Source: Geobacter sp.
GTDB lineage: Bacteria; Desulfobacterota; Desulfuromonadia; Geobacterales; Geobacteraceae
Assembly (NCBI GenBank): GCA_003574885.1
Contig: PJFC01000009.1
Coordinates: 62,001-126,000 of the forward strand
Direction of reading: 5' to 3'
DNA: 64,000 bases
In this document: one piece after another, positions 1 to 64,000 of the stretch
Layout: every line of letters starts with the position of its first letter
Position numbering within the stretch: the first letter of the stretch is position 1
Program-made: the position numbers and the translations under genes
The notes under the pieces: generated by a model
The model's input: the letters and a program-made list of their open reading frames with translations, nothing else
Told to the model about the DNA's origin: nothing
Databases searched by the model: none

Positions 1-446
1 GTCGTATAGGCGATGGAGAGAAAGACCAGCCACCAGGTAAACTGCCCGAAAAAGTTGGGGAAGCGCAGCTTGGTCAGCACGATCGCGGCGACGGCAAAGA
101 AGCCGACCAAGGCGACCGTCGTGATAATGAGCAGCGCCATGCCGAGAAACTTGCCGAACAGGTACTGGGAGCGCGAAATCGGCCGGGACAGGACCATGTA
201 TATGGTGCGCCGGTCAAGATCCTTGGCCATGAGATTGATCCCGACAAAAAGTACCAGCAGCAGGCCGCTGAAAGAGACGGTAGAGAGGGCCATGTCGACC
301 ACCACCTTGCCGACATCCTGCATGATCATCCCGGAAACAAGCTGGCTGGCGACCAGAAAGAGAAGGGCAAAGAGGGAGATGCCGTAAATGGCCCTGTTCC
401 TGATCCCCTCTTTAAATGTGACTGCAGCAACCGGCCACAGGTTCAT
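1..446 (-). CDS. ABC-2 type transporter permease, N-terminal part (cut by window edge)
   Basis: This is the membrane subunit of an ABC exporter. Only the first ~148 residues are present; the gene continues past the left edge. The start ATG (444-446) overlaps the TGA of the ATPase gene in an ATGA arrangement, so the two are translationally coupled. The visible protein starts MNLWPVAAVTFKEGIRNRA and has hydrophobic spans at about residues 20-42, 52-72 and 100-125, with a conserved cytoplasmic stretch (MAKDLDRRTIYMVLSRPISR) typical of NosY-like permeases. The substrate cannot be told from sequence. Confidence 0.85.
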   Translation of the reverse strand, partial: MNLWPVAAVTFKEGIRNRAIYGISLFALLFLVASQLVSGMIMQDVGKVVVDMALSTVSFSGLLLVLFVGINLMAKDLDRRTIYMVLSRPISRSQYLFGKFLGMALLIITTVALVGFFAVAAIVLTKLRFPNFFGQFTWWLVFLSIAYT

Positions 447-1186
447 GACATCACCCCTTCACTCGCTTTTTCCACTTCGTCCAGAAAGACCTGTTCCAGG
501 GTGAGCTGACTGGCCAAAAGCTCCTCCACCCGTTCCACCCGTCGCAAGCGGCCGCTGACGATGATTCCGTAGCGGTCGCAGAAGCGCTCGATATCGGCCA
601 GGATGTGGGAAGAGAAAAAGACCGTCTTCCCCTCCCCCTTCAACTCGACGATCAGGTCGCCGACCATCTTCCGGCCGATCGGGTCGAGCCCACTCATCGG
701 TTCGTCGAGGATCACCACCTGTGGGTCGTGTATCAGCGCCAGCGCCAGCCCGGCCCGCTGCACCATCCCCTTGGAATAGGTGCGCAACGGGCGCTTGCGG
801 GCGTTATACAGATCGACCTTATGCAGAAGGGTTTCGCTTCGTTCCCTGACAAGCCGGGAAGAAAGGCCGGCTGCCCTGCCACCGAACCACAACAGCTCCT
901 CTGCGGTAAGGTAGTCATAAAAATAGGGGTTTTCCGGCAGGTAGCCGACGTGCCGGCGAGTCTCCTTGTCCCGCACATCCAACCCGTTGATCGAAGCCTG
1001 GCCCGTATCAGGGAAAATCAGATTGATGAGAATTTTAATGGTAGTCGATTTGCCGGCACCGTTGGGGCCGAGAAAACCGAACACCTCACCTTGTGCGACA
1101 GAAAGCGCAAGGTCCTGCAGCGCCTGCACCTTGCGCCCGCGAAAACCTTCCTTGAACATCTTGGAAACTGATTCTATCTGTATCAT
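443..1186 (-). CDS. ABC transporter ATP-binding protein
   Basis: This 247-residue nucleotide-binding subunit powers the exporter whose permease follows. It has the Walker A motif GPNGAGKST (about residues 40-48), a signature motif written YSKGMVQR, Walker B VVILDEP, the D-loop SGLDP and the H-loop SSH, in the order expected for a CcmA/NatA-type ATPase. The C-terminal ~35 residues resemble the tail of NosF/NatA-like proteins. It stands alone with the permease, 162 bp past the pilA stop and separated from it by a strong terminator, so it is probably an independent unit. The substrate is unknown. Confidence 0.9.
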   Translation of the reverse strand: MIQIESVSKMFKEGFRGRKVQALQDLALSVAQGEVFGFLGPNGAGKSTTIKILINLIFPDTGQASINGLDVRDKETRRHVGYLPENPYFYDYLTAEELLWFGGRAAGLSSRLVRERSETLLHKVDLYNARKRPLRTYSKGMVQRAGLALALIHDPQVVILDEPMSGLDPIGRKMVGDLIVELKGEGKTVFFSSHILADIERFCDRYGIIVSGRLRRVERVEELLASQLTLEQVFLDEVEKASEGVMS

Positions 1187-1293
1187 GAATGAAATTCCCG
1201 TGTCTGCATTGGCTCCCGCATCCAGTAAGTCTCTGCACCCACCAGGATTTTCCAGGGGAGTGCATAGTAGAGTAACAACAAAGTATTCACAAA

Positions 1294-1325
1294 TTAAAAG
1301 GTCGGGAAAAATCCCGACCTTTTAA
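1294..1325 (-). terminator. Rho-independent terminator downstream of pilA
   Basis: A perfect 14-bp inverted repeat (1294-1307 and 1312-1325) encloses a 4-base loop. The stem carries a GC core (GGTCGGGA/TCCCGACC) flanked by A/T runs, so reading on the minus strand it ends in a U tract 24 bp past the pilA stop codon. It would insulate abundant pilin mRNA from the ABC transporter genes. Confidence 0.88.
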
Positions 1326-1348
1326 TGCAAAACTAAGCACGTACCGTA

Positions 1349-1969
1349 TTACATGACAGAATAGGCAGTGCATTGCCCGGCACCAGCCGTAAACTCAACA
1401 GAATCCGCCACAGCAGTAGGAACATCACCAGCAACAAGGCCGGTAACAGAAGGGTCAGTCGGAACAAAGACAGACTTGAACATCGCGGTGCTGTCGGAAT
1501 CACGACCATAGCAGGAATCGCCCTGGGTATGCTTGGAGACGAGGACATACGTCGTACCGATGGCTTCGGCAGCGGGCACAGTCTGATTTACCACGGTCGA
1601 TCCAACGCCGACACCGTTACTGACCGAGAACGGTACTGCGCCACGGACATTATGAATAAAAGCACCAGCAGTAGTCGAAGTCGCACCATTGAGCGGACCA
1701 GCCAGAACGGTAGCGGCCTCAACGGCATCGGCAGCACCCAGTTTTGCACTAGCATCAATGACCGAACCATAGCCCTGGCTATCGGCAAAAAGGGCCTCTT
1801 CGGCAGTCGCAACGTTACGCACGTCGGAATTTGCGGAAGAGTTGTAGCCGCGGATACGGTAGGCGGCGAACTGCGGGATGGCGATGGCCGCCAGGATGCC
1901 GATGATCGCGACGACGATCAAGAGCTCGATGAGGGTAAAACCTTTTTCACTTCTGATTTTGCTAAACAT
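1349..1969 (-). CDS. pilA: Type IVa major pilin, long form
   Basis: This is the pilus subunit, processed by the prepilin peptidase and assembled by PilB/PilC. The start at 1969 is preceded by AAGGAG and gives a short leader MFSKIRSEKG, then FTLIELLIVVAIIGILAA with Glu5. The product is 206 residues (~196 mature). Mature Phe1, Phe24, Tyr27, Tyr32, Phe51 and Tyr57 match the aromatic positions of the short G. sulfurreducens pilin. Here ~140 further residues follow, with a cysteine pair (CYGRD... and ...GQC) that could close the usual C-terminal disulfide loop. An ATG at 2077 would extend the frame but lies upstream of the predicted transcription start, so it was rejected. The gene has its own sigma-54 promoter. 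Confidence 0.93.
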   Translation of the reverse strand: MFSKIRSEKGFTLIELLIVVAIIGILAAIAIPQFAAYRIRGYNSSANSDVRNVATAEEALFADSQGYGSVIDASAKLGAADAVEAATVLAGPLNGATSTTAGAFIHNVRGAVPFSVSNGVGVGSTVVNQTVPAAEAIGTTYVLVSKHTQGDSCYGRDSDSTAMFKSVFVPTDPSVTGLVAGDVPTAVADSVEFTAGAGQCTAYSVM

Positions 1970-2053
1970 GTGTTTCTCCTTTCGTGGTGTAGTACAACGT
2001 GATGTCGTACTGTGATTGATTGGCGGTAGTAAAACCGGATTCAGCGTTATTAA

Positions 2054-2069
2054 TGCAACCCCTGTACCA
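2054..2069 (-). promoter_or_regulatory. Sigma-54 promoter of pilA
   Basis: On the minus strand the sequence reads TGGTACAGGGGTTGCA. This matches the -24/-12 consensus TGGCACG-N4-TTGCW, with invariant GG and GC correctly spaced and two changes in the non-invariant -24 bases. Transcription would start near 2042, about 73 bases ahead of the pilA ATG. PilR, encoded just upstream, is the expected activator. Confidence 0.85.
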
Positions 2070-2161
2070 TGTTTCAATAAAACTTTACATTCGTGAAAAC
2101 AGCATGTTAGCGCAGTCGACCAGAAACTGGTGGCGGCAATATGACAAAACCGTCACGTACT

Positions 2162-2180
2162 ACTGACAATATTTGTCAGT
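2162..2180. promoter_or_regulatory. Palindrome upstream of pilA, candidate PilR enhancer site
   Basis: ACTGACAA-TAT-TTGTCAGT is a perfect inverted repeat with 8-bp arms, about 100 bp upstream of the pilA -24 element. That is a normal distance for a sigma-54 activator. Each arm carries TGTC, the core reported for PilR sites. It lacks a following U run on the minus strand, so it is not a good terminator for pilR, which ends at 2191. Assignment to PilR is inference. Confidence 0.6.
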
Positions 2181-2190
2181 GGCACGTGGT

Positions 2191-3564
2191 TCACTCTTCA
2201 TCCATCCCGAACTTGGCCAGACGGTACCGAAACGAGCGAAAGCTCAAACCGAGCAGTTCGGCCGCCTTTTTCTTCACACCGCCGCTTTTCTCCAGCGCCT
2301 GGAGGAGAAAACGCTTCTCGATCCCGTCAAGGTAGGCCTCAAGGTCCATCCCTTCGGCAGGCACCAGCTCCATGCCGGCCGGTTGCCGCGCCTTTTCGCA
2401 GCTGGTGATGGCGGGAGGGAAGCATCCGCAGGTAATGGTGCTGTCCCCCAGGACCAGGCACCTTTCCACCAGGTTTTCGAGCTCCCGCACATTGCCGGGG
2501 AAGGGATATTCCATCAGGACTTTCAGTGCGTCGGGGGCAATGATGACGTCCGGCAGCGGCGTACGGGCGAACTTGCGGTAAAAATGCTCTACGAGCAGGG
2601 GGATGTCATCCGCTCGCTCCCTGAGTGCCGGCAACGGTACCTGAACCACATTTACGCGGTAGTAGAGGTCCTCCCGGAACTGTCCCTCCTGCACCTGTTC
2701 CTGCAGGTCACGATTGGATGCCGCGATGACCCGGACGTCGGCGCTGCTCTCTTCGGTCCCCCCGATTCTTCTGAAGCAGCGTTCCTGCAGCACCCTCAAC
2801 AGCTTCGCCTGCAACTGGATGGGGACTTCCCCGATCTCGTCAAGGAAAAGCGTCCCCCCCTCCGCCTGTTCGAACAGGCCGGCCCGGTCCGACACGGCAC
2901 CCGTAAAGGAGCCTTTTTTGTGGCCGAAGAATTCGCTTTCCATGAGCGACTCGGGGATGGCACCGCAATTGACCGCCACAAAGGGCATATTTCTGCGCGA
3001 ACTGTTGTAATGGATAGCTTTGGCGACCAGTTCCTTGCCTGTTCCGCTTTCCCCCGAGATCAGGACATTGACGGTACTGGCGGCGACTTTCTCTATTACC
3101 GAGTACACATCCCGCATCTTCCGGCTCTTGCCGATGATGCCGCTGAAACTGAAGCGCTCTTCAATCACTTGCTTCAGGCGCACGTTCTCCTGCTTGAGGC
3201 TGCGCTTTTCGAGGGCGTTCCGCACCAGGACTTTTATCTCCTCGACCTTGAACGGTTTGGCAATATAGTCGTAGGCGCCGAGCTTCATCGCCTCCACCGC
3301 CTGCTCGGCGGTGGAAAAGGCGGTGACGAGCAGGACAGCTGTATCGGGCGAATCCCTCTTTATCCGCTCCAGGAGCTGCAACCCGTCGAGGCCGGGCATA
3401 TTCACATCGGAGATCACCAGCTCGTAACTGTTTGCCTCGAACAGCGCCAGAGCAGCATCCGCGTTTGGAGCAGCATCCACTGAATACCCTTCCCTTTCGA
3501 GGAGGATGGTCAGGAATTCACGCATGCTCAGTTCATCGTCGGCAACGAGTATTCTTGTCTGCAT
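2191..3564 (-). CDS. pilR: Sigma-54-dependent response regulator PilR
   Basis: This cytoplasmic activator of pilin transcription has 457 residues. It carries a receiver domain with the phospho-acceptor Asp53 (acidic pair Asp9/Asp10, Lys103). An AAA+ domain follows with Walker A GESGTGKE (171-178) and the sigma-54 contact loop written GSFTGA, the form typical of PilR, plus the R-finger region. A Fis-type helix-turn-helix closes it (KKKAAELLGLSFRSFRYRL). It lies 192 bp after pilS, the partner kinase, with a palindromic repeat between them. The target is expected to be the sigma-54 promoter directly downstream. Confidence 0.95.
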   Translation of the reverse strand: MQTRILVADDELSMREFLTILLEREGYSVDAAPNADAALALFEANSYELVISDVNMPGLDGLQLLERIKRDSPDTAVLLVTAFSTAEQAVEAMKLGAYDYIAKPFKVEEIKVLVRNALEKRSLKQENVRLKQVIEERFSFSGIIGKSRKMRDVYSVIEKVAASTVNVLISGESGTGKELVAKAIHYNSSRRNMPFVAVNCGAIPESLMESEFFGHKKGSFTGAVSDRAGLFEQAEGGTLFLDEIGEVPIQLQAKLLRVLQERCFRRIGGTEESSADVRVIAASNRDLQEQVQEGQFREDLYYRVNVVQVPLPALRERADDIPLLVEHFYRKFARTPLPDVIIAPDALKVLMEYPFPGNVRELENLVERCLVLGDSTITCGCFPPAITSCEKARQPAGMELVPAEGMDLEAYLDGIEKRFLLQALEKSGGVKKKAAELLGLSFRSFRYRLAKFGMDEE

Positions 3565-3665
3565 GGGAGATCGCCTTATCGTTCTGCGGTGTTGTGGAGT
3601 ATTTCAGTTCAAAACAACTTCGCCACACTTGTCGTAAACTGATTATTACTAATTTCCCTCTCTTC

Positions 3666-3732
3666 CCTTCTCCCTGAGGGAGAAGGTGGCCAGCCCCATT
3701 ACCCTTAAGTTAAGGGGGGACTGAGAGGGTAA
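3666..3732. repeat. REP-like palindromic element between pilS and pilR
   Basis: Three nested inverted repeats sit here: CCTTCTCCCT-G-AGGGAGAAGG (3666-3686), CCCTTAA-G-TTAAGGG (3702-3716) and TTACCCT...AGGGTAA (3699-3705 with 3726-3732). The pattern of a 'tccctgagggaga' hairpin followed by 'ggtggcc' resembles the dispersed intergenic palindromes seen in many proteobacterial genomes. In the transcript it would form stable stem-loops between the kinase and regulator cistrons. Copy number in the genome is not known from this window. Confidence 0.6.
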
Positions 3733-3756
3733 AATTTAGGTGTCACGAGGAACCAT

Positions 3757-5394
3757 CTAAGCCTCTCCGGGAAGGGATATGGCAAATCGCGTGCCTGCAC
3801 CCGGCGTGCTCTCGACGTGCATGGTGCCGCCATGGGACTCGACGATCCTGTAGACCGTTGCAAGCCCGAGCCCCGTTCCCCCCTCCTTCGTCGTGAAAAA
3901 AGGCTCGAAGATCCTGGCCATGATAGCGGGATCCATACCGGAACCACTGTCTTCGACAACAATCCTTGTGAAGGCTTGTTCCGAGCCATCCTTACCCAGC
4001 CTGTCGAGGGAAGCGGAAAGTCTCACCGTCCCGCCGGACGGCATCTCCTCCGCAGCATTTACCAGCAGATTCAGGAGGACCTGCCGGAACTGGTCACGAT
4101 CGACATAAACCGTCATGCCCGGAGGACATTCATTGAGTAGCGCAATCTGCCCGAAGCGATGGTCTGTGGCGAGAAATGTCTGGATATCGGCAACAAAACC
4201 GTTGAGATCAACGGCAACTTTATGGGGAACGGCGGGCCGGGCATAGGCGAGGAAATCGCTGATCAGGGCGTTGAGCCGGTCGGTTTCCCGCACTGCGATA
4301 GTCAGGAGACGCTTATCGTCGTTGGATACGCTGTCACCCTGTACTATCAATTGTACCGAACCGCTTATGGCCGCAAGGGGATTCCTGATCTCATGGGCGA
4401 TGCGTGCAGACAGCTCCCCGATGGCGGCAAGCCGGTCGGCCTTTTTCAACTCGATCTCCATCTGCTTGATCAGCGTGAGATCGAGCAGGTTGACGATCGC
4501 TCCGATCCGGTTTCCCTCTACATCGTTAAACGGAACAGACTTGAACCCTATGACGATCTTCCCTGCATGGCTGGACAGATACTCGACCTCACCGGCTTGG
4601 GGGGACAGGATGCGATCCGCATACTTCTCCATGGCCGGGATAATTTCCGAGAGCAGCCTGTCATAGGCATCCTCATGGCTAATACCGGTCAATTGCTGGG
4701 CATATCGGTTGAAAACCCTGATTCTCCCCTCATTGGTCACGGTCAGCAGGCCGCTTCCCAGGTTGGAAACAATCGACCTGTTCAGCCGCTCCAGTTCGTC
4801 GAGATCTATGGCCTTTTTCTCGAGGGCGGATTCGCTTTTCCGTGCCCGTTCGGAGAGATAGCCAGTGAGAAATGCCGTGAGGTAAAACGCGCCGAAGTTG
4901 AGAAAAATCGTGGAGAAAACAAACTTCGAGCCGTACTGCCTGGCTGGAACCGGGCTGAGTCCAAGTGCCGCAAGCTTCCCGAAATACTGAAAATCGAGAA
5001 TGGCACCATACAGGATACCACAGAGCGATGCCGTATAGTAAGCTTCCCTGCGGGCGAGCAGGATGCTGGCATTAATGATGGACAGAAAATAGAGAAAGGA
5101 ATAAGGAGAAGCTATCCCCCCGGTAACGAGGAGCAGAAGGGTAACGAAGATAATATCCCAGATTATCTGGAGGTAGGTAAGAAACAGCGTGTAGCTGGTG
5201 GTAAACCTGATAAAAAGATAGGATCCGAGGGAAAAAAAGTAGGTGGCGAAGATCAGCCGGAGAACTGTCACCTGGGAAGGGTGTATGCCACCTTCCGCTT
5301 CTAGGTTCAGGATGATGGCGGTCACGAGCAGAACCGTGACCACCACCACCCTGAAAAAAATGAACCAGACTAGCCTCCGTTTTTCATCCATCAC
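3757..5394 (-). CDS. pilS: Sensor histidine kinase PilS
   Basis: This membrane kinase phosphorylates PilR. The N-terminal ~190 residues contain about six hydrophobic helices, as in PilS. A PAS-like domain (about 205-320) follows, then a dimerisation/phosphoacceptor segment with the H-box AHEIRNPL (His334), and a HATPase domain with the N-box NLLVNAAEE and glycine boxes DSGSGM and GTGLGL. Length (545 aa) is normal. A GTG at 5394 directly abuts the pilC stop and an ATG at 5391 follows; either may be used. It is coupled to pilC and upstream of pilR. Confidence 0.93.
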   Translation of the reverse strand: MMDEKRRLVWFIFFRVVVVTVLLVTAIILNLEAEGGIHPSQVTVLRLIFATYFFSLGSYLFIRFTTSYTLFLTYLQIIWDIIFVTLLLLVTGGIASPYSFLYFLSIINASILLARREAYYTASLCGILYGAILDFQYFGKLAALGLSPVPARQYGSKFVFSTIFLNFGAFYLTAFLTGYLSERARKSESALEKKAIDLDELERLNRSIVSNLGSGLLTVTNEGRIRVFNRYAQQLTGISHEDAYDRLLSEIIPAMEKYADRILSPQAGEVEYLSSHAGKIVIGFKSVPFNDVEGNRIGAIVNLLDLTLIKQMEIELKKADRLAAIGELSARIAHEIRNPLAAISGSVQLIVQGDSVSNDDKRLLTIAVRETDRLNALISDFLAYARPAVPHKVAVDLNGFVADIQTFLATDHRFGQIALLNECPPGMTVYVDRDQFRQVLLNLLVNAAEEMPSGGTVRLSASLDRLGKDGSEQAFTRIVVEDSGSGMDPAIMARIFEPFFTTKEGGTGLGLATVYRIVESHGGTMHVESTPGAGTRFAISLPGEA

Positions 5395-6612
5395 CTAACC
5401 GCCGACGGCACCGGCAAGTTTGAAGATCGGCAGATACATGGCAACGACAAGTCCACCGACCGCCGTCCCGAGAAAGACCATGAGCATCGGCTCCATCATG
5501 GCTGTCATGGCTCCGACGGCATCATCCACCTCATCGTCGTAGAAATCGGCGATTTTGTTGAGCATGGTATCCATGGCACCTGTCGCCTCGCCGACCGAAA
5601 TCATCTGGACAACCATGGGGGGAAACACGCCGCTTTCGGCAAGAGGTTCCGCCATGGTCTTCCCTTCGGATATCGACTGGCGGACCTTGTAGATCGCCTC
5701 TTCGACGATCTTGTTGCCGGCGGTCTTGGCCACGATCTCCAACGCGTCCATGATCGGCACGCCGCTGCTGATCATGGTGCCGAGGGTCCGGGTGAATTTC
5801 GCCACCGCCACCTTGCGGATAATAGGGCCCGCTATGGGGGCTTTCAGCGCCAGGGCATCAATGGTCTTTTTTCCCTTTGGGGTAGCGTAGTATTTACCAA
5901 AGAGGAATTTGATCAGGAATGCTGCCCCGATCATCACAAGGATGTATTTTTGTATGAAAGCACTCAAGGCAATGACGACCTTTGTCGGAACGGGCAAGTC
6001 ACCACCGAAATCCTTAAACATCTTGGCAAAGGTCGGGATAACGAAGATAAGGATTACGCCAACCACGACGACCGCGATGGACATGATGGTGATCGGGTAG
6101 ACCATTGCCCCCTTCACCTGCTTTGTCAGCTTCATCGCCTTTTCGATGTAGGCGGCCAAACGGCTGAGAATGGTATCGAGGATACCACCCACCTCACCCG
6201 CCGCTACCAGATTGACGTAGAGATTGTCAAACGCCTTGGGATGTCTGCCTAGGGCGTCGGCAAAGGTGGAACCGCTCTCGACGTCCTCTTTTACCTTGGC
6301 CAGCACAGCCTTGAAAGTCGGGTTCTCCTGCTGGCTGGAAAGGATTTCCAGGCACTGGACCAGGGGAAGACCGGAATCGATCATGGTCGCAAACTGACGG
6401 GTAAAGACGACCAGGTCCTTGGTTTGAATTTTCTTGGCACCAAAGCCGCCGAGTTTGCCTTTGCCAAAACCTTTACCCTCTTCTTTTATGGATATGCCGG
6501 AGAACCCGTATTTTTTGAGCTGGGCCTCAACCAACGCCTGGTTGGCGGCTTCCATGACACCTTTTTGCACCGACCCGGATTTGCTCCTGGCCTCCCAATT
6601 GAATTTAGGCAT
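5395..6612 (-). CDS. pilC: Type IV pilus inner-membrane platform protein PilC
   Basis: PilC is the polytopic platform that links the cytoplasmic ATPases to the growing pilus. The 405 residues show the duplicated T2SSF domain. The first copy contains LVVFTRQFATMIDSGLPLVQCLEIL, the second VAKFTRTLGTMISSGVPIMDALEIV (each written here only as the equivalent segments near residues 65 and 270). Each copy is followed by a long hydrophobic hairpin. The start has AGGAGGATG-type ribosome binding sequence upstream. It sits 27 bp after pilT. Confidence 0.95.
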   Translation of the reverse strand: MPKFNWEARSKSGSVQKGVMEAANQALVEAQLKKYGFSGISIKEEGKGFGKGKLGGFGAKKIQTKDLVVFTRQFATMIDSGLPLVQCLEILSSQQENPTFKAVLAKVKEDVESGSTFADALGRHPKAFDNLYVNLVAAGEVGGILDTILSRLAAYIEKAMKLTKQVKGAMVYPITIMSIAVVVVGVILIFVIPTFAKMFKDFGGDLPVPTKVVIALSAFIQKYILVMIGAAFLIKFLFGKYYATPKGKKTIDALALKAPIAGPIIRKVAVAKFTRTLGTMISSGVPIMDALEIVAKTAGNKIVEEAIYKVRQSISEGKTMAEPLAESGVFPPMVVQMISVGEATGAMDTMLNKIADFYDDEVDDAVGAMTAMMEPMLMVFLGTAVGGLVVAMYLPIFKLAGAVGG

Positions 6613-6639
6613 TTACATCCTCCTCAGAAATCATCCGTC

Positions 6640-7731
6640 TCAGGGGCGCCGTCTGGGTCCCTGTGAACCTGCATTGGCAACCATCTGCTTGAATTCATCC
6701 GGCTCGGGAGACCTTCCCAGTGCGTCTTCAAGAGTTATTTCCCGCCTCAGATAGAGACCGATAAGACACTGGTTCATGGTCTGCATGCCGAACTTATCCT
6801 GTCCCACCTGCATCTGGGAATAGATCTGGTGGACCTTGTCTTCCCGGATAAGGTTGCGTATGGCCGGATTCGGCACCATGACCTCCAGGGCAAGTGCCCT
6901 CCCCTTGCCCGACATCTTGGGGATAAGGGTCTGGGAAAGCACACCTTCGAGGACGAAGGAGAGCTGGGTCCTGACCTGTGTCTGCTGGTAGGGGGGAAAT
7001 ACGTCTATGATACGGTTGATGGTCTGGGCACATGAATTCGTGTGCAGAGTGGCAAAGCAGAGGTGCCCCGTTTCAGCAAGGGTAAGGGCCGCCTCGATAG
7101 TCTCCAGGTCCCGCAACTCGCCGACCAGAACCACGTCCGGGTCCTGGCGCAGCACGTACTTCAGTGCGTTCTTGAAACTCTTGGTATCGGCACCGACTTC
7201 ACGCTGGTTGACCAGGCACCCTTTGTGAGGATGGAGATATTCGATGGGATCCTCGATCGTTACGATATGATCGTGGCGGTCCATGTTGATTTTGTCGATA
7301 ATGGATGCAAGGGTGGTCGATTTGCCACTCCCCGTCGGGCCCGTAACAAGGATAAGCCCACGTGGTTTTTCCGCCAGATCCCTTACGACCTGGGGGAGTC
7401 CCAGCTCTTCGAACGTGAGGATTTTATAGGGAATCACCCGGAAGACTCCGGCCACTGCTCCCCGCTGAATGAACATATTCCCCCTGAAACGGGACAGCCC
7501 CTTCACGCCGAATGAAAGGTCGAGTTCATTTTCCTCTTCGTACTTGTGCTTCTGGGCGTCGGTAAGAACGCTGTAGCAGAGCTGCTTGGTATCCACGGCA
7601 TTGAGAGGCGGGTAATCCATCGGCGTCAGCTGGCCGTCGACCCGGATCTGGGGGGGGGTATTGGTGGTGATATGAAGGTCGGAACCTCCGCGTTCAACAA
7701 GTTCCTTCAGCAATTGGTGCAGATTGGCCAT
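6640..7731 (-). CDS. pilT: Pilus retraction ATPase PilT
   Basis: This cytoplasmic hexameric ATPase depolymerises pili. It has 363 residues with an N-terminal PAS-like domain and a RecA-like core. Walker A GPTGSGKST is at 131-139, the Asp box lies around VTIEDPIEYLH, atypical Walker B around DVVLVGELRD, and the His box at LCFATLHTNS. The C-terminal helix carries the AIRNLIRE motif known to be needed for retraction. Length and motifs fit PilT rather than PilU. It follows pilB by 13 bp. Confidence 0.95.
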   Translation of the reverse strand: MANLHQLLKELVERGGSDLHITTNTPPQIRVDGQLTPMDYPPLNAVDTKQLCYSVLTDAQKHKYEEENELDLSFGVKGLSRFRGNMFIQRGAVAGVFRVIPYKILTFEELGLPQVVRDLAEKPRGLILVTGPTGSGKSTTLASIIDKINMDRHDHIVTIEDPIEYLHPHKGCLVNQREVGADTKSFKNALKYVLRQDPDVVLVGELRDLETIEAALTLAETGHLCFATLHTNSCAQTINRIIDVFPPYQQTQVRTQLSFVLEGVLSQTLIPKMSGKGRALALEVMVPNPAIRNLIREDKVHQIYSQMQVGQDKFGMQTMNQCLIGLYLRREITLEDALGRSPEPDEFKQMVANAGSQGPRRRP

Positions 7732-7744
7732 TGATTATTGTCTC

Positions 7745-9454
7745 CTAGTCGTCCGCCACGGTTACCCGCAGTACTTCCTCGAAGGCAGTGACACCTTCAG
7801 CGAGTTTGGTCAACCCCGACTGCCGCATGGTCTTGATGCCGAGGCGCATTGATTCGCGCTTGATCTCCGCCGTATTGGCGCCGTTCAGAATCAGCTCCCG
7901 GATCTCTTCCAGCATCGGCATGACCTGATAGAAACCGACACGCCCCTTGTAGCCGGTATTGTTGCATTTCGCGCAACCGACCCCTTTATAACAGACGACG
8001 TTCGGAGCCTCTTCAGGAGGGACACCGGCATCAATCAGGGCCTGTACCGGTATATCCTCCGGCTCCTTGCATTCGGAGCAGATTCGCCGCGCCAGGCGCT
8101 GGGCAGTAATGAGGTTGACGGCGGAAGCCACAAGGAACGGCTCGATCCCCATATTGAGCAGACGGTTGATGGTGGCCGGCGCATCGTTGGTGTGGAGGGT
8201 GGAAAGGACCATGTGCCCCGTCAAGGCGGCCTTGATGCCAATTTCTGCAGTTTCAAAGTCACGGATCTCACCGATCATGATGATATCGGGGTCCTGACGA
8301 AGGAAGGACCTCAGGGCAGCAGCAAAATTGAGGCCGATGTCCTCGTGCATCTGAACCTGGTTGATACCGGCAAAGTTGAACTCGACCGGATCCTCGGCGG
8401 TAGAAATGTTTTCCGAAACCTTGTTCAGTTCCGACAAGGCGGAATAGAGGGAAACCGTCTTGCCGCTCCCCGTAGGGCCGGTTACCAGCACCATGCCGAA
8501 CGGTTTATGAATTTCCTTCTGGAAATGGGCAAGGGCCTCCGGCTCATAACCCAGTTTCGTCATGTCGAGTTGCAGGTTTGATTTGTCAAGAAGACGCATG
8601 ACGATCTTTTCGCCAAAGAGGGTCGGCAGGACCGAAACACGGTAATCCATGTCCTTGCCGCCACCCATCTTGATCTTGATACGTCCATCCTGCGGCAGAC
8701 GCCGTTCTGCAATATCCAGTTCCGCCATAATCTTGATACGGGAGGTGATTGCGTTCTTCAGCTTCAGAGGGGGCTTCATCACTTCATAGAGAACGCCGTC
8801 GATCCGGTACCTGACGCGGAATGATCGCTCGTAGGGCTCGATATGAATGTCGCTCGCCTTCTTCTTGATGGCGTCGGTAAGAATCAGGTTGACCAGTTTG
8901 ACGACCGGGGCATCTTCCGTAGCCCTCTCGAGAGATGAAACGTCAACGTCTTCCTCATCGCCGACCACTTCCAGATCATCAAAATCCGACAGGTCACCCA
9001 TAACGTCGGCCAGGGATGCGGACTGGTCGTAATACTTGTCGATTGCCGTCTTGATGGCGGTTTCGGCCGAGACTACCACCTCGACGTTATAACCGGTCAT
9101 GAACTTGATATCGTCGATTGCAAAGATGTTGGACGGATCGCACATGGCGATTATGAGGGTGGAGCCCGCCCTGTTCACCGGTACGATCTGGTATTTTTGC
9201 GCGATGTCGACCGGTATGATCTTTACGACTGCCGGGTCGATCTCGAATTCGGCCAGGTTGATCGAGGGGACACCGTACTGCTTGGAAAGAAACGAGGTGA
9301 GTTCGGGTTCGCTGATCATGTTGTTCTTAATCAGAATGGAGCCAAGACGTAGCTTGCCGCCAGCCGCCTTCTGTTCATCAAGAGCCCCGGCCAACTGTTC
9401 TTTGGTTATCAGATTGTTACGAACCAGGAGTTCACCCAGCCTGCTTGCCTGCAT
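7745..9454 (-). CDS. pilB: Pilus assembly ATPase PilB
   Basis: PilB powers pilus extension. The N-terminal GSPII_E_N (MshEN) domain begins QASRLGELLVRNNLI and has the paired ~30-residue repeats that bind c-di-GMP in related ATPases. The core has GPTGSGKT, an Asp box TAEDPVEF, Walker B IIMIGEIRD, His box MVLSTLHTND, and a tetracysteine zinc site (CSEC ... CAKC). The start at 9454 is chosen because GGATGGAGAG precedes the ATG; a TTG seven codons upstream is possible but weaker. The gene begins 43 bp after the aroE stop. Confidence 0.94.
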   Translation of the reverse strand: MQASRLGELLVRNNLITKEQLAGALDEQKAAGGKLRLGSILIKNNMISEPELTSFLSKQYGVPSINLAEFEIDPAVVKIIPVDIAQKYQIVPVNRAGSTLIIAMCDPSNIFAIDDIKFMTGYNVEVVVSAETAIKTAIDKYYDQSASLADVMGDLSDFDDLEVVGDEEDVDVSSLERATEDAPVVKLVNLILTDAIKKKASDIHIEPYERSFRVRYRIDGVLYEVMKPPLKLKNAITSRIKIMAELDIAERRLPQDGRIKIKMGGGKDMDYRVSVLPTLFGEKIVMRLLDKSNLQLDMTKLGYEPEALAHFQKEIHKPFGMVLVTGPTGSGKTVSLYSALSELNKVSENISTAEDPVEFNFAGINQVQMHEDIGLNFAAALRSFLRQDPDIIMIGEIRDFETAEIGIKAALTGHMVLSTLHTNDAPATINRLLNMGIEPFLVASAVNLITAQRLARRICSECKEPEDIPVQALIDAGVPPEEAPNVVCYKGVGCAKCNNTGYKGRVGFYQVMPMLEEIRELILNGANTAEIKRESMRLGIKTMRQSGLTKLAEGVTAFEEVLRVTVADD

Positions 9455-9497
9455 ACGCTCTCCATCCTCAACCAATTAAATAGGGGGCTCGCAAATA

Positions 9498-10397
9498 CTA
9501 TTTTGAATATACTTCGTTGTCAAGCATATCTTGGCCGCCAAGCGCCGCCATTAGACGCGATTTCATCAGGCCATTTGGCGGTTCACACCCTGTCCAGAAA
9601 CTGAAAGCGGCTTCTCCCTGTGCGGCCAGCATGCCGACACCATTGGCCGAACGGAGGGAGTTCCTTCGTGCCTCGGCAAGGAGCGGAGTCAGGGCGGGAC
9701 TGTAGACCATGTCATACACACATGCGCAAGGAGCCATGGGAGCCAGGTCGACACCGTCAAACGTTGTGCCGCCAAGGCCGACAGCCGTCGTGTTGATGAG
9801 CAGATCAACGTCCTTCAATCTCTGGTCACCCTTCAGTATATCCAGTGGGGAAACAGCAAGATTTGCACCAGAAAAGGCCGATCTGAAATCCGCAACTAAG
9901 CGCTCAGCTTTATCCGGCGTACGGTTTGCTACAATGACAGACGCGGCACCTGCCCGGCAAAGGCCTACTATTGCGGCACGCGCAGCTCCTCCGGCCCCCA
10001 GAAGCAGTACTCTGCTCCCCTTGATGTCGAATTCAAGATCATCTTGCAACGATGTAATGAGACCCGCGGCGTCGGTATTGTGACCTGTCAGGCGATCTCC
10101 TTCCCGCTTGACCGTATTGACTGCCCCGATGAGTCTGGCCTCATCGGACAGGATGTCAAGTAAACCGACAATCGCTTCCTTGTGGGGGATCGTCACGTTG
10201 AATCCCGTTACACCGAGAGCCCGCAAGCCGTCCACCGCTTTCCGGAGGTTTTCAGGAGCCACCGGAAACGGCACGTAGACATAATCCAGCCCCAGCGCGA
10301 CGCATGCTGCATTCTGCATCAGTGGTGAGAGCGAATGGGCTACAGGCCAGCCGATTATGCCGAGAATGCCGGTTTTCCCCGTAAGGTTAGTGTTCAT
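9498..10397 (-). CDS. aroE: Shikimate dehydrogenase
   Basis: AroE reduces 3-dehydroshikimate with NADPH in aromatic amino acid synthesis. It has 299 residues. The shikimate site is shown by HSLSP, the catalytic Lys in TIPHKE, and Asn/Asp in AVNTV and HNTDAAG. The NADP site is GAGGAARA followed by NRTPDKA, whose Arg and Thr fit NADP preference. The ATG overlaps the TGA of the upstream DUF2723 gene (ATGA), so it is translationally coupled to that gene. Nothing suggests a pilus function; it is probably only co-transcribed with pilB. Confidence 0.95.
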   Translation of the reverse strand: MNTNLTGKTGILGIIGWPVAHSLSPLMQNAACVALGLDYVYVPFPVAPENLRKAVDGLRALGVTGFNVTIPHKEAIVGLLDILSDEARLIGAVNTVKREGDRLTGHNTDAAGLITSLQDDLEFDIKGSRVLLLGAGGAARAAIVGLCRAGAASVIVANRTPDKAERLVADFRSAFSGANLAVSPLDILKGDQRLKDVDLLINTTAVGLGGTTFDGVDLAPMAPCACVYDMVYSPALTPLLAEARRNSLRSANGVGMLAAQGEAAFSFWTGCEPPNGLMKSRLMAALGGQDMLDNEVYSK

Positions 10398-12265
10398 TGG
10401 AGATTGTACCCGTTAAGGATGCCTGCTACCTGGCCTTGCAACTCCGGTGAGATCTGTTCGGCCCACCGAAGCTCCCCAATCCCTTCAGCAATCCTTCCAA
10501 GACGCAAGAGCATGTCCCCCGCCTCCATGTGACTGGTGGCGTAGATGAGAATGGCTTTCCCCGTATCAAGATCGCGAAAGAACATATCTCCGGACAGACC
10601 GCGCTGTGCATAAAGCCTCCAGACGGACTGATCCGGAGGGAGGAACAGGGCGCCGGAAAGCCTGCCGAGCCGATAGCAGATGCCGGCCTGCTGCAGGGTG
10701 TAATTGCTCAGGCCGATGGAATACCTTGTGGAGAAATCGATATAGACCGGCCGGCGTTCGAGCTGCTCATCTATCGCCATCCGGAGCACATCTTCCGGTG
10801 CGTAGTTTTCCAGGGGAACGTTGCGGAGCCTGCTGTATCGGAACACACGGGGGAACGAATCAAGGTACCAGGTGAAAACCAGGTGGGGAGAATGCAGCAG
10901 GTCCACGTCTTCCCGCATTTTCTCAACACCCTGCAGATACCAGAGCGGGAAAGCACCACTGTCCCCCCAGGTAAACAGGGCAGTCCCCTGGGGGAGCGTG
11001 CGGAGCGAGTTTGAAGCATAGTCATAGGCGATGTAGTTTTCATGCTGGTCGTTCTCGACATAATTGCGCGCGCAAATCGTGACAGGTAAAGCCGCGATCA
11101 ACAGCATGGTTGCGAACCTGACCGACAGACGGTGCGGGTAGTCGTTGGGGATCGCCTCAAAAAATGTCTTCACGACAATAAACATCCCCAGTCCGACAAA
11201 TACTGCCGAGAGGAGATAGAGCGGCGTGAAAAATTCTTCCGTCAGGAATATCAGATCGGGCAGGGTATTGAAATACCCGACGATAACCAGCATGAACACC
11301 AGCAGTCCCAGCAGATAGGCGAGTATCTCGTCGCGCCGTTTCCTGAAAAAGAAGAACAGTCCGACGAGGAGCAACACCATCCCGACTGCGGTGAATTCGA
11401 AGGGGATATTGAAGGCATTCAGCTGTGCCAGGAGGAGCTTCAGATCCCGATCCGGTTTATCCGTGGGGTACCCTTTGCGAAGGAAATGCCAGAGGAACTG
11501 GGTGAGAGTCTTGGGGTCCCCCCAGTTGAGGAGCGGTTCACGCACCGCCCGCACCGGCAGGTGAAGGTGGACGGAAAAGCCGAGCAGGGCAAAGGTCACG
11601 GCAAGGATTATCTCCTTTACACGCCCGATGATCCGCCAGTCCAGGGAGATTATCAGAAAGGCGAACGACGGAACGAGCAGGACCATGGTCTGGTGGGCAC
11701 CGAAACCGAGTCCGCAGAGGAATGTCCCGAGATAGATATAGAATGGCCGCTCATCACCAAGACGGTAGTGGTCTCTCCAGAGGAGGAGCAGATAGAAGAT
11801 CATCGCCGCCAGGAACGATATGAGGGGATAGGGCTTGTCATGGTTGGACTGCAGCCAGAGACGCGCTGAAAAGGCAAACGTCAGTGCGGCACCGAGGGCG
11901 ATGATTTTCTTCAGGTGGCGGGAAGTTGCTTCGTCCGATGTCAATTCTTCGTTCTGCAGGAGATGGTATGCCAGGAGATAGACACCATAGCAGGCGACAG
12001 CCGCGGAAACGGCCGTGGCGATGTTCACCCTGAAAGCAAAATTGCCGAAGGGGAGATAGGTGAACGGCCTGGCATAATTGATGAAGAGCGGATAGCCGGG
12101 AGAATGGGCGGAGCCGAGGGAATAAATGGCGGTGAGGAATTCACCGCTGTCGAAAAAAGTAACAGACGGAGCAAGAGTCAGCAGGTAGAAAAATAGTGGG
12201 ATAACAACCGATGCCACGGCGAACGGGTCAATACGATGCTGAATATCTGAAAGCCGACGACTCAT
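10394..12265 (-). CDS. DUF2723 family membrane protein (TMEM260-like, GT-C fold candidate)
   Basis: This is a 623-residue protein with about ten to twelve hydrophobic helices and a C-terminal soluble part of ~200 residues. The N-terminal loop after the first helix has LAPSVTFFDSGEFLTAIYSLG followed by HSPGYPLF; the acidic residue placed there is characteristic of GT-C glycosyltransferases, and DUF2723 is grouped with them (eukaryotic TMEM260 is an O-mannosyltransferase). The ATG at 12265 follows a G-rich stretch; an in-frame extension upstream would overlap the previous gene heavily. Next to a flippase-like gene and the pilus operon, a role in glycosylating a surface protein is possible but unproven. 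Confidence 0.75.
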   Translation of the reverse strand: MSRRLSDIQHRIDPFAVASVVIPLFFYLLTLAPSVTFFDSGEFLTAIYSLGSAHSPGYPLFINYARPFTYLPFGNFAFRVNIATAVSAAVACYGVYLLAYHLLQNEELTSDEATSRHLKKIIALGAALTFAFSARLWLQSNHDKPYPLISFLAAMIFYLLLLWRDHYRLGDERPFYIYLGTFLCGLGFGAHQTMVLLVPSFAFLIISLDWRIIGRVKEIILAVTFALLGFSVHLHLPVRAVREPLLNWGDPKTLTQFLWHFLRKGYPTDKPDRDLKLLLAQLNAFNIPFEFTAVGMVLLLVGLFFFFRKRRDEILAYLLGLLVFMLVIVGYFNTLPDLIFLTEEFFTPLYLLSAVFVGLGMFIVVKTFFEAIPNDYPHRLSVRFATMLLIAALPVTICARNYVENDQHENYIAYDYASNSLRTLPQGTALFTWGDSGAFPLWYLQGVEKMREDVDLLHSPHLVFTWYLDSFPRVFRYSRLRNVPLENYAPEDVLRMAIDEQLERRPVYIDFSTRYSIGLSNYTLQQAGICYRLGRLSGALFLPPDQSVWRLYAQRGLSGDMFFRDLDTGKAILIYATSHMEAGDMLLRLGRIAEGIGELRWAEQISPELQGQVAGILNGYNLQ

Positions 12266-12317
12266 ACCCCCCCACACGTGTCCGAATAGTACCCGAACCC
12301 TGAGAAAAAAGATTGCC

Positions 12318-13331
12318 TTACTCTCTGCCGGAACGTCCCTCGATCCCCCTGAGGGAGATGTTGTCGCGCCAGAGGAAATAGAACCCTGCCAGGATGACGG
12401 GGAAAAAATTAATGCCGTGCATGACGAGCGCCACGCTGAGCGCCTTTTCACGCTGCACGTTGAACGCCAGCAGGCCGTAGACGCACGCCGCATGATAGGT
12501 TCCGACATAACCGGGTGATGCCGGCACCATCACGGCAAAAACCAGGAAGACCATGATCAGCATGGATGCCGTGACGGGCAGCGTAATACCGAAGGACCTC
12601 AGCACCAGGTCAACGGGCCAGATCGCGGTGCTCCAGATTACCAGGGACGAAACGAAAAGCGCCGCAAGTTCCCCCGGCTTGACCGACAGTCGGATCCCGG
12701 CGATGAACGAACCGAGAAGTGGTATGATTTTCTCGCTGATGCGGGCCGGAAATGGTCGCAACAAACGTCCCAGCATATCCAGGGTCCAGTGGGTGCGCCG
12801 CTTGAGCACCACGAGAAAGGCAATGACAACGACATAGAGAGCAAGAGTAACGTATCCCCCCAGCTTGAGCCCCTCCTGCACCTTTTCCATCCCCGGAGGG
12901 AGCTGGACGGTAAAGAACGTTACGACGAGGATCAGGAGCACGGTGAAGCCATCGAACAGGCGGTCCAGAACCAATGTGGCAAAAACCGAACTGGAATCGA
13001 GCTGCTCCTTGTCGGCAAGGACGTAGGCCCTGACAAATTCACCGAGACGCGCCGGCAGCAGGTTGTTAGCCATGTAACCGATGATGGTTGCCGGAAAGAG
13101 GTTCGCCAGGGCGGTCTCTTTCTGGGGGAGAAGCAGGTAGCGCCAGCGAATGGCGCGACAATAGTAACTGACAAAGGTGAGCAGCACCGAAGGGACAAGG
13201 TAGCGGTAATCCATGGAGCGGAACGCCGCCAGCACCTGCCGGCCGTCGATCTGCCTGAATAGCAAGACAAGCATGACGGCACTGATACCGATGCCGATCC
13301 AGAGACGTTTATCGACGCCGGCCCTAGCCAT
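12318..13331 (-). CDS. Flippase-like integral membrane protein (LPG synthase TM / UPF0104 family)
   Basis: This protein of ~337 residues has about eight transmembrane helices and matches the family of lysylphosphatidylglycerol-synthase membrane domains. Family landmarks are YYCRAIRWRYLL, a NNLLPARLGEFVRAY motif and the C-terminal PASPGYVGTYHAACVYGLL. Members lacking the soluble synthase domain, as here, are thought to move lipids or lipid-linked sugars across membranes. The start at 13331 overlaps the ribF stop by 8 bp and has GGAG nine bases upstream; an ATG two codons earlier and a GTG eight codons earlier are alternatives. The substrate is unknown. Confidence 0.78.
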   Translation of the reverse strand: MARAGVDKRLWIGIGISAVMLVLLFRQIDGRQVLAAFRSMDYRYLVPSVLLTFVSYYCRAIRWRYLLLPQKETALANLFPATIIGYMANNLLPARLGEFVRAYVLADKEQLDSSSVFATLVLDRLFDGFTVLLILVVTFFTVQLPPGMEKVQEGLKLGGYVTLALYVVVIAFLVVLKRRTHWTLDMLGRLLRPFPARISEKIIPLLGSFIAGIRLSVKPGELAALFVSSLVIWSTAIWPVDLVLRSFGITLPVTASMLIMVFLVFAVMVPASPGYVGTYHAACVYGLLAFNVQREKALSVALVMHGINFFPVILAGFYFLWRDNISLRGIEGRSGRE

Positions 13332-14295
13332 TATCATCTGCTCCAAGGTACTCACGATACGCGATTATCGTCACATCACGCAGGATCTCCCGGCAGCGTC
13401 TTATATCATCACCGATAGCCTGTGCAAGTGACGCGACATCGGGGAACTTCTTTTCACCGCGAATGCGATCCACGAAATATAGCCGCAAATCCTTTCCGTA
13501 GAGGTCGCCGTCGAAATCGAAGACAAAGACCTCTATGGAGCAGGCGGTATCGTCAAAGGTCGGGTTGTCGCCGATATTGCACGCCCCATCATAGATATGG
13601 TCATCCACCTTGACCTTGACTGCGTATACGCCGAAGGCGGGGATCAACTCCTTGTCCGTTGCAAGGTTGGCAGTCGGGAATCCGATATCCTTCCCCCGGC
13701 TGTGCCCGTGTACCACCTTCCCCGCGAGTGAGAAATGCCGGCCGAGAAGGGACACGACATCCTTCACCCTCCCCTCCAGGATAAGGCGCCGCACCATGCT
13801 GCTGCTGTAAACCGTTTCGCCTGTTCCGATCGGTGCCAGCACCTCGACGGAAAACCCCATCTCACTCCCCAGCCGTTGCAGAAAAGCGACATCCCCTTCC
13901 CTGTTGCGGCCGAACGCGTAATCATAGCCGATGATCAGTTTCCGTGCCCCGATCCGGCCAACCAGAATGTCACGCACGAACTCAGTTGCGCTGATGGATG
14001 CGAATTCGGGGGTAAAGGGGAGCACCACCAGGTAATCGACCCCGGAAGCCTCTATGAGGCTCTCTTTTTCAGAGTAAGTATTGATGAGGCGCACGTCCCT
14101 GCCAACCGGAAGGACCTTGAGCGGATGGGGAGCAAAAGTGATGACTACCGATACCCCCCCCATGTCAGCTGCCGCCTTCTTCAACCGGCGGAACATCTCC
14201 CGGTGCCCCAGGTGTACACCGTCGAAATTGCCGATGGTGACCGCTGCGTTGGGGAGTTGCTCCCGTATTTCATCTATGCTGCGGTATATGATCAT
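13324..14295 (-). CDS. ribF: Bifunctional riboflavin kinase / FAD synthetase
   Basis: RibF converts riboflavin to FMN and then FAD. It has 323 residues. The N-terminal nucleotidyltransferase domain has TIGNFDGVHLGHREM (HxGH type) and a later SSSMVRRLI motif. The C-terminal kinase domain has HSRGKDIGFPTANL (PTAN motif), GVYAV and IEVFVFDFDGDLYG. Length is normal. It lies 26 bp after tatC and overlaps the following flippase-like gene, so it is part of the same minus-strand run. Confidence 0.95.
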   Translation of the reverse strand: MIIYRSIDEIREQLPNAAVTIGNFDGVHLGHREMFRRLKKAAADMGGVSVVITFAPHPLKVLPVGRDVRLINTYSEKESLIEASGVDYLVVLPFTPEFASISATEFVRDILVGRIGARKLIIGYDYAFGRNREGDVAFLQRLGSEMGFSVEVLAPIGTGETVYSSSMVRRLILEGRVKDVVSLLGRHFSLAGKVVHGHSRGKDIGFPTANLATDKELIPAFGVYAVKVKVDDHIYDGACNIGDNPTFDDTACSIEVFVFDFDGDLYGKDLRLYFVDRIRGEKKFPDVASLAQAIGDDIRRCREILRDVTIIAYREYLGADDNG

Positions 14296-14321
14296 GACGT
14301 GACGGTAATTCCTTTGAATAA

Positions 14322-15158
14322 TCAGGCGGCTTCGGCCGCCAGCGGTTTTTTCCTGCCAAACAGGAGAGCTACCCAGATACTCACTTCATACATGAGGTAA
14401 AGAGGGACCATAATGACAAACATGGTAATAAGATCGGCATGGAAAGCGGCTATGATGGCACTGGCCAACAGGGCATACTTTCGATTGCGGGCAAGCAGGC
14501 GGTAATTGACGATCCCCAACCGTGACAGAAGGAGGGAGAGGATGGGGAGTTCGAATATGAGGCCGAAGATAAGGATCAGCCGCAGGCAGAAATCGATATA
14601 GGCACTCAGGTTGAACCAGCTCTGCAACCCCTTTGATTCGTAGGAGAGCGAAAAATTAATGATTACCGGCCAGATTACAATGAGGAAAAAGAGGGCTCCT
14701 ATGCAGAAGCAAATGGTGCTCACCGTCACGAAGGGGACAACGAGACGCTTCTCCTTGCGGGTAAGCCCCGGAGCGATAAAAAGCCAGAGCTGGTAAAAGA
14801 CTATGGGGAGGGTAAGAATCAACCCGGCGATAACGGAGATCTTGCACTGGATGAAAAAAGGCTCAAGTGGCGCACTGTAGTTGAGACGTCGCTCCCGGAC
14901 CGGCGCGGTGACTTCCCTGTCCAGCTGATACCGCTGGTACACCCCGGGATACCGCAGCTTCACCTCATCGTAGACCCGTTTCTTTATCTCGGTAAGATAG
15001 GTTTTCCCCGTCAGGGGCTTTTCGACGAAGTTGAGCACGTCGCTGGAAAAGTTCCACGACACCCCCATGCCAATTACCACTGCGACGACGATGATGATCA
15101 GGCGTCGACGCAACTCCACCAGATGTTCTATGAACGGCATGGCCGTGTTTTCTCTCAT
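14322..15158 (-). CDS. tatC: Sec-independent protein translocase TatC with enlarged first periplasmic loop
   Basis: TatC recognises twin-arginine signal peptides in the inner membrane. Six helices are visible over 278 residues, starting PFIEHLVELRRRL as in all TatC. Conserved Glu in TRKEKRLV, FIAPGL and FELPIL are kept. Two features are unusual. The first periplasmic loop carries about 30 extra charged residues (YLTEIKKRVYDEV to RERRLNYSAPLEPFF). The last loop reads AAFHADLIT where most TatC have TPPD. The start could also be the ATG at 15140. No tatA is adjacent. Confidence 0.9.
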   Translation of the reverse strand: MRENTAMPFIEHLVELRRRLIIIVVAVVIGMGVSWNFSSDVLNFVEKPLTGKTYLTEIKKRVYDEVKLRYPGVYQRYQLDREVTAPVRERRLNYSAPLEPFFIQCKISVIAGLILTLPIVFYQLWLFIAPGLTRKEKRLVVPFVTVSTICFCIGALFFLIVIWPVIINFSLSYESKGLQSWFNLSAYIDFCLRLILIFGLIFELPILSLLLSRLGIVNYRLLARNRKYALLASAIIAAFHADLITMFVIMVPLYLMYEVSIWVALLFGRKKPLAAEAA

Positions 15159-15234
15159 GGTACCCAGTGAACTGCTTTAAGGTTTGCAAAACCAATCGAT
15201 CATAACACAGCGGTTCACCGCCACGCAACTGCTT

Positions 15235-17493
15235 TCACCGTCGGCGCCGGCCACCGGAGCCCCCCTTCTCCCCGGAACCACCCGCCTTTTTAACACGCGG
15301 CCGTTTCCCTTTGACCGGTATGCGGGGGTATTCCTCCCTATTTCCATTCCCCTTTACGGTCGATTGCACCGATTCGGTTCCTGCCAGCACAAATTCGATC
15401 TGCTTCCGCTCCATGCTGACGCTTGCCACCCGAACCCGCACCTGGTCACCGATGCGGTACGTCGTTCGGGACCGCTCACCGACAAGGGAGTGCTGTTTCT
15501 CAATATAACGGTAGAAATCATGGGGCAACGTGGATATATGCACCATCCCTTCGACAAAGAGTTCAACAAGCTCGATGAACAGGCCAAAGGAGGTCACGCC
15601 GCTGATGATACCGTCGAATTCATCGCCAACCTTGTCCGCCATGAACTGCACCTTCTTCAGTTCGACAATCTCCCGCTCCGCCTCCATGGCCACCCGCTCC
15701 CGCTTGCTCGTGTGGGAAGCCGTTTCCGGCAGGGTTTCGGCCAGGCGTTCCAGGTCCTGCTTGCGCAGGGTTTTGGCAATAGCCCCCTTCAGGATACGAT
15801 GGACGACCAGGTCGGGGTAACGGCGGATAGGTGAGGTGAAATGGGTGTAGCACGGTGCCGCAAGGCCGAAGTGGCCGAGATTCTCATCCGAATAGCGGGC
15901 CTGCTTCATGCAGCGGAGCAGAACTTCGTTGATCATCCGCTCTTCCGGCTTCCCTTCCGCCTGATCAAGAAGTTTCTGCAGCTCGGCAGGCGAAACGGTT
16001 TCCTCCCCGAGGCGCAGCTGGTACCCGAAATTGAAGACAAAATCGCGGAAGTCACGCAGCTTCTCCTGATCGGGGGATTCGTGGACCCGATAGAGTGACG
16101 GAATCCCCTGGGATTCGAGGTGAGTGGCCACGGCCTCGTTGGCCGCCAGCATAAACTCCTCGATAATGCGATGGGCAAGATTCCGCTCGGCCTTGATGAT
16201 GGCTTCTGTCTGCCCCTGGAGATCGAGTACGATCTGGGGCTCGGGAAGGTCGAAATCGATGCTTCCCCGTTGCCGGCGCCTGGCGGTGAGGCGCAGGGAC
16301 AACTCCTCCATCAGAGTCAGGTCGTCGAGTAGATGGGCATACTGCTTACGGAGTTCCTGATCCTTGTCGACCAGAACCCCCTTGACCTGGGTATAGGTAA
16401 GGCGTGCGGCGCTCCTGATGATACTGGGATAGAAAGCGGTCGATACCGGTAAGCCGCTTCTGTCGAAGACTATTTCCGCCGTCAGGGTAAGGCGGTCAAC
16501 CTGGGGGTTCAGGGAGCAGATGCCGTTGGACAGCTCTTCCGGCAGCATCGGTATGCACCGGTCGGGGAAATAGACCGAGGTCCCCCGCAGGTAGGCTTCG
16601 CCGTCCAACGCCGACCCGGCACGCACGTAATGGGCGACATCTGCGATGGAAACCCGGAGACGGATCTTGCCTCCCCCTTCCCTGCTGACCGAAACCGCGT
16701 CATCGAAATCACGGGCCGTTTCACCGTCAATGGTGACCGTCGGGAACTCCCGCAGGTCAACTCTCCCCGCGATGTCATCCGTACCGACTACATCGGCAAC
16801 GGCCCGTGCCTCGGCAACCACGTCTTCGGGAAACTGGTACGGCAGGTCATGCTTCCTGATAATGGTCAGGACCTCAACTTCCGGATCGTCACTCGAACCG
16901 AGCACCTCGACGATCCGGGCGGTCGGCCCGCTCCTGTCAGTGGGATAGTTGATGATGCGCGCAACCACCATCTGCCCGGATTTGGCATCACTTTCAGCTC
17001 GGGGAGGGATGATGAGCTCCCTCGTGACCCGTTGATCGTCCGGTATCACCACCCCGTGATCGCCCGTTGTCAGGAAGCGCCCGACGATGGTGGTATGCAC
17101 CCGCTCAACAATCCGCATGAGCCGCCCTTCCCGTTTGCCGCCACGTCCGCGGGGCGCTGCCATTGCTTCGACCAGGTCGCCATGCATGGCTTCCCGCAGG
17201 TAACGGGCCGGGATAAAAAGATCTTCCCCTCCATCATCGGGAGTGACGAACCCATACCCGTCCCGGTGAACGGAGAGCCTTCCGGTGATACCGTGGGACG
17301 CAACCGCAACGCCGTAGCGGTTCCCCTGCTGCCTGACGAGCTCGCCCCGCTCCACCATCCGGTCGAGGTACGCCTTGAACTTGGCGCGCTGTCCCTTGGT
17401 CACTCCCAGGAGTTGCATAAGATCCCGGAAAGGACGAAAAGCGCCAGGGTTATCTCGAAACAACCCCAGAATTTTTTCCCTGTTTATCGCCAT
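15235..17493 (-). CDS. rnr: Ribonuclease R
   Basis: This 3'-5' exoribonuclease of 752 residues degrades structured RNA. It has an N-terminal winged helix (about 1-65), cold-shock domains with DGYGFVTPDDGGEDLFIP, a catalytic RNB domain with the acidic cluster RDFDDAVS and the segment YFPDRCIPMLPEELSN, an S1 domain (GIISGVTSFGLFIEL) and a Lys/Arg/Gly-rich tail. The ATG is preceded by CAGGAGAG. It probably heads the minus-strand run toward tatC and ribF. It is divergent from the transglycosylase gene, with a promoter and palindromes in the shared upstream region. Confidence 0.96.
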   Translation of the reverse strand: MAINREKILGLFRDNPGAFRPFRDLMQLLGVTKGQRAKFKAYLDRMVERGELVRQQGNRYGVAVASHGITGRLSVHRDGYGFVTPDDGGEDLFIPARYLREAMHGDLVEAMAAPRGRGGKREGRLMRIVERVHTTIVGRFLTTGDHGVVIPDDQRVTRELIIPPRAESDAKSGQMVVARIINYPTDRSGPTARIVEVLGSSDDPEVEVLTIIRKHDLPYQFPEDVVAEARAVADVVGTDDIAGRVDLREFPTVTIDGETARDFDDAVSVSREGGGKIRLRVSIADVAHYVRAGSALDGEAYLRGTSVYFPDRCIPMLPEELSNGICSLNPQVDRLTLTAEIVFDRSGLPVSTAFYPSIIRSAARLTYTQVKGVLVDKDQELRKQYAHLLDDLTLMEELSLRLTARRRQRGSIDFDLPEPQIVLDLQGQTEAIIKAERNLAHRIIEEFMLAANEAVATHLESQGIPSLYRVHESPDQEKLRDFRDFVFNFGYQLRLGEETVSPAELQKLLDQAEGKPEERMINEVLLRCMKQARYSDENLGHFGLAAPCYTHFTSPIRRYPDLVVHRILKGAIAKTLRKQDLERLAETLPETASHTSKRERVAMEAEREIVELKKVQFMADKVGDEFDGIISGVTSFGLFIELVELFVEGMVHISTLPHDFYRYIEKQHSLVGERSRTTYRIGDQVRVRVASVSMERKQIEFVLAGTESVQSTVKGNGNREEYPRIPVKGKRPRVKKAGGSGEKGGSGGRRRR

Positions 17494-17529
17494 ACCGCTC
17501 TCCTGAAGAATTCACCCGAATTGCGGTTG

Positions 17530-17558
17530 AATATGCTCAAATAACCTCCCATTGTCAA
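17530..17558 (-). promoter_or_regulatory. Predicted sigma-70 promoter of rnr
   Basis: On the minus strand TTGACA (17558-17553) is separated by 17 bp from CATATT (17535-17530). Transcription would start about 30 bases ahead of the rnr ATG. The -35 box lies only 3 bp from the edge of the palindrome at 17562-17575. Confidence 0.65.
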
Positions 17559-17561
17559 ACA

Positions 17562-17608
17562 GTTTACCGGTAAACAGGTAAAATTCTTTTGATTTTTACC
17601 GGTAAAAA
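17562..17608. promoter_or_regulatory. Paired palindromic operators between rnr and slt
   Basis: Two perfect palindromes share the core TTTACCGGTAAA: GTTTACCGGTAAAC (17562-17575) and TTTTTACCGGTAAAAA (17593-17608). Their centres are 32 bp apart, close to three helical turns. A third half-site, AGGTAAA, lies between them. The first abuts the rnr -35 box. The second falls between a possible TTGATT (17589-17594) and TATCAT (17613-17618) for the rightward gene, a typical repressor position. The regulator is unknown. Confidence 0.65.
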
Positions 17609-17690
17609 CAGCTATCATCATGGGGTTAAATTTGGACGTTTGTGGTTCAGTTTAGAAACGCACTTGATTATACCGTGCCAGGAGTTGTAC

Positions 17691-19856
17691 ATGTTGCTGC
17701 GACGTATCCCCCTTCTTGTTATCCTCTGCTCTGCCCTCTCAATTCCCGCGTCCGGGGGGAATCTCCTACAACTACCGTCAGATCACCTCGCCACAGCAGC
17801 CGAGTACCTCAAAACAGAAGATTACCCTGCGGCTCTGGCTGCTGCCAACCAGGCGCCGGAAGGTGGCCTGCGCGATTTCATCGTCGGCATGACAGCTGCC
17901 AAATCCTCGAAATGGGACGAAGCAGCCGCGGCCCTTGACCGGTCTGCCAGGACCTTCCCTCTGCTCGCCGACTATGCCCTCTATCACCAGGCAAATGCCC
18001 TTTTTCAGCTCGGCAGACAGGCGGAATGTATCGCTCCCCTGGAAAAACTGCTCAAGGAATATCCGGAATCCCCCCTCGGCCGCTCTGCACTGCAACTCCT
18101 CGCTGATGCCCGCTACGAAATCAAGGATTATCCGAACGCCTTTTCGGCCTATCAGCGCTTTGTCAATAACTACCCGGCTGGAAACGATTCATTGAAAGCA
18201 TTGTTGCGGACTGCCCTTTGTCAGGAGTTTACGGGCAACCTGGCGGCCGCTGCCACGACCTATCGCACCATATGGCTCAAGTATCCGGCTGCCGATGTGG
18301 CAGACAAGGCACATGACCAGCTGCAGAACCTTGCCGGCCAGGGAATTGCGGTGACACCCTACAGCAGTGACGAACTCTTCAGACGGGGGATGACGCTCTA
18401 CGACATGCGCCGCTACGAGCAGGCTATAAAGGTTTTTTCCGCCATCCCTCCCGATACTCTTAATGCTGATGTCGCACGGAAGCTGGAACTCAAAACTGCC
18501 CAGGCCATGGTTAAAGCAAGACGTTACAAGGATGGGGAGCAGGCACTGAACAAGATTCTTTCAGATAATCCCCGCAAGGAAATCGCTGCGGAAGCAACCC
18601 TCTGGCTCGCCAGAGTCCAGAGCAAAACGGGTCGGGATGATACCGCCGTAGCTACCTTTCTCAAATTGGCGGAAACCTGTCCAGCATCGGACCTCGCCGA
18701 TGATGCCCTCATGGAAGCTGCCTATATCAGGAAATTTCAGAATCGGAGTGCGGATGCCCTGCCACTTCTGCGAAGGCTGCTCACGGAATACCCGCGATCG
18801 GGCTTGAAAAAAACCGCCCAATGGGAAACCGCATGGGCCAGTTATCTTACGGGCGACTATCCAACTGCAACCAATCTGTTTCAGGAGCTGACTGCTGTCG
18901 GATCATATCGGGAAAAAGCCCTTTACTGGGGCGGGCGGGCTCTCGTCGCCGCAGGAAATACCGACAATGCCCGGGCGTTCTACACCAAGCTTGTCACGGA
19001 ATACCCGTACGGATATTATGCACTGATGTACCGTTCAGCGGTGAATCTGCCGGCTGATAAATCATTGAACCTTCAAACGGACGTGGCACACCTTCTTCCT
19101 GTTCCGGACGGCCTTGACCGGGCCAAGATGCTGATTGTCTGCGGTCTTTATGAAGAAGCACGACGCGAACTGGTGTATGCCAGAAGAAACGCAGGCACAA
19201 AGGGAAAGACTCTCTACGGTATTGCACGGCTCTACCTGGAAATGGGGAACTACAACGGTGCACTGGCGTCCGTCAAACAGGTCCAACCCGAAAAACTCGA
19301 CAAGGATACCGCTGTCACCTGGGAACTTCTCTACCCCTTCGGATACCGTGAGATCGTAGCGAAAAACGCAGCCGTCTGCGGTGTTGACGAGAGCCTCGTC
19401 CATTCAATAATCCGCGCCGAAAGCAGCTATTCGCCAACCGCAAAGTCCCCGGTAGGCGCTATAGGCCTCATGCAGCTGATGCCGGCGACCGCCAAGTCCA
19501 TGAGCGGCTCAAAAAAAGGCACGTTCACCGCAGACAGCCTTACAAAACCTGATATTAACATCGCCTACGGCACCCGTCACCTCAGGGACCTGCTACAGAG
19601 TTACGATGGCGATCAGGTAATGGCAATAGCCGCCTACAATGGCGGGTCCGGTAATGTTAACCGCTGGCGCAAGACGTTTGGAAGTCTCCGGCAGGACGAA
19701 TTCGTGGAAAACATCACCTATGGCGAGACGCGCGAATATGTCAAAAAAGTCCTCACGGGAGCATATCTTTACCGGCTACTCTACGGAATTGAATCCCCCA
19801 CGACAACCAGCCGCCCCTTCCGGAACCAGAGCAGCAACGGCTCACCTCCCACCTGA
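17691..19856 (+). CDS. slt: Soluble lytic murein transglycosylase (Slt family)
   Basis: This periplasmic enzyme cleaves the MurNAc-GlcNAc bond of peptidoglycan with 1,6-anhydro product. The start at 17691 has AGGAG nine bases upstream and gives a signal peptide (MLLRRIPLLVILCSALSIPASG). A long alpha-superhelical, TPR-like region with ~35-residue repeats covers residues 30-560. The C-terminal catalytic domain has the family I signature: Glu in SIIRAESSYSPTAKSPVGAIGLMQ (given as landmarks), LMPATA, and AYNGGSGNVNRW. The product is 721 residues. A longer frame back to 17589 lacks a ribosome binding site. Confidence 0.92.
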   Translation: MLLRRIPLLVILCSALSIPASGGNLLQLPSDHLATAAEYLKTEDYPAALAAANQAPEGGLRDFIVGMTAAKSSKWDEAAAALDRSARTFPLLADYALYHQANALFQLGRQAECIAPLEKLLKEYPESPLGRSALQLLADARYEIKDYPNAFSAYQRFVNNYPAGNDSLKALLRTALCQEFTGNLAAAATTYRTIWLKYPAADVADKAHDQLQNLAGQGIAVTPYSSDELFRRGMTLYDMRRYEQAIKVFSAIPPDTLNADVARKLELKTAQAMVKARRYKDGEQALNKILSDNPRKEIAAEATLWLARVQSKTGRDDTAVATFLKLAETCPASDLADDALMEAAYIRKFQNRSADALPLLRRLLTEYPRSGLKKTAQWETAWASYLTGDYPTATNLFQELTAVGSYREKALYWGGRALVAAGNTDNARAFYTKLVTEYPYGYYALMYRSAVNLPADKSLNLQTDVAHLLPVPDGLDRAKMLIVCGLYEEARRELVYARRNAGTKGKTLYGIARLYLEMGNYNGALASVKQVQPEKLDKDTAVTWELLYPFGYREIVAKNAAVCGVDESLVHSIIRAESSYSPTAKSPVGAIGLMQLMPATAKSMSGSKKGTFTADSLTKPDINIAYGTRHLRDLLQSYDGDQVMAIAAYNGGSGNVNRWRKTFGSLRQDEFVENITYGETREYVKKVLTGAYLYRLLYGIESPTTTSRPFRNQSSNGSPPT

Positions 19857-19892
19857 CCCGCCAACATCAGTCGATAGCGACCGATTATTATT

Positions 19893-19920
19893 TTGACAGA
19901 GCAGTGACAGAAAGTATAAT
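19893..19920 (+). promoter_or_regulatory. Consensus sigma-70 promoter of the TolC-family gene
   Basis: A perfect TTGACA (19893-19898) and a perfect TATAAT (19915-19920) are 16 bp apart, giving a start near 19927 and a leader of about 70 bases. This is among the best housekeeping promoters in the window, so the outer-membrane protein is probably expressed independently of slt. Confidence 0.85.
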
Positions 19921-19995
19921 TCGATTTTCAAGTCTAACTGATAGGGCTTGCTCTCAGGCAGAGCCGGCCTTTCGCAACCAAACCGGAGCAGATAT

Positions 19996-21267
19996 ATGAA
20001 CCGTATCCTCAGAGTTATCGCTACCGGGCTTCTCATCCCCGCAGCATTCGCTCAGGCGGAGACACTCACCCTTAAAACCTGCCTGACAGCGGCCAGGCAA
20101 TCGAACAATACACTCAAGGTCGCCGCCTACGACCAGCGTATAGCAGCAGAAGGTGAACGTATCGCCAGGAGTGGTTATCTCCCCCGTGTCGATCTGCAGG
20201 GAGGCTATACCGCCCAGTTTGACCCCCAGTCGATAGACCTGGGAGGCGGTCGTACCGTGGCTACCCAGGATGCGGACTATGCCTTTGCTGGCCTCGGCAT
20301 CTACCAGACTCTTTACGATTTCGGTCGCACCGATGCCCGGTCAGGCCACGCACGTGCCATGCGTGAAGCTGCTGAATTCACCTATTCAGGATACGAACAG
20401 GACGTTTTCCTCCAGGTGGTGACATCCTATTTTGGTATTCTGCAGGCTCAAAAGCTGATGCAATCGGCCGAAGACGAGGTGGTCCAGATGACAGATCACC
20501 TGCGGGTTGCTCAAAATCTTTACGAGCAAGGGGTTGTTACACGTAACGACCTGCTCCAGGCTGAAGTCCGCCTTGCCGGCAGTCAGCAGTACCGGCTGGC
20601 AAGTGCCAACCGCCTGGACAACGCCTGGTTGCAGCTGAACTACCTTATGGACAGGAAACCCGATTTCCGCGCCGACCTGGACGAGTCTGCGGGCCTCCCC
20701 ACCCCCCCGGCAACCGATTCAGGGGAACTTTCACTGGCCAACCGGGCGGAGATCAAGGCACTGGAAAAAGCCGTTGAGGGGAGCGAGTTCGACATACAGG
20801 AAAGCAAGGGGGGATATTATCCTGAGGTTTATGCGAAAGCAGGGATGGACTATCTGCAGAACAGCCATGTCAAAGAGCAGACGATCCTGGGAGCCACGGT
20901 AGGGCTGAGGATCAACCTTTTCGACGGCCTGGCCACGACGGGGCGCTACCGCCAGGCGGTTGCAACCCGCTCGAAGAACGAAGAAGCCCTGCGTCAATTG
21001 AAGGCTATCATAGAACTGGAATACCGGACGGCAGTCAACGATGCGAGGGTCGCTTTCGAAAGAATCAAGGTTGCTGAGACCTCGATCCGTCAAGGGGAAG
21101 AAAACCTGCGGATAAACAAGGACCGATACCAGGCACAGGTGGGAACCGCAACGGATGTCATCGATGCCCAGACCCTGCTGACCCAGACAAGGACCGATTA
21201 TTACCGCAGCATGTTCGATTACCAGATAGCATTTGCCCGGGTAAAAAAGGCACTTGGGGAATTATAG
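19996..21267 (+). CDS. TolC family outer-membrane channel protein
   Basis: This 423-residue outer-membrane efflux component starts at an ATG with GGAG seven to ten bases upstream. A signal peptide (MNRILRVIATGLLIPAAFAQA) precedes two OEP repeats. Coiled-coil heptads are visible around residues 150-220 and 330-400, and the typical ending of the second repeat (QVGTATDVIDAQTLLTQTRTDY) is present. No membrane-fusion protein or inner-membrane pump is next to it, so its partners and cargo are not evident. A bidirectional terminator follows. An alternative upstream start (19948) lacks a signal peptide. Confidence 0.9.
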   Translation: MNRILRVIATGLLIPAAFAQAETLTLKTCLTAARQSNNTLKVAAYDQRIAAEGERIARSGYLPRVDLQGGYTAQFDPQSIDLGGGRTVATQDADYAFAGLGIYQTLYDFGRTDARSGHARAMREAAEFTYSGYEQDVFLQVVTSYFGILQAQKLMQSAEDEVVQMTDHLRVAQNLYEQGVVTRNDLLQAEVRLAGSQQYRLASANRLDNAWLQLNYLMDRKPDFRADLDESAGLPTPPATDSGELSLANRAEIKALEKAVEGSEFDIQESKGGYYPEVYAKAGMDYLQNSHVKEQTILGATVGLRINLFDGLATTGRYRQAVATRSKNEEALRQLKAIIELEYRTAVNDARVAFERIKVAETSIRQGEENLRINKDRYQAQVGTATDVIDAQTLLTQTRTDYYRSMFDYQIAFARVKKALGEL

Positions 21268-21336
21268 CGACACAGGGGAGTCGGCCTTGCCTGCTTCTGA
21301 AGAAAACCGCACAACGAATGCCCCTTGGACCAGATA

Positions 21337-21367
21337 AAAAGGCCACTGCATCTGACAGCGGCCTTTT
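21337..21367. terminator. Bidirectional rho-independent terminator
   Basis: AAAAGGCC (21337-21344) pairs with GGCCTTTT (21360-21367), extended by CTG/CAG after one mismatch. It lies between two converging genes, the TolC-family gene and the TPM-domain gene, and carries A and T runs for both directions. Confidence 0.85.
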
Positions 21368-21372
21368 CTACG

Positions 21373-22032
21373 TCATGACGTGATTACATCATCGGGAAGC
21401 TCATTAAGATCGTCCGGTGCGTGGGGAAAGTGCTCCTTCAATGCCGCACCGCATTTTCCCACAACCGCGCACAATGCCTCGCACGCACGCCCTTCACGAA
21501 GACCGGCTGAAAGTTCGTGGGCAAGCCCTTGCCATGATGAGGAAGGTATCTTATCGTTAATACCCTTGTCCCCCAGTATCCATACCTTCCGCTCCAGCAA
21601 TGATATGAACAGAAGGATGCCGGTAGCGTGACGTGTCCTGTACAGCCCTTTTTCATAGAAAGCGCGAACTGCACGGTCTCGCACTGCACGGTCAATTCGA
21701 TCCCTCGTCAACAGTGGCAGTTTGAGGACAGGCACGCGCACGAACAGGGCACGACAGGGCATATACAGCAGAAAGACTGCAGGGATGTAAAACCAGATGG
21801 TAAGGTGGTGCAACACTATGGCGACCACCATGGCCAGCAGACCGGCAAAAAGCATCCCCCCCAGGGCGGCTGCTTCACGGTAGGGGTCGCTTTCGTCAAC
21901 AACCATAGTGGCTATTTCGCCCGACGTTGACGCTTCGGCAGCATGAACTGCCTGACGTATCAATTCCAGTTCTTCAGGATTGAAAAAATCTGAAGTGTGT
22001 TTCATGTCGCGATGCGCCCCCTTTCCCGTCAC
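21373..22032 (-). CDS. TPM-domain membrane-anchored protein
   Basis: This 219-residue protein has an N-terminal part of the TPM fold (ELIRQAVHAAEASTSGEIATMVV), two closely spaced hydrophobic helices at about 65-105, then the rest of the TPM domain (LLTRDRIDRAVRDRAVRAFYEKGL, GILLFISLLERKVWILGDKGI). A GTG at 22032 overlaps the upstream TGA; an ATG at 22005 with AAGGGGG upstream is an alternative start. TPM proteins are linked to thylakoid/photosystem repair in plants and to cell-envelope functions in bacteria; the exact role here is unknown. Confidence 0.82.
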   Translation of the reverse strand: MTGKGAHRDMKHTSDFFNPEELELIRQAVHAAEASTSGEIATMVVDESDPYREAAALGGMLFAGLLAMVVAIVLHHLTIWFYIPAVFLLYMPCRALFVRVPVLKLPLLTRDRIDRAVRDRAVRAFYEKGLYRTRHATGILLFISLLERKVWILGDKGINDKIPSSSWQGLAHELSAGLREGRACEALCAVVGKCGAALKEHFPHAPDDLNELPDDVITS

Positions 22033-22904
22033 CAGCCGCCTGAAGCGCCGCCTCCGCCAAAATCCCCTCCACCGCCGGAAAAACCGCCGTCGGAACCTCC
22101 GCCGAACGAGCCCCCGCCGAAACCACCGCCCATGAAAGGCCCGCCATAAAATCCGCCGCCGCCTCCTCCACCACCGCTACCGCCGCCAAAGAGAAAGCTC
22201 ACCAGCAGCCCGATAGCGAAACCGGCAACGGCAAGTCCGGCAAGCAGGGCAAGGGAGAGGCCGGGCAATGCGAGCCAGGCAACGACAGGCGCACCGATCG
22301 CACCGGCAAGACCACCGAGCAGACGGGAAAGAGCTCCGAGAAAAATGCAGACAACCAGTAGGAAAATAGCCAGAGAAAATACCGGCGGCGCACTTTTCCC
22401 GGCATGGCGCAGGTCGATGTTCCTGTCGTTGTATTCACCCTTTACGACCTGCATGATTGCGGTAACACCCGCCTGCACACCGCCGTCGAAGTCACCCGCT
22501 TTGAACCGGGGACCGATGTCGTTGCGGATGACCCTTCCCGCCATGAGGTCGGTCAGCTTTCCCTCCAGCCCCCGCCCCACCTCTATCCTGATCTTGCGTT
22601 CCTGGGCGGCAATGATGAGAATTGCCCCGTTGTCCAAACCTTTCTGGCCGATTTTCCAGGCTTCTGCAACCCTTATGGAGTACTCCTCGATATTTTCGCC
22701 GGACAGTGTCGGAATGGTCAGAACGGCAATCTGGGTTGACTCCTTTTGCTCGAATTCAGTGAGCTGGCTTTCAAGGCCCTGGACGGCAGCCGGCGAAAGG
22801 ATGCCGGCGTAGTCATTGACGTGGCCGCGCAGTGCAGGCACATCAAGGGCAGACGCGGACCCGGCCAGAAACATCACTATGAAGAGCGCAAGAAATCTTT
22901 TCAT
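22029..22904 (-). CDS. TPM-domain protein with glycine-rich tail (YgcG family)
   Basis: This 291-residue exported protein starts with a signal peptide (MKRFLALFIVMFLAGSASA). A TPM domain (about 25-155) follows with LRGHVNDYAGILS, STQIAVLTIPTL and GNGA-like DNGAILIIAAQERKIRIEVG. Then come two or three hydrophobic segments and a C-terminal ~50-residue tail that is almost entirely Gly, Ser and Phe. This layout matches YgcG-type proteins, often encoded beside LemA as here. It is coupled to the next TPM gene by a GTGA overlap. Confidence 0.87.
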   Translation of the reverse strand: MKRFLALFIVMFLAGSASALDVPALRGHVNDYAGILSPAAVQGLESQLTEFEQKESTQIAVLTIPTLSGENIEEYSIRVAEAWKIGQKGLDNGAILIIAAQERKIRIEVGRGLEGKLTDLMAGRVIRNDIGPRFKAGDFDGGVQAGVTAIMQVVKGEYNDRNIDLRHAGKSAPPVFSLAIFLLVVCIFLGALSRLLGGLAGAIGAPVVAWLALPGLSLALLAGLAVAGFAIGLLVSFLFGGGSGGGGGGGGFYGGPFMGGGFGGGSFGGGSDGGFSGGGGDFGGGGASGGW

Positions 22905-22912
22905 TGGCGTTT

Positions 22913-23497
22913 CTAAAACTTCACCTTGGGTGCAACCTTGGCCCCCTCATCCGCCTTGAACGGCTCCTTGCGGGTAAGATGCAGCAGGAGCGAATTGGTC
23001 ACGGAATTGGGAAAGGTGCGGATACTCGTATTGAACTCCTGGACAGCCTTGTTATAACGGACCCGGGCCACATTGATCCTGTTCTCGGTTCCCTCAAGCT
23101 GGTTCTGGAGATCGAGGAAATTCTGATTGGCCTTCAGGTCCGGATATCGCTCTACAACTACCATCAGCCGGGATAAAGCACCGGAGAGTTCTCCCTGGGC
23201 CTGCTGAAACTTGGCGAATGCCTGGGGATCGTTCACCAGCTGTTTCGATGCCTGCAGGGAGCCGACCTTGGCGCGTGCCTCGGTCACTGCCGTGAGGGTC
23301 TCTGCTTCATGCTTGGCATATCCTTTAACGACTTCGACCAGGTTGGGAATGAGATCGGCACGTCGCTGATAACTTGCCTCCACGTCACCCCATGCGGCAG
23401 TCACCGCTTCCTCGTTGGCCTGCATGGTATTGTAACCGCATCCGGAAAGGGCCATCACTACCATGACCATGAGCACTGCCAGAACCACCTTTTTCAT
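22913..23497 (-). CDS. lemA: LemA family lipoprotein
   Basis: This 194-residue protein has a lipoprotein signal with lipobox LSGC ([20 protein letters not shown]). The LemA helical bundle follows, with [30 protein letters not shown] and the ending [15 protein letters not shown]-like region. GGAGGAAG precedes the ATG, which overlaps the SemiSWEET stop. LemA and TPM proteins are frequent partners; their biochemical function is still not well defined. Confidence 0.92.
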
Positions 23498-23808
23498 ATC
23501 TCTTCCTCCGGTGAAATGTTTTCTGAAATATAATCATGCTCCAGGGCATTGTCATCCTCCCTGAAGCTTATTTTCATGGCAATAAGCAAGCTATAGCATA
23601 AAATAGAAAAAACATTGGCAGCAATGAGTGGAACGTCACCCAGCATGATACCATAGACAAGCCACAATGCCATCCCTGCCGTCAGGAGAATCGGCTGCCA
23701 GATGGATATGTCGCGCGCATGCCGTGTCCGGTAGGTTCTCACCACCTGGGGCACCGCCGCAAAACTGGTAATCGCCCCCGCAAACAATCCGAGCCAGGTG
23801 ATCGTCAT
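23494..23808 (-). CDS. SemiSWEET-type PQ-loop transporter
   Basis: This 104-residue protein carries three transmembrane helices, the size of a bacterial SemiSWEET that dimerises to pass small sugars. The hallmark Pro-Gln motif is present ([15 protein letters not shown]), as is a conserved W-P segment in the second helix ([20 protein letters not shown]) and an Asn in the third ([15 protein letters not shown]). It overlaps the TrmJ stop by an ATGA. The acidic C-terminal tail is about 25 residues. The substrate is unknown. Confidence 0.88.
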
Positions 23809-24551
23809 CGTCCCTTTTTCCCTTCGTAGGCCGTTGTGGCCCAGTCAACCTGGGATACCATCCCCCTAAGGATGGCTACTTCACGGTCATCCAGTTCAGC
23901 ACGGGAGAAGATCCGCCGCAGAGAACGCATGAGGTGGGCAGGGTTCTGGGGATTGAGGAAACCGATTCTGAGCAGCGAGCTCTCCATCTGCCGGTAAAGC
24001 TCTTCAGTCGCATTGGTCGAGGCAAACTGCCGTTCCACAACAGCGGGGTCAGCCTCGCCCGCTTTGAAAAGTTCATAGCAAAAGATCAGCACCGACTGGG
24101 CCAGGTTGAGCGAACCATAATCAGGGCTCGTCGGAATGGTGGCATGCCAGCGACACATGGTCAGTTCTTCGGTGGTCAGACCGCTATCCTCCCTGCCGAA
24201 CACCAGTGCTGCACGGTTGTGTGCCAGATTTGCGAGCACGGTTACCGCCATCTCCTGAGGAGAAAAGATTTCCTGACGGTATTTGCCATGGCGTCGCGTG
24301 GTACCGACCGTAACCTCGCAATCGGCAAGAGCGTCCGCCAGCTTCCCGTACACTTTCGCCTGCTCCAGCAGGTCACGCGCGGAAACGGCGAACTTGAGCG
24401 CCTCCGGATGATCAAGCGGGCAGGGATTAACGAGACGTAGTTCCCTCAGCCCCATGTTTTTCATCGCCCTGCAGACCATTCCCACATTGCCGGGGCTCTG
24501 TGGTTCCACCAGAACGATTGCGACCTTGTCGCGCAGCTCTTCTCGTATCAA
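23805..24551 (-). CDS. trmJ: tRNA (cytidine/uridine-2'-O-)-methyltransferase, TrmJ-like
   Basis: This 248-residue SPOUT enzyme probably methylates the ribose at position 32 of tRNA. SPOUT motifs are VLVEPQSPGNVGMVCRAMKN (motif 1), AALVFGREDSGLT (motif 2) and TIPTSPDYGSLNLAQSV (motif 3, the knotted SAM site). The C-terminal ~80 residues fit the TrmJ extension. The start is TTG with AAGGA seven bases upstream, overlapping the DedA stop in a TTGA. Other SpoU-family rRNA methylases are a less likely alternative. Confidence 0.87.
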   Translation of the reverse strand: MIREELRDKVAIVLVEPQSPGNVGMVCRAMKNMGLRELRLVNPCPLDHPEALKFAVSARDLLEQAKVYGKLADALADCEVTVGTTRRHGKYRQEIFSPQEMAVTVLANLAHNRAALVFGREDSGLTTEELTMCRWHATIPTSPDYGSLNLAQSVLIFCYELFKAGEADPAVVERQFASTNATEELYRQMESSLLRIGFLNPQNPAHLMRSLRRIFSRAELDDREVAILRGMVSQVDWATTAYEGKKGR

Positions 24552-25171
24552 CGTTTATCCTTGTATTTTCTTGATTTCAATCGTTTCAAACGTCTGAGTG
24601 CCGGCCGTCTCTGCCACCATGCATGGACGAAATGGGAAAGCCACATGCAGCAGATCAGACCGATCAATGTAAGCATGAGATAGGGTTCATACCGGCTTAC
24701 ATCTTCAACAAAAAGCGAGGCGCTCTTACCGAAGAGGAAACCGGCACAAGAAAAAATGATCGACCAGCAAAGAGCACTAAGAAGATTCAAACCACAGAAC
24801 TTCAATGCCCCGAGGTTGGTCATTCCCAGAATAACGGGAAGAATAATTCGAAAACCATAGGTAAAGCGTGAGACAAACGCCACAAATGAACCATATTTCT
24901 CAATCAGTTTGAGTGCTTTGTGAAACTTTTTAGCCAGGGTTGTGAATAGTTTCAAAAGGCGTCGTCCCTGCCAGCGCCCCAGATAGAAGTAGAACTGATC
25001 GCCACAGAAAGAACCTGCCAAGGCGGTCATGACAACGCCAAAGATGTTGAGATATCCCTGGAAAGCGAGAAATCCCGCCAGGACAAGTCCTGCCTCCCCT
25101 TCGAGAAACGTCCAGAGGAAAAGGACCCAGTAGCCATGCAGCTCAAGATAATCTCTGAGGAACTGATGCAA
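24548..25171 (-). CDS. DedA family inner-membrane protein
   Basis: This 207-residue polytopic protein belongs to the DedA/VTT (SNARE-associated) family, implicated in undecaprenyl-phosphate or lipid recycling and proton homeostasis. Landmarks are the N-terminal FLEGEAGLVLAGFLAFQG, GSFCGDQFYFYLGRWQGRRLL, and FVSRFTYGFRIILPVILGM with the conserved Arg pair. The start is TTG with GGAG five bases before it. It leads the operon dedA-trmJ-SemiSWEET-lemA-TPM-TPM, whose members all overlap or nearly touch. Confidence 0.9.
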   Translation of the reverse strand: MHQFLRDYLELHGYWVLFLWTFLEGEAGLVLAGFLAFQGYLNIFGVVMTALAGSFCGDQFYFYLGRWQGRRLLKLFTTLAKKFHKALKLIEKYGSFVAFVSRFTYGFRIILPVILGMTNLGALKFCGLNLLSALCWSIIFSCAGFLFGKSASLFVEDVSRYEPYLMLTLIGLICCMWLSHFVHAWWQRRPALRRLKRLKSRKYKDKR

Positions 25172-25299
25172 GGTTGCTCCAGGATACGCTGAAGATACAT
25201 TGACCTCACCGCGAAACAGTACCTATAGTAATACCACATTTACGGAACGATTACATTCATCCCACATACCCGCCACGCGCCCTGCCGGGCGCACACATA

Positions 25300-25332
25300 A
25301 AAAAAGGTGTTCCTCCGGGGAACACCTTTTTT
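25300..25332. terminator. Rho-independent terminator
   Basis: AAAAAAGGTGTTCC (25300-25313) and GGAACACCTTTTTT (25319-25332) form a 14-bp perfect stem with a 5-base loop. It ends the minus-strand reductase gene starting at 26219, whose stop is 20 bp away, and could also stop rightward transcripts. Confidence 0.9.
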
Positions 25333-25352
25333 ACGTCATGCACCAGTCGGTT

Positions 25353-26219
25353 TTACTTCCTCAACACCTTGATGACCGCCGAGTAATCCTCTTCTCCACG
25401 ACCATCCTTAACCCCCTGCTCATAGGTTTTGCATGCTACCTCGGCGGCAGGGAGGTAGAGGTTCAATTTCTTGGCGGTCTCCATAACAAGCTGCAGATGT
25501 TCGTGTACATAAACCAGTGCCAGGTTGCGGGTGAAATCACCGCGGGAAATGGAACGCCCCTTTGAGTGAAAGAGCGGCGAAGCGACACCACCGGAATCGA
25601 GCACTTCAAGGATTTTATCGGCGTTAAAACCCATTTTCTCGCCAAAAACAAGCCCTTCAGCAAGGGCCTGCATCATTTCAGCCTGGACAAGGTTGACGAT
25701 GAATTTCATCCGTGTTGCATCACCGACCCCCCCCACATGGATCAGGTTGAGGCCGAAATAGGAGAAAAGCTCACGACAGCGGCCGACGAGAGACTGGTCG
25801 CCACCGGTGAGAATGGTCAGCAGCCCGTTGGCAGCATGTTCCTTGGTCCCCCAGACCGGTGCGTCGAGGAACATGACACGGTGCTTGGCGGCCTCTTCAG
25901 CCATTTCCAGGGTGCTTTCAAGGGAATGGGTACCCATGTCCACAAGGATAGTGCCCGCATCGATACCGGCAAATATCCCGTCAGTGCCGTAAATGTCGGG
26001 CCGCAGGCGTTCTTTCTCGGGACGGATGAGAATAACGAGGTCATTGCCCTTGGCCGCTTCACGGGGGGTCGATGCCCCGACTGCTCCGAGCTTGACGAGT
26101 TCGGCGACGACGTTCGGATCGGAATCGTAGACCGTCAGCCGGTAGTTCCCCTTCATAAGATTGGCAGCCATGTGCCTGCCAACTGTTCCCAACCCCAAAA
26201 AACCGATATTTTTCAGCAT
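25353..26219 (-). CDS. 3-hydroxyisobutyrate dehydrogenase-family NAD(P)-dependent reductase
   Basis: This 288-residue beta-hydroxyacid dehydrogenase has the N-terminal Rossmann motif GFLGLGTVGRHMAANL, the substrate segment FLDAPVWGTKEHAANG, and the catalytic Lys in GGVGDATRMKFIVNLV, all family signatures. Related Geobacter enzymes reduce succinic semialdehyde or glyoxylate, so a small-aldehyde reductase role is likely, though the exact substrate cannot be read from sequence. The start at 26219 is set by AGGAGG seven bases upstream; an ATG ten codons earlier is less suitable. Confidence 0.85.
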   Translation of the reverse strand: MLKNIGFLGLGTVGRHMAANLMKGNYRLTVYDSDPNVVAELVKLGAVGASTPREAAKGNDLVILIRPEKERLRPDIYGTDGIFAGIDAGTILVDMGTHSLESTLEMAEEAAKHRVMFLDAPVWGTKEHAANGLLTILTGGDQSLVGRCRELFSYFGLNLIHVGGVGDATRMKFIVNLVQAEMMQALAEGLVFGEKMGFNADKILEVLDSGGVASPLFHSKGRSISRGDFTRNLALVYVHEHLQLVMETAKKLNLYLPAAEVACKTYEQGVKDGRGEEDYSAVIKVLRK

Positions 26220-26416
26220 AACCATCCTCCTGTAGGGGAATAATAGCACTTCAAGACACGTTGTCCCGCAATATTACAACCTCTTTAAACTTGAAACAAG
26301 ATTATAATGAATAAAACAACAAATGCAACAGGGCAGAGCGAAGAGAACAATGCAACGACACCTGCATCCGACTTCTCGCAAACCACGTAACGGAAATCCC
26401 CTCTTTCGCCTGTTGC

Positions 26417-27073
26417 TCAGCGGGAACGGGTTACGCCACGCCGGTCGCACAGCTGTGCCAGAGGACAGGAGGAACAGCGGGGAGATACCGGATGGCACTG
26501 GTTCTGACCAAAGGTTACCAGCAGATCGTTTATTGCAATCCAGTAAGCATCCGGCAGCTTGGCACGCAGTGCAAACTCTGTTTCTTCCGGGGTTTTGGTA
26601 CTGACATATCCCCAACGATTGCAGATCCTGTGTACGTGGGTGTCTACACAGATTCCCGGTTTACCGAACCCGAGGGTCATTGTCAGATTGGCGGTCTTGC
26701 GCCCCACCCCTTTGAACTTCAGGAGTTCATCAAGCTCATCCGGCACATGCCCGGCATACCGTTCAACAAGGAGATGACAGATTTCCTTGATCTGGAGAGC
26801 TTTCCGGTGGTAGAACCCTACCGGGTAAATAGCCTGTTCCAGAACTTCTACGGGAAGTTCGACCATCCTGGCCGGCGAATCGGCAAGGGCGAAGAGCCTT
26901 TCCGACGCGGGTCCGGTGGTCCGGTCCTGGGTCCTGAGTGACAGGATGCAGGATATGAGAACCTTGAAAGGGTCACCACCCCGCTGTGAAACAATGGTGA
27001 CCGCCGGCGTCTGCCATCCCTTCACCACCTCGGCGAGGATAGACATGGCAGCATGGATGTCGCCATCCTTCAT
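26417..27073 (-). CDS. nth: Endonuclease III
   Basis: This DNA glycosylase/AP lyase of 218 residues removes oxidised pyrimidines. The helix-hairpin-helix LLKFKGVGRKTANL contains the catalytic Lys, and CVDTHVHRI carries the catalytic Asp. The 4Fe-4S cluster ligands are spaced C-x6-C-x2-C-x5-C in CHPVSPRCSSCPLAQLC. Its start overlaps the stop of the upstream small membrane protein gene (ATGA). No terminator was seen in the 167 bp on its 3' side. Confidence 0.95.
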   Translation of the reverse strand: MKDGDIHAAMSILAEVVKGWQTPAVTIVSQRGGDPFKVLISCILSLRTQDRTTGPASERLFALADSPARMVELPVEVLEQAIYPVGFYHRKALQIKEICHLLVERYAGHVPDELDELLKFKGVGRKTANLTMTLGFGKPGICVDTHVHRICNRWGYVSTKTPEETEFALRAKLPDAYWIAINDLLVTFGQNQCHPVSPRCSSCPLAQLCDRRGVTRSR

Positions 27074-27300
27074 ACCAGTTTCCGGTTACGGAAGATGCGC
27101 ATGAAGAGAACACCGAGCACCGAAAAGACCAGGCCGACGCAGAGGAAGAGGTAGCCTATGCTTCGGCCGTCACCCAGGCCGAACAGATCCTTGCCGTCCA
27201 TAAAGGCAATGAGCGCAAGACCTCCGAACGTCCCTATCCCCCCGAGTATATAGATAGCGAAGGCCACTACGGCCAGACCAATCCCCTGATGCTTTGCCAT
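27070..27300 (-). CDS. Small two-helix membrane protein of unknown function
   Basis: A protein of about 76 residues with two hydrophobic helices (roughly 8-32 and 46-66) joined by a short loop DGKDLFGLGDGRS, and a basic C-terminus (RIFRNRKLV). It is not recognised as a named family. It is translationally coupled to nth by an ATGA overlap. The ATG at 27300 is preferred; another ATG lies two codons upstream. Its conservation next to nth would be the only functional clue. Confidence 0.7.
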   Translation of the reverse strand: MAKHQGIGLAVVAFAIYILGGIGTFGGLALIAFMDGKDLFGLGDGRSIGYLFLCVGLVFSVLGVLFMRIFRNRKLV

Positions 27301-27407
27301 GATCAAATCCCCTGTCCTGACTCAGTTCTTTACAGTCCGGACATTCTACAAAATCCGCACTGTCAAGGCAACTGCATTTGTATCAGCCAGTTCGCTGAAG
27401 ATGACGG

Positions 27408-27436
27408 TTGCACGAATAACCGCGCTTCCCTATAAT
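27408..27436 (+). promoter_or_regulatory. Predicted sigma-70 promoter of the PHP-domain gene
   Basis: TTGCAC (27408-27413), a 17-bp spacer and a perfect TATAAT (27431-27436) predict a transcript starting near 27443, about 40 bases before the GTG start codon. Confidence 0.75.
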
Positions 27437-27481
27437 GGCGATTCGCAAAACAGGAACCAGCCAGTGCAGAGGAGGACCTCG

Positions 27482-28351
27482 GTGGAACAGTACATAGACA
27501 TGCATCTCCATTCGGTCCATTCGGATGGGGTCCATACCCCGACGGCACTTGTGGCAATGGCCGTCCAAAAAGGGCTCAGGGCCATTGCCATCGCCGACCA
27601 CGACAGCGTTGACGGCATCGATGAAGCACTTGCCGCTGCAGATGGATTCGATCTGGAAGTAATCTCCGCCGTCGAACTTTCGGTCGAATACCAGCGTTTC
27701 CAGGATATACACCTGCTGGGATTCTGTATCGACCACCGGGACCCGGCATTCCGGGAGAAACTGGCGGAATTCCGCAAGCGGCGGGATGATCGCGGGCGGG
27801 CCATCGTAACACGTATCAACAATCGGCTTGCACGCCAGGGCAGGAGAAGTATTGACTATGAAGAGATAGCGCGTTCTGCGGCAGGAGCCCTCGGTCGCCC
27901 CCATATCGCCATGGCACTCATTGCCAGGGGATACGCCCACGACATGCAGGATGCGTTTGTTCAGTATCTCATCCCCTGTAATGTCCCCAAACGATATTTC
28001 CCCATGGCCGAAGCGCTGGCTGAAATACACCGTATTGGCGGCATTGCGGTCCTTGCCCATCCGCCGACCATCACACCCGACCGGATGCGCCTCGGCGGAC
28101 TGGTGCGTGAATTGGCATCCATGGGGCTTGATGGTCTGGAAGTATTCAGTAACTCTTGTTTCGAAGACACGATAATTTTCCTCGAGTCCCTGGCAGACGA
28201 ACTGGGTCTGATAATGACAGGCGGCTCGGACTTTCACGGATTCGAGGATGACGTGGAGATGGGAAGCGGACGGGGAGGATTGGCAGTAGCCTACCGCCTG
28301 GTTACCGGGTTGAAGACACGACTGTCTGACAGAAAGAAAGAGAGCGGATAG
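27482..28351 (+). CDS. PHP-domain metal-dependent phosphoesterase (RNase AM / TrpH-like)
   Basis: This 289-residue enzyme of the polymerase-and-histidinol-phosphatase fold has metal ligands in MHLHSVHSDG, AIADHDSVDG, a mid-domain Glu/His set (SAVELSVEY, DIHLLGFCID), AVLAHPP and the C-terminal GGSDFHG. Relatives act as 3',5'-nucleoside bisphosphate phosphatase and 5'-3' exoribonuclease on short RNAs, which fits the length. The start is GTG (27482) with GGAGG six bases upstream. It is monocistronic, between a consensus promoter and a terminator. Confidence 0.9.
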   Translation: MEQYIDMHLHSVHSDGVHTPTALVAMAVQKGLRAIAIADHDSVDGIDEALAAADGFDLEVISAVELSVEYQRFQDIHLLGFCIDHRDPAFREKLAEFRKRRDDRGRAIVTRINNRLARQGRRSIDYEEIARSAAGALGRPHIAMALIARGYAHDMQDAFVQYLIPCNVPKRYFPMAEALAEIHRIGGIAVLAHPPTITPDRMRLGGLVRELASMGLDGLEVFSNSCFEDTIIFLESLADELGLIMTGGSDFHGFEDDVEMGSGRGGLAVAYRLVTGLKTRLSDRKKESG

Positions 28352-28380
28352 AGCCGGCAGGTTTCCCCCGCGGGTAAAAA

Positions 28381-28406
28381 AAAAGGGCCCGTCGGGGGGC
28401 CCTTTT
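28381..28406. terminator. Bidirectional rho-independent terminator
   Basis: AAAAGGGCCC (28381-28390) and GGGCCCTTTT (28397-28406) form a 10-bp stem with a 6-base loop between two converging genes. Extra A residues on the left make a strong U tract for the minus-strand direction. Confidence 0.88.
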
Positions 28407-28426
28407 ACATCCTCACACACCACCCG

Positions 28427-29251
28427 TTATTGCTCTTTGTAGGGTTTGAAATTCATTATCTGCAGATTATCCACGACCTTCAGGACCCCCTTGATCCTGC
28501 CGACGATCCTGATGGCATGGTTCTTCTCCGTATCATCATGCACGTGGCCGGTAAGGGCTATAACTCCATCCTGAGACGTAATTTTGAAGTGGAGGTTTTT
28601 GACCTTGTCCGACTTGAGCAACTCCGTTTCGACCCGCTTGCTGAGTATGATATCCTCAAGTAGTTCCAACGCCTCCACTTCAGCGTCTTTAAACCGTGGA
28701 TCTTTTGCGGCCGTTACGATACTCTCGACCATTGAAGCAGGAGAAAGACGCGAGGTATTGAAAATGAGATCATAGCCGAGGGGATCATTCCAGTCCCGGT
28801 TATAATAGAAATGGAGATAACCGCCCCGCTGGTGGTCGTTTTTCCTGATCAGATCACTGGCCAGATCCGGGTCAATCCATTCCCGCTCGGCAAACATTTC
28901 CACCCGCTCGTCAAAGGGGGCTATGAAGCGGACCCTGAGTATGCTCCGTATCTCCTTGAGCAGATCCTGCCCTCCCCGCCCATAGAGAATGACGTTCCCC
29001 TTTTTGGCCTTCTCCAGGAAAATGAGTTCCATGGTAGTGAGATGGGCCGCCTGGAGGCGGTCTTCTGCAGTATTGTATGAAGGGGGCTTCTCATCGATCC
29101 TTTCGATGATTTCGGCAGTCAGACCGTACTTTGGCGCCAGTTCGGCGACTTTCGCCCCATCCACCAGCGTATACTTGAGTTTTTTGGCTACCTCTTTCGC
29201 AATCTGGTAGGCGCCGGTGCCCATTTCCCGGGATATAGTGATTATTGCCAT
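28427..29251 (-). CDS. Cytidylate kinase-like protein fused to a BON domain
   Basis: The first ~190 of 274 residues resemble the cytidylate-kinase-like family: ITISREMGTGAYQIAKEVAKKL supplies a P-loop-like start, and GNVILYGRGGQDLL plus RVRFIAPFDERVEMFAERE follow. Residues ~200-270 form a BON domain (SKRVETELLKSD, FKITSQDGVIALTGHVHDD, VKVVDNL type), a fold usually found in envelope proteins that bind phospholipid or hydrophobic ligands. The P-loop lacks the canonical GKS/T (GTGAY), so kinase activity is uncertain. No signal peptide is present, so it is cytoplasmic. Confidence 0.8.
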   Translation of the reverse strand: MAIITISREMGTGAYQIAKEVAKKLKYTLVDGAKVAELAPKYGLTAEIIERIDEKPPSYNTAEDRLQAAHLTTMELIFLEKAKKGNVILYGRGGQDLLKEIRSILRVRFIAPFDERVEMFAEREWIDPDLASDLIRKNDHQRGGYLHFYYNRDWNDPLGYDLIFNTSRLSPASMVESIVTAAKDPRFKDAEVEALELLEDIILSKRVETELLKSDKVKNLHFKITSQDGVIALTGHVHDDTEKNHAIRIVGRIKGVLKVVDNLQIMNFKPYKEQ

Positions 29252-29385
29252 CCACTTCCTCCTTCGACTTTGAGTCGCAGGATGGTAGCATGTAATCTTT
29301 CCCCAGACAAGGGGCTAATTTCTACAACCATACGCTCCATCCGTATCCGCTGAGATTTCCCAAACGCTTTTTCCAGGAGCACCGC

Positions 29386-29970
29386 ATGTATGACCTGTTT
29401 GAGTTCATAGTCAGATTCATTCTGTTTGCGACACTCCACTCATTCCTCGCAATACAGCATGTCCAGGAATTCCTGAAATCCCGGATGGGCTCCCTGGCAA
29501 GCTCTTATCGGCTTTTGTATAACATTTTGGCACTGGTTACCTTTGGTTGGGTCATGAATGCCTACCATGACTCTCCGATCCTTTACCAACTTCCTGAAAC
29601 CACACGGCCACTAGGATTTATCGGCCAGGGGGTGATGTTGATCCTGCTTTGCGTCTGTGCGGCGCAAACCGGTGTTGGAGACTTTCTGGGGTTCAGGCAG
29701 TTGCGCAGCAAGCTCATTGCCCCCATCCTGATAACCAACGGATGTTACGGAAGGGTGCGACATCCCCAGTACCTGCTGGCAATGCTGTTCCTGCTGTTCA
29801 CACCGACCATGACCGTTCGCTGGTTGGTCCTGACTCTGCTTTCAGCGCTGTATTTTCTTTGCGGTGCGATAATGGAAGAGCGGAGACTGATTGAAATGTT
29901 CGGAGATAACTATCGCGGGTATCAAAGGGGGGTGAGGATGTTCATCCCCATACCGAAGAAGCGCTCCTGA
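29386..29970 (+). CDS. Isoprenylcysteine carboxyl methyltransferase-like membrane protein
   Basis: This 194-residue integral membrane protein has about five helices. The C-terminal part has the ICMT/PEMT-type SAM-binding motif: GCYGRVRHPQYLLAM (RHP), followed by a later EE pair and FGDNYRGYQRGV. The methyl acceptor in bacteria is generally unknown. The start ATG has CAGGAG six to eleven bases upstream. It is monocistronic and its downstream neighbour converges on it. Confidence 0.82.
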   Translation: MYDLFEFIVRFILFATLHSFLAIQHVQEFLKSRMGSLASSYRLLYNILALVTFGWVMNAYHDSPILYQLPETTRPLGFIGQGVMLILLCVCAAQTGVGDFLGFRQLRSKLIAPILITNGCYGRVRHPQYLLAMLFLLFTPTMTVRWLVLTLLSALYFLCGAIMEERRLIEMFGDNYRGYQRGVRMFIPIPKKRS

Positions 29971-30033
29971 GCGGAGGCGACGACGAAGATCACCGGTTCC
30001 GATCCGCGTTTTCAGAGTGGAGAAGCGGCAAAA

Positions 30034-30717
30034 TCAATCAATTCTCACCCTTTTGACGCCGGCAACTGCACCCAGCTCGTCTACCAGGCTGCAGGCAAGC
30101 TCACGCGTGCTGAATTTGACATAGAACTCGTAGGACACCAGCTGCTTTTCCACATCCTTATCAAGACTCATGTTCACAACCTGCATCTGACAGGCCGAGA
30201 TCATTTCCTCGAATATATCGAGCTGCCCCGTCAGGTCACTGCTCAAAACCCTTAACGAAACGTAGGTATCCCGTTGCAAACGACCTTCCACCTTTTTAAG
30301 GAGGAGAAGACTCAGGATCGCAATCAGGGTAACCACCGTTGCCATCACGTAGAGTCCGGCACCACAGGCGACCCCCAATGCCGCTGCCAGCCAGAGGCAG
30401 GCAGCCGTCGTCAGACCACGAATGGAGGCCTTTTCCCTTATTATCGCGCCTGCGCCGAGAAAGCCGATCCCCGTAACCACTTGCGCTGCGATCCTGGCCG
30501 GATCCACTCCCGTCGGGCCAGAGGAACCAGGATTCCCATATTGCTGGTAGAAATGGATCGACGTCAGGACAAAAAGGCAGGAACCGAGCGAAACGAGCAG
30601 ATGGGTACGAAAACCTGCCGGACGTCCGTGAACTTCCCGCTCAAGTCCGATGAGCCCCCCGAACAGACAGGCGAGCAACAATCTCAGCAGAAGGTCCAGG
30701 CTGAAGTCAATGTGCAT
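30034..30717 (-). CDS. MgtC/SapB family membrane protein
   Basis: This 227-residue protein has four or five N-terminal helices with the family landmarks LFGGLIGLEREVHGRPAGFRTHLLVSLGS and VTGIGFLGAGAI (each part of the MgtC signature). A ~75-residue cytoplasmic C-terminal domain with a ferredoxin-like pattern closes it (LSSDLTGQLDIFEEMISACQ). MgtC homologues influence Mg homeostasis and the F-type ATPase. It is the last gene of the long minus-strand run, 27 bp after the GTPase gene. Confidence 0.88.
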   Translation of the reverse strand: MHIDFSLDLLLRLLLACLFGGLIGLEREVHGRPAGFRTHLLVSLGSCLFVLTSIHFYQQYGNPGSSGPTGVDPARIAAQVVTGIGFLGAGAIIREKASIRGLTTAACLWLAAALGVACGAGLYVMATVVTLIAILSLLLLKKVEGRLQRDTYVSLRVLSSDLTGQLDIFEEMISACQMQVVNMSLDKDVEKQLVSYEFYVKFSTRELACSLVDELGAVAGVKRVRID

Positions 30718-30744
30718 CAGAGTTCTCCACCATTGCCACCGTAA

Positions 30745-31620
30745 CTACCGTTTGTATTCCAGCGAAATGGCAAGGTTGAGGGTCATTCGATGGGATATCC
30801 CCCCGCGACTGATGGAAAGGGGTATCTGCAATCGACCATCCTCAGCAAGACAGACTCCCTCAAGAATCTCAACGGAAGGTGCGGCATTTTCGGCCATAGC
30901 CTGGCCAGACGTTGTTGGGGCAGATTCAACGGGAGGCAGGGCTGCTACCGTCGATGAGGGAGGTTGCGTGCCTGCTGCAACCGGTTCATTCTCGCTGACC
31001 GTCTGGCTCTCTGCAGTCTCGTCGGGCAGATCCAGGCCGCTCTCCCGTAGCCGCTTCAATACCTGTTTTACCAGGGTAAAGAGGCATTCCAGCACTCCTT
31101 CTCCGCTGGCAGCTGACGCCGGCATAGTAGACAATCCCACAAGCCCGAGGGATTGCTGCAACTCTTGAAGCGACAGGGCATCCACCCGGTCGTTCTTGTT
31201 GGACTGAACAACGAGAGGCAGCTCATCCAGCGATAATCCGTGGCCACGTAAACAGTTGCGGAGCCTATCCACGGCAGCCTGGTTCTCAGCCTGCCGCGCA
31301 GGCGATGCGTCGGCGACGAAAATAACGCCGTCAACCCCTTTGAGGACCATCTTCCAGGTAGAATCCTGGGGCACATCACCCTGAACGGTATAGACATGAA
31401 ATCTGACCGTATAGTCACCAAGTTTTCCCTGCCCTGACGGGAGAAAATCGAAAAAGAGCATCCTGCATTCCTGCACATTCATGCTCTTGAACTGACCACG
31501 GAAGTCGGGTTTCAGTTTTTTGAAGATAAAACTGAGATTCGTCGCCTTTCCGGCCTGTGCGGCCCCGAAATAGACAATCTTGGCGTTGATTTCTTTTTTG
31601 GCGTGGTTTACCAGTGCCAT
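30745..31620 (-). CDS. MglA-like small GTPase with altered active-site residues and C-terminal extension
   Basis: Residues 1-195 align along their length with MglA, the polarity GTPase of Myxococcus: INAKIVYFGAAQAGKATNL (P-loop), LFFDFLP, RFHVYTVQGDV, LKGVDGVIFVADAS and QSNKNDR (NKxD, here NKND). Two catalytic positions differ. The Mg-binding Thr after the P-loop Lys is Ala26, and the catalytic Gln82 of MglA is Asp82. A ~95-residue tail follows: a Pro/Ser/Ala linker, then a beta-rich ending (GRLQIPLSISRGGI). It may bind GTP without normal turnover. No MglB is adjacent. Confidence 0.83.
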   Translation of the reverse strand: MALVNHAKKEINAKIVYFGAAQAGKATNLSFIFKKLKPDFRGQFKSMNVQECRMLFFDFLPSGQGKLGDYTVRFHVYTVQGDVPQDSTWKMVLKGVDGVIFVADASPARQAENQAAVDRLRNCLRGHGLSLDELPLVVQSNKNDRVDALSLQELQQSLGLVGLSTMPASAASGEGVLECLFTLVKQVLKRLRESGLDLPDETAESQTVSENEPVAAGTQPPSSTVAALPPVESAPTTSGQAMAENAAPSVEILEGVCLAEDGRLQIPLSISRGGISHRMTLNLAISLEYKR

Positions 31621-31632
31621 GGGTTCTTCCCC

Positions 31633-32535
31633 CTATCTATGTTTTTGCACCTGGAGCAGGATACGGCGTGCCTGCGTCGAGATTACATTCGAAACGTTCT
31701 TGCTCTTTGCAAGGGTAGCCAGGTCCTTCTCGGTAAGAGTCGATATGTAGCGAAGTGCATTGGGAAGGGGTGTCTTGTTGTTTTCCGCCAGGGCCTTGCG
31801 AATCTGGTAATTTTTTGTCCATTCCTTGTTGGCACAGATGAGCCGCATGATCTCGTCGCTCTGTACGCCAGCCTTGACAAGGTTGAGTATCTCCCCGTCT
31901 GAAATGCGTGGATTCTTGATAACCGAACCACATACCAGTTTGTTCGGATCCTTGACAAGTATGGAGCGCCACTCCTTGTCTCCAGTCAAAGCCATCTTGA
32001 TCTTCTCCGAAACACCCATCGACTGTGCCATCTGGTACTTGGATTGAAACTCCTCATCCTCAGGCTCCGGTTCCTCTTCACCCTCGGTTTCTACCTCTTC
32101 AGTTTCTACCTCTTCCAACTCGGCTTCATCTTCAGGTTCCATCTCCTTGAGTGCCGCAGCTGCGCCAGCGACTCCCTTCTGCGCAAGAAAGAACATGGTC
32201 TGCATATCGATCCGTGGATGGACAACAAGACGTGTCGCCAGGTCCTGATTGTCATGAAATAGCCGCGCCAGCAACTCTATCACTTTCGCCGAAGTTTCTG
32301 AGGAATCGGCAATTTCCACGGCCACCGATTCGGGTATCTGCCGCAGGCTTTTGATGGCCTCACTGCAGATCTGCTCATCCTGGTCGTAACTCAGGAAGAG
32401 AAGGAGGTTGACCTGGTCAGCTGCGGCGAGAGGCATTTCGCATCGTGCAACCCGCAACCTGTCCTTCCTGGAGACGTCCGTTGCAGCATAGGCTGCAGCG
32501 ACCGGAGAGACATTGAGTATCACCGTGTCAATCAA
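31633..32535 (-). CDS. Acidic protein of unknown function with helical repeats
   Basis: This 300-residue protein is not recognised. Residues 1-125 look all-helical, with HEAT-like spacing (LLLFLSYDQDEQICSEAIKSLRQIP; LARLFHDNQDLATRLVVHP). Residues ~132-165 are a run rich in Glu. Residues 170-300 are again helical, with VCGSVIKNPRISDGEILNLVKAG resembling the first part. The start is TTG with GGAGAG upstream. It lies between the SPOR protein gene and the MglA-like GTPase gene with gaps of about 12 bp, so it is likely a functional partner of the GTPase. Confidence 0.75.
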   Translation of the reverse strand: MIDTVILNVSPVAAAYAATDVSRKDRLRVARCEMPLAAADQVNLLLFLSYDQDEQICSEAIKSLRQIPESVAVEIADSSETSAKVIELLARLFHDNQDLATRLVVHPRIDMQTMFFLAQKGVAGAAAALKEMEPEDEAELEEVETEEVETEGEEEPEPEDEEFQSKYQMAQSMGVSEKIKMALTGDKEWRSILVKDPNKLVCGSVIKNPRISDGEILNLVKAGVQSDEIMRLICANKEWTKNYQIRKALAENNKTPLPNALRYISTLTEKDLATLAKSKNVSNVISTQARRILLQVQKHR

Positions 32536-32546
32536 GTATGTCTCTC

Positions 32547-33608
32547 CTACTTCCCAACCTTGACCAGGTGGGGAGAAATCCCCTGTTTCTTCAGGCTGGC
32601 AATATCTCTGCCTGCAGATTTCTTGCCGTCGTATCTGCCCGCAGTAAGACGTACGACATGGACCGGAGCCTTGGTCTTTTTCATTACAAGCTTAAACCCC
32701 TTTTCATAAAGACGGTCCTGTTCGATGGCGGCCTTCGCTTCATTGAAGTAGGAGCCGGCATAGACCGCATACTTTCCGTTTTCCTGAAGCAGGAAACCGT
32801 CTGGCGTGAACTTTTTAAGATCGTCCAATGCTGCGTCTGCAGACTGATGACTTTCGAATGACCCGAGATACAGGCGATTCATAGGCTCTGACCGAAGTGC
32901 CTTCGTCCTCGTAACTGGCCTGATGCCGAGTTTTTTCAACTTCGCCTGTACTGATACAGCCGATTTCTCTCCGACATATTCGCCGATCACCAGTGTATAG
33001 GCGCCGGCAGCATGTTTTTTTATCGTCGTCTTGGAAGTCTTTCCGTCAGCTTTGGCGGTTGCTTTCCCGGCATCAGCAGCTTTCGACGGAGCAGGTTTCA
33101 CCGGAACAGCAGTTGCCGTTTTCGTCGGTGGCGCTGGTTTGGCAGCAGGAGCCGCAGTCGCAGGGGTTGCCGGTTTTGCAGCCTTGGCAGGTGCGGGCTT
33201 AGCAGCCGGTGCAGGAGGAGCGACGGCTGGCTTAACCGCAGAGGCTGCTGGTGGTGCGGGAGTTGCCGCAGGTTTAGCTCCGGAAGTTGTGGCAGAAGGG
33301 GCGGTTACAGGAACGGCAGGTTTGGCCGTTGCGGCTGCGCCGGAATTTTGCGTGGCAGGTGTGGCCGTACCGCCAGTAGCAGGCGCCGCTCCACCTCCAT
33401 CGGCGGGCCGCGCCGGAATCGGCTGCTTAACCTGGGCAGGCTGAGGAGCAGGCGCCTGTTGCCGCGGCTTGATGATGCCGGTAAAGAAATAGAGGTAACC
33501 GAACACCGCCAGCAGCAGGACCAACACCAACAGCAATATCTGCTGGGAACTCCCCTTTTCGTTGTTGATGTTTTCCCCGTCCTCAGACGACTTACCGAAA
33601 CCGAACAT
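32547..33608 (-). CDS. SPOR-domain membrane protein
   Basis: This 353-residue protein has a short cytoplasmic N-terminus, one transmembrane helix (about 24-46), a ~150-residue Ala/Pro/Lys linker of low complexity, and C-terminal SPOR-like repeats (AYTLVIGEYVGEKSAVSVQAKL; LYLGSFESHQSADAALDDL; YAVYAGSYFNEAKAAIEQD; RLTAGRYDGKKSAGRDIASL). SPOR domains bind denuded peptidoglycan at division sites. GGAGGATT precedes the ATG. With the downstream GTPase it suggests an envelope-localised, polarity- or division-related unit, which is inference. Confidence 0.85.
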   Translation of the reverse strand: MFGFGKSSEDGENINNEKGSSQQILLLVLVLLLAVFGYLYFFTGIIKPRQQAPAPQPAQVKQPIPARPADGGGAAPATGGTATPATQNSGAAATAKPAVPVTAPSATTSGAKPAATPAPPAASAVKPAVAPPAPAAKPAPAKAAKPATPATAAPAAKPAPPTKTATAVPVKPAPSKAADAGKATAKADGKTSKTTIKKHAAGAYTLVIGEYVGEKSAVSVQAKLKKLGIRPVTRTKALRSEPMNRLYLGSFESHQSADAALDDLKKFTPDGFLLQENGKYAVYAGSYFNEAKAAIEQDRLYEKGFKLVMKKTKAPVHVVRLTAGRYDGKKSAGRDIASLKKQGISPHLVKVGK

Positions 33609-33637
33609 GTAGCAATCCTCCTGGCATTTGATAAAGT

Positions 33638-35731
33638 TTACTGATGATTGTTCTTATTGGCCGCGGCAGCTTCCGCAATGACCTTCTGAGCCATATGGCT
33701 CGGCACTTCTTCGTAGTGTGAAAACTCTGTGGTGAAGAGACCACGGTCGCTTGTCATGGACTTGAGGTCGTTCGAATAGGCAAGCACTTCCGACATGGGC
33801 ACAACCGCCCTGATGATCTGGGAGTTTGCTTTGGGTTCAACGCCGACCACTTTGCCGCGCCGCGAATTGAGGTCACCGATGACATCCCCCATGCTTTCGT
33901 CGGGGACACTGATCTTCATATTCACGATCGGTTCAAGGAGCACCGGCTTGCAGATCTCCATCGCCTTCTTGAACGCCATGGACCCCGCGACTTTGAATGC
34001 CATCTCCGAAGAATCCACCGTGTGGAACGAACCATCATAAAGCGCAACCTTGAAATCGACAACTGGATATCCGGCGAGAAATCCTTCCTGGGACGCCTCC
34101 TGAATACCCTTGTCAACAGCGGGGATGTACTGACGGGGGACAACGCCACCGACAATCTTGTCCTCGAAGAGATATCCCTCTCCGCGCGGCTGGGGTGACA
34201 TCTCTATCCAGCAATCTCCATACTGGCCACGCCCTCCTGACTGCTTCTTGTATTTCCCCTGGACCTTCGCCGTGCCGCGGATGGTTTCGAGATAGGGGAC
34301 TTTCGGCGTTTTGAGGAGGACCTCCACACCGAACTTGCGCTTCATTTTCTCCACGATGACTTCCAGATGTACCTGCCCCATGCCGGAAATGATAAGTTCC
34401 TTGGTCTGGGTATCGCGGTGGGATTCCAGGGTCGGTTCTTCCTCAATCATCTTGTGGAGCGCCGAATGGATTTTGTCCTCGTCGTTCTTGGTTTTCGGCT
34501 CGATAGCATAGGAAATGACCGGTTGCAGAAGCTTTGCCGGTTCATAAACGATGGGTTTTGCCTCATCGCAGAGGGTATCGCCTGTCACGGTATCCTTGAG
34601 CTTGGCCACCGCAACGATATCACCGGCTACCGCCTGTTTGATCGGTTTCTGCTTCTTTCCTTCCAGCTCGTAGATCTGGCCAATCCTCTCCTGTGTGTCC
34701 CGGGACGAGTTGTAAACGGTGGAATCCGAGTTGAGCACACCGGAATAGACGCGGAAGATGGTGATTTTCCCCGTATAGGGATCGGACGTGGTCTTGAACA
34801 CCAGGGCGGAAAACGGCTCGGACTCGTCGGGAGCCCGCTCTATGACATCACCGCTCTTGGGATGGCTGCCGACTGCCTTGGTGCGGTCATGGGGTGACGG
34901 AAGATAGGAGCAGATGGCATCCAACAGGTGGGGAACACCGATGTTCATGGCGGCTGAACCGCACAAAACGGCCGTAAAGGTATTGCGCATGGTACCGACC
35001 CGCAATCCGTCCAGAATCTCATCTTCGGTCAGTTCGCCGGTCTCCAGGAACTTCTCGGTCAGGGCATCGTAGGCTTCGGCAACCGTCTCGACCATCTGCT
35101 CACGCAATCTCTCCGCATCTGCCAGGTATTCCGATGGAACCGGCTCCTCGGTAAATTTCCCCGACTGATCCTTCGAATAGCGATATGCCTTCATCCTTAC
35201 GAGGTCAATGACCCCTTCAAAATTCTCTTCGCTCCCCATGGGGATCTGTATCGCCACGCCGCGGGCTCCGAGCGCCTTTTCCATGTCGTCGATGGCACGC
35301 AGAAAATTGGCACGCTCCCTGTCCATCTTGTTGACGAAGGCTATCCGGGGAATTTCAAAATCGTTGGCCCACTGCCATATCTCTTCAGTCTGGGCCTTGA
35401 CGCCGGAGATAGCGGACAGGATGACGACTGCGCAGTCGAGGGCACGCATGCAGGCGCGGGTATCGGCTATGAAGTTGCCATAGCCGGGGGTGTCCACCAG
35501 GTGGATAGAATGTCCGTTCCATTCACAATGGTCAAGGGAGGAGGTAATGGATATCTTCCGCTTGATTTCTTCCGGCTCAAAATCCATGGTGGAGGTACCG
35601 TCATCAACCCGGCCGAGACGGTCGATCATTCCCGTATCGAACAGGATGGCCTCGGACAGAGTGGTCTTGCCGGCTCCACCGTGGGCAATGATGCCAAGAT
35701 TTCTCAGCTTAGACGTATCATACTTTCCCAT
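33638..35731 (-). CDS. fusA2: Elongation factor G paralogue (EF-G2 type)
   Basis: This translational GTPase of 697 residues has G1 AHGGAGKTT (canonical EF-G has AHIDAGKTT), the switch region DDGTSTMDFEPEE, G3 DTPGYGNF and G4 NKMD, then domains II-V including VRTVDSSEMAFKVAGSMAFKKA-like segments. The altered G1 and switch residues mark it as the second EF-G subfamily, not the essential translocase next to rpsL/rpsG. Its function in this subfamily is unclear, perhaps recycling. The start at 35731 has AAGGGGGG upstream; an extension 11 codons further lacks one. Confidence 0.88.
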   Translation of the reverse strand: MGKYDTSKLRNLGIIAHGGAGKTTLSEAILFDTGMIDRLGRVDDGTSTMDFEPEEIKRKISITSSLDHCEWNGHSIHLVDTPGYGNFIADTRACMRALDCAVVILSAISGVKAQTEEIWQWANDFEIPRIAFVNKMDRERANFLRAIDDMEKALGARGVAIQIPMGSEENFEGVIDLVRMKAYRYSKDQSGKFTEEPVPSEYLADAERLREQMVETVAEAYDALTEKFLETGELTEDEILDGLRVGTMRNTFTAVLCGSAAMNIGVPHLLDAICSYLPSPHDRTKAVGSHPKSGDVIERAPDESEPFSALVFKTTSDPYTGKITIFRVYSGVLNSDSTVYNSSRDTQERIGQIYELEGKKQKPIKQAVAGDIVAVAKLKDTVTGDTLCDEAKPIVYEPAKLLQPVISYAIEPKTKNDEDKIHSALHKMIEEEPTLESHRDTQTKELIISGMGQVHLEVIVEKMKRKFGVEVLLKTPKVPYLETIRGTAKVQGKYKKQSGGRGQYGDCWIEMSPQPRGEGYLFEDKIVGGVVPRQYIPAVDKGIQEASQEGFLAGYPVVDFKVALYDGSFHTVDSSEMAFKVAGSMAFKKAMEICKPVLLEPIVNMKISVPDESMGDVIGDLNSRRGKVVGVEPKANSQIIRAVVPMSEVLAYSNDLKSMTSDRGLFTTEFSHYEEVPSHMAQKVIAEAAAANKNNHQ

Positions 35732-35775
35732 AATGCCCCCCTTGAATTGAAAGCAGGCTGACAAACGACCTGCCG

Positions 35776-36546
35776 TTAATTATCATGGTTACGTTGATAC
35801 AGGATACGCAGGCCTTCGAGTGTCAGATATTCGTCCACCTCTTCTATAGTCTTGGATTCTGGAGCAATCAGGCCGGCAAGGCCTCCCGTGGCCAGAACCC
35901 GGGGGTCATCACGGCTTTCTGCCTTGATTCTCCCGACGATCTCGTCGACAAGTCCGACATAGCCGTAGAAAATGCCTGCCTGCATGGAATTTACCGTATT
36001 CTTTGCGATGATGGATGCGGGTTTGAGTATCTCTACCCGGGGCAACTTGCTTGCCTTCTGGAACAGGGCTTCCATGGAGATCACGAGACCGGGGGCAATG
36101 ACACCGCCACAGTATTCCCCTTTTCTGTTCACATAATCAAAGGTTGTCGCCGTACCGAAATCGACGATGATCAGGGCGGTTCTGTGCTTTTCATAACCGG
36201 CCACGGCATTGACGATGCGATCGGCTCCCACTTCCTTCGGGTTGTCGTAATGAATCGGCATCCCCGTTTTTATGCCGGGGCCGACGACATAGGGACGGAA
36301 CCCGAAATATCCGACGGCGAGTCTTTCCAGGACGCCGGTAAGAGTCGGTACGACCGAAGATATGATGATATCCTTTATATCGCTGAAGGAAATACCGGCC
36401 AGACGGAACAGCTCGTGGACCAGGATACCGTACTCATCGGCAGTTTTAGATTTGTCTGTTGAAACGCGCCAGTCCTTGAGAAGCTGTTCTCCATCGTAGA
36501 TACCGAGCACGATATTGCTGTTGCCTACGTCGATTACCAGAAGCAC
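35776..36546 (-). CDS. coaX: Type III pantothenate kinase
   Basis: CoaX phosphorylates pantothenate in the first step of coenzyme A synthesis. The 256 residues start [19 protein letters not shown] (ATP site, catalytic Asp6), followed by [15 protein letters not shown] and [14 protein letters not shown], the family's remaining phosphate and metal motifs, and [12 protein letters not shown] near the end. It lies 46 bp after birA. Grouping of nadC, birA and coaX reflects shared cofactor metabolism. Confidence 0.95.
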
Positions 36547-36592
36547 CTTGCATGTACCTCACTGTTCTTAGCATATGCGCGCATCAAATCGT

Positions 36593-37606
36593 TCAGGCGA
36601 GCTTCACGTCACCGGCAAGGACACGCTCCACACGGCCGTCATCGAGGGTGAGAAGAAGTGCCCCATACTCGTCGATGCCGGTTGCCAAGCCGGCGACGGC
36701 ACTGTCCCGATAGTCGACATGCACCCGGCGGCCGATCATTGCGCAGCGGGCAAGCCATTCATCCCTTACCGCACCATATCCCCCGGCAAGGTAGGAGGCA
36801 TACAGCGTGTCCAGTTCGCGGAGAAGGACACGGGCAAAATCAACCCGATCAACAGGCCTGCCGGACTCGATGCGGAGGGACGTTGCAGGATGACGCAGGT
36901 CGGCAGGAAACTGGTTCTGCTCCATATTGATGTTGACGCCGATGCCGAGAATAATGAAATTAACCTTCTCCGTTTCGGCCCCCATCTCGTTGAGGAGTCC
37001 CGCTACCTTGCGCCCTGAAAGCAGCACGTCGTTGGGCCATTTGATGGTGGGCGAAAGCCGTGTGGTCTCCTCAACGCCCCTGGCCACGGCAACGGCTGAG
37101 AGGAAGGTCATCTGCACCGCCTGCAATGGCAGGATGGGAGGACGGAGAATGATGGAACAGTAGAGGTTCACACCCGACGGTGATTCCCAGCGCCGCCCCA
37201 TCCGCCCCTTCCCCCGACTCTGGGACTCGGCAATAACAACCGTCCCTTCCGGCGCCCCCTCTTCGGCCATCTTGAAAGCAGTTTCGTTGGTGGAGGCAGT
37301 CTCGTTAAATGCAACGATCTGCCGACCGATTCGCTCCGTCACAAGGCCGGCTGAGATCTCCTCAGGCAAAAGAAGATCAGGCGCGGCAACAAGCCGGTAT
37401 CCGACGGACGGTACGGATTCGATACGGTAACCAAGCGTCTTGAGGTTCCTGATATGCTTCCATACCGCCGTACGTGAAATTTTGAGTTTGCTGCTCAACT
37501 CCTCCCCCGACACGACCTCGCCGGGAGTAGCCCTGAATATCTCCAGAATGTGCTGATCGATGGTCGTTCCATCTGTGACTGCATGCCGGAGAAAACCCTC
37601 CTTCAC
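36593..37606 (-). CDS. birA: Bifunctional biotin-protein ligase / biotin operon repressor
   Basis: BirA attaches biotin to acyl-CoA carboxylase carriers. It has 337 residues. An N-terminal winged helix (about 18-75, SRTAVWKHIRNLKTLGYRI) indicates repressor ability. The ligase core follows with ESQSRGKGRMGRRWESP and KWPNDVLLSGRKVAGLL, then a C-terminal SH3-like domain. The GTG start overlaps the nadC TGA and has GGAGGG six bases before it. Acetyl-CoA carboxylase supplies malonyl-CoA, so it is metabolically upstream of the synthase at 47-62 kb. Confidence 0.94.
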   Translation of the reverse strand: MKEGFLRHAVTDGTTIDQHILEIFRATPGEVVSGEELSSKLKISRTAVWKHIRNLKTLGYRIESVPSVGYRLVAAPDLLLPEEISAGLVTERIGRQIVAFNETASTNETAFKMAEEGAPEGTVVIAESQSRGKGRMGRRWESPSGVNLYCSIILRPPILPLQAVQMTFLSAVAVARGVEETTRLSPTIKWPNDVLLSGRKVAGLLNEMGAETEKVNFIILGIGVNINMEQNQFPADLRHPATSLRIESGRPVDRVDFARVLLRELDTLYASYLAGGYGAVRDEWLARCAMIGRRVHVDYRDSAVAGLATGIDEYGALLLTLDDGRVERVLAGDVKLA

Positions 37607-38433
37607 GCTCCCTCCAGCAGCATGGAAATATCCATGGCCCGTGCCGAGTGGGTCAGGGCGCCAATGGATATGATGTCGACACCGGTGCCGGCAATGGCAC
37701 GGATGGTCTCGAGATTGACACCTCCGGAAGCCTCCACCAGAGCCCTGCCGGCAATGAGACGCACCGCCTCCGCCATGGAATCAAGTTCCATATTGTCGAG
37801 CATGATGATATCTGCCTGCGCCGCCAGTGCTTCGCCCACCTGTGCCAGAGACTCCGTCTCAACCTCGATTTTCATGGTATGGGGGATATAGGCGCGGGCT
37901 CGACGGACAGCTTCGGATATCCCGCCGGCCGCAGCTATATGGTTCTCCTTGATGAGCACCCCGTCATAGAGTCCGGTTCGGTGGTTGACCCCCCCCCCAA
38001 CCCTGACAGCATACTTATCGAGCATCCTGAGTCCCGGCGTAGTCTTGCGGGTATCCACGACCCGGGCCCTGGTCCCCTCCACAGCTGCGACATAACGGGC
38101 GGTAAGGGTCGCCACCCCGCTCATCCTCTGAAGCAGATTGAGGGCAACCCGCTCCCCTTGAAGAAGAATGGCTGCATCGCCCTCAACTTCAGCAAGGACA
38201 TCTCCCGACTGGAGACGGTCCCCGTCACGAAATGCAGGGGAAAAGTTCACGGCACTGTCGAGCAGATGGAATACCCGCGCCGCAACATCGATACCGGCCA
38301 GAACCATCGGCTCCTTGGCAATGAGACGGGCACGGGCGGGTCGGGGTTCCGGCACGACAGCGAGTGTCGTGATGTCGCCGGTATGGATGTCCTCCTGCAG
38401 AGCGTTTTCAACAATCCTGTCCAGACCGGTCAT
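37603..38433 (-). CDS. nadC: Nicotinate-nucleotide pyrophosphorylase (carboxylating)
   Basis: NadC converts quinolinate and PRPP to nicotinate mononucleotide in NAD synthesis. The 276 residues include VVDTRKTTPGLRMLDKYAV, VGGGVNHRTGLYDGVLIKENH (active-site Arg, His, Lys) and MLDNMELDSM, then ASGGVNLETIRAIAGTGVDIISIG for the phosphate site. The start at 38433 is set by TTGGAG upstream; a longer frame to 38499 runs through the promoter. It heads the minus-strand operon nadC-birA-coaX. Confidence 0.94.
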   Translation of the reverse strand: MTGLDRIVENALQEDIHTGDITTLAVVPEPRPARARLIAKEPMVLAGIDVAARVFHLLDSAVNFSPAFRDGDRLQSGDVLAEVEGDAAILLQGERVALNLLQRMSGVATLTARYVAAVEGTRARVVDTRKTTPGLRMLDKYAVRVGGGVNHRTGLYDGVLIKENHIAAAGGISEAVRRARAYIPHTMKIEVETESLAQVGEALAAQADIIMLDNMELDSMAEAVRLIAGRALVEASGGVNLETIRAIAGTGVDIISIGALTHSARAMDISMLLEGA

Positions 38434-38464
38434 AAGAAATCTCCAACTGTTGGAATCGCACCTG

Positions 38465-38493
38465 TTTATACCACAGCTTTGGGACGGTAGCAA
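38465..38493 (-). promoter_or_regulatory. Predicted sigma-70 promoter of nadC
   Basis: On the minus strand TTGCTA (38493-38488), a 17-bp spacer and TATAAA (38470-38465) predict transcription from about 38458, 25 bases ahead of the nadC ATG. It probably drives the whole nadC to mgtC run. Confidence 0.7.
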
Positions 38494-38562
38494 CCGCAAT
38501 TCAAGGCTCCACGTGCGAAGAACTCAACATCCGGAGGGGAAACATGGCAGCTTTCCTGAAGG

Positions 38563-38591
38563 TTGACTAAACTCAGTCACTGCACTACAAT
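38563..38591 (+). promoter_or_regulatory. Predicted sigma-70 promoter of the HAMP-GGDEF gene
   Basis: TTGACT (38563-38568) and TACAAT (38586-38591) are 17 bp apart. Transcription would start near 38598, about 53 bases before the ATG at 38651. Confidence 0.75.
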
Positions 38592-38650
38592 GCGGGAATG
38601 GAGATTTATTGCATATCACACCTTCAGGCAGTACCTCTCGGCCCTGAACC

Positions 38651-39946
38651 ATGAGATTTACCCTGGTCCAAAAACTCGTTGCCGGATATGCCGCCATTGC
38701 ATTTTTTACCATGGCGGCACTGGTTTATTCGGTCATGGGACTCTATTCCCTCAATACAACCGCCCGTGATATTGCCAAGAACGACCTGGTCTTCATAAAC
38801 ACCACCATCAAGCTTCGGGAATCAGTTCTGGCTCAGCAGCGGGCTGCTGTCAAAGGGGTGATACTCAAGAGCCCCGAATTCAATCAGCTTTACCGCCAAC
38901 GGGCCGACGAATTCCAGCACTTGCTTTTGAATGTTGCACCGACCCAGTCACCCGACGAACTGAAACCGGTGATAGAACGTTATGCCAGCTTTCAACGTCT
39001 TGCGGAGAAATTGCTTGCAGGCGACAGGGACAGCGTTGAACCTCTCAATAATGCGGCAGACCAGGTTGTCAGCGCCATTGATGCCAGTGCCGCCAACCGG
39101 CAGGTCCAGCTCAGCACCAAACTGGAAGCTGCAGACCAAAAACAGGGGAAGACAGTTCGATGGACGTTGATTCTCACCTTCATCGGGTTTCTGTTGGCGA
39201 TCATCGTGTCAACCCTTGTCACCTATAAAATATCCAGGGCGTTTACCAAACTTAAAAAGGCCACACACCGCATTGCAGAAGGAGATTTTGACTTCGATCC
39301 CCGGATTCCGACAGGTGATGAGATTGGCGACCTTGCCGGCGATTTCATCAAAATGGCCTCTCGCCTCAAGATATCGGAACAGCTGAATCTCGATGCCAGC
39401 CCCCTCACCAGATTACCGGGGAATATAGCCATCGAGCGCGTCCTTACCCGTCGTCTTCAAGAGGCTGAGCCATTTGCCGTCTGCTATGCCGACCTGGACA
39501 ACCTGAAGGCCTATAACGATCATTACGGTTATATAAAGGCAAGTGAGCTGATCAAAACCACGGGAGAGATCATTCATGAGGCTGTTCGACAACACGCCGG
39601 GCAGGATGCGTTTGTCGGCCATGTGGGAGGTGACGACTTCGTGATGGTTGTGTCCACTGAAGAGGCCGCCGGAGTCTGCAAGGCGATCATCGAGCAATTC
39701 GACAAGTCGATCGTCAACTATTACGACGCAAAAGACCTGGAGAAGGGTGCGATCGAGGCGGTAGACCGCTATGGCATGCCGCGCGTATTCCCGATCATGA
39801 CCATTTCTATCGCTGTTACCATCTGTGGGCAGGGTGAGTACGAGTCGGCGGTTGATATTGCCAGGGCCGCCGCGGAAATGAAGGATTATGTGAAGGGACA
39901 GCCGGGGAGCAACTTTCTGATGAACCGGCGCAGGCACAAACGATGA
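38651..39946 (+). CDS. Membrane HAMP-GGDEF cyclase with Hypr-type serine
   Basis: This 431-residue inner-membrane protein has a transmembrane helix (about 10-32), a ~140-residue periplasmic four-helix-type sensor, a second helix (about 175-197), a HAMP domain (198-250) and a GGDEF domain (255-425). The signature reads GGDDF (326-330). Nine residues after the conserved Asn (LDNLKAYND) the usual Asp is Ser298, the substitution that marks hybrid promiscuous (Hypr) cyclases making 3',3'-cGAMP in Geobacter. No RxxD inhibitory site precedes GGDDF. The product could therefore be cGAMP or c-di-GMP. Confidence 0.85.
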   Translation: MRFTLVQKLVAGYAAIAFFTMAALVYSVMGLYSLNTTARDIAKNDLVFINTTIKLRESVLAQQRAAVKGVILKSPEFNQLYRQRADEFQHLLLNVAPTQSPDELKPVIERYASFQRLAEKLLAGDRDSVEPLNNAADQVVSAIDASAANRQVQLSTKLEAADQKQGKTVRWTLILTFIGFLLAIIVSTLVTYKISRAFTKLKKATHRIAEGDFDFDPRIPTGDEIGDLAGDFIKMASRLKISEQLNLDASPLTRLPGNIAIERVLTRRLQEAEPFAVCYADLDNLKAYNDHYGYIKASELIKTTGEIIHEAVRQHAGQDAFVGHVGGDDFVMVVSTEEAAGVCKAIIEQFDKSIVNYYDAKDLEKGAIEAVDRYGMPRVFPIMTISIAVTICGQGEYESAVDIARAAAEMKDYVKGQPGSNFLMNRRRHKR

Positions 39947-40464
39947 AAAAACTTGCTCTTGCAGCCATATTAGCTTTGATGACAACCGGGTGCGCCACGT
40001 CGCAAAACAGCGGTTTTGTGTTTATCGAACATTTCAGCCAGCAACGCAAACTTTCAGCTGCCGTCAGCCAGATTGAAAAAGGGAACGTAGTCGCAGCCGC
40101 AAATACCCTGGCGGAACTCAGCGCAGAGAGAGGGGTGGCAGGGGTTACGGATGAGGCACTTTTCCGTCTAAGCCTGTTGCAGCTCAAAGCAGCCGGCGAC
40201 AAAGATTACCTGCAGAGCCAGCAGACCCTTGAACGCCTCCACAAGGAGTACCCCAAAAGTCCGTGGGCGACTCAGTCCGCCCAGCTTCTGGACCTGGTTA
40301 ACGCTGCCAACGAACAACGCCATCAGAACCGGAATCTGAGGGCCAGCAACCAACAGCTTACCAAGGAAAACCAGTCTCTTGCCAAGGAGAACAAGGAACT
40401 GCGCCAGACCATGGAACAACTGAAACACATGGACCTCCAACTGGAGCAGAAGACCAAGCCCTGA
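39943..40464 (+). CDS. Lipoprotein with TPR-like region and C-terminal coiled coil
   Basis: This 173-residue protein has a lipoprotein signal with lipobox TTGC (MKKLALAAILALMTTGC). A helical, TPR-like segment follows (AAANTLAELSAERG, TLERLHKEYPKSPWATQSAQLL), then a Gln/Asn/Lys/Glu-rich coiled coil from about residue 122 to the end. Its ATG overlaps the stop of the HAMP-GGDEF gene (ATGA), so it may present a signal to the periplasmic sensor of that cyclase. The family is not recognised beyond this. Confidence 0.8.
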   Translation: MKKLALAAILALMTTGCATSQNSGFVFIEHFSQQRKLSAAVSQIEKGNVVAAANTLAELSAERGVAGVTDEALFRLSLLQLKAAGDKDYLQSQQTLERLHKEYPKSPWATQSAQLLDLVNAANEQRHQNRNLRASNQQLTKENQSLAKENKELRQTMEQLKHMDLQLEQKTKP

Positions 40465-40503
40465 TCGTATCCCCTCTGCCCCTCCGCGACAAACCGACGT
40501 ATC

Positions 40504-41034
40504 TCACTGTCTCCATTGCTGGGGGACACTGGACCTGTCAGCCTCTTTATCGAGAGCATTCAACCTGTCCTCTGCTTCTTTCAGCTTTGCCTCATCATCC
40601 TCGATCTTCGCATCCATTTCATTATAAGCGATTCGATCCCTTGTCCGCTGATAGATGACGCGTTTGCGTTTCAGTTGCACCAACTTTTCCTGATCATCGG
40701 CCAGGGTGCTCTCAAGTGACTTGATTTCGGCGCGCAATGATGCGAATTTCCTTCGCCACCACCCCTCATCATGGTCTCCGGGATTCGCCGGAGCAGGTAA
40801 AGAGGAGTTCTCACGCTGCTTCGCAGCAGGAGCGGAATCAGATATTTCCCCCTGTTCACTCCGGATGGATTCACGCTTCTTGGCCTTATTCCTGTATATT
40901 GCAGGAATCTTGTCAAGGTCGTCCGTAAAACTGACCACCCCCTTGTTGTCTGTCCATTCGTAGGTTTCCGCCCACAAAGGTCCCGCTGCCCCCATGGCAA
41001 CCACGATACAAAAGCAGATCATCCTGAGTATCAT
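40504..41034 (-). CDS. DUF4124-domain exported protein
   Basis: This protein of about 176 residues has a signal peptide (MILRMICFCIVVAMGAAGPLWA). A DUF4124 domain follows, with its conserved ETYEWTDNKGVVSFTDDLDKIP pattern, and the C-terminal half is a charged coiled coil (about 90-165, LRAEIKSLESTLADDQEKL). The start at 41034 has AAAGGGA upstream. DUF4124 proteins are periplasmic and poorly understood. It is divergent from the cytochrome gene. Confidence 0.8.
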   Translation of the reverse strand: MILRMICFCIVVAMGAAGPLWAETYEWTDNKGVVSFTDDLDKIPAIYRNKAKKRESIRSEQGEISDSAPAAKQRENSSLPAPANPGDHDEGWWRRKFASLRAEIKSLESTLADDQEKLVQLKRKRVIYQRTRDRIAYNEMDAKIEDDEAKLKEAEDRLNALDKEADRSSVPQQWRQ

Positions 41035-41109
41035 TGTCGTCCCTTTCGTCATATGTATATTTTACCACCCTAACCCTGCTCCACTACTAGATTCAGCATG
41101 ATATTTGAA

Positions 41110-41138
41110 TTGACGAATTTGCACTGTATATGTACAAT
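41110..41138 (+). promoter_or_regulatory. Predicted sigma-70 promoter of the dodecahaem cytochrome gene
   Basis: TTGACG (41110-41115) and TACAAT (41133-41138) are separated by 17 bp. The start would be near 41145, about 47 bases before the ATG, which has AAGGAG six bases upstream. Both signals are near consensus, suggesting strong expression. Confidence 0.78.
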
Positions 41139-41191
41139 GTTTCGCCTGTATCTGCCCCACTCACCAATTTAAACCTGTTAAGGAGAATGCC

Positions 41192-42214
41192 ATGAAGTTG
41201 CGTTTCACCATGCTTGCAGTTTTTTCCACCCTCCTTCTGACCGTCATGGCCCATGCCAAGGAAACCAAGGATATACTCTTCCGCTTCAACAACGCCGAAC
41301 CGGTAGTGTTCAGCCATGATGTCCATCTCCGTAAATATAGCAACAATTGCCGGATTTGTCACAATGCCATTTACAATTTAAAGCAGCACAAGCGCTTCAC
41401 CATGGCGGAAATGGAAAAGACAAAGTCGTGCGGTGCCTGCCATTCCGGAATTAAGGCCTTTAGCGTCGCCGATGAAAAAGATTGTACCCGCTGCCATAAA
41501 GGTAAACCCAGAAACGTCAACTACCAGGTAAAAGGTTTTGGTGATGTTACATTCAGCCATGATGTACACATAACCAAGACCGGCGGCAAGTGCAAAAGTT
41601 GCCACAACGGCAAGGTGATAACCGGCAAGGAAAAGCACGTCACGATGGCCCAGATGGAAAAAGGGATGACCTGTGGCGCCTGTCATAACGGGAAAAAGGC
41701 TTTCACCGTGGCAGGAAACTGCGGGAACTGCCATCGCGGAATGAAACCGAAGAACATCAACTTCAAGGTAAAGGGAATCTCCGACGTAACTTTCAGCCAC
41801 GAAATTCATACCGGCATGTACAGCTGCAAGGATTGCCACACCAAGGTGTTCCCCTACAAGGCCGGTGCCGTGCACAACACCATGGCGGATATGGACAAGG
41901 GGAAATCATGCGGCGCCTGCCATAACGGCAAGGATGCGTTCACTTCCGCCGGCAGCTGCGACAAGTGCCACAACAACTTCAAGCCCGGCACGGTTACCTT
42001 CAAGACCGATGCCGGTGAAGCGAAATTCAGTCACGAAATCCACACCGGCATGTACAAGTGCGCCGACTGCCACACCAAGGTATTCCCCTTCAAGGCGGGT
42101 ATCAAACACAACACAATGTCCCAGATGGAAAGTGGTGCATCCTGTGGTGCCTGCCACAACAGCAAGGATGCCTTCACCGTCAAGGAAAACTGCGAAAAAT
42201 GCCACAAGATGTGA
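41192..42214 (+). CDS. Periplasmic dodecahaem c7-type cytochrome
   Basis: This 340-residue protein has a signal peptide (MKLRFTMLAVFSTLLLTVMAHA) and twelve CxxCH haem sites: CRICH, CGACH, CTRCH, CKSCH, CGACH, CGNCH, CKDCH, CGACH, CDKCH, CADCH, CGACH, CEKCH. They fall into four units of three haems. Units 2-4 open with near-identical segments (VTFSHDVH or KFSHEIH), and units 3 and 4 share IHTGMYxCxDCHTKVFPxKAG. This matches the four-domain c7 polymers of Geobacter (GSU1996/GSU0592 type), thought to pass electrons through the periplasm. A strong terminator follows 23 bp after the stop. Confidence 0.93.
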   Translation: MKLRFTMLAVFSTLLLTVMAHAKETKDILFRFNNAEPVVFSHDVHLRKYSNNCRICHNAIYNLKQHKRFTMAEMEKTKSCGACHSGIKAFSVADEKDCTRCHKGKPRNVNYQVKGFGDVTFSHDVHITKTGGKCKSCHNGKVITGKEKHVTMAQMEKGMTCGACHNGKKAFTVAGNCGNCHRGMKPKNINFKVKGISDVTFSHEIHTGMYSCKDCHTKVFPYKAGAVHNTMADMDKGKSCGACHNGKDAFTSAGSCDKCHNNFKPGTVTFKTDAGEAKFSHEIHTGMYKCADCHTKVFPFKAGIKHNTMSQMESGASCGACHNSKDAFTVKENCEKCHKM

Positions 42215-42236
42215 GATAACACTGTTGTTAAGAGTG

Positions 42237-42270
42237 AAAAAAGGCGGGGCCGCGAAGCCCCGCCTTTTTT
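42237..42270. terminator. Rho-independent terminator after the dodecahaem cytochrome
   Basis: AAAAAAGGCGGGGC (42237-42250) and GCCCCGCCTTTTTT (42257-42270) form a 14-bp perfect stem with a 6-base loop. It lies between converging genes and has A and T runs on both sides. Confidence 0.92.
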
Positions 42271-42289
42271 CTATCCCGTACTATCGATT

Positions 42290-43609
42290 TTACAGCCTAC
42301 TCACACTGCCATAGATACCGGAAGGAGTGGATTCAACCTCGACCGTCCGAACATGGAGCGACTCTTCCAGTTCGGCAATGGTGAGATCATCGAGGAATAC
42401 CCCCTCCCCTTCCTTGATCATCACGTCAGGGATAAGCACCAGATCTCCCAGCTCCCGCCCTGCCAGGGCCGACTGAATGTCCCGTCCAGCCACCAGCCCG
42501 GCAACCGTAACGCTCTCTCCGAACAGCCTGTTCCGAACTGCGACTATCCGGAACGTAACCCTCGTAATTTCCCCGAGTGCAACAAGAAAATCTGACAGAT
42601 AGGAATAGGCAGATTCCCCTGTCACCACCGTCACGGTGCGTGGCGGGCATGGTTCGGCGGCAGCCAGCACTTCGTCCGCCTCCACCAGGAACAGAGGGAT
42701 CATTCCCACCCCGTTTTCAAGCTGCGGCAGGTCGCCATAGGACTCCAGTGAGGGGAATTCCAAACCGGCCTTGATATAGAACTCATCTGCCAGAAACAGG
42801 AAAGGCTCCCCCAGACGGTCGGCAATATCCCGGGCACGCTCCTGCCAGGACAGTATAAATCCGGTCGCATATCCGGGGGTAACCGGTTCAAGCAGGGGAA
42901 GCCCCTTGCGGTGCCGTGTCAACCCCACGGGGACCACCGCCAGGGAAGCGACCCGTGGATGGAGAGCGACCATATCCGCCACCGTCCGTTCTAGCACGGC
43001 ACCGTCATTGAGCCCAGGACAGAGGACCACCTGGGCATGCATGGTGATACCGGAGCACGCCAGCTCTTCCATGAGCGGAAGAAGGGGCCGGATATCAGTC
43101 TTGCCGAGCAGGCGCTCCCGCACAGCCGGGTCGGTCGCATGCACTGAAATGTAGAGCGGAGAGAGCCGCTGCTCCTTGATACGCGCGATATCGGAAGCCG
43201 TTATGTTGGCAAGGGTGACATAGTTTCCGTATAAAAAGGAGAGGCGGTAGTCCTCGTCCTTCACATACAGGGGGGAGCGCATGCCGCGGGGGAGCTGGTG
43301 AACGAAGCAGAAAACGCATTTGTTGCCGCACCGTTTCGGTTCGGGAGAGGGAAAGGTAAGGCCGAGGGATTCACCCTCGCCACGCTCCACCTCCATTTCC
43401 CATTCTTCGCCGTTCATTTTTACAATGTCCAGCGTCAATTCGTTCTCTGACGAGAGATAGGTGTAATCGATGATATCCCGTACCGGTTTGCCATTGATTG
43501 CCAGCAGGCGGTCGCCGGCTTCGATCTCAAGTTCGGCGGCGATGCTGTCGGTAAGAACGCTCTCAATGACCAGTCCGGCAAGGGGAGGGGAAAGATTCTT
43601 GTATGTCAT
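42290..43609 (-). CDS. DUF512 radical SAM protein with N-terminal PDZ domain
   Basis: This 439-residue protein begins with a PDZ-like fold (IESVLTDSIAAELEIEAGDRLLAING). A radical SAM core follows, whose cluster-binding cysteines are in CGNKCVFCFVHQLP (C-x3-C-x2-C). The DUF512 C-terminal domain (about 215-435) contains NRLFGESVTVAGLVAG near its end. The family is widespread in Geobacter and Clostridia and its reaction is not established. No clear ribosome binding site precedes the ATG. It follows hfq by 87 bp, with a hairpin repeat in between. Confidence 0.87.
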   Translation of the reverse strand: MTYKNLSPPLAGLVIESVLTDSIAAELEIEAGDRLLAINGKPVRDIIDYTYLSSENELTLDIVKMNGEEWEMEVERGEGESLGLTFPSPEPKRCGNKCVFCFVHQLPRGMRSPLYVKDEDYRLSFLYGNYVTLANITASDIARIKEQRLSPLYISVHATDPAVRERLLGKTDIRPLLPLMEELACSGITMHAQVVLCPGLNDGAVLERTVADMVALHPRVASLAVVPVGLTRHRKGLPLLEPVTPGYATGFILSWQERARDIADRLGEPFLFLADEFYIKAGLEFPSLESYGDLPQLENGVGMIPLFLVEADEVLAAAEPCPPRTVTVVTGESAYSYLSDFLVALGEITRVTFRIVAVRNRLFGESVTVAGLVAGRDIQSALAGRELGDLVLIPDVMIKEGEGVFLDDLTIAELEESLHVRTVEVESTPSGIYGSVSRL

Positions 43610-43642
43610 AGATAGAATAGATGTCCCGGTGCAAAATGCAGA

Positions 43643-43670
43643 TAGGGGCGCCCTTGCGGGAACGCCCCTA
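43643..43670. repeat. GC-rich palindromic hairpin downstream of hfq
   Basis: TAGGGGCG (43643-43650) pairs with CGCCCCTA (43663-43670), with an inner CCC/GGG around TTGC and an unpaired AA. There is no U run on the minus strand, so it is a poor intrinsic terminator for hfq. It resembles the short dispersed palindromes common between genes. It could slow decay of the hfq transcript or separate hfq from the DUF512 gene. Confidence 0.55.
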
Positions 43671-43696
43671 CCGACGATGCCGTGAATAGGCGAACG

Positions 43697-43921
43697 TTAC
43701 TGATGAAGCTTGAAAGTGCCGTCCGCCGAGGTTATAGAGGAAATTGCATGCTTGTAGATAAGTATGTCGCCGTGTATTTCCATAAGCACGGAGAAGTTGT
43801 CGAATGACTTGATGTACCCTTCCATTTTGTCGCCTGACATGAGCTGCACGACAACCTTTACCCGCTCCTTGCGCGACTGGTTCAGATACTGGTCCTGGAT
43901 ATTGAACGGTGCTTTGGCCAT
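43697..43921 (-). CDS. hfq: RNA chaperone Hfq
   Basis: Hfq binds sRNAs and mRNAs as a hexamer. It is 74 residues long with the Sm1 motif (SGDKMEGYIKSFDNFSVLM) and Sm2 motif with YKHAISSI, and the proximal-face residues NIQDQYLNQ at the N-terminus. Size and motifs are typical. It follows miaA by 12 bp, the classical mutL-miaA-hfq arrangement. Confidence 0.97.
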   Translation of the reverse strand: MAKAPFNIQDQYLNQSRKERVKVVVQLMSGDKMEGYIKSFDNFSVLMEIHGDILIYKHAISSITSADGTFKLHQ

Positions 43922-43933
43922 CTTCCTCTCCTT

Positions 43934-44866
43934 TTATCCATAAAATTCCATCACATGGTTACAGATAGTAGCAAAAGAATCGGGATAATCAACCCAATTA
44001 ATTTCACTGTCCCTCTCGAACCAGGTCAACTGGCGTTTTGAGTAATGCCTGGTGTCACGCTTGATCAGACGTGTCGCCTCAGCGAGGTCATATTCTCCCG
44101 CAAGGTACGCGCAGATCTCCTTGTAGCCGATTGAGCGGAGAGACTTCAGGCCGGGGTGGTAGCCTTGCGACAGAAGGGTTTGAACCTCCTCGACCAACCC
44201 TTCCTCCAGCATCCTCTCCACCCGGAGGTCGATACGTCGGTAGAGCTCCTGTCTCTCCACCCGGATGCCAAGTTTCAGGACGTTGTACCGTGATTCAGCA
44301 AAGCCGTGGGCAGAACGGTCAGCGGAAATGGGACGGCCGGTCAGCCGGAAAACCTCAAGTGCGCGGATGATCCGCACCTGGTCGTTGGGATGAAGCCGCG
44401 CTGCCGTATCCGGATCGACTTCCGCAAGGCGTCGCAGCATCTCCTCATTGCCCAGAGTTCGAGCCATTTCTTCAAGCTCCTGACGGATTTTCCCCGCCCC
44501 GCTCGGCGAATCCACGAGCCCCTGCAGCAATGCCTTGATATAAAGACCGGTCCCCCCCACCACGAAGACCCGTTTACCGCGCCGGGCGATATCGTTGATG
44601 GCCTGTTCTGCCGCCACCTGGAAAAGAGCCGCGGAAAACGGTTCATCCGGTCCGACACTATCGATGAGGTGGTGGGGAACCAGCCGCCGTACTTCTGCAG
44701 TGGGTTTGGCGGTGCCGATATCCAGACCGCGATAGACCTGCAGGGAATCGGCGTTGACGATCTCGCCATCGAAACGCCGGGCAAGCTCGACCGCCATGTC
44801 ACTCTTGCCGGAAGCGGTAGGCCCGAGGACGATTACCAGCCTTGGTTTGTCAATCACACCGGACAC
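43934..44866 (-). CDS. miaA: tRNA dimethylallyltransferase
   Basis: MiaA prenylates A37 of tRNAs that read UNN codons. The 310 residues include the P-loop GPTASGKSD, NADSLQVYRGLDIGTAKP, the segment PHHLIDS and VGGTGLYIKALLQG, with RRIDLRVERMLEEGLVEEV and IGYKEICAYL near the end. The start is a GTG (44866), one base after the mutL stop, with GGGG upstream. Length is normal. Confidence 0.95.
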   Translation of the reverse strand: MSGVIDKPRLVIVLGPTASGKSDMAVELARRFDGEIVNADSLQVYRGLDIGTAKPTAEVRRLVPHHLIDSVGPDEPFSAALFQVAAEQAINDIARRGKRVFVVGGTGLYIKALLQGLVDSPSGAGKIRQELEEMARTLGNEEMLRRLAEVDPDTAARLHPNDQVRIIRALEVFRLTGRPISADRSAHGFAESRYNVLKLGIRVERQELYRRIDLRVERMLEEGLVEEVQTLLSQGYHPGLKSLRSIGYKEICAYLAGEYDLAEATRLIKRDTRHYSKRQLTWFERDSEINWVDYPDSFATICNHVMEFYG

Positions 44867-44867
44867 G

Positions 44868-46682
44868 TCATCCCCTCTTGAAGAGGCGCTCTATCTCGAC
44901 AAGAGACAGGGTGCGGCTGACCGGCCTGCCATGGGGACAGTTGCTGGAAAAATCGGTGGCATCCATCTGGGCAAAAAGCGCCGAAATCTCGCTCCGCCCC
45001 AGGGGATGGACCCCCCGTACCACACTGTGGCAAGCTATCCGGGCGAGAATGTCCTCCAGCACATCGGTGAAGGAGCGGCTCTTCCCGAGGCTTTGCAACT
45101 CTTCCACGATATCCCGTAACGTCCGTTGATAGTCGCCTCCGGCAAGGATCCGCGGCACCCCTTTCAGCAGCCATGTCGTCCCGCCGAACTCCTCAAGCTC
45201 ATATCCGAGGCGGGCCAGACCTTCCCGGTTCTCCCCGAGGGCTGCCCCTTCACGGAAGGAAAACTCAAGCGTCTCAGGAAAGAGGAGCCCCTGCGACTCG
45301 ATGCCACCGGCAGCAAACTGTGCCTTGAGACGCTCGAAGGCAACCCGTTCGTGGGCTGCGTGCTGGTCGATGAGCACCAGATCGGTTTCGTCCTGGCAAA
45401 CGATATAGGAGCCATGATACTGGCCGATAACGGCGAGAGAAGAAAAATAGCCGGACACTGCGGTTGACGGTTGACTGTCGTCAACTGCCGGGACGGGCGT
45501 CGGTGTCCGGATGACAGAATCCGGCCTCTCCCGCTGCACCGGCGGCGGAACAGGGAAAGTTCCCTGCCGGGGAGGCGGAGGCTGGTAACGGGTCAGTGCT
45601 TCCCGCACAGCTTCAACCCGTGCCGGTCCGGCAGAAGATTCCGGCAACGTTCCCATAAACGGTGAAGCTGAATCACGTCCTTTCCCGAGCCAGGGTGTAG
45701 AGCGGAGCACACTCTCAACCGCCGCCATTATGCCGTCATGTACCCTCCCCTGCTCCCGGAAACGCACCTCGTGCTTTGTCGGATGGACGTTGACATCAAC
45801 CTCACCGGGAGGAAGGCCGATAAAAAGCACTACAACCGGGTAGCGCCCCTTCTCGAGAAAATTCCGGTACGACTGGAGAATGGCATGCTGAACGACCTTG
45901 TCGCGGATGAAGCGGCCGTTGATAAAGGTATAAAGATGGGAGGCGGCCGACCTGCTGCAATCAGGTCTGGCAATCAGTCCGGAAACAGAAAGCGGTCCGT
46001 CGACGTAGTCAACCGGGTAAAGCGCCTTGCCGATAGTGCTACCCAGGAGAGAGATTACCCTCTGGAGCAGATCCCCCGGCAACAACCGGAAAACGGTCCT
46101 GCCGTCAGCGATATAGGTAAAGCGGGTCTGGGGGCGGGAAATGGCAAGACGGGCCAGGAGATCCCCCACATGACCGGCCTCGGTTTCGCTGCTTTTCATG
46201 AATTTAAGGCGCGCCGGCGTGTTGAAAAAAAGATTGCGCACGGTAATTACCGTCCCGACTGCCATACCGCACGCCTTGACTTCTTTTATCCGTCCACCCT
46301 CGGCATAGATTTCGGTCCCTTCGATCTGCTCCGATTCCCGCGTGGCGAGTGTAAAGCGTGAAACCGAAGCTATGGAGGGCAGAGCCTCTCCGCGGAAACC
46401 GAGTGTGGACAACTCGAACAGATCGGCATCCGTCCCGATCTTGCTCGTCGCATGCCGCTCCAGTGCGAGAAGTGCATCCTCCCGGGTCATCCCGTAACCG
46501 TCATCGCTCACCTTGATAAGCCTGCGCCCACCCTGTTCGATCTCCACCACCAGGTCGCTGCAACCGGCATCGAGGGCATTCTCAACCAGTTCCTTGACAA
46601 CCGACGCGGGACGTTCCACCACCTCGCCGGCAGCAATTTTGTTTGTCAGATTTTCGGGAAGTATTCTGATACGGGGAGACAC
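44868..46682 (-). CDS. mutL: DNA mismatch repair protein MutL (endonuclease type)
   Basis: MutL links mismatch recognition to strand removal. The N-terminal GHKL ATPase has NKIAAGEVVERPASVV (landmark), ENALDAG, DDGYGM and LGFRGEAL. The linker (about 330-420) is Pro-rich. The C-terminal domain carries the endonuclease motifs DQHAAHERVAFE (DQHA-x2-E-x4-E), ACHSVVR and CPHGRP, so it nicks DNA itself and does not rely on MutH. The start is set at a GTG (46682) with GAGG six bases upstream; an ATG ten codons earlier is possible. Product about 604 residues. Confidence 0.94.
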   Translation of the reverse strand: MSPRIRILPENLTNKIAAGEVVERPASVVKELVENALDAGCSDLVVEIEQGGRRLIKVSDDGYGMTREDALLALERHATSKIGTDADLFELSTLGFRGEALPSIASVSRFTLATRESEQIEGTEIYAEGGRIKEVKACGMAVGTVITVRNLFFNTPARLKFMKSSETEAGHVGDLLARLAISRPQTRFTYIADGRTVFRLLPGDLLQRVISLLGSTIGKALYPVDYVDGPLSVSGLIARPDCSRSAASHLYTFINGRFIRDKVVQHAILQSYRNFLEKGRYPVVVLFIGLPPGEVDVNVHPTKHEVRFREQGRVHDGIMAAVESVLRSTPWLGKGRDSASPFMGTLPESSAGPARVEAVREALTRYQPPPPRQGTFPVPPPVQRERPDSVIRTPTPVPAVDDSQPSTAVSGYFSSLAVIGQYHGSYIVCQDETDLVLIDQHAAHERVAFERLKAQFAAGGIESQGLLFPETLEFSFREGAALGENREGLARLGYELEEFGGTTWLLKGVPRILAGGDYQRTLRDIVEELQSLGKSRSFTDVLEDILARIACHSVVRGVHPLGRSEISALFAQMDATDFSSNCPHGRPVSRTLSLVEIERLFKRG

Positions 46683-47019
46683 GGAAAACCTCGATAGGGG
46701 AGAGTGGAACATCTGACCGTTAGCATAGTGTATCCCCCCTCACTTTGTAAAGGGGATAGACTGTTCTCCTGCTATAGCAATCCGCAACACGAGCAATTTG
46801 AGAGCAATACATGCGTTCTTATCTTGCTTTTATTGAAAAAATCAGCTAAAAATCATCTGTTAAACCCGGTGTCCGTGATACGTCTCCCGCTCGTTCAGTC
46901 ACCGATTAACCGCATGTCGGGCAATTCCCCACTCCCTATCCTGTCCGCCTGTAGATCCGCATCCATTGGCGGTCCACAACACATCCGCATCTTAACTGCC
47001 GTAAAGACTGGAGAAATCG
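46683..47019. other. Intergenic region between mutL and the pfa-ole cluster
   Basis: This ~337-bp divergent region holds no coding sequence I can support. It contains an inverted repeat TATCCCC/GGGGATA (46731-46737, 46752-46758), a small palindrome TGCTATAGCA (46770-46779), and an AT-rich stretch (46820-46865) inside a GC-rich neighbourhood. A weak rightward promoter may be TTGCTT (46824-46829), 17 bp, TAAAAA (46847-46852). The lipid cluster's promoter is expected here, but no strong match was found, so it may need an activator. Confidence 0.5.
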
Positions 47020-48678
47020 TTGGATCAGTTTCAGCAAAGGGGCAGCACTGTATGTCGGTCCACCGGGAATACCGGTCTTGGATGGTGGCGTCCTGCATCC
47101 ACATCCCTCCCGGTGTTGACTGAGGAGCTTGAGACGGCACTTCACCAGGTACGCCTTCCCGTGTACCTGGTGTCCGGCAATGATGCCGTGGTCGCACATA
47201 CGGACGGAACGGCAGGACTTGGCGAAGACCAACCTGGAACTCCCCCCCTTCTTGGGTATGCCCCACCCTGCCCGCCCGAAAACCTGGGAAATGCAGGATT
47301 CTGTGCCGACCTCGGTATTCGCTACCCTTACCTTGGCGGCTCCATGGCAAAGGGGATAAGTTCGGCAACCATGGCGGAAGAACTGGGACACGCCGGGATG
47401 CTCGGTTTCTTCGGTGCTGCCGGTCTTCCTTACGCCGAAGTCGAGGCCGCCGTTGACCGTCTTGCGAAAACCGGTGTCCCCTACGGGGTCAACCTGATCC
47501 ATTCCCCCCACGAACCGGAACTGGAAAAGGCCCTGGCTGACCTTTACATCCAGAAAAAGGTGCGGATCGTGGAGGCATCGGCTTTTCTCGCCTTAACCCT
47601 CCCCCTCGTCCGCTATCGGCTGCACGGTATCCACCGCCTCCCTGACGGCTCCATCGTCGTCCCGAACAGGATTATCGCCAAGATTTCACGGGAAGAACTG
47701 GCAACAAAGTTTTTCTCCCCGGCTCCCGAACAGTTCATCAGGGAACTTGTCGCCAACGGTGATATCACGCCCGCACAGGCAGAACTCGCTGCCCATGTTC
47801 CCCTGGCACAGGACGTCACCGCCGAGGCGGATTCCGGCGGACACACGGACAACCGGCCGGCCATCGCCCTTTTCCCCACCATTCTTTCCCTGGCGGCGCG
47901 CCTCGAACAACAGCACGGCTACGCCTGCAAGCTTCGGGTCGGCCTTGCCGGCGGGATTTCCACCCCGGCAGCAGCAACCGCCGCCTTTGCCATGGGAGCC
48001 GCTTACATCATGGTCGGCTCCGCACACCAGGCATGCATAGAATCGGGAACCTCGCACCAGGTGCGGGAAATGCTTGCCGAAACCCGCCAGGCAGACGTAA
48101 CCATGGCCCCTGCCGCCGATATGTTCGAAATGGGAGTGTCGGTACAGGTCCTCAAGCGGGGGACCATGTTCCCCATGCGTGCCGCCAGGCTGTATGAACT
48201 GTACCGCAGTTTCGGCTGCCTGGAAGATTTGCCCGTGGCGGAACGTGAAAAACTGGAAAAGACCATGTTCAACGCCCCCCTGGACGACATATGGCGCGAC
48301 ACCAGGGCCTATTTCCTGCATCGCGACCCGCGCCAGGTTGAACGTGGTGACCGTGATCCGAAACACCGGATGGCCCTTGTCTTCCGCTGGTACCTGGGAC
48401 AGGCGGCCCACTGGGCAAAGAATGGCGAACCGTCCCGCAAAATGGATTACCAGGTATGGTGCGGCCCTGCCATGGGAGCCTTCAACGAATGGGTTGCCGG
48501 TTCATGCCTTGAAAAACCCGAACGACGCACGACCGTCTCTGTCGCCCTCAACATACTCCACGGCGCTGCTGTTCTCAACCGCGTCAATTTTCTCCGGAGC
48601 CAGGGCCTGCAACTCCCAGCCGGGACCCTGCGGGCGAAACCGCTCGAACTTGCACAGATCAAGGAGTACCTAAGGTGA
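47020..48678 (+). CDS. pfaD: PfaD-like enoyl reductase of a PUFA-type synthase
   Basis: This trans-acting FMN-dependent enoyl reductase has 552 residues and would saturate selected double bonds during chain building. The TIM-barrel is recognisable by LGGSMAKGISSATMAEELGHAGMLGFFGAAG (landmarks), GVNLIHSPHEPELE, VGLAGGISTPAAATAAFAMGAAYIMVGSA, and the C-terminal RWYLGQAAHWAKNGE and FNEWVAGSCLEKPERR, both conserved in PfaD. The start is TTG at 47020 with GGAG seven bases upstream. It is first in the operon and its stop overlaps the next start (GTGA). Confidence 0.9.
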   Translation: MDQFQQRGSTVCRSTGNTGLGWWRPASTSLPVLTEELETALHQVRLPVYLVSGNDAVVAHTDGTAGLGEDQPGTPPLLGYAPPCPPENLGNAGFCADLGIRYPYLGGSMAKGISSATMAEELGHAGMLGFFGAAGLPYAEVEAAVDRLAKTGVPYGVNLIHSPHEPELEKALADLYIQKKVRIVEASAFLALTLPLVRYRLHGIHRLPDGSIVVPNRIIAKISREELATKFFSPAPEQFIRELVANGDITPAQAELAAHVPLAQDVTAEADSGGHTDNRPAIALFPTILSLAARLEQQHGYACKLRVGLAGGISTPAAATAAFAMGAAYIMVGSAHQACIESGTSHQVREMLAETRQADVTMAPAADMFEMGVSVQVLKRGTMFPMRAARLYELYRSFGCLEDLPVAEREKLEKTMFNAPLDDIWRDTRAYFLHRDPRQVERGDRDPKHRMALVFRWYLGQAAHWAKNGEPSRKMDYQVWCGPAMGAFNEWVAGSCLEKPERRTTVSVALNILHGAAVLNRVNFLRSQGLQLPAGTLRAKPLELAQIKEYLR

Positions 48679-51600
48679 ACATGGAAGAAGGAAAACCGGA
48701 AATCCCCGCCGGCGCAGCACCGCTGGCCATTATCGGCATCGGCTGCCTCTTTCCCGGGGCTGAGGATCAGAATACCTACTGGGCAAACATCCGTGAAGGG
48801 GTTGACGCCATAACCGATATTCCCTCGACCCATTGGCGTACGGCTGACTACCACGATCCCGACCCCAAAACCGCTGACCACACCTACGGGCAACGGGGGG
48901 GGTTCATCTCTCCTTTTCCCTTCAATCCCTTGGAGTTCAACATCCCTCCGAACACCCTGGAGGCGATCGACACGTCCCAGCTTCTCGGGCTGGTCGCCGC
49001 GGGGCAGGCACTGAAAGATGCCGGCTACGGTCCGGAGAAAGAGTACGACCGGAATCGGGTCAGCGTCATTCTCGGCGTCACCGGTTCCCTCGAACTGGTT
49101 ATCCCCCTGGGGGCCAGACTGGGGCATCCCATCTGGAAAAAAGCCATGAAAGAGGCCGGTATCGACGATACCGTGGCCGAAGACGCGGCAAAGCGCATCT
49201 CCGACTCATATGTCTCCTGGCAGGAGAATTCGTTCCCCGGTCTGCTCGGCAACGTGGTTGCGGGACGGATCAGCAAGCAGTACGACCTGAGCGGAACCAA
49301 CTGCGTTGTGGATGCTGCCTGTGCCAGCTCGCTGAGCGCCCTGCATCTTGCCTCCATGGAACTGGATGCCGGCAAGGCAGACATGGTGGTCACCGGCGGG
49401 ATCGACACCTTCAACGACATTTTCATGTACATGTGCTTCAGCAAGACCCCCGCCCTCTCCCCTACGGGCGACGCCAAACCTTTCGACGCAGGCGCCGACG
49501 GCACCATCCTCGGTGAAGGGCTGGGGATCGTGGTCATCAAGCGGTTGGCCGACGCGGAACGAGACGGCGACAAGATCTATGCGGTTATTCGCGGCATCGG
49601 TTCTTCCAGTGACGGGAAGGGGGATGCGATCTACGCCCCCAGCGCCGCCGGCCAGAAGAAAGCGCTCCTTAACGCGTACCGGCAGGCTGATGTTACGCCG
49701 GAGAGCATAGAACTGATCGAGGCGCACGGGACCGGCACCAAGGTCGGCGATGTGGTGGAAGTCAAGGCCCTGCGCCAGGTCTACGGCGAAGCGGACAGGC
49801 CCTGGTGCGCACTCGGCACCGTCAAATCCCAGATCGGCCACACCAAGGCGGCGGCTGGTGCGGCAGGCCTCATCAAAGTGGCACTTGCCCTCCACCACAA
49901 GGTCATCCCCCCAACCATAAAGGTCAAGAAGCCACTTGATGAAGTAACTTCCGGCCCCACCCCCTTCTACATCAACACTGAGAAACGCCCCTGGATACCC
50001 CGGGCCGGTGGTCCCCGCCGCGGTGCGGTCAGCGCCTTCGGCTTCGGCGGATCCAATTTCCATACCGTCCTGGAAGAGTACCAGCCAAAGATGGTTTCCG
50101 TCGACTGGGACGGCAACACCCAGGTCATCCCCTTTTCCGGTGCCGACATACCGGCCCTGGAAACAGCACTCGCCACCATTACGGCCGACATCCCCTGGAA
50201 CGAGCTCCGGGGCCGGGCCGCCGCGGCGCGGGCCGCCTTCGACGGCAACGCCCCCTGCCGTCTGGCGCTGGTCGTCGAGCGGGACAGGACAAACCTTGCA
50301 GGGCTCTGCACAAACGCCCTGGCAATGCTCCGCAAAAATACCGCCGAACGCTGGAATACACCCGACGGTGCCTGTTTTTCAAGGACAAAACCGGGCAAAC
50401 TGGGCATGGTGTTCCCCGGCCAGGGTGCACAGTATGCCGGCATGCTCCGGGATCTCGCCTGCAGCTTCCCGCAGATGATCGACAGCCTGACCGCGGCGGA
50501 TGACGGACTGATGTTTCCGGACGACATGCGCCTGTCGGACCTGATCTACCCCATTCAGGCATTCGACCCGGCGGCACGGAACCGGCAGGAGGAAGCCCTG
50601 CGTGCCACCGAAGCCGCCCAGCCCGCCATCGGTGCGGTGAGCCTCGGCGCCCTGCGGATTCTGGAATCATTCGGGATAACTGCGGAAGCAGTGGCGGGAC
50701 ACAGTTACGGAGAACTGACCGCCCTCTGTGCCGGCGGCCGCCTTGACGAGACAGCGCTCCACGCCCTTTCCCGTCTGCGGGGCCGCCTTATGGGTGCAGG
50801 CTCCGGCGACAAGGGGGGAATGCTGGCCATTCCCGCTCCACTGGCAACAGTGGAACAGATACTGGCTGAGGAAAAGCTCGAGCTCGTCATCGCCAACAGG
50901 AATGCACCGGCACAGGCCATTCTGTCCGGCTCAAGCGCTGAAATAGACCGGGCCGCAACCATTTTTGCCGCCCGCAAGCTCACCTGCAAGCGGCTGCCGG
51001 TGGCAGCAGCGTTCCATAGCCCCCTGGTTGCCGACGCTGCCACACCCTTCCTGGCCGCACTGGCTGATTTTGACCTCTCTCCCGGGAACATGCCGGTCTA
51101 CGCCAATACCACGGGCGCTCCCTACCCCGCCGATCAGGCAGCGGCAAAAGAGCTCCTCGCCGGCCAACTGGCACGACCGGTGGAGTTTGTCGCGGAAATC
51201 GAAGCCATGTATGCAGCCGGCATCCGTACCTTCGTCGAAGTCGGCCCCGGCGCCCGCCTTACCGGGCTGATAGATGCGATCCTCGGCGAGCAGGATCACA
51301 TCGCCCTTGCCCTCGATGCCTCCTCCGGCAAGCGCTCCGGCATGGTCGACCTGGCACGCACCCTGGCCCAGCTGTCCGTCCTCGGTTACGGTGTCCGTCT
51401 TAAGGCCTGGGACGAAGCATACCGACCTGCCGCACCGTCCACGACGAAGAAGCCGGCCATGACCATTCCGCTGTGCGGCGCCAACTACGTGCAACCAAAA
51501 CCCGCGCGGCCACCGGTGGCACCGAAACCGACCGTAGCAACAGTTTCATCCGCACCCCAGGCCGCCGCCCCGGCTGCGGCCGTTTCGACCGTTGCCGCAC

Positions 51601-54600
51601 CGTCGGCCATCCCGGTCGTTCCCCAGGGGATGCTCGCCGAATCGCTCCGGGTTACCCGGGAGAGCATGGCACTGCTGCAGAAGATGCAGGAGGAGACCGC
51701 CATGCTGCACCGCAGATTCCTGGAGGGACAGGAAACAGCGGGCAGGACCTTTCAGACGCTCCTGGATAACCAGCGCCAGATACTTGCAGGGGGAGGAAAC
51801 ATCGCCCCGGTTGCGCCGTTTGCTTCATGCCGGACGACTGCCGTCCCCACCCCCGCCGTGGAAACGTCGACCCCCCCGGCACCTGTTTCCGCAGCAGTCC
51901 GCCCGCCGGTCACCATGCCGGCAGCGCCACCACAAGCTCCCGCCAACCGGGTTGCGGAGACCCTTCTGGCCGTTGTGAGCGAGAAGACCGGCTACCCTGT
52001 CGAGATGCTCGATCTTGATATGGGGATGGACGCCGACCTGGGGATCGACTCCATCAAACGGGTCGAGATACTTTCCACCCTCCAGGAACGGCTTCCCGGC
52101 GCACCCGTCATCGGTCCCGAGCACCTGGGCACCCTCCGCACCCTGGGGGAAATCGCCCGCCATCTGGGAGCTGGCACCACGCCGCAGGCAGGAGCGGTTG
52201 CTCCCTCTGTTGCACCGGCCGCCGCGAACAACGTGGCGGAAACGCTCCTTGCCGTGGTGAGCGAGAAAACCGGCTACCCTGTCGAGATGCTCGATCTCGA
52301 TATGGGGATGGACGCCGACCTGGGGATCGACTCCATCAAACGGGTCGAGATACTTTCCACCCTCCAGGAACGGCTTCCCGGCGCACCCGTCATCGGTCCC
52401 GAGCACCTGGGCACCCTCCGCACCCTGGGAGAAATAGCCCGCCATCTGGGAGCAGGCATAGCGCCGCAGGCAAGCACACCGGTTGCTCCTTCTGTCGCCG
52501 AAAAATCCGCACCGGCAGAGCAATCAAAACCTGCTGCCTCGGCACACCCTGTCGTTCGGAGCACCATCATCCCGATTCCCCTCGACAGCGAGGACTCCGC
52601 CCCCCTCTCCCCGGCTTCCGGTGAGCTCTGGGTAACCGACGACGGTTCCACCCTTACGGCGGAACTCTGCACCATCCTCCGTGATCGCGGGTTCACACCG
52701 AAACTGATCTCCACCCGCGAGCTCCCCAAGATCACCCCCGCCAGCCTGTCGGGACTTGTGATAACCGCGCCGTTCCAGGGGACGGACGATCTCTTTCTCG
52801 AAGAGGCGTTCCTCCTTCTGCAAAGTGCCGCGCCGGCCCTGCGCCAGGGGGGGACAACCGGAGGCGCGATCTTCACAACCATTTCGCGCCTCGATGGAGC
52901 ATTTGGCACTACTTCCGGGGGACAGCTTGCGGACCCCCTCTCGGGTGGACTGGCCGGTCTCTCCAAGACAGCGGGCCACGAATGGCCCGAGGTTGCCTGC
53001 AAGGCCCTCGATCTGGGACAATTCGCCGATCCTGCGGCAGCGGCACGAGCCATCGCCGACGAGCTGTTTCGTTCCGGGCCGGTGGAAGTGGGACTAACTC
53101 CCGAAGGACGGATAACCCTCAGCCTGACCGAATTGCCGGCAGCCCCTATTCCTGCAGCCTTGCCCGTCAGCAGGGGGGATCTGATCGTCGTCACCGGCGG
53201 CGGCAGGGGAGTGACGGCGGCAGCGGCAGCGGCCCTTGCAGAGGCATGCCAGCCCGTTCTTCTCATCCTGGGAAGAAGCCCGGCACCCACGGAGGAGCCT
53301 GAGTGGCTCCGCAATCTCACGGAAGAGCCGCGCATCAAGCGGGCAATCCTGGAACAGGCCGGAGGGAAACTCCACCCGAGAGAGATCGAGGAGCGCTTCC
53401 GAACGGTTATTTCCGGCCGTGAATTGTCCTCCACCGTGGGCAGAATCGAAGCAGCGGGAGGCAAGGCCCTCTACCGCTCCGTGGATATTCGCGACGGAGC
53501 GGCGGTCAATGCCACCATAGAAGAAATCCGCCGTGAATACGGCCCTGTCCGCGGGATCGTCCACGGGGCGGGAGTGCTTGCCGACCGCCTCATCACCGAC
53601 AAGTCGCGGGAGCAGTTCTCCGCCGTTTACGGCACCAAGGTGGACGGACTCCGTGCGCTTCTGGCCGCAACCCGTAATGACGACCTCCGCTTCATCGCCC
53701 TCTTCTCCTCCTCCACCGGCCGTTTCGGTCGGACCGGCCAGGTGGATTACGCCGTTGCCAACGAAGTGCTCAACAAGCTTGCCCAGGCGGAAATGCGTCA
53801 CCTGCCTGCCTGCCGGACGGTCAGTATCAACTGGGGCCCGTGGGATGGCGGCATGGTGACTCCTGCCCTCAAAAAGGTCTTTGCCGGCGAAGGGATAAGT
53901 CTCATCGGCCTGGCGGAAGGGGTGGATTTTCTTGTCCGGGAAATAGCCGCAACGGATGGTCCGGTGGAGGTGGTTGCCCTTGCCTCTGCTCCAGAGGAAC
54001 TGGCAGCATCCCATCCTCCCGTTCGTTCCCAGGACCTCACGGAAGCGCTGAGTCTGACCCTGACCGTCGACGATTACCCGTTCCTCCGTTCCCATGTACT
54101 GGACGGAAAAGCGGTCCTACCCATGGCAGTGATTGTCGAATGGCTGGCCCACGGAGCGCTCCACGGCAATCCCGGCTTCCGTCTCCGCGGGTTCAACGAC
54201 CTGCGCATCTGCAAGGGGGTTGTTTTTGACCAGTCGACCCCCTGCACCATCCAGTTGCTGGCCGGACGCGCCGTAAAGCGTGAATCGTCCTATCTCGTCC
54301 CGGTCGAGCTTCACAGCATCGGGAAGGGTGGACAGCCGGTCCTCAATGCCCGGGCCGAGATCGTCCTGGCAATGCGGCTCACCGAAGGGATCAGGTCCAT
54401 CATCGAGATTCCCGCGACCCCCTACATTCTTCATAACGGCAAGCTGTACGACCGGGAACGCCTGTTTCACGGCCCGGACCTGCACGGCATCGAGCAGGTG
54501 GACGGCTGCTCGGCAAAGGGGATCGCCGCCGCCGTCAAGGTTGCCCCTCCACCGTCAAGCTGGATGAAACATCCCATCCGGAGCACCTGGCTGACCGATC

Positions 54601-54920
54601 CGCTGGTCATTGACAGTGCGTTCCAGCTCATGATCCTCTGGAGTTTCGAGAGGTTCGGCGCCGGTTCGCTTCCCTGCTTCGCCGGCCGCTACCGGCAGTT
54701 CCAGGAGACATTCCCCGAAGAAGGGGTCCAGGTCGTCATCCGTGTAACGGCCGAACGTGAACATGGCGCCACTGCCGACATGGAGTTTCTCGATCGCAAT
54801 TCGGGAAAACTGATCGCCCGGCTGGAAGGATACGAGTGCGTCATCGATCCCTCACTGGAGCGCGCTTTCCAGCGCAACCAGCTACCGCAGGCCGGCTGCG
54901 TGGAACGGGGAGCAGCCTGA
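48675..54920 (+). CDS. pfaA: PUFA-type synthase PfaA: KS-MAT-ACP-ACP-KR-DH
   Basis: This 2081-residue iterative megasynthase has the domain order of PfaA. Residues ~10-460 are a ketosynthase with catalytic Cys216 (DAACASS), EAHGTGT and a His in QIGHTKA. Residues ~565-880 are a malonyl transferase (PGQGAQYAGM, Ser677 in GHSYGE). A Pro/Ala linker follows, then two ACPs with the pantetheine Ser at 1126 and 1220 (LGIDSIKR). Next is a ketoreductase with its structural half (~1310-1790, TGGGRGVT, Tyr1692), then a polyketide-type dehydratase (HVLDGKAVLP, His1807; DSAFQ, Asp1980). Start is GTG 48675 or ATG 48681. No phosphopantetheinyl transferase lies in the window. Confidence 0.93.
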   Translation: MNMEEGKPEIPAGAAPLAIIGIGCLFPGAEDQNTYWANIREGVDAITDIPSTHWRTADYHDPDPKTADHTYGQRGGFISPFPFNPLEFNIPPNTLEAIDTSQLLGLVAAGQALKDAGYGPEKEYDRNRVSVILGVTGSLELVIPLGARLGHPIWKKAMKEAGIDDTVAEDAAKRISDSYVSWQENSFPGLLGNVVAGRISKQYDLSGTNCVVDAACASSLSALHLASMELDAGKADMVVTGGIDTFNDIFMYMCFSKTPALSPTGDAKPFDAGADGTILGEGLGIVVIKRLADAERDGDKIYAVIRGIGSSSDGKGDAIYAPSAAGQKKALLNAYRQADVTPESIELIEAHGTGTKVGDVVEVKALRQVYGEADRPWCALGTVKSQIGHTKAAAGAAGLIKVALALHHKVIPPTIKVKKPLDEVTSGPTPFYINTEKRPWIPRAGGPRRGAVSAFGFGGSNFHTVLEEYQPKMVSVDWDGNTQVIPFSGADIPALETALATITADIPWNELRGRAAAARAAFDGNAPCRLALVVERDRTNLAGLCTNALAMLRKNTAERWNTPDGACFSRTKPGKLGMVFPGQGAQYAGMLRDLACSFPQMIDSLTAADDGLMFPDDMRLSDLIYPIQAFDPAARNRQEEALRATEAAQPAIGAVSLGALRILESFGITAEAVAGHSYGELTALCAGGRLDETALHALSRLRGRLMGAGSGDKGGMLAIPAPLATVEQILAEEKLELVIANRNAPAQAILSGSSAEIDRAATIFAARKLTCKRLPVAAAFHSPLVADAATPFLAALADFDLSPGNMPVYANTTGAPYPADQAAAKELLAGQLARPVEFVAEIEAMYAAGIRTFVEVGPGARLTGLIDAILGEQDHIALALDASSGKRSGMVDLARTLAQLSVLGYGVRLKAWDEAYRPAAPSTTKKPAMTIPLCGANYVQPKPARPPVAPKPTVATVSSAPQAAAPAAAVSTVAAPSAIPVVPQGMLAESLRVTRESMALLQKMQEETAMLHRRFLEGQETAGRTFQTLLDNQRQILAGGGNIAPVAPFASCRTTAVPTPAVETSTPPAPVSAAVRPPVTMPAAPPQAPANRVAETLLAVVSEKTGYPVEMLDLDMGMDADLGIDSIKRVEILSTLQERLPGAPVIGPEHLGTLRTLGEIARHLGAGTTPQAGAVAPSVAPAAANNVAETLLAVVSEKTGYPVEMLDLDMGMDADLGIDSIKRVEILSTLQERLPGAPVIGPEHLGTLRTLGEIARHLGAGIAPQASTPVAPSVAEKSAPAEQSKPAASAHPVVRSTIIPIPLDSEDSAPLSPASGELWVTDDGSTLTAELCTILRDRGFTPKLISTRELPKITPASLSGLVITAPFQGTDDLFLEEAFLLLQSAAPALRQGGTTGGAIFTTISRLDGAFGTTSGGQLADPLSGGLAGLSKTAGHEWPEVACKALDLGQFADPAAAARAIADELFRSGPVEVGLTPEGRITLSLTELPAAPIPAALPVSRGDLIVVTGGGRGVTAAAAAALAEACQPVLLILGRSPAPTEEPEWLRNLTEEPRIKRAILEQAGGKLHPREIEERFRTVISGRELSSTVGRIEAAGGKALYRSVDIRDGAAVNATIEEIRREYGPVRGIVHGAGVLADRLITDKSREQFSAVYGTKVDGLRALLAATRNDDLRFIALFSSSTGRFGRTGQVDYAVANEVLNKLAQAEMRHLPACRTVSINWGPWDGGMVTPALKKVFAGEGISLIGLAEGVDFLVREIAATDGPVEVVALASAPEELAASHPPVRSQDLTEALSLTLTVDDYPFLRSHVLDGKAVLPMAVIVEWLAHGALHGNPGFRLRGFNDLRICKGVVFDQSTPCTIQLLAGRAVKRESSYLVPVELHSIGKGGQPVLNARAEIVLAMRLTEGIRSIIEIPATPYILHNGKLYDRERLFHGPDLHGIEQVDGCSAKGIAAAVKVAPPPSSWMKHPIRSTWLTDPLVIDSAFQLMILWSFERFGAGSLPCFAGRYRQFQETFPEEGVQVVIRVTAEREHGATADMEFLDRNSGKLIARLEGYECVIDPSLERAFQRNQLPQAGCVERGAA
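51948..52452 (+). repeat. Tandem ACP-coding duplication
   Basis: Two ~222-bp ACP-coding units repeat with a period of 282 bp (94 codons). Between 52017-52148 and 52299-52430 the DNA is identical for 132 bp including silent positions; the outer parts differ at several bases. Such identity points to recent duplication or ongoing gene conversion. Confidence 0.9.
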
Positions 54921-54923
54921 CCT

Positions 54924-57900
54924 ATGCAGCAAGCATCATCAGTGGCAATCGTCGGAATCGGGGGGATATTTCCCGACGCACCGGATCTTCAGCGTTTCTG
55001 GGATAATATACGCAACAGTCGCAGCGCCACCCGGGACGTTCCGCACGGAAGATGGCTCCTGCCTGCCGACGCTGCCTATGGTGCGGAAAAGGGTGCACCG
55101 GACCACGTTTATTCGCGCCGCGGCTGTTTCATAGACGGACTCCCCCCCCTGTCGGCTCTTGACGGTCTCTCCCTTAACCTGGAACGTCTGGCCGCACTTG
55201 ATCCCCTGTTTCACCTCCTGCTCCATGCGGGAAAAAGGGCGTTCGACGACGGCATCACCGACCGGCTCGACCGTTCCCGTGTGGGGGTGATCATTGGCAA
55301 CCTGGCCCTGCCGAGCGAGAAATCCGCCGCCCTTACCCGCCAATGGTTGGGAAGGACCTTCGAAGAGAAACTCCTCGGCAGCTCTCCCGATCAGACATCA
55401 ACCACCGACCCCCTCAACAGGTACGTTGCCGGCCTTCCCGCCGGCCTCCTCGCCCACGCCCTTGGCCTTGGAGGGGGGAGCTGTACCCTTGACGCCGCCT
55501 GCGCCTCATCCCTTTACGCCATCAAGCTCGCCGCCGACGAACTCCTCGCCGGTCGTGCCGACGCCATGCTGACCGGTGGCCTCTCCCGCCCCGACCCCCT
55601 CTATACCCAGATGGGCTTCTCCCAGCTCCGCGCCCTTTCCCGGCGGGGCATCTGTTCCCCCTTCGATGCAGCCGGAGACGGTCTCGTGGTCGGCGAGGGG
55701 TCCGGCATATTTCTGCTCAAGCGGACAGAGGACGCCCTGGCCCACGGTGACAGGATCTACGGAATCATCCGCGGTATCGGCCTTTCCAATGACGTCGGAG
55801 GAAGCCTGCTCGCCCCCATGGCCGAGGGGCAGCTGCGTGCCATGCGCGCCGCCTATGCCCGGGCGGGGTGGAACCCCGGCGACGTCGACCTGATCGAGTG
55901 CCACGCCACCGGCACCCCGGTAGGAGACGCGACCGAAGTGGCCAGCCTCCGGGAACTCTGGGGTGAAACCCCGCTACCGGAAGAGCGCTGCGTCATCGGC
56001 TCGGTCAAGTCCAACATCGGCCACCTCCTCACCGCCGCAGGCGCTGCCGCCCTGACAAAGGTTCTGCTCGCCATGACAGAGGGGACACTTCCCCCCACAG
56101 CAGGATTTACGGCCCCCCAGCCGGCAATGGATCTTGACAACTCACCATTCCGCGTCCTGACAGCCAGTACCCCCTGGCAGCGTCGTGGCGACCGGATTCC
56201 CCGGAGGGCTGCTGTCAGCGCCTTCGGCTTCGGCGGCATCAACGCCCACTTGCTCGTGGAGGAATGGCTTCCCGACACCGCCTACAGTTCCCGTACAACC
56301 CTCTCCTCCACAACGTCCCAACGCCCGCGCATCGCGGTTGTCGGCATGGATGCCCGTTTCGGTCCCTGGCAGTCCCTCCCGTCATTCCAGGAACGGGTTC
56401 TCGGCGGTGACACGGACAGAGAGCCCGCAGCACCCCGAACATGGTGGGGAGCTGAAGAGAGCGCCTGGTTTCGTGAAGAGGGGTACCACACGATCCCGTT
56501 CAACGGCTACTTCCTGGATAAGGTGACGGTTGCAGCCGAGCAGTTCCGGATACCGCCGCGCGAGATCGAGGAGATGCTCCCCCAGCAGCTCCTCATGCTC
56601 AACTCTGCTGCCGGCGCATTGGCGGATGCGGGGATGTCCCGGGAAGACAATCTTCGCTCCGGTGTCTTCATCGGCATTGCCCTCGACCTCAACTCGACCA
56701 ATTTCAGCTTCCGCTGGTCTCTTGCCCAACGGGCAACGGAGTGGGGAAACAGGCTGGGTAACCCCCTCACCGCCGACGAAGCAGCGGCCTGGACCACTTC
56801 ACTCCGTGACGCAGCCGGCCCGTCACTTACGGCCAACAGGACCATGGGGGCTCTCGGGAGCGTGGTGGCAAGCCGCATAGCCCGGGAATTCCGCGTCGGA
56901 GGTCCCAGTTTCACCATCTCCAGCGAAGAAAATTCCGGTATCCGCGCCCTGGAAACCGCGACCCGGCTCCTCCAGGCCGGAGATATCGACAGTGCGCTTG
57001 TGGGTGCCGTCGATCTCGCCGGGGATCTGCGCGCGGTCCTCGGCCACCACGGAGATCGCCCCTATTCCCCTTCCGGCCGGGCACTTCCCTTCGACAACCG
57101 TGCCGATGGGGGTATCGTCGGCGAAGGTGCGGCGGCGGTCGTCCTCAAGCGGCTCGAAGACGCAGAACGGGATGGCGACCGTATCTATGCGATTATTTGC
57201 GGAGTCGGCTCCGCCGGCGGGGACACGGTAACCCCGGGTAGTACACCCTATCGGCAGGCGTTGGAGCGGGCCTATGCCGACGCCGGCGTTGCACCTTCCA
57301 CCGTCAGCCTGCTGGAAGGCCATGGCAGCGGAAACCCGGCGGAAGATCGCATGGAAGCCCAGTCATTGGCCGCTTTCTTCGGTGATCTGCACCTTCCCGG
57401 GCGATCCTGCGCCCTCTCCAGCGTGGCAGGTGACATCGGCCAGACCGGCGCAGCCTCCGGTTTCGCCTCCTTTGTCCGGGGATGCCTCGCCCTTCACCGG
57501 GAAATCATCCCTTCCTGCCGTGGCGTGGAAAACCCCCTGGCGGACCTCGTCGGCAAGGGTCCGTTCTATCTCCCCCCGACCCCCCGCTACTGGCTCCGCA
57601 ACCGGGCCGACGGTCCGCGCCGCGCAGGGATCAGCTCTTTCGGCGTGGATGGTACCTGCTGCCACGTTGTGCTCGAAGGGTGGGAAACCAGCCCGGAGCT
57701 GGAACGTATCTCTGCGGTTGAACCCGGGGCCGAATTCCTCTTCACCCTGGGAGGAAACAGCGCTGAAGAGATTAAACTAAAACTTGATGGGTTGTCACAC
57801 AACCTGCGGGAAAACAACAATTCAACTCTCTATACTCTTGCCCGTGAGTGGCACGTCAGGGAGACAGCAACACCGTCCGGTCCCCTCACCCTGTCCCTGG

Positions 57901-60900
57901 TCGCCCGGAACCGGGAGGAACTGACCGCGCTCATCCACCAGGGGAATCAGACCCTTGCTTCCGGCAGTATCGTCTCCACCCTGTCACCCGTCCTCCGCGA
58001 CCGGTTGTTTTACTCCACCTCCCCCCTGGGGCGCGACGGAAAGATCGCCTTCGTCTTTCCCGGTTCGGGGAACCATTACCACGGCATGACCCTGGAGCTC
58101 TCCGCCCGCTGGCCCGGGATATTCCGTCGCCAGGACCGTGAAAACCTCTACCTCCGCAGCCAGTTCCAGCCGGAACTCTTCTGGAATGGGCCACTTCAGA
58201 CTGAGATCGACGACCATCGCGCCGTCATCTTCGGCCAGGTGGCTACGGGGTGTGCGGTCAGTGATGTGGTTCGGTCCTTCGCCATTCAACCGGCGGCGGC
58301 CATCGGCTACAGCCTCGGCGAATCGGCCGCGCTGTTCGCCATGGGCGCCTGGCGTGACCGGGACGGCATGCTGACGAGGATGCAGGCATCGACCCTCTTC
58401 ACCCGCGACCTTGCCGGTGAATGCCGGGCAGCCCAACGAACCTGGAAACTGAAGGAAGGAGCCACCGTTGACTGGAGTATCGGCGTGGTGGAGGCAACTG
58501 CCCGCGAAGTCCGCCAGGCCCTTCGCTCCACGGCCCGCGTCTACCTCCTCATCGTCAACACTCCCGACGAGTGCGTCATCGGTGGCGACGCCAAAGGGGT
58601 CAAACGGCTCGTCGCCATGCTCGGCTGCAGGTTCTTTCCACTGCACGGGGTCACCACGGTCCATTGCGAGGTGGCGCGCGAAGTGGCGGAGCCCTACCGG
58701 AACCTCCATCTTTTCCCGACCACACCCCCCAAGGGGATTACCTTCTACAGTGGCGCCAAGGGAGAAGCATACGACGTGAACAGGGAGAGTGCCGCTGACT
58801 CAATCCTCGCCCAGGCTCTCGACGGGGTCGATTATCCTGCCGTCATCGAATCTGCCTTCGACAGCGGCATACGGATTTTCCTCGAAATGGGTCCGGGGGG
58901 TTCCTGCAGCCGGATGATCGACCGTATCCTCGACGGCCGCCCCCATCTTGCCCGGTCAGCCTGTATTCCGGGTCAGGATACGGTATCATCCGTCCTGCGC
59001 CTGCTGGGAAACCTTGCGGCAGAGGGTGTGCCCATGGACCTTTCCCCGCTCTACACGGCGGAACCGCTGCAGCTCCAGCCGAAACGGGCGGACCACCTGA
59101 TTCACATCCACGCCGGAGGCACACCGTTTCAGCCGCCGTTGCCCCGCAAAACGACCGCTGTTCCTCCCGCGCCACACCCCCCGGTTGCCGCTGTCAGAAA
59201 CGAAAGAGCGACCGGACCGGCCACATGCGGTGCCAGTCACAGCGTTACTCCACCCCGGGCCATACCTCCTCAGGCTGGGGATAACCTACCTGCGCATGCC
59301 GGTGATAACGTCCACCCGTTATCTGCCGTGGAAGCGCTCCTGCCCGGCTTTGCGGCTGCACAGGATGCACAGCTCAAGGCGCACGAGGCGTATCTGAACT
59401 TCAGCGACGGGCTCGCCCGGACCATGGCGGATACCATTGCCTTCCAGCTTTCCCTTCAGCAGATGATCGAAGCTGCCGGAGACGGGGATTTCGCGGCGAC
59501 GGCGCCGGTGGCACCTTTGCAACCGGCCGTTAACGCCGCCTTTGATCGGGAGATGTGCCTGGAATTCGCCCGAGGGAGCGTGGGGAGGATGCTCGGTCCC
59601 GAATTCGCCGAAGCAGACAGCTTCCCGACACGGGTGCGGCTCCCCGATGACCCCCTCATGCTCGTCGACCGGATCATGACGGTAGAGGGGGAAGCAAAAT
59701 CAATGACCAGCGGAAGGGTGGTCACCGAGCACGACATCCACCCCAACGCCTGGTATCTGGACGGCAATCGCATCCCCACCTGTATCGCCGTTGAGGCGGG
59801 TCAGGCAGACCTCTTTCTCTCCGGCTATCTGGGTGTCGACTTCATCACCCGGGGACTGGCGGTCTACCGTCTCCTCGACGCGGTGGTGACCTTTCATCGC
59901 GGTCTTCCCGGACCGGGAGAGACCATCCACTACGATATCCGGATCGAGCGCTTCTTCCGCCAGGGGGAAACCCACCTCTTCCGCTTCCTCTTCGACGCCA
60001 CGGTGAACGGGGAACCGCTCCTCACCATGCGGGACGGCTGTGCAGGCTTCTTTTCAGCTGCGGAGCTCGAAGCGGGCAAGGGAATCGTCAGGCCGGCCCT
60101 CGACCTTCGTCCCCGCACCGGCACACGCCCCGTAGAGTGGGTAGAACTGGTTCCCATGGCACGGGAGAGTTATGATGCCGGTCGGCTTGACCGCCTCAGG
60201 AAAGGTGACCTTAACGGCTGCTTCGGAAGCTCCTTTGCCGACCTGCCGATTACCCACCCCCTCACCATCCCCGGTGGCAGGATGGAACTGGTCCACCGGG
60301 TTATGGAACTCGACCCCGCCGGCGGTCGCTACGGCATGGGCATCATCCGCGCCGAGGCGGATATCCGCCCCGACGACTGGTTCCTCACCTGCCATTTCGT
60401 CGACGACCGGGTCATGCCCGGCACCCTCATGTACGAGTGCTGCATGCACACCCTCCGCATCTTCCTCCTCCGGATGGGATGGGTTGCCGAGTCGGGCAGT
60501 GCGGGATGGGAGCCGGTGCCGGGGGTTGCGAGCCAACTCCGCTGCCGGGGACAGGTACTGGAAACGACAAAAATCGCCGCCTACGAGGTGAGCGTCCGGG
60601 AGCTGGGATACAGCCCCGAGCCGTACGCCATCGTGGACGCCCTCATGTACGCCGACGGCAAGCCGATCGTCGAAATCACCAGCATGTCGGTCCGGCTCAC
60701 CGGAACGACGAAGGAACAGCTGCTGGCTCTCTGGCAACATGGACAAGGGCGCGGCAAGCAGCGCCCCGACAGTGACGAATCCATACAGAAGCCCGCCATC
60801 TACACCAAGGAGCAGATCCTCGCCTACAGCAACGGCAAGCCGTCCGAAGGGTTCGGCGAACCGTACCGGATATTCGACAGCGGACGGAAGATCGCCCGGC

Positions 60901-61877
60901 TCCCCGGCCCCCCCTTCCAGTTCATGGACCGGGTCACTGCCGTCAGGGGAGAACCGTGGCAGATGGTCGCAGGCGCCATGGCGGAAGCCCAGTACGATGT
61001 ACCGGCCGATGCCTGGTATTTCAAGGCCGACTGCCAGCCTCGTATGCCCTTCTCCATTCTCCTGGAGGCGGCCCTTCAGCCCTGCGGCTGGCTGGCAGCC
61101 TACGTCGGTTCGGCCCTCGCCTCCCCCACCGACATCTCCTTCCGCAACCTGGGAGGAAGCGCGATCCAGCACCGGTCCGTAACCCCGGAGAGCGGCACCC
61201 TGACAGCCACGGCAACCATGAAGAAAGTAGCCACCAGCGGCGGCATGATCATCCAGGAGTACGATTTCACCGTAGCGGACCGGCAGGGAATCCTCTACGA
61301 AGGGGAGACCATGTTCGGCTTTTTCTCCCGCGAAGCCCTCGCCAACCAGGTGGGAATCCGTGACGCGGCCATATACGCGCCGACGGCGGACGAGACAGCG
61401 CGAGGGATGAGCATTCGCTACCCCGACCTCCCCCCTTACCCGGAGAAACAGCTCAGAATGATAGACTGGGTTGAGTTGTATGTGCCGGACGGAGGGCCGG
61501 CGGGACTTGGCTACCTGCGGGGACTCAAGGAGGTAGATCCGGACGAGTGGTTCTTCAAGGCCCACTTTTACGAGGACCCCGTGACCCCCGGCTCCCTTGG
61601 CCTGGAATCGTTTCTGCAGCTCCTCAAGTTTGCCGCCGTGGAGCGGTGGGGATGGCAGGAAGGGACGGTCCTGGCCGCCACTGCCCTGGAAAGGCGTCAT
61701 CTCTGGCTCTACCGGGGGCAGATCGTACCGGAAAACAGCCTGGTGACGGTACATGCCTGGATCACCGCCGTGGATGAGCAGGAGCGGATACTCACCGCCG
61801 ACGGTTTCCTGTCGGTGGACGAAAAAATAATTTACCAGATGAATGATTTTACGGTGCAGATGGAGCAGAAAATATGA
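54924..61877 (+). CDS. pfaC: Fused PfaC/PfaB-type synthase: KS-CLF-AT-DH-DH
   Basis: This 2317-residue protein has a ketosynthase (1-455, Cys193 in DAACASS, ECHATGT, SNIGH). A KS-like chain-length factor (465-920) follows, where the Cys position is Glu669 (SSEENS). An acyltransferase (1035-1360, PGSGNHY, Ser1130 in GYSLGES) stands where PfaB is separate in Shewanella. After a Pro/Ala linker come four hot-dog folds making two FabA-like dehydratases, with active-site His1824 (CHFVDDRVMPG) and His2214 (AHFYEDPVTPG). The order matches the myxobacterial Pfa3 protein, but the acylglycerolphosphate acyltransferase at its end is absent. It begins 3 bp after pfaA and overlaps oleA (ATGA). Confidence 0.92.
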   Translation: MQQASSVAIVGIGGIFPDAPDLQRFWDNIRNSRSATRDVPHGRWLLPADAAYGAEKGAPDHVYSRRGCFIDGLPPLSALDGLSLNLERLAALDPLFHLLLHAGKRAFDDGITDRLDRSRVGVIIGNLALPSEKSAALTRQWLGRTFEEKLLGSSPDQTSTTDPLNRYVAGLPAGLLAHALGLGGGSCTLDAACASSLYAIKLAADELLAGRADAMLTGGLSRPDPLYTQMGFSQLRALSRRGICSPFDAAGDGLVVGEGSGIFLLKRTEDALAHGDRIYGIIRGIGLSNDVGGSLLAPMAEGQLRAMRAAYARAGWNPGDVDLIECHATGTPVGDATEVASLRELWGETPLPEERCVIGSVKSNIGHLLTAAGAAALTKVLLAMTEGTLPPTAGFTAPQPAMDLDNSPFRVLTASTPWQRRGDRIPRRAAVSAFGFGGINAHLLVEEWLPDTAYSSRTTLSSTTSQRPRIAVVGMDARFGPWQSLPSFQERVLGGDTDREPAAPRTWWGAEESAWFREEGYHTIPFNGYFLDKVTVAAEQFRIPPREIEEMLPQQLLMLNSAAGALADAGMSREDNLRSGVFIGIALDLNSTNFSFRWSLAQRATEWGNRLGNPLTADEAAAWTTSLRDAAGPSLTANRTMGALGSVVASRIAREFRVGGPSFTISSEENSGIRALETATRLLQAGDIDSALVGAVDLAGDLRAVLGHHGDRPYSPSGRALPFDNRADGGIVGEGAAAVVLKRLEDAERDGDRIYAIICGVGSAGGDTVTPGSTPYRQALERAYADAGVAPSTVSLLEGHGSGNPAEDRMEAQSLAAFFGDLHLPGRSCALSSVAGDIGQTGAASGFASFVRGCLALHREIIPSCRGVENPLADLVGKGPFYLPPTPRYWLRNRADGPRRAGISSFGVDGTCCHVVLEGWETSPELERISAVEPGAEFLFTLGGNSAEEIKLKLDGLSHNLRENNNSTLYTLAREWHVRETATPSGPLTLSLVARNREELTALIHQGNQTLASGSIVSTLSPVLRDRLFYSTSPLGRDGKIAFVFPGSGNHYHGMTLELSARWPGIFRRQDRENLYLRSQFQPELFWNGPLQTEIDDHRAVIFGQVATGCAVSDVVRSFAIQPAAAIGYSLGESAALFAMGAWRDRDGMLTRMQASTLFTRDLAGECRAAQRTWKLKEGATVDWSIGVVEATAREVRQALRSTARVYLLIVNTPDECVIGGDAKGVKRLVAMLGCRFFPLHGVTTVHCEVAREVAEPYRNLHLFPTTPPKGITFYSGAKGEAYDVNRESAADSILAQALDGVDYPAVIESAFDSGIRIFLEMGPGGSCSRMIDRILDGRPHLARSACIPGQDTVSSVLRLLGNLAAEGVPMDLSPLYTAEPLQLQPKRADHLIHIHAGGTPFQPPLPRKTTAVPPAPHPPVAAVRNERATGPATCGASHSVTPPRAIPPQAGDNLPAHAGDNVHPLSAVEALLPGFAAAQDAQLKAHEAYLNFSDGLARTMADTIAFQLSLQQMIEAAGDGDFAATAPVAPLQPAVNAAFDREMCLEFARGSVGRMLGPEFAEADSFPTRVRLPDDPLMLVDRIMTVEGEAKSMTSGRVVTEHDIHPNAWYLDGNRIPTCIAVEAGQADLFLSGYLGVDFITRGLAVYRLLDAVVTFHRGLPGPGETIHYDIRIERFFRQGETHLFRFLFDATVNGEPLLTMRDGCAGFFSAAELEAGKGIVRPALDLRPRTGTRPVEWVELVPMARESYDAGRLDRLRKGDLNGCFGSSFADLPITHPLTIPGGRMELVHRVMELDPAGGRYGMGIIRAEADIRPDDWFLTCHFVDDRVMPGTLMYECCMHTLRIFLLRMGWVAESGSAGWEPVPGVASQLRCRGQVLETTKIAAYEVSVRELGYSPEPYAIVDALMYADGKPIVEITSMSVRLTGTTKEQLLALWQHGQGRGKQRPDSDESIQKPAIYTKEQILAYSNGKPSEGFGEPYRIFDSGRKIARLPGPPFQFMDRVTAVRGEPWQMVAGAMAEAQYDVPADAWYFKADCQPRMPFSILLEAALQPCGWLAAYVGSALASPTDISFRNLGGSAIQHRSVTPESGTLTATATMKKVATSGGMIIQEYDFTVADRQGILYEGETMFGFFSREALANQVGIRDAAIYAPTADETARGMSIRYPDLPPYPEKQLRMIDWVELYVPDGGPAGLGYLRGLKEVDPDEWFFKAHFYEDPVTPGSLGLESFLQLLKFAAVERWGWQEGTVLAATALERRHLWLYRGQIVPENSLVTVHAWITAVDEQERILTADGFLSVDEKIIYQMNDFTVQMEQKI

Positions 61878-62917
61878 AGTATTCCCGTGTACATATCGAG
61901 GCGCTCGGCTACGAGCTGGCACCGGTGGTGGTGACCTCCGCCGAACTGGAAAAGCGCCTTGAACCGCTCTACAAGGCGCTCCATTTTACGCCCGGACAAC
62001 TGCAGGTGCTGACCGGCATCCGGGAGCGGCGCTGGTGGGAGCCGGGATACCCCCTTTCACGGGGGGCGATCGCCGCCGGGAAAAAGGCCCTCGCCGCCAC
62101 GGGAATATCCGCCGACGACATAGGCGTACTCGTCTACACCGGCGTCTGCCGGGAGCAGTTCGAACCGGCGACCGCCTGCCGCGTCGCGGCAGGACTCGGC
62201 ATTGGCGGGAAAACCATGATCTATGATCTGTCCAACGCCTGTCTTGGCGTTCTCAACGGCATCATCGACGTGGCGAACAGGATCGAGCTCGGCCAGATCA
62301 GGGCCGGCCTCGTCGTCTCCTGTGAAAGCGCCCGGGACATCAATGACATCATGATTGCCGACATGCTCGAAAAGCTGAGCATGGACCACTTCGCCTCGTC
62401 CCTCGCCACCCTTACCGGAGGTTCGGGAGGAGTAGCAGTCCTCCTTACCGACGGCTCCTTCGGATCGGCCACCGGCCGGCGGCTTCTGGGGGGGATGGCC
62501 CAGGCAGCCCCCGAACACCACGGCCTCTGCCTCTGGGGGATCGCCCCGGACGGACGGGGAGGATATGCCCAGTCCATGCGCACCGATGCGGTGAACGTGA
62601 TGAACAACGGGGTAGAGCTCGGGCTGCGCACCTGGGACGCCTTTCTCCCCGAGATTGGCTGGCGGCCTGAAGACGTGGACAGGGTAATCTGCCACCAGGT
62701 CGGGTCGGCACACCAGAGCACCATTCTCCGCACCCTGGGTATACCCGTCGAAAAGGACTTCACCACCTTCGAATTTCTCGGCAACATGGGAACGGTCTCC
62801 CTCCCTCTCACCGCAGCCCTCGCGGAAGAGCGGGATATCCTCTCCCCCGGCGATCGGGTCGCCTTTCTCGGTATCGGGAGCGGGTTGAACTGCCTGATGC
62901 TCGGGTTGGAGTGGTAG
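61874..62917 (+). CDS. oleA: OleA-type thiolase (head-to-head acyl-CoA condensation)
   Basis: OleA joins two fatty acyl thioesters by Claisen condensation to a beta-keto acid, the first step of long-chain olefin synthesis. The 347 residues have catalytic Cys123 (DLSNACLGV), His274 (ICHQVGSAH) and the Asn in FLGNMGTVSLPL. Glu97 (CREQFEPAT) sits 26 residues before the Cys, matching OleA Glu117 and not FabH. The start overlaps the PUFA synthase stop, so the two are translationally coupled. FabH-like condensing enzymes are the alternative, less likely given oleB downstream. Confidence 0.9.
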   Translation: MKYSRVHIEALGYELAPVVVTSAELEKRLEPLYKALHFTPGQLQVLTGIRERRWWEPGYPLSRGAIAAGKKALAATGISADDIGVLVYTGVCREQFEPATACRVAAGLGIGGKTMIYDLSNACLGVLNGIIDVANRIELGQIRAGLVVSCESARDINDIMIADMLEKLSMDHFASSLATLTGGSGGVAVLLTDGSFGSATGRRLLGGMAQAAPEHHGLCLWGIAPDGRGGYAQSMRTDAVNVMNNGVELGLRTWDAFLPEIGWRPEDVDRVICHQVGSAHQSTILRTLGIPVEKDFTTFEFLGNMGTVSLPLTAALAEERDILSPGDRVAFLGIGSGLNCLMLGLEW

Positions 62918-63185
62918 AATAGAGCAGATTTCTTCAGATTCGCCAGGAGAGGCGGAATCTTGGGAGCAGAGGGAAAAGGTCGGGCGGTGAGCGGACACCC
63001 GCCCGCTGTCTCAAAAATAGCCACTGTCCCGATATCCGGCAAGGGCAGCAAAGAGGAAACCGGTGCAGGTCCGCAGCACGACCTCGACCGGAACGGACGA
63101 GATTCCGCCACTCCATGCCGACAGAGCGATGACACATGACATACCTACTTAATCTACATTGATTTAAACAAGGTTCCCCCTTTAC
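62918..63185 (+). other. Spacer between oleA and oleB with two hairpins
   Basis: This 268-bp gap is the only sizeable one in the cluster. It shows GATTCGCC...GGCGGAATC (62937-62959, one-base bulge) and CGGGCGG...CCGCCCG (62983-63007). No U run follows, so neither is a clear terminator. No open frame with a ribosome binding site was seen. The end is AT-rich before oleB. Confidence 0.55.
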
Positions 63186-64000
63186 ATGAACATCGACATC
63201 AAAAATGAATACCCCTTCACCGATCACCATCTCGATCTGGACGGGCTGAACTACCATTACCTGGACGAAGGGAGCGGCGACCCGGTGGTGATGGTTCATG
63301 GCAACCCCTCCTGGTCCTTCTACTACCGGAATCTCGTCCTCGCCCTGCGGGACCGTTACCGCTGCATCGTTCCCGACCACATCGGCTGCGGGCTCTCCGA
63401 CAAACCGGATGACGACCGTTACGACTATACCCTTTCCCGGCGGGTGGACGACCTGGAGAGGCTTCTCGACCATCTGGACATCAGGGAAAACATAACCCTG
63501 GTGCTCCACGACTGGGGGGGAATGATCGGCATGGCCTTCGCCGTCCGTCATCCGGAACGGATCAGGCGACTGGTCATCCTCAACACCGCGGCTTTCCACC
63601 TCCCCAAGGAAAAGCCGTTCCCTCTCGCCCTGAAAACCTGCCGCGACACCTGGGTCGGCACCCTGCTCGTGCGCGGCTTCAACGCCTTCAGCCTCGCCGC
63701 CTCCTTCGTGGGATGCAAACGGAACCCGATGCCGGCCGAACTGCGCCGGGCCTACCGCTCCCCCTACGACAGCTGGCAGAACCGGATCGCCACCCTCCGC
63801 TTCGTCCAGGACATCCCCCTGACACCGGGTGACCGGAACTACGATCTGGTGAGCAACGTCGCGAAGGGACTCGACGGTTTCAAGAATCTCCCCATGCTCA
63901 TCTGCTGGGGGGAACTTGACTTCGTCTTCGACCTCCACTTCCTGAACGAGTGGCAGCGGCGTTTCCCCGCCGCCGAGGTCCACCGCTTCCACGACTGCGG
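63186..64000 (+). CDS. oleB: OleB-type alpha/beta hydrolase (beta-lactone decarboxylase), cut by window edge
   Basis: OleB removes CO2 from the beta-lactone intermediate to give the cis-olefin. The visible 271 residues start MNIDIKNEYPFTDHHLDLDG and resemble haloalkane-dehalogenase-fold proteins: VHGNPSWSFYYR (oxyanion hole), nucleophile Asp109 in LVLHDWGGMIG, and LICWGELDFVFD at the later acid position. An Asp nucleophile in HDWGG fits OleB and dehalogenases, and linkage to oleA favours OleB. The gene continues past 64000. oleC and oleD would be expected next. Confidence 0.87.
   Translation, partial: MNIDIKNEYPFTDHHLDLDGLNYHYLDEGSGDPVVMVHGNPSWSFYYRNLVLALRDRYRCIVPDHIGCGLSDKPDDDRYDYTLSRRVDDLERLLDHLDIRENITLVLHDWGGMIGMAFAVRHPERIRRLVILNTAAFHLPKEKPFPLALKTCRDTWVGTLLVRGFNAFSLAASFVGCKRNPMPAELRRAYRSPYDSWQNRIATLRFVQDIPLTPGDRNYDLVSNVAKGLDGFKNLPMLICWGELDFVFDLHFLNEWQRRFPAAEVHRFHDC

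What the first reader, a model, noticed from the sequence alone, without database searches (positions are those of the whole stretch)
47020..64000. PUFA-type synthase physically joined to the olefin (ole) pathway
The run pfaD-pfaA-pfaC/B-oleA-oleB is on one strand, with overlaps of 4 bp between pfaD/pfaA and pfaC/oleA and 3 bp between pfaA and pfaC. Known background: OleA condenses two acyl chains head to head, and Shewanella with both pathways makes a C31 nonaene from PUFA precursors, though its two loci are separate. Here the coupling suggests a dedicated system in which the iterative synthase supplies a polyunsaturated acyl chain directly to OleA. The inferred product is a long polyene hydrocarbon or ketone, not a membrane phospholipid.
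Basis: partly seen in the sequence, partly recalled or inferred. Interest (0 to 1): 0.85.

Follow-up and report, generated by a model that had tools for sequence, protein, structure and literature searches.

The report
Known PUFA-synthase–olefin gene cluster
A run of bacterial genes that very probably builds a long, highly unsaturated hydrocarbon by feeding fatty chains from one enzyme assembly line into a head-to-head joining pathway; the same gene order is already described in the related bacterium Geobacter bemidjiensis.

Summary
Window 47020-64000 holds pfaD, pfaA, a fused pfaC/B, oleA and the start of oleB on one strand. Past the window the contig goes on with oleC, oleD and a phosphopantetheinyl transferase, giving pfaD-A-C/B-oleABCD-pfaE.

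It is not new. PMC4882568 (passages) says that Geobacter bemidjiensis carries pfaD, A, B, C, oleA, B, C, D and pfaE in tandem and makes the C31:9 hydrocarbon. PMC3098273 (passages) calls this synthase Type I and proposes that it feeds the Ole pathway.

In the window's order both parts occur in 90 of 141 genomes held and are linked in 86 of those 90; the four exceptions are one genus.

Not shown: direct hand-over of chains to OleA, the exact product here, or absence of PUFA from phospholipid. Photobacterium profundum SS9, with adjacent operons, makes EPA and no detectable hydrocarbon (PMC6463001, passages).

The parts
47020..48678 (+). pfaD: enoyl reductase of the PUFA-type synthase; TTG start preceded by GGAG
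   Evidence: TIGR02814 605.5 bits, cut-off 449.25; same TTG start and GGAG in same-genus genome G025, locus L095
48675..54920 (+). pfaA: KS-AT-ACP-ACP-KR-DH; GTG start overlapping the pfaD stop by 4 bp
   Evidence: TIGR02813 1494 bits, cut-off 1010.1; Pfam KS, AT, 2 PP-binding, KR, PS-DH; ACP motifs at residues 1121 and 1215
54924..61877 (+). pfaC/B fusion: KS-CLF-AT-four FabA-like (hot-dog) units; 3 bp gap after pfaA
   Evidence: Pfam: 2 KS, 4 FabA, 1 AT; residues 6-859 match PDB 6riw 'ORF10' at 421 bits, and both read EENS in the second KS where an active KS has its cysteine motif (the comparison with the KS motif is by eye); AT matches PfaB family TIGR02816 at 113.8 bits, below its cut-off of 144.3
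61874..62917 (+). oleA: head-to-head (Claisen) acyl-condensing thiolase; start overlaps the pfaC stop by 4 bp
   Evidence: PRK09258 493 bits, cut-off 285; best solved chains 3fk5, 3row and the 4kti/5vxf/6b2r series over the full length; E97 (followed by P), C123, H274, N304 conserved in 81 of 81 aligned sequences, window plus 80 loci
62918..63185 (.). oleA-oleB intergenic gap, 268 bp, no + strand terminator-like site listed
   Evidence: about 242 and 253 bp in the two same-genus loci L015 and L016
63186..64000 (+). oleB, first part (runs to window-equivalent 64094 on L002); then oleC L002:3092-4732 (64091-65731), oleD L002:4729-5724 (65728-66723) and PPTase L002:5700-6422 (66699-67421), all + strand, outside the window
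   Evidence: for coordinates; Pfam and NCBIfam: oleB abhydrolase (NCBIfam haloalkane dehalogenase 168.7 bits, below its cut-off 241), oleC PRK09274 770 bits over cut-off 478 with olefin beta-lactone synthetase models next and below their cut-offs, oleD best match NF042422 (460.7, below its cut-off 580), PPTase PF01648 63.9 bits over cut-off 25

Best explanation
This is a complete Type I (Geobacter-type) pfa-ole cluster. PPTase loads the ACP domains of PfaA; the iterative synthase (PfaA, PfaC/B, PfaD) builds a polyunsaturated acyl chain, most likely 16:4n-3 as predicted for Shewanella; OleA joins two such chains head to head to a beta-keto acid; OleD reduces it; OleC closes a beta-lactone; OleB decarboxylates the lactone to a long polyunsaturated olefin, most likely C31:9 (hentriacontanonaene). 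Shown here: gene content, order, catalytic residues of OleA, linkage across relatives. From the literature: C31:9 in G. bemidjiensis, Pfa dependence in Shewanella, Pfa plus OleA giving a 31:8 ketone in E. coli. Inferred: the product in this organism and the ACP-to-OleA hand-over.
For: Complete set on one strand and one contig, families identified. Only one match over the family cut-off for OleA and one for OleC in the genome, both in this cluster. OleA E, C, H, N conserved in 81 of 81; Glu-117 followed by Pro and the active-site Cys are named for OleA in PMC7064751 (passages), the His and Asn roles are recalled. Of 141 genomes of the order: both 90, pfaD only 5, OleA only 1, neither 45; in the six single-part genomes the contig ends inside the cluster. 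Linked in 86 of 90 (66 on one contig, 20 more by pfaC lying directly upstream of oleA). Same gene order and C31:9 product reported for G. bemidjiensis (PMC4882568, passages).
Against: All four genomes of genus g19 (G013-G016) have both parts but no pfaC next to oleA, so linkage is not obligatory. P. profundum SS9 with adjacent operons gave no detectable hydrocarbon (PMC6463001, passages). OleD, OleB, the PPTase and the two olefin-specific OleC models fall below their NCBIfam cut-offs. No lipid data for this organism. Only two ACPs seen, against 4-6 in canonical PfaA (PMC3098273).
Confidence: 0.87

Rival explanations
1. The synthase mainly makes a free or phospholipid-bound PUFA, and OleABCD uses it only in part or under some conditions; linkage reflects shared inheritance.
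For: P. profundum SS9: adjacent operons, EPA made, no detectable hydrocarbon; S. oneidensis makes both EPA and hydrocarbon (PMC6463001, passages). Shulse & Allen raise the same option (PMC3098273, passages).
Against: In the order the two parts are present or missing together: both in 90, neither in 45 of 141, with the contigs of the 6 single-part genomes ending inside the cluster. That is hard to explain if the PUFA alone were the useful product.
Confidence: 0.1
2. The chain delivered to OleA or the product differs from C31:9 (other chain length or unsaturation, or a mixed condensation with an ordinary fatty acyl group). This is a variant of the best explanation, not its opposite.
For: Only two ACPs seen in PfaA, and the pfaC/B fusion has the AT between CLF and the dehydratase units, unlike Type A. 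Product specificity cannot be read from sequence.
Against: G. bemidjiensis with the same gene order makes C31:9 (PMC4882568, PMC3098273); OleA is 79-82% identical to that of the named Geomonas and Citrifermentans species in the list.
Confidence: 0.2
3. Neighbouring but functionally separate pathways, put together by chance.
For: Four genomes of one genus keep both parts without adjacency.
Against: 86 of 90 linked in the order; the same order of genes in loci titled Planctomycetota, Gemmataceae, Isosphaeraceae and Elusimicrobia; co-dependence shown in Shewanella and E. coli (PMC6463001).
Confidence: 0.02

Closest known systems
Geobacter bemidjiensis Bem pfa-ole cluster (PMC4882568)
   Same: pfaD, A, B, C, oleA, B, C, D, pfaE in tandem, as stated in the paper; makes C31:9
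   Different: Not shown to be the same species; the paper was read in passages only and its figure is not held, so ACP number and spacing were not compared
Type I secondary lipid synthase of Shulse & Allen 2011 (PMC3098273)
   Same: pfaBC fusion; hosts Geobacter, Pelobacter, Desulfuromonas and Gemmata; proposed to feed olefin synthesis
   Different: KS phylogeny, one of the criteria for the types, was not redone here
Shewanella pfa + oleABCD (PMC6463001)
   Same: Same two pathways joined through OleA to a C31:9 hydrocarbon
   Different: pfaB and pfaC separate (Type A order in PMC3098273), EPA also made; no separate thioesterase gene (pfaT) among the ORFs of the run here (the rest of the genome was not searched for one)
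Photobacterium profundum SS9 pfa and ole operons (PMC6463001)
   Same: Adjacent operons
   Different: pfaT between them; EPA made, no hydrocarbon detected

Membership tests
[quoted passage not shown]
   P0003 has KS, CLF-like KS, AT and FabA-like units in one ORF; the AT is below the PfaB model's cut-off
[quoted passage not shown]
   No KS tree was built; the pfaC KS part is 66-88% identical in those of loci L015-L074 that hold it, most of them titled Geobacter or relatives
[quoted passage not shown] bemidjiensis) | tested here: met
OleABCD olefin pathway | OleA with catalytic Glu-Pro, Cys, His, Asn | tested here: met
   81 of 81 aligned; full-length match to the 3row/4kti chains (that these are X. 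campestris OleA is recalled)
OleABCD olefin pathway | oleB present, so olefin and not beta-lactone | tested here: met
   L002:2187-3095, abhydrolase with HDWGG (the nucleophile motif is recalled); no curated OleB model was among the matches listed
OleABCD olefin pathway | oleC beta-lactone synthetase and oleD reductase | tested here: met
   Top families PRK09274 (over cut-off), then OlefBLtnSyn models, and oxyalk_red_OleD (these below their equivalog cut-offs)
OleABCD olefin pathway | Makes a head-to-head hydrocarbon | not testable with these tools
   Needs lipid extraction
Canonical EPA synthase (Type A) | Separate pfaB and pfaC; 4-6 ACPs | tested here: not met
   Fused gene, two ACP motifs; the ACP number may be an undercount

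The most novel reading that the evidence does not exclude
In Geobacterales the PUFA-type synthase and OleA form a dedicated hydrocarbon assembly: OleA takes the polyunsaturated chains straight from the PfaA carrier domains (no thioesterase gene in the run, no CoA stage), so the whole PUFA machinery exists only to make a membrane polyene.
Probability: 0.35. Interest if true: 0.45.

Novelty: already known. Interest (0 to 1): 0.2.

Why it matters
The gene order and the idea are in print, so the find itself adds one more genome. What the survey adds is a count: across one order the two pathways are present or missing together and are linked in 86 of 90 carriers, which supports a dedicated hydrocarbon role. 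The role of such hydrocarbons in strict anaerobes is still open (PMC4882568 calls its antioxidant idea speculative), and a genetically tractable member could test it.

Tried and rejected
An assembly artefact: rejected, since the same run is found in a same-genus single-contig genome (G025; pfaD to oleA, oleC end to PPTase; part of pfaA through to PPTase in L016) and in many other assemblies. A wrong pfaD start: the long N-terminus (PfaD model begins at residue 86) looked doubtful, but the TTG start and GGAG are conserved in L095.

My first reading of the 24 genomes without same-contig linkage was that all were assembly breaks; fetching the sequence upstream of oleA showed pfaC there in 20, and not in G013-G016 (G049 needed a second look because its pieces are frame-shifted). 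In G013 only 823 bases upstream are held, so its case alone would not count for much. The contigs of G012, G085 and G100 end in pfaA near its ACP repeats (last matched residues 1110, 1058, 1139), as expected for repeat-caused breaks; G112 and G126 end later in pfaA and G087 just before oleA.

Counting rules: the two matches at E 1.9e-4 were dropped (G021, and a second match in G075), while fragments below the cut-off in G003, G107, G130 were kept (92 genomes over the cut-off, 95 counted); matches of 145 bits or less were dropped as FabH-like paralogues, while the 251-bit fragment of G092 was kept (90 genomes over the cut-off, 91 counted). One search's family also matches 11 of 14 control genomes, none over the cut-off; one search's matches 3 of 14, 1 over the cut-off. 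The match listing was cut, but below those scores. Genomes were not filtered by completeness. The 80 loci were the best of 157, chosen by similarity to this OleA, and overlap with the 141 genomes, so they are not an independent sample. Fisher p for co-occurrence (6e-30) ignores kinship. Not done: trees of KS or OleA, structure prediction, OleA survey outside the order by the genome search.

Full report
Observation. The ORFs stand as described. pfaD (47020-48678) and pfaA (48675-54920) overlap by 4 bp, pfaA and the fused pfaC/B (54924-61877) are separated by 3 bp, pfaC/B and oleA (61874-62917) overlap by 4 bp, and oleB starts at 63186, 268 bp after oleA. Family searches confirm pfaD, pfaA and oleA over curated cut-offs and give the domains of pfaC/B. 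The pfaD TTG start at 47020 follows GGAG and is conserved in same-genus genome G025.

Beyond the window. The window is positions 62001-126000 of a 131,482-base contig. The next bases (L002) hold the end of oleB, then oleC, oleD and a phosphopantetheinyl transferase on the same strand: oleB/oleC and oleC/oleD overlap by 4 bp, and the transferase ORF starts inside the end of oleD. Families: oleC PRK09274 770 bits over its cut-off, with the two olefin beta-lactone synthetase models next but below their cut-offs; oleD best match is the OleD model, below its cut-off; oleB an alpha/beta hydrolase; transferase PF01648. The genome has one OleA and one OleC over the family cut-offs, both here.

Anatomy. 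PfaA has KS, AT, two ACP, KR and a PS-DH domain; PfaC/B has KS, CLF, AT and four FabA-like units; the KS-CLF part matches PDB 6riw over residues 6-859 at 421 bits. OleA keeps E97 (followed by P), C123, H274 and N304 in 81 of 81 aligned sequences, the window's included. Glutamate 117 followed by proline is described as a near-general feature of OleA proteins in PMC7064751 (passages). The two ACP repeats are 223 of 240 bases identical, so an assembly from short reads could have lost copies; the number two should be held loosely. The same motif count gives three in same-genus genome G025 (locus L095).

Distribution in the order. Searching the 141 genomes held for PfaD and OleA, with the counting rules told under Tried and rejected, gives 95 with PfaD, 91 with OleA, 90 with both, 5 with PfaD only, 1 with OleA only, 45 with neither. 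In 66 of the 90 the two are on one contig and strand, OleA 12.9-15.3 kb downstream of PfaD. In 20 of the other 24 genomes the end of pfaC lies directly upstream of oleA, so the contig break falls inside the pfa part. In the six single-part genomes the contig ends inside the cluster.

Wider distribution. Of the 80 loci most similar to this OleA in genome contigs, 73 have a pfaC match upstream, 69 within 300 bp, and 28 with the same 4-bp overlap; 7 have none: L071, L076, L077, L079, L081, L083, L091, of which L081 is at a contig edge and L071 has only 823 bases upstream. Loci titled Gemmataceae (L085), Isosphaeraceae (L093), Planctomycetota (L090, L092) and Elusimicrobia (L082, L089) carry pfaA-pfaC-oleA-oleB in the same order. 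The 4-bp pfaC/oleA overlap is not general: in the same-genus L016 the gap is 123 bp.

Literature. PMC4882568 (passages): G. [quoted passage not shown] PMC3098273 (passages): Type I cluster with pfaBC fusion in Geobacter, Pelobacter, Desulfuromonas and Gemmata; ole genes 'often linked'; Type I proposed to supply olefin precursors. PMC6463001 (passages): Pfa plus OleA gives a 31:8 ketone in E. coli; adjacent operons in P. profundum SS9, where no hydrocarbon was detected. Sukovich et al. 2010, the source for the G. bemidjiensis product, is not held and is cited through these papers. Paper searches answered.

Verdict. Real, complete, and of a kind already described down to the gene order and product in a relative.

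Noticed in passing
L002:6490-7845 (- strand), 3.5 kb past the window end: An integron-type integrase (TIGR02249 368 bits, cut-off 265) lies just behind the PPTase. The ORF after it (L002:7894-8283) has a near-identical counterpart (by eye) near the PPTase in same-genus genome G025 (L102:2750-3175), with a different small ORF between. No attC search was made.
   Followed up: partly
G013-G016 (genus g19); L071, L077, L076, L079: In this one genus oleA is not next to pfaC although both parts are present: a natural unlinking worth comparing for product.
   Followed up: partly
L033:12139-14010; also oleB-oleC gaps over 0.5 kb in L021, L025, L031, L036, L038, L039, L044, L046, L062, L068, L085: Some clusters have extra sequence between oleB and oleC; in L033 it is a 623-aa ORF that reads like a PAS/GAF/GGDEF sensor (by eye, no family search).
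   Followed up: partly
window 52035-52350 approx. (pfaA residues 1121-1225): Nearly identical ACP repeats; contigs of other assemblies (G012, G085, G100) end in this part of pfaA, so ACP numbers in drafts are unreliable.
   Followed up: partly
G050:C1:3671000-3672313: A second, higher-scoring PfaD-family gene (670 bits) far from the pfa-ole cluster of the same genome.
   Followed up: no
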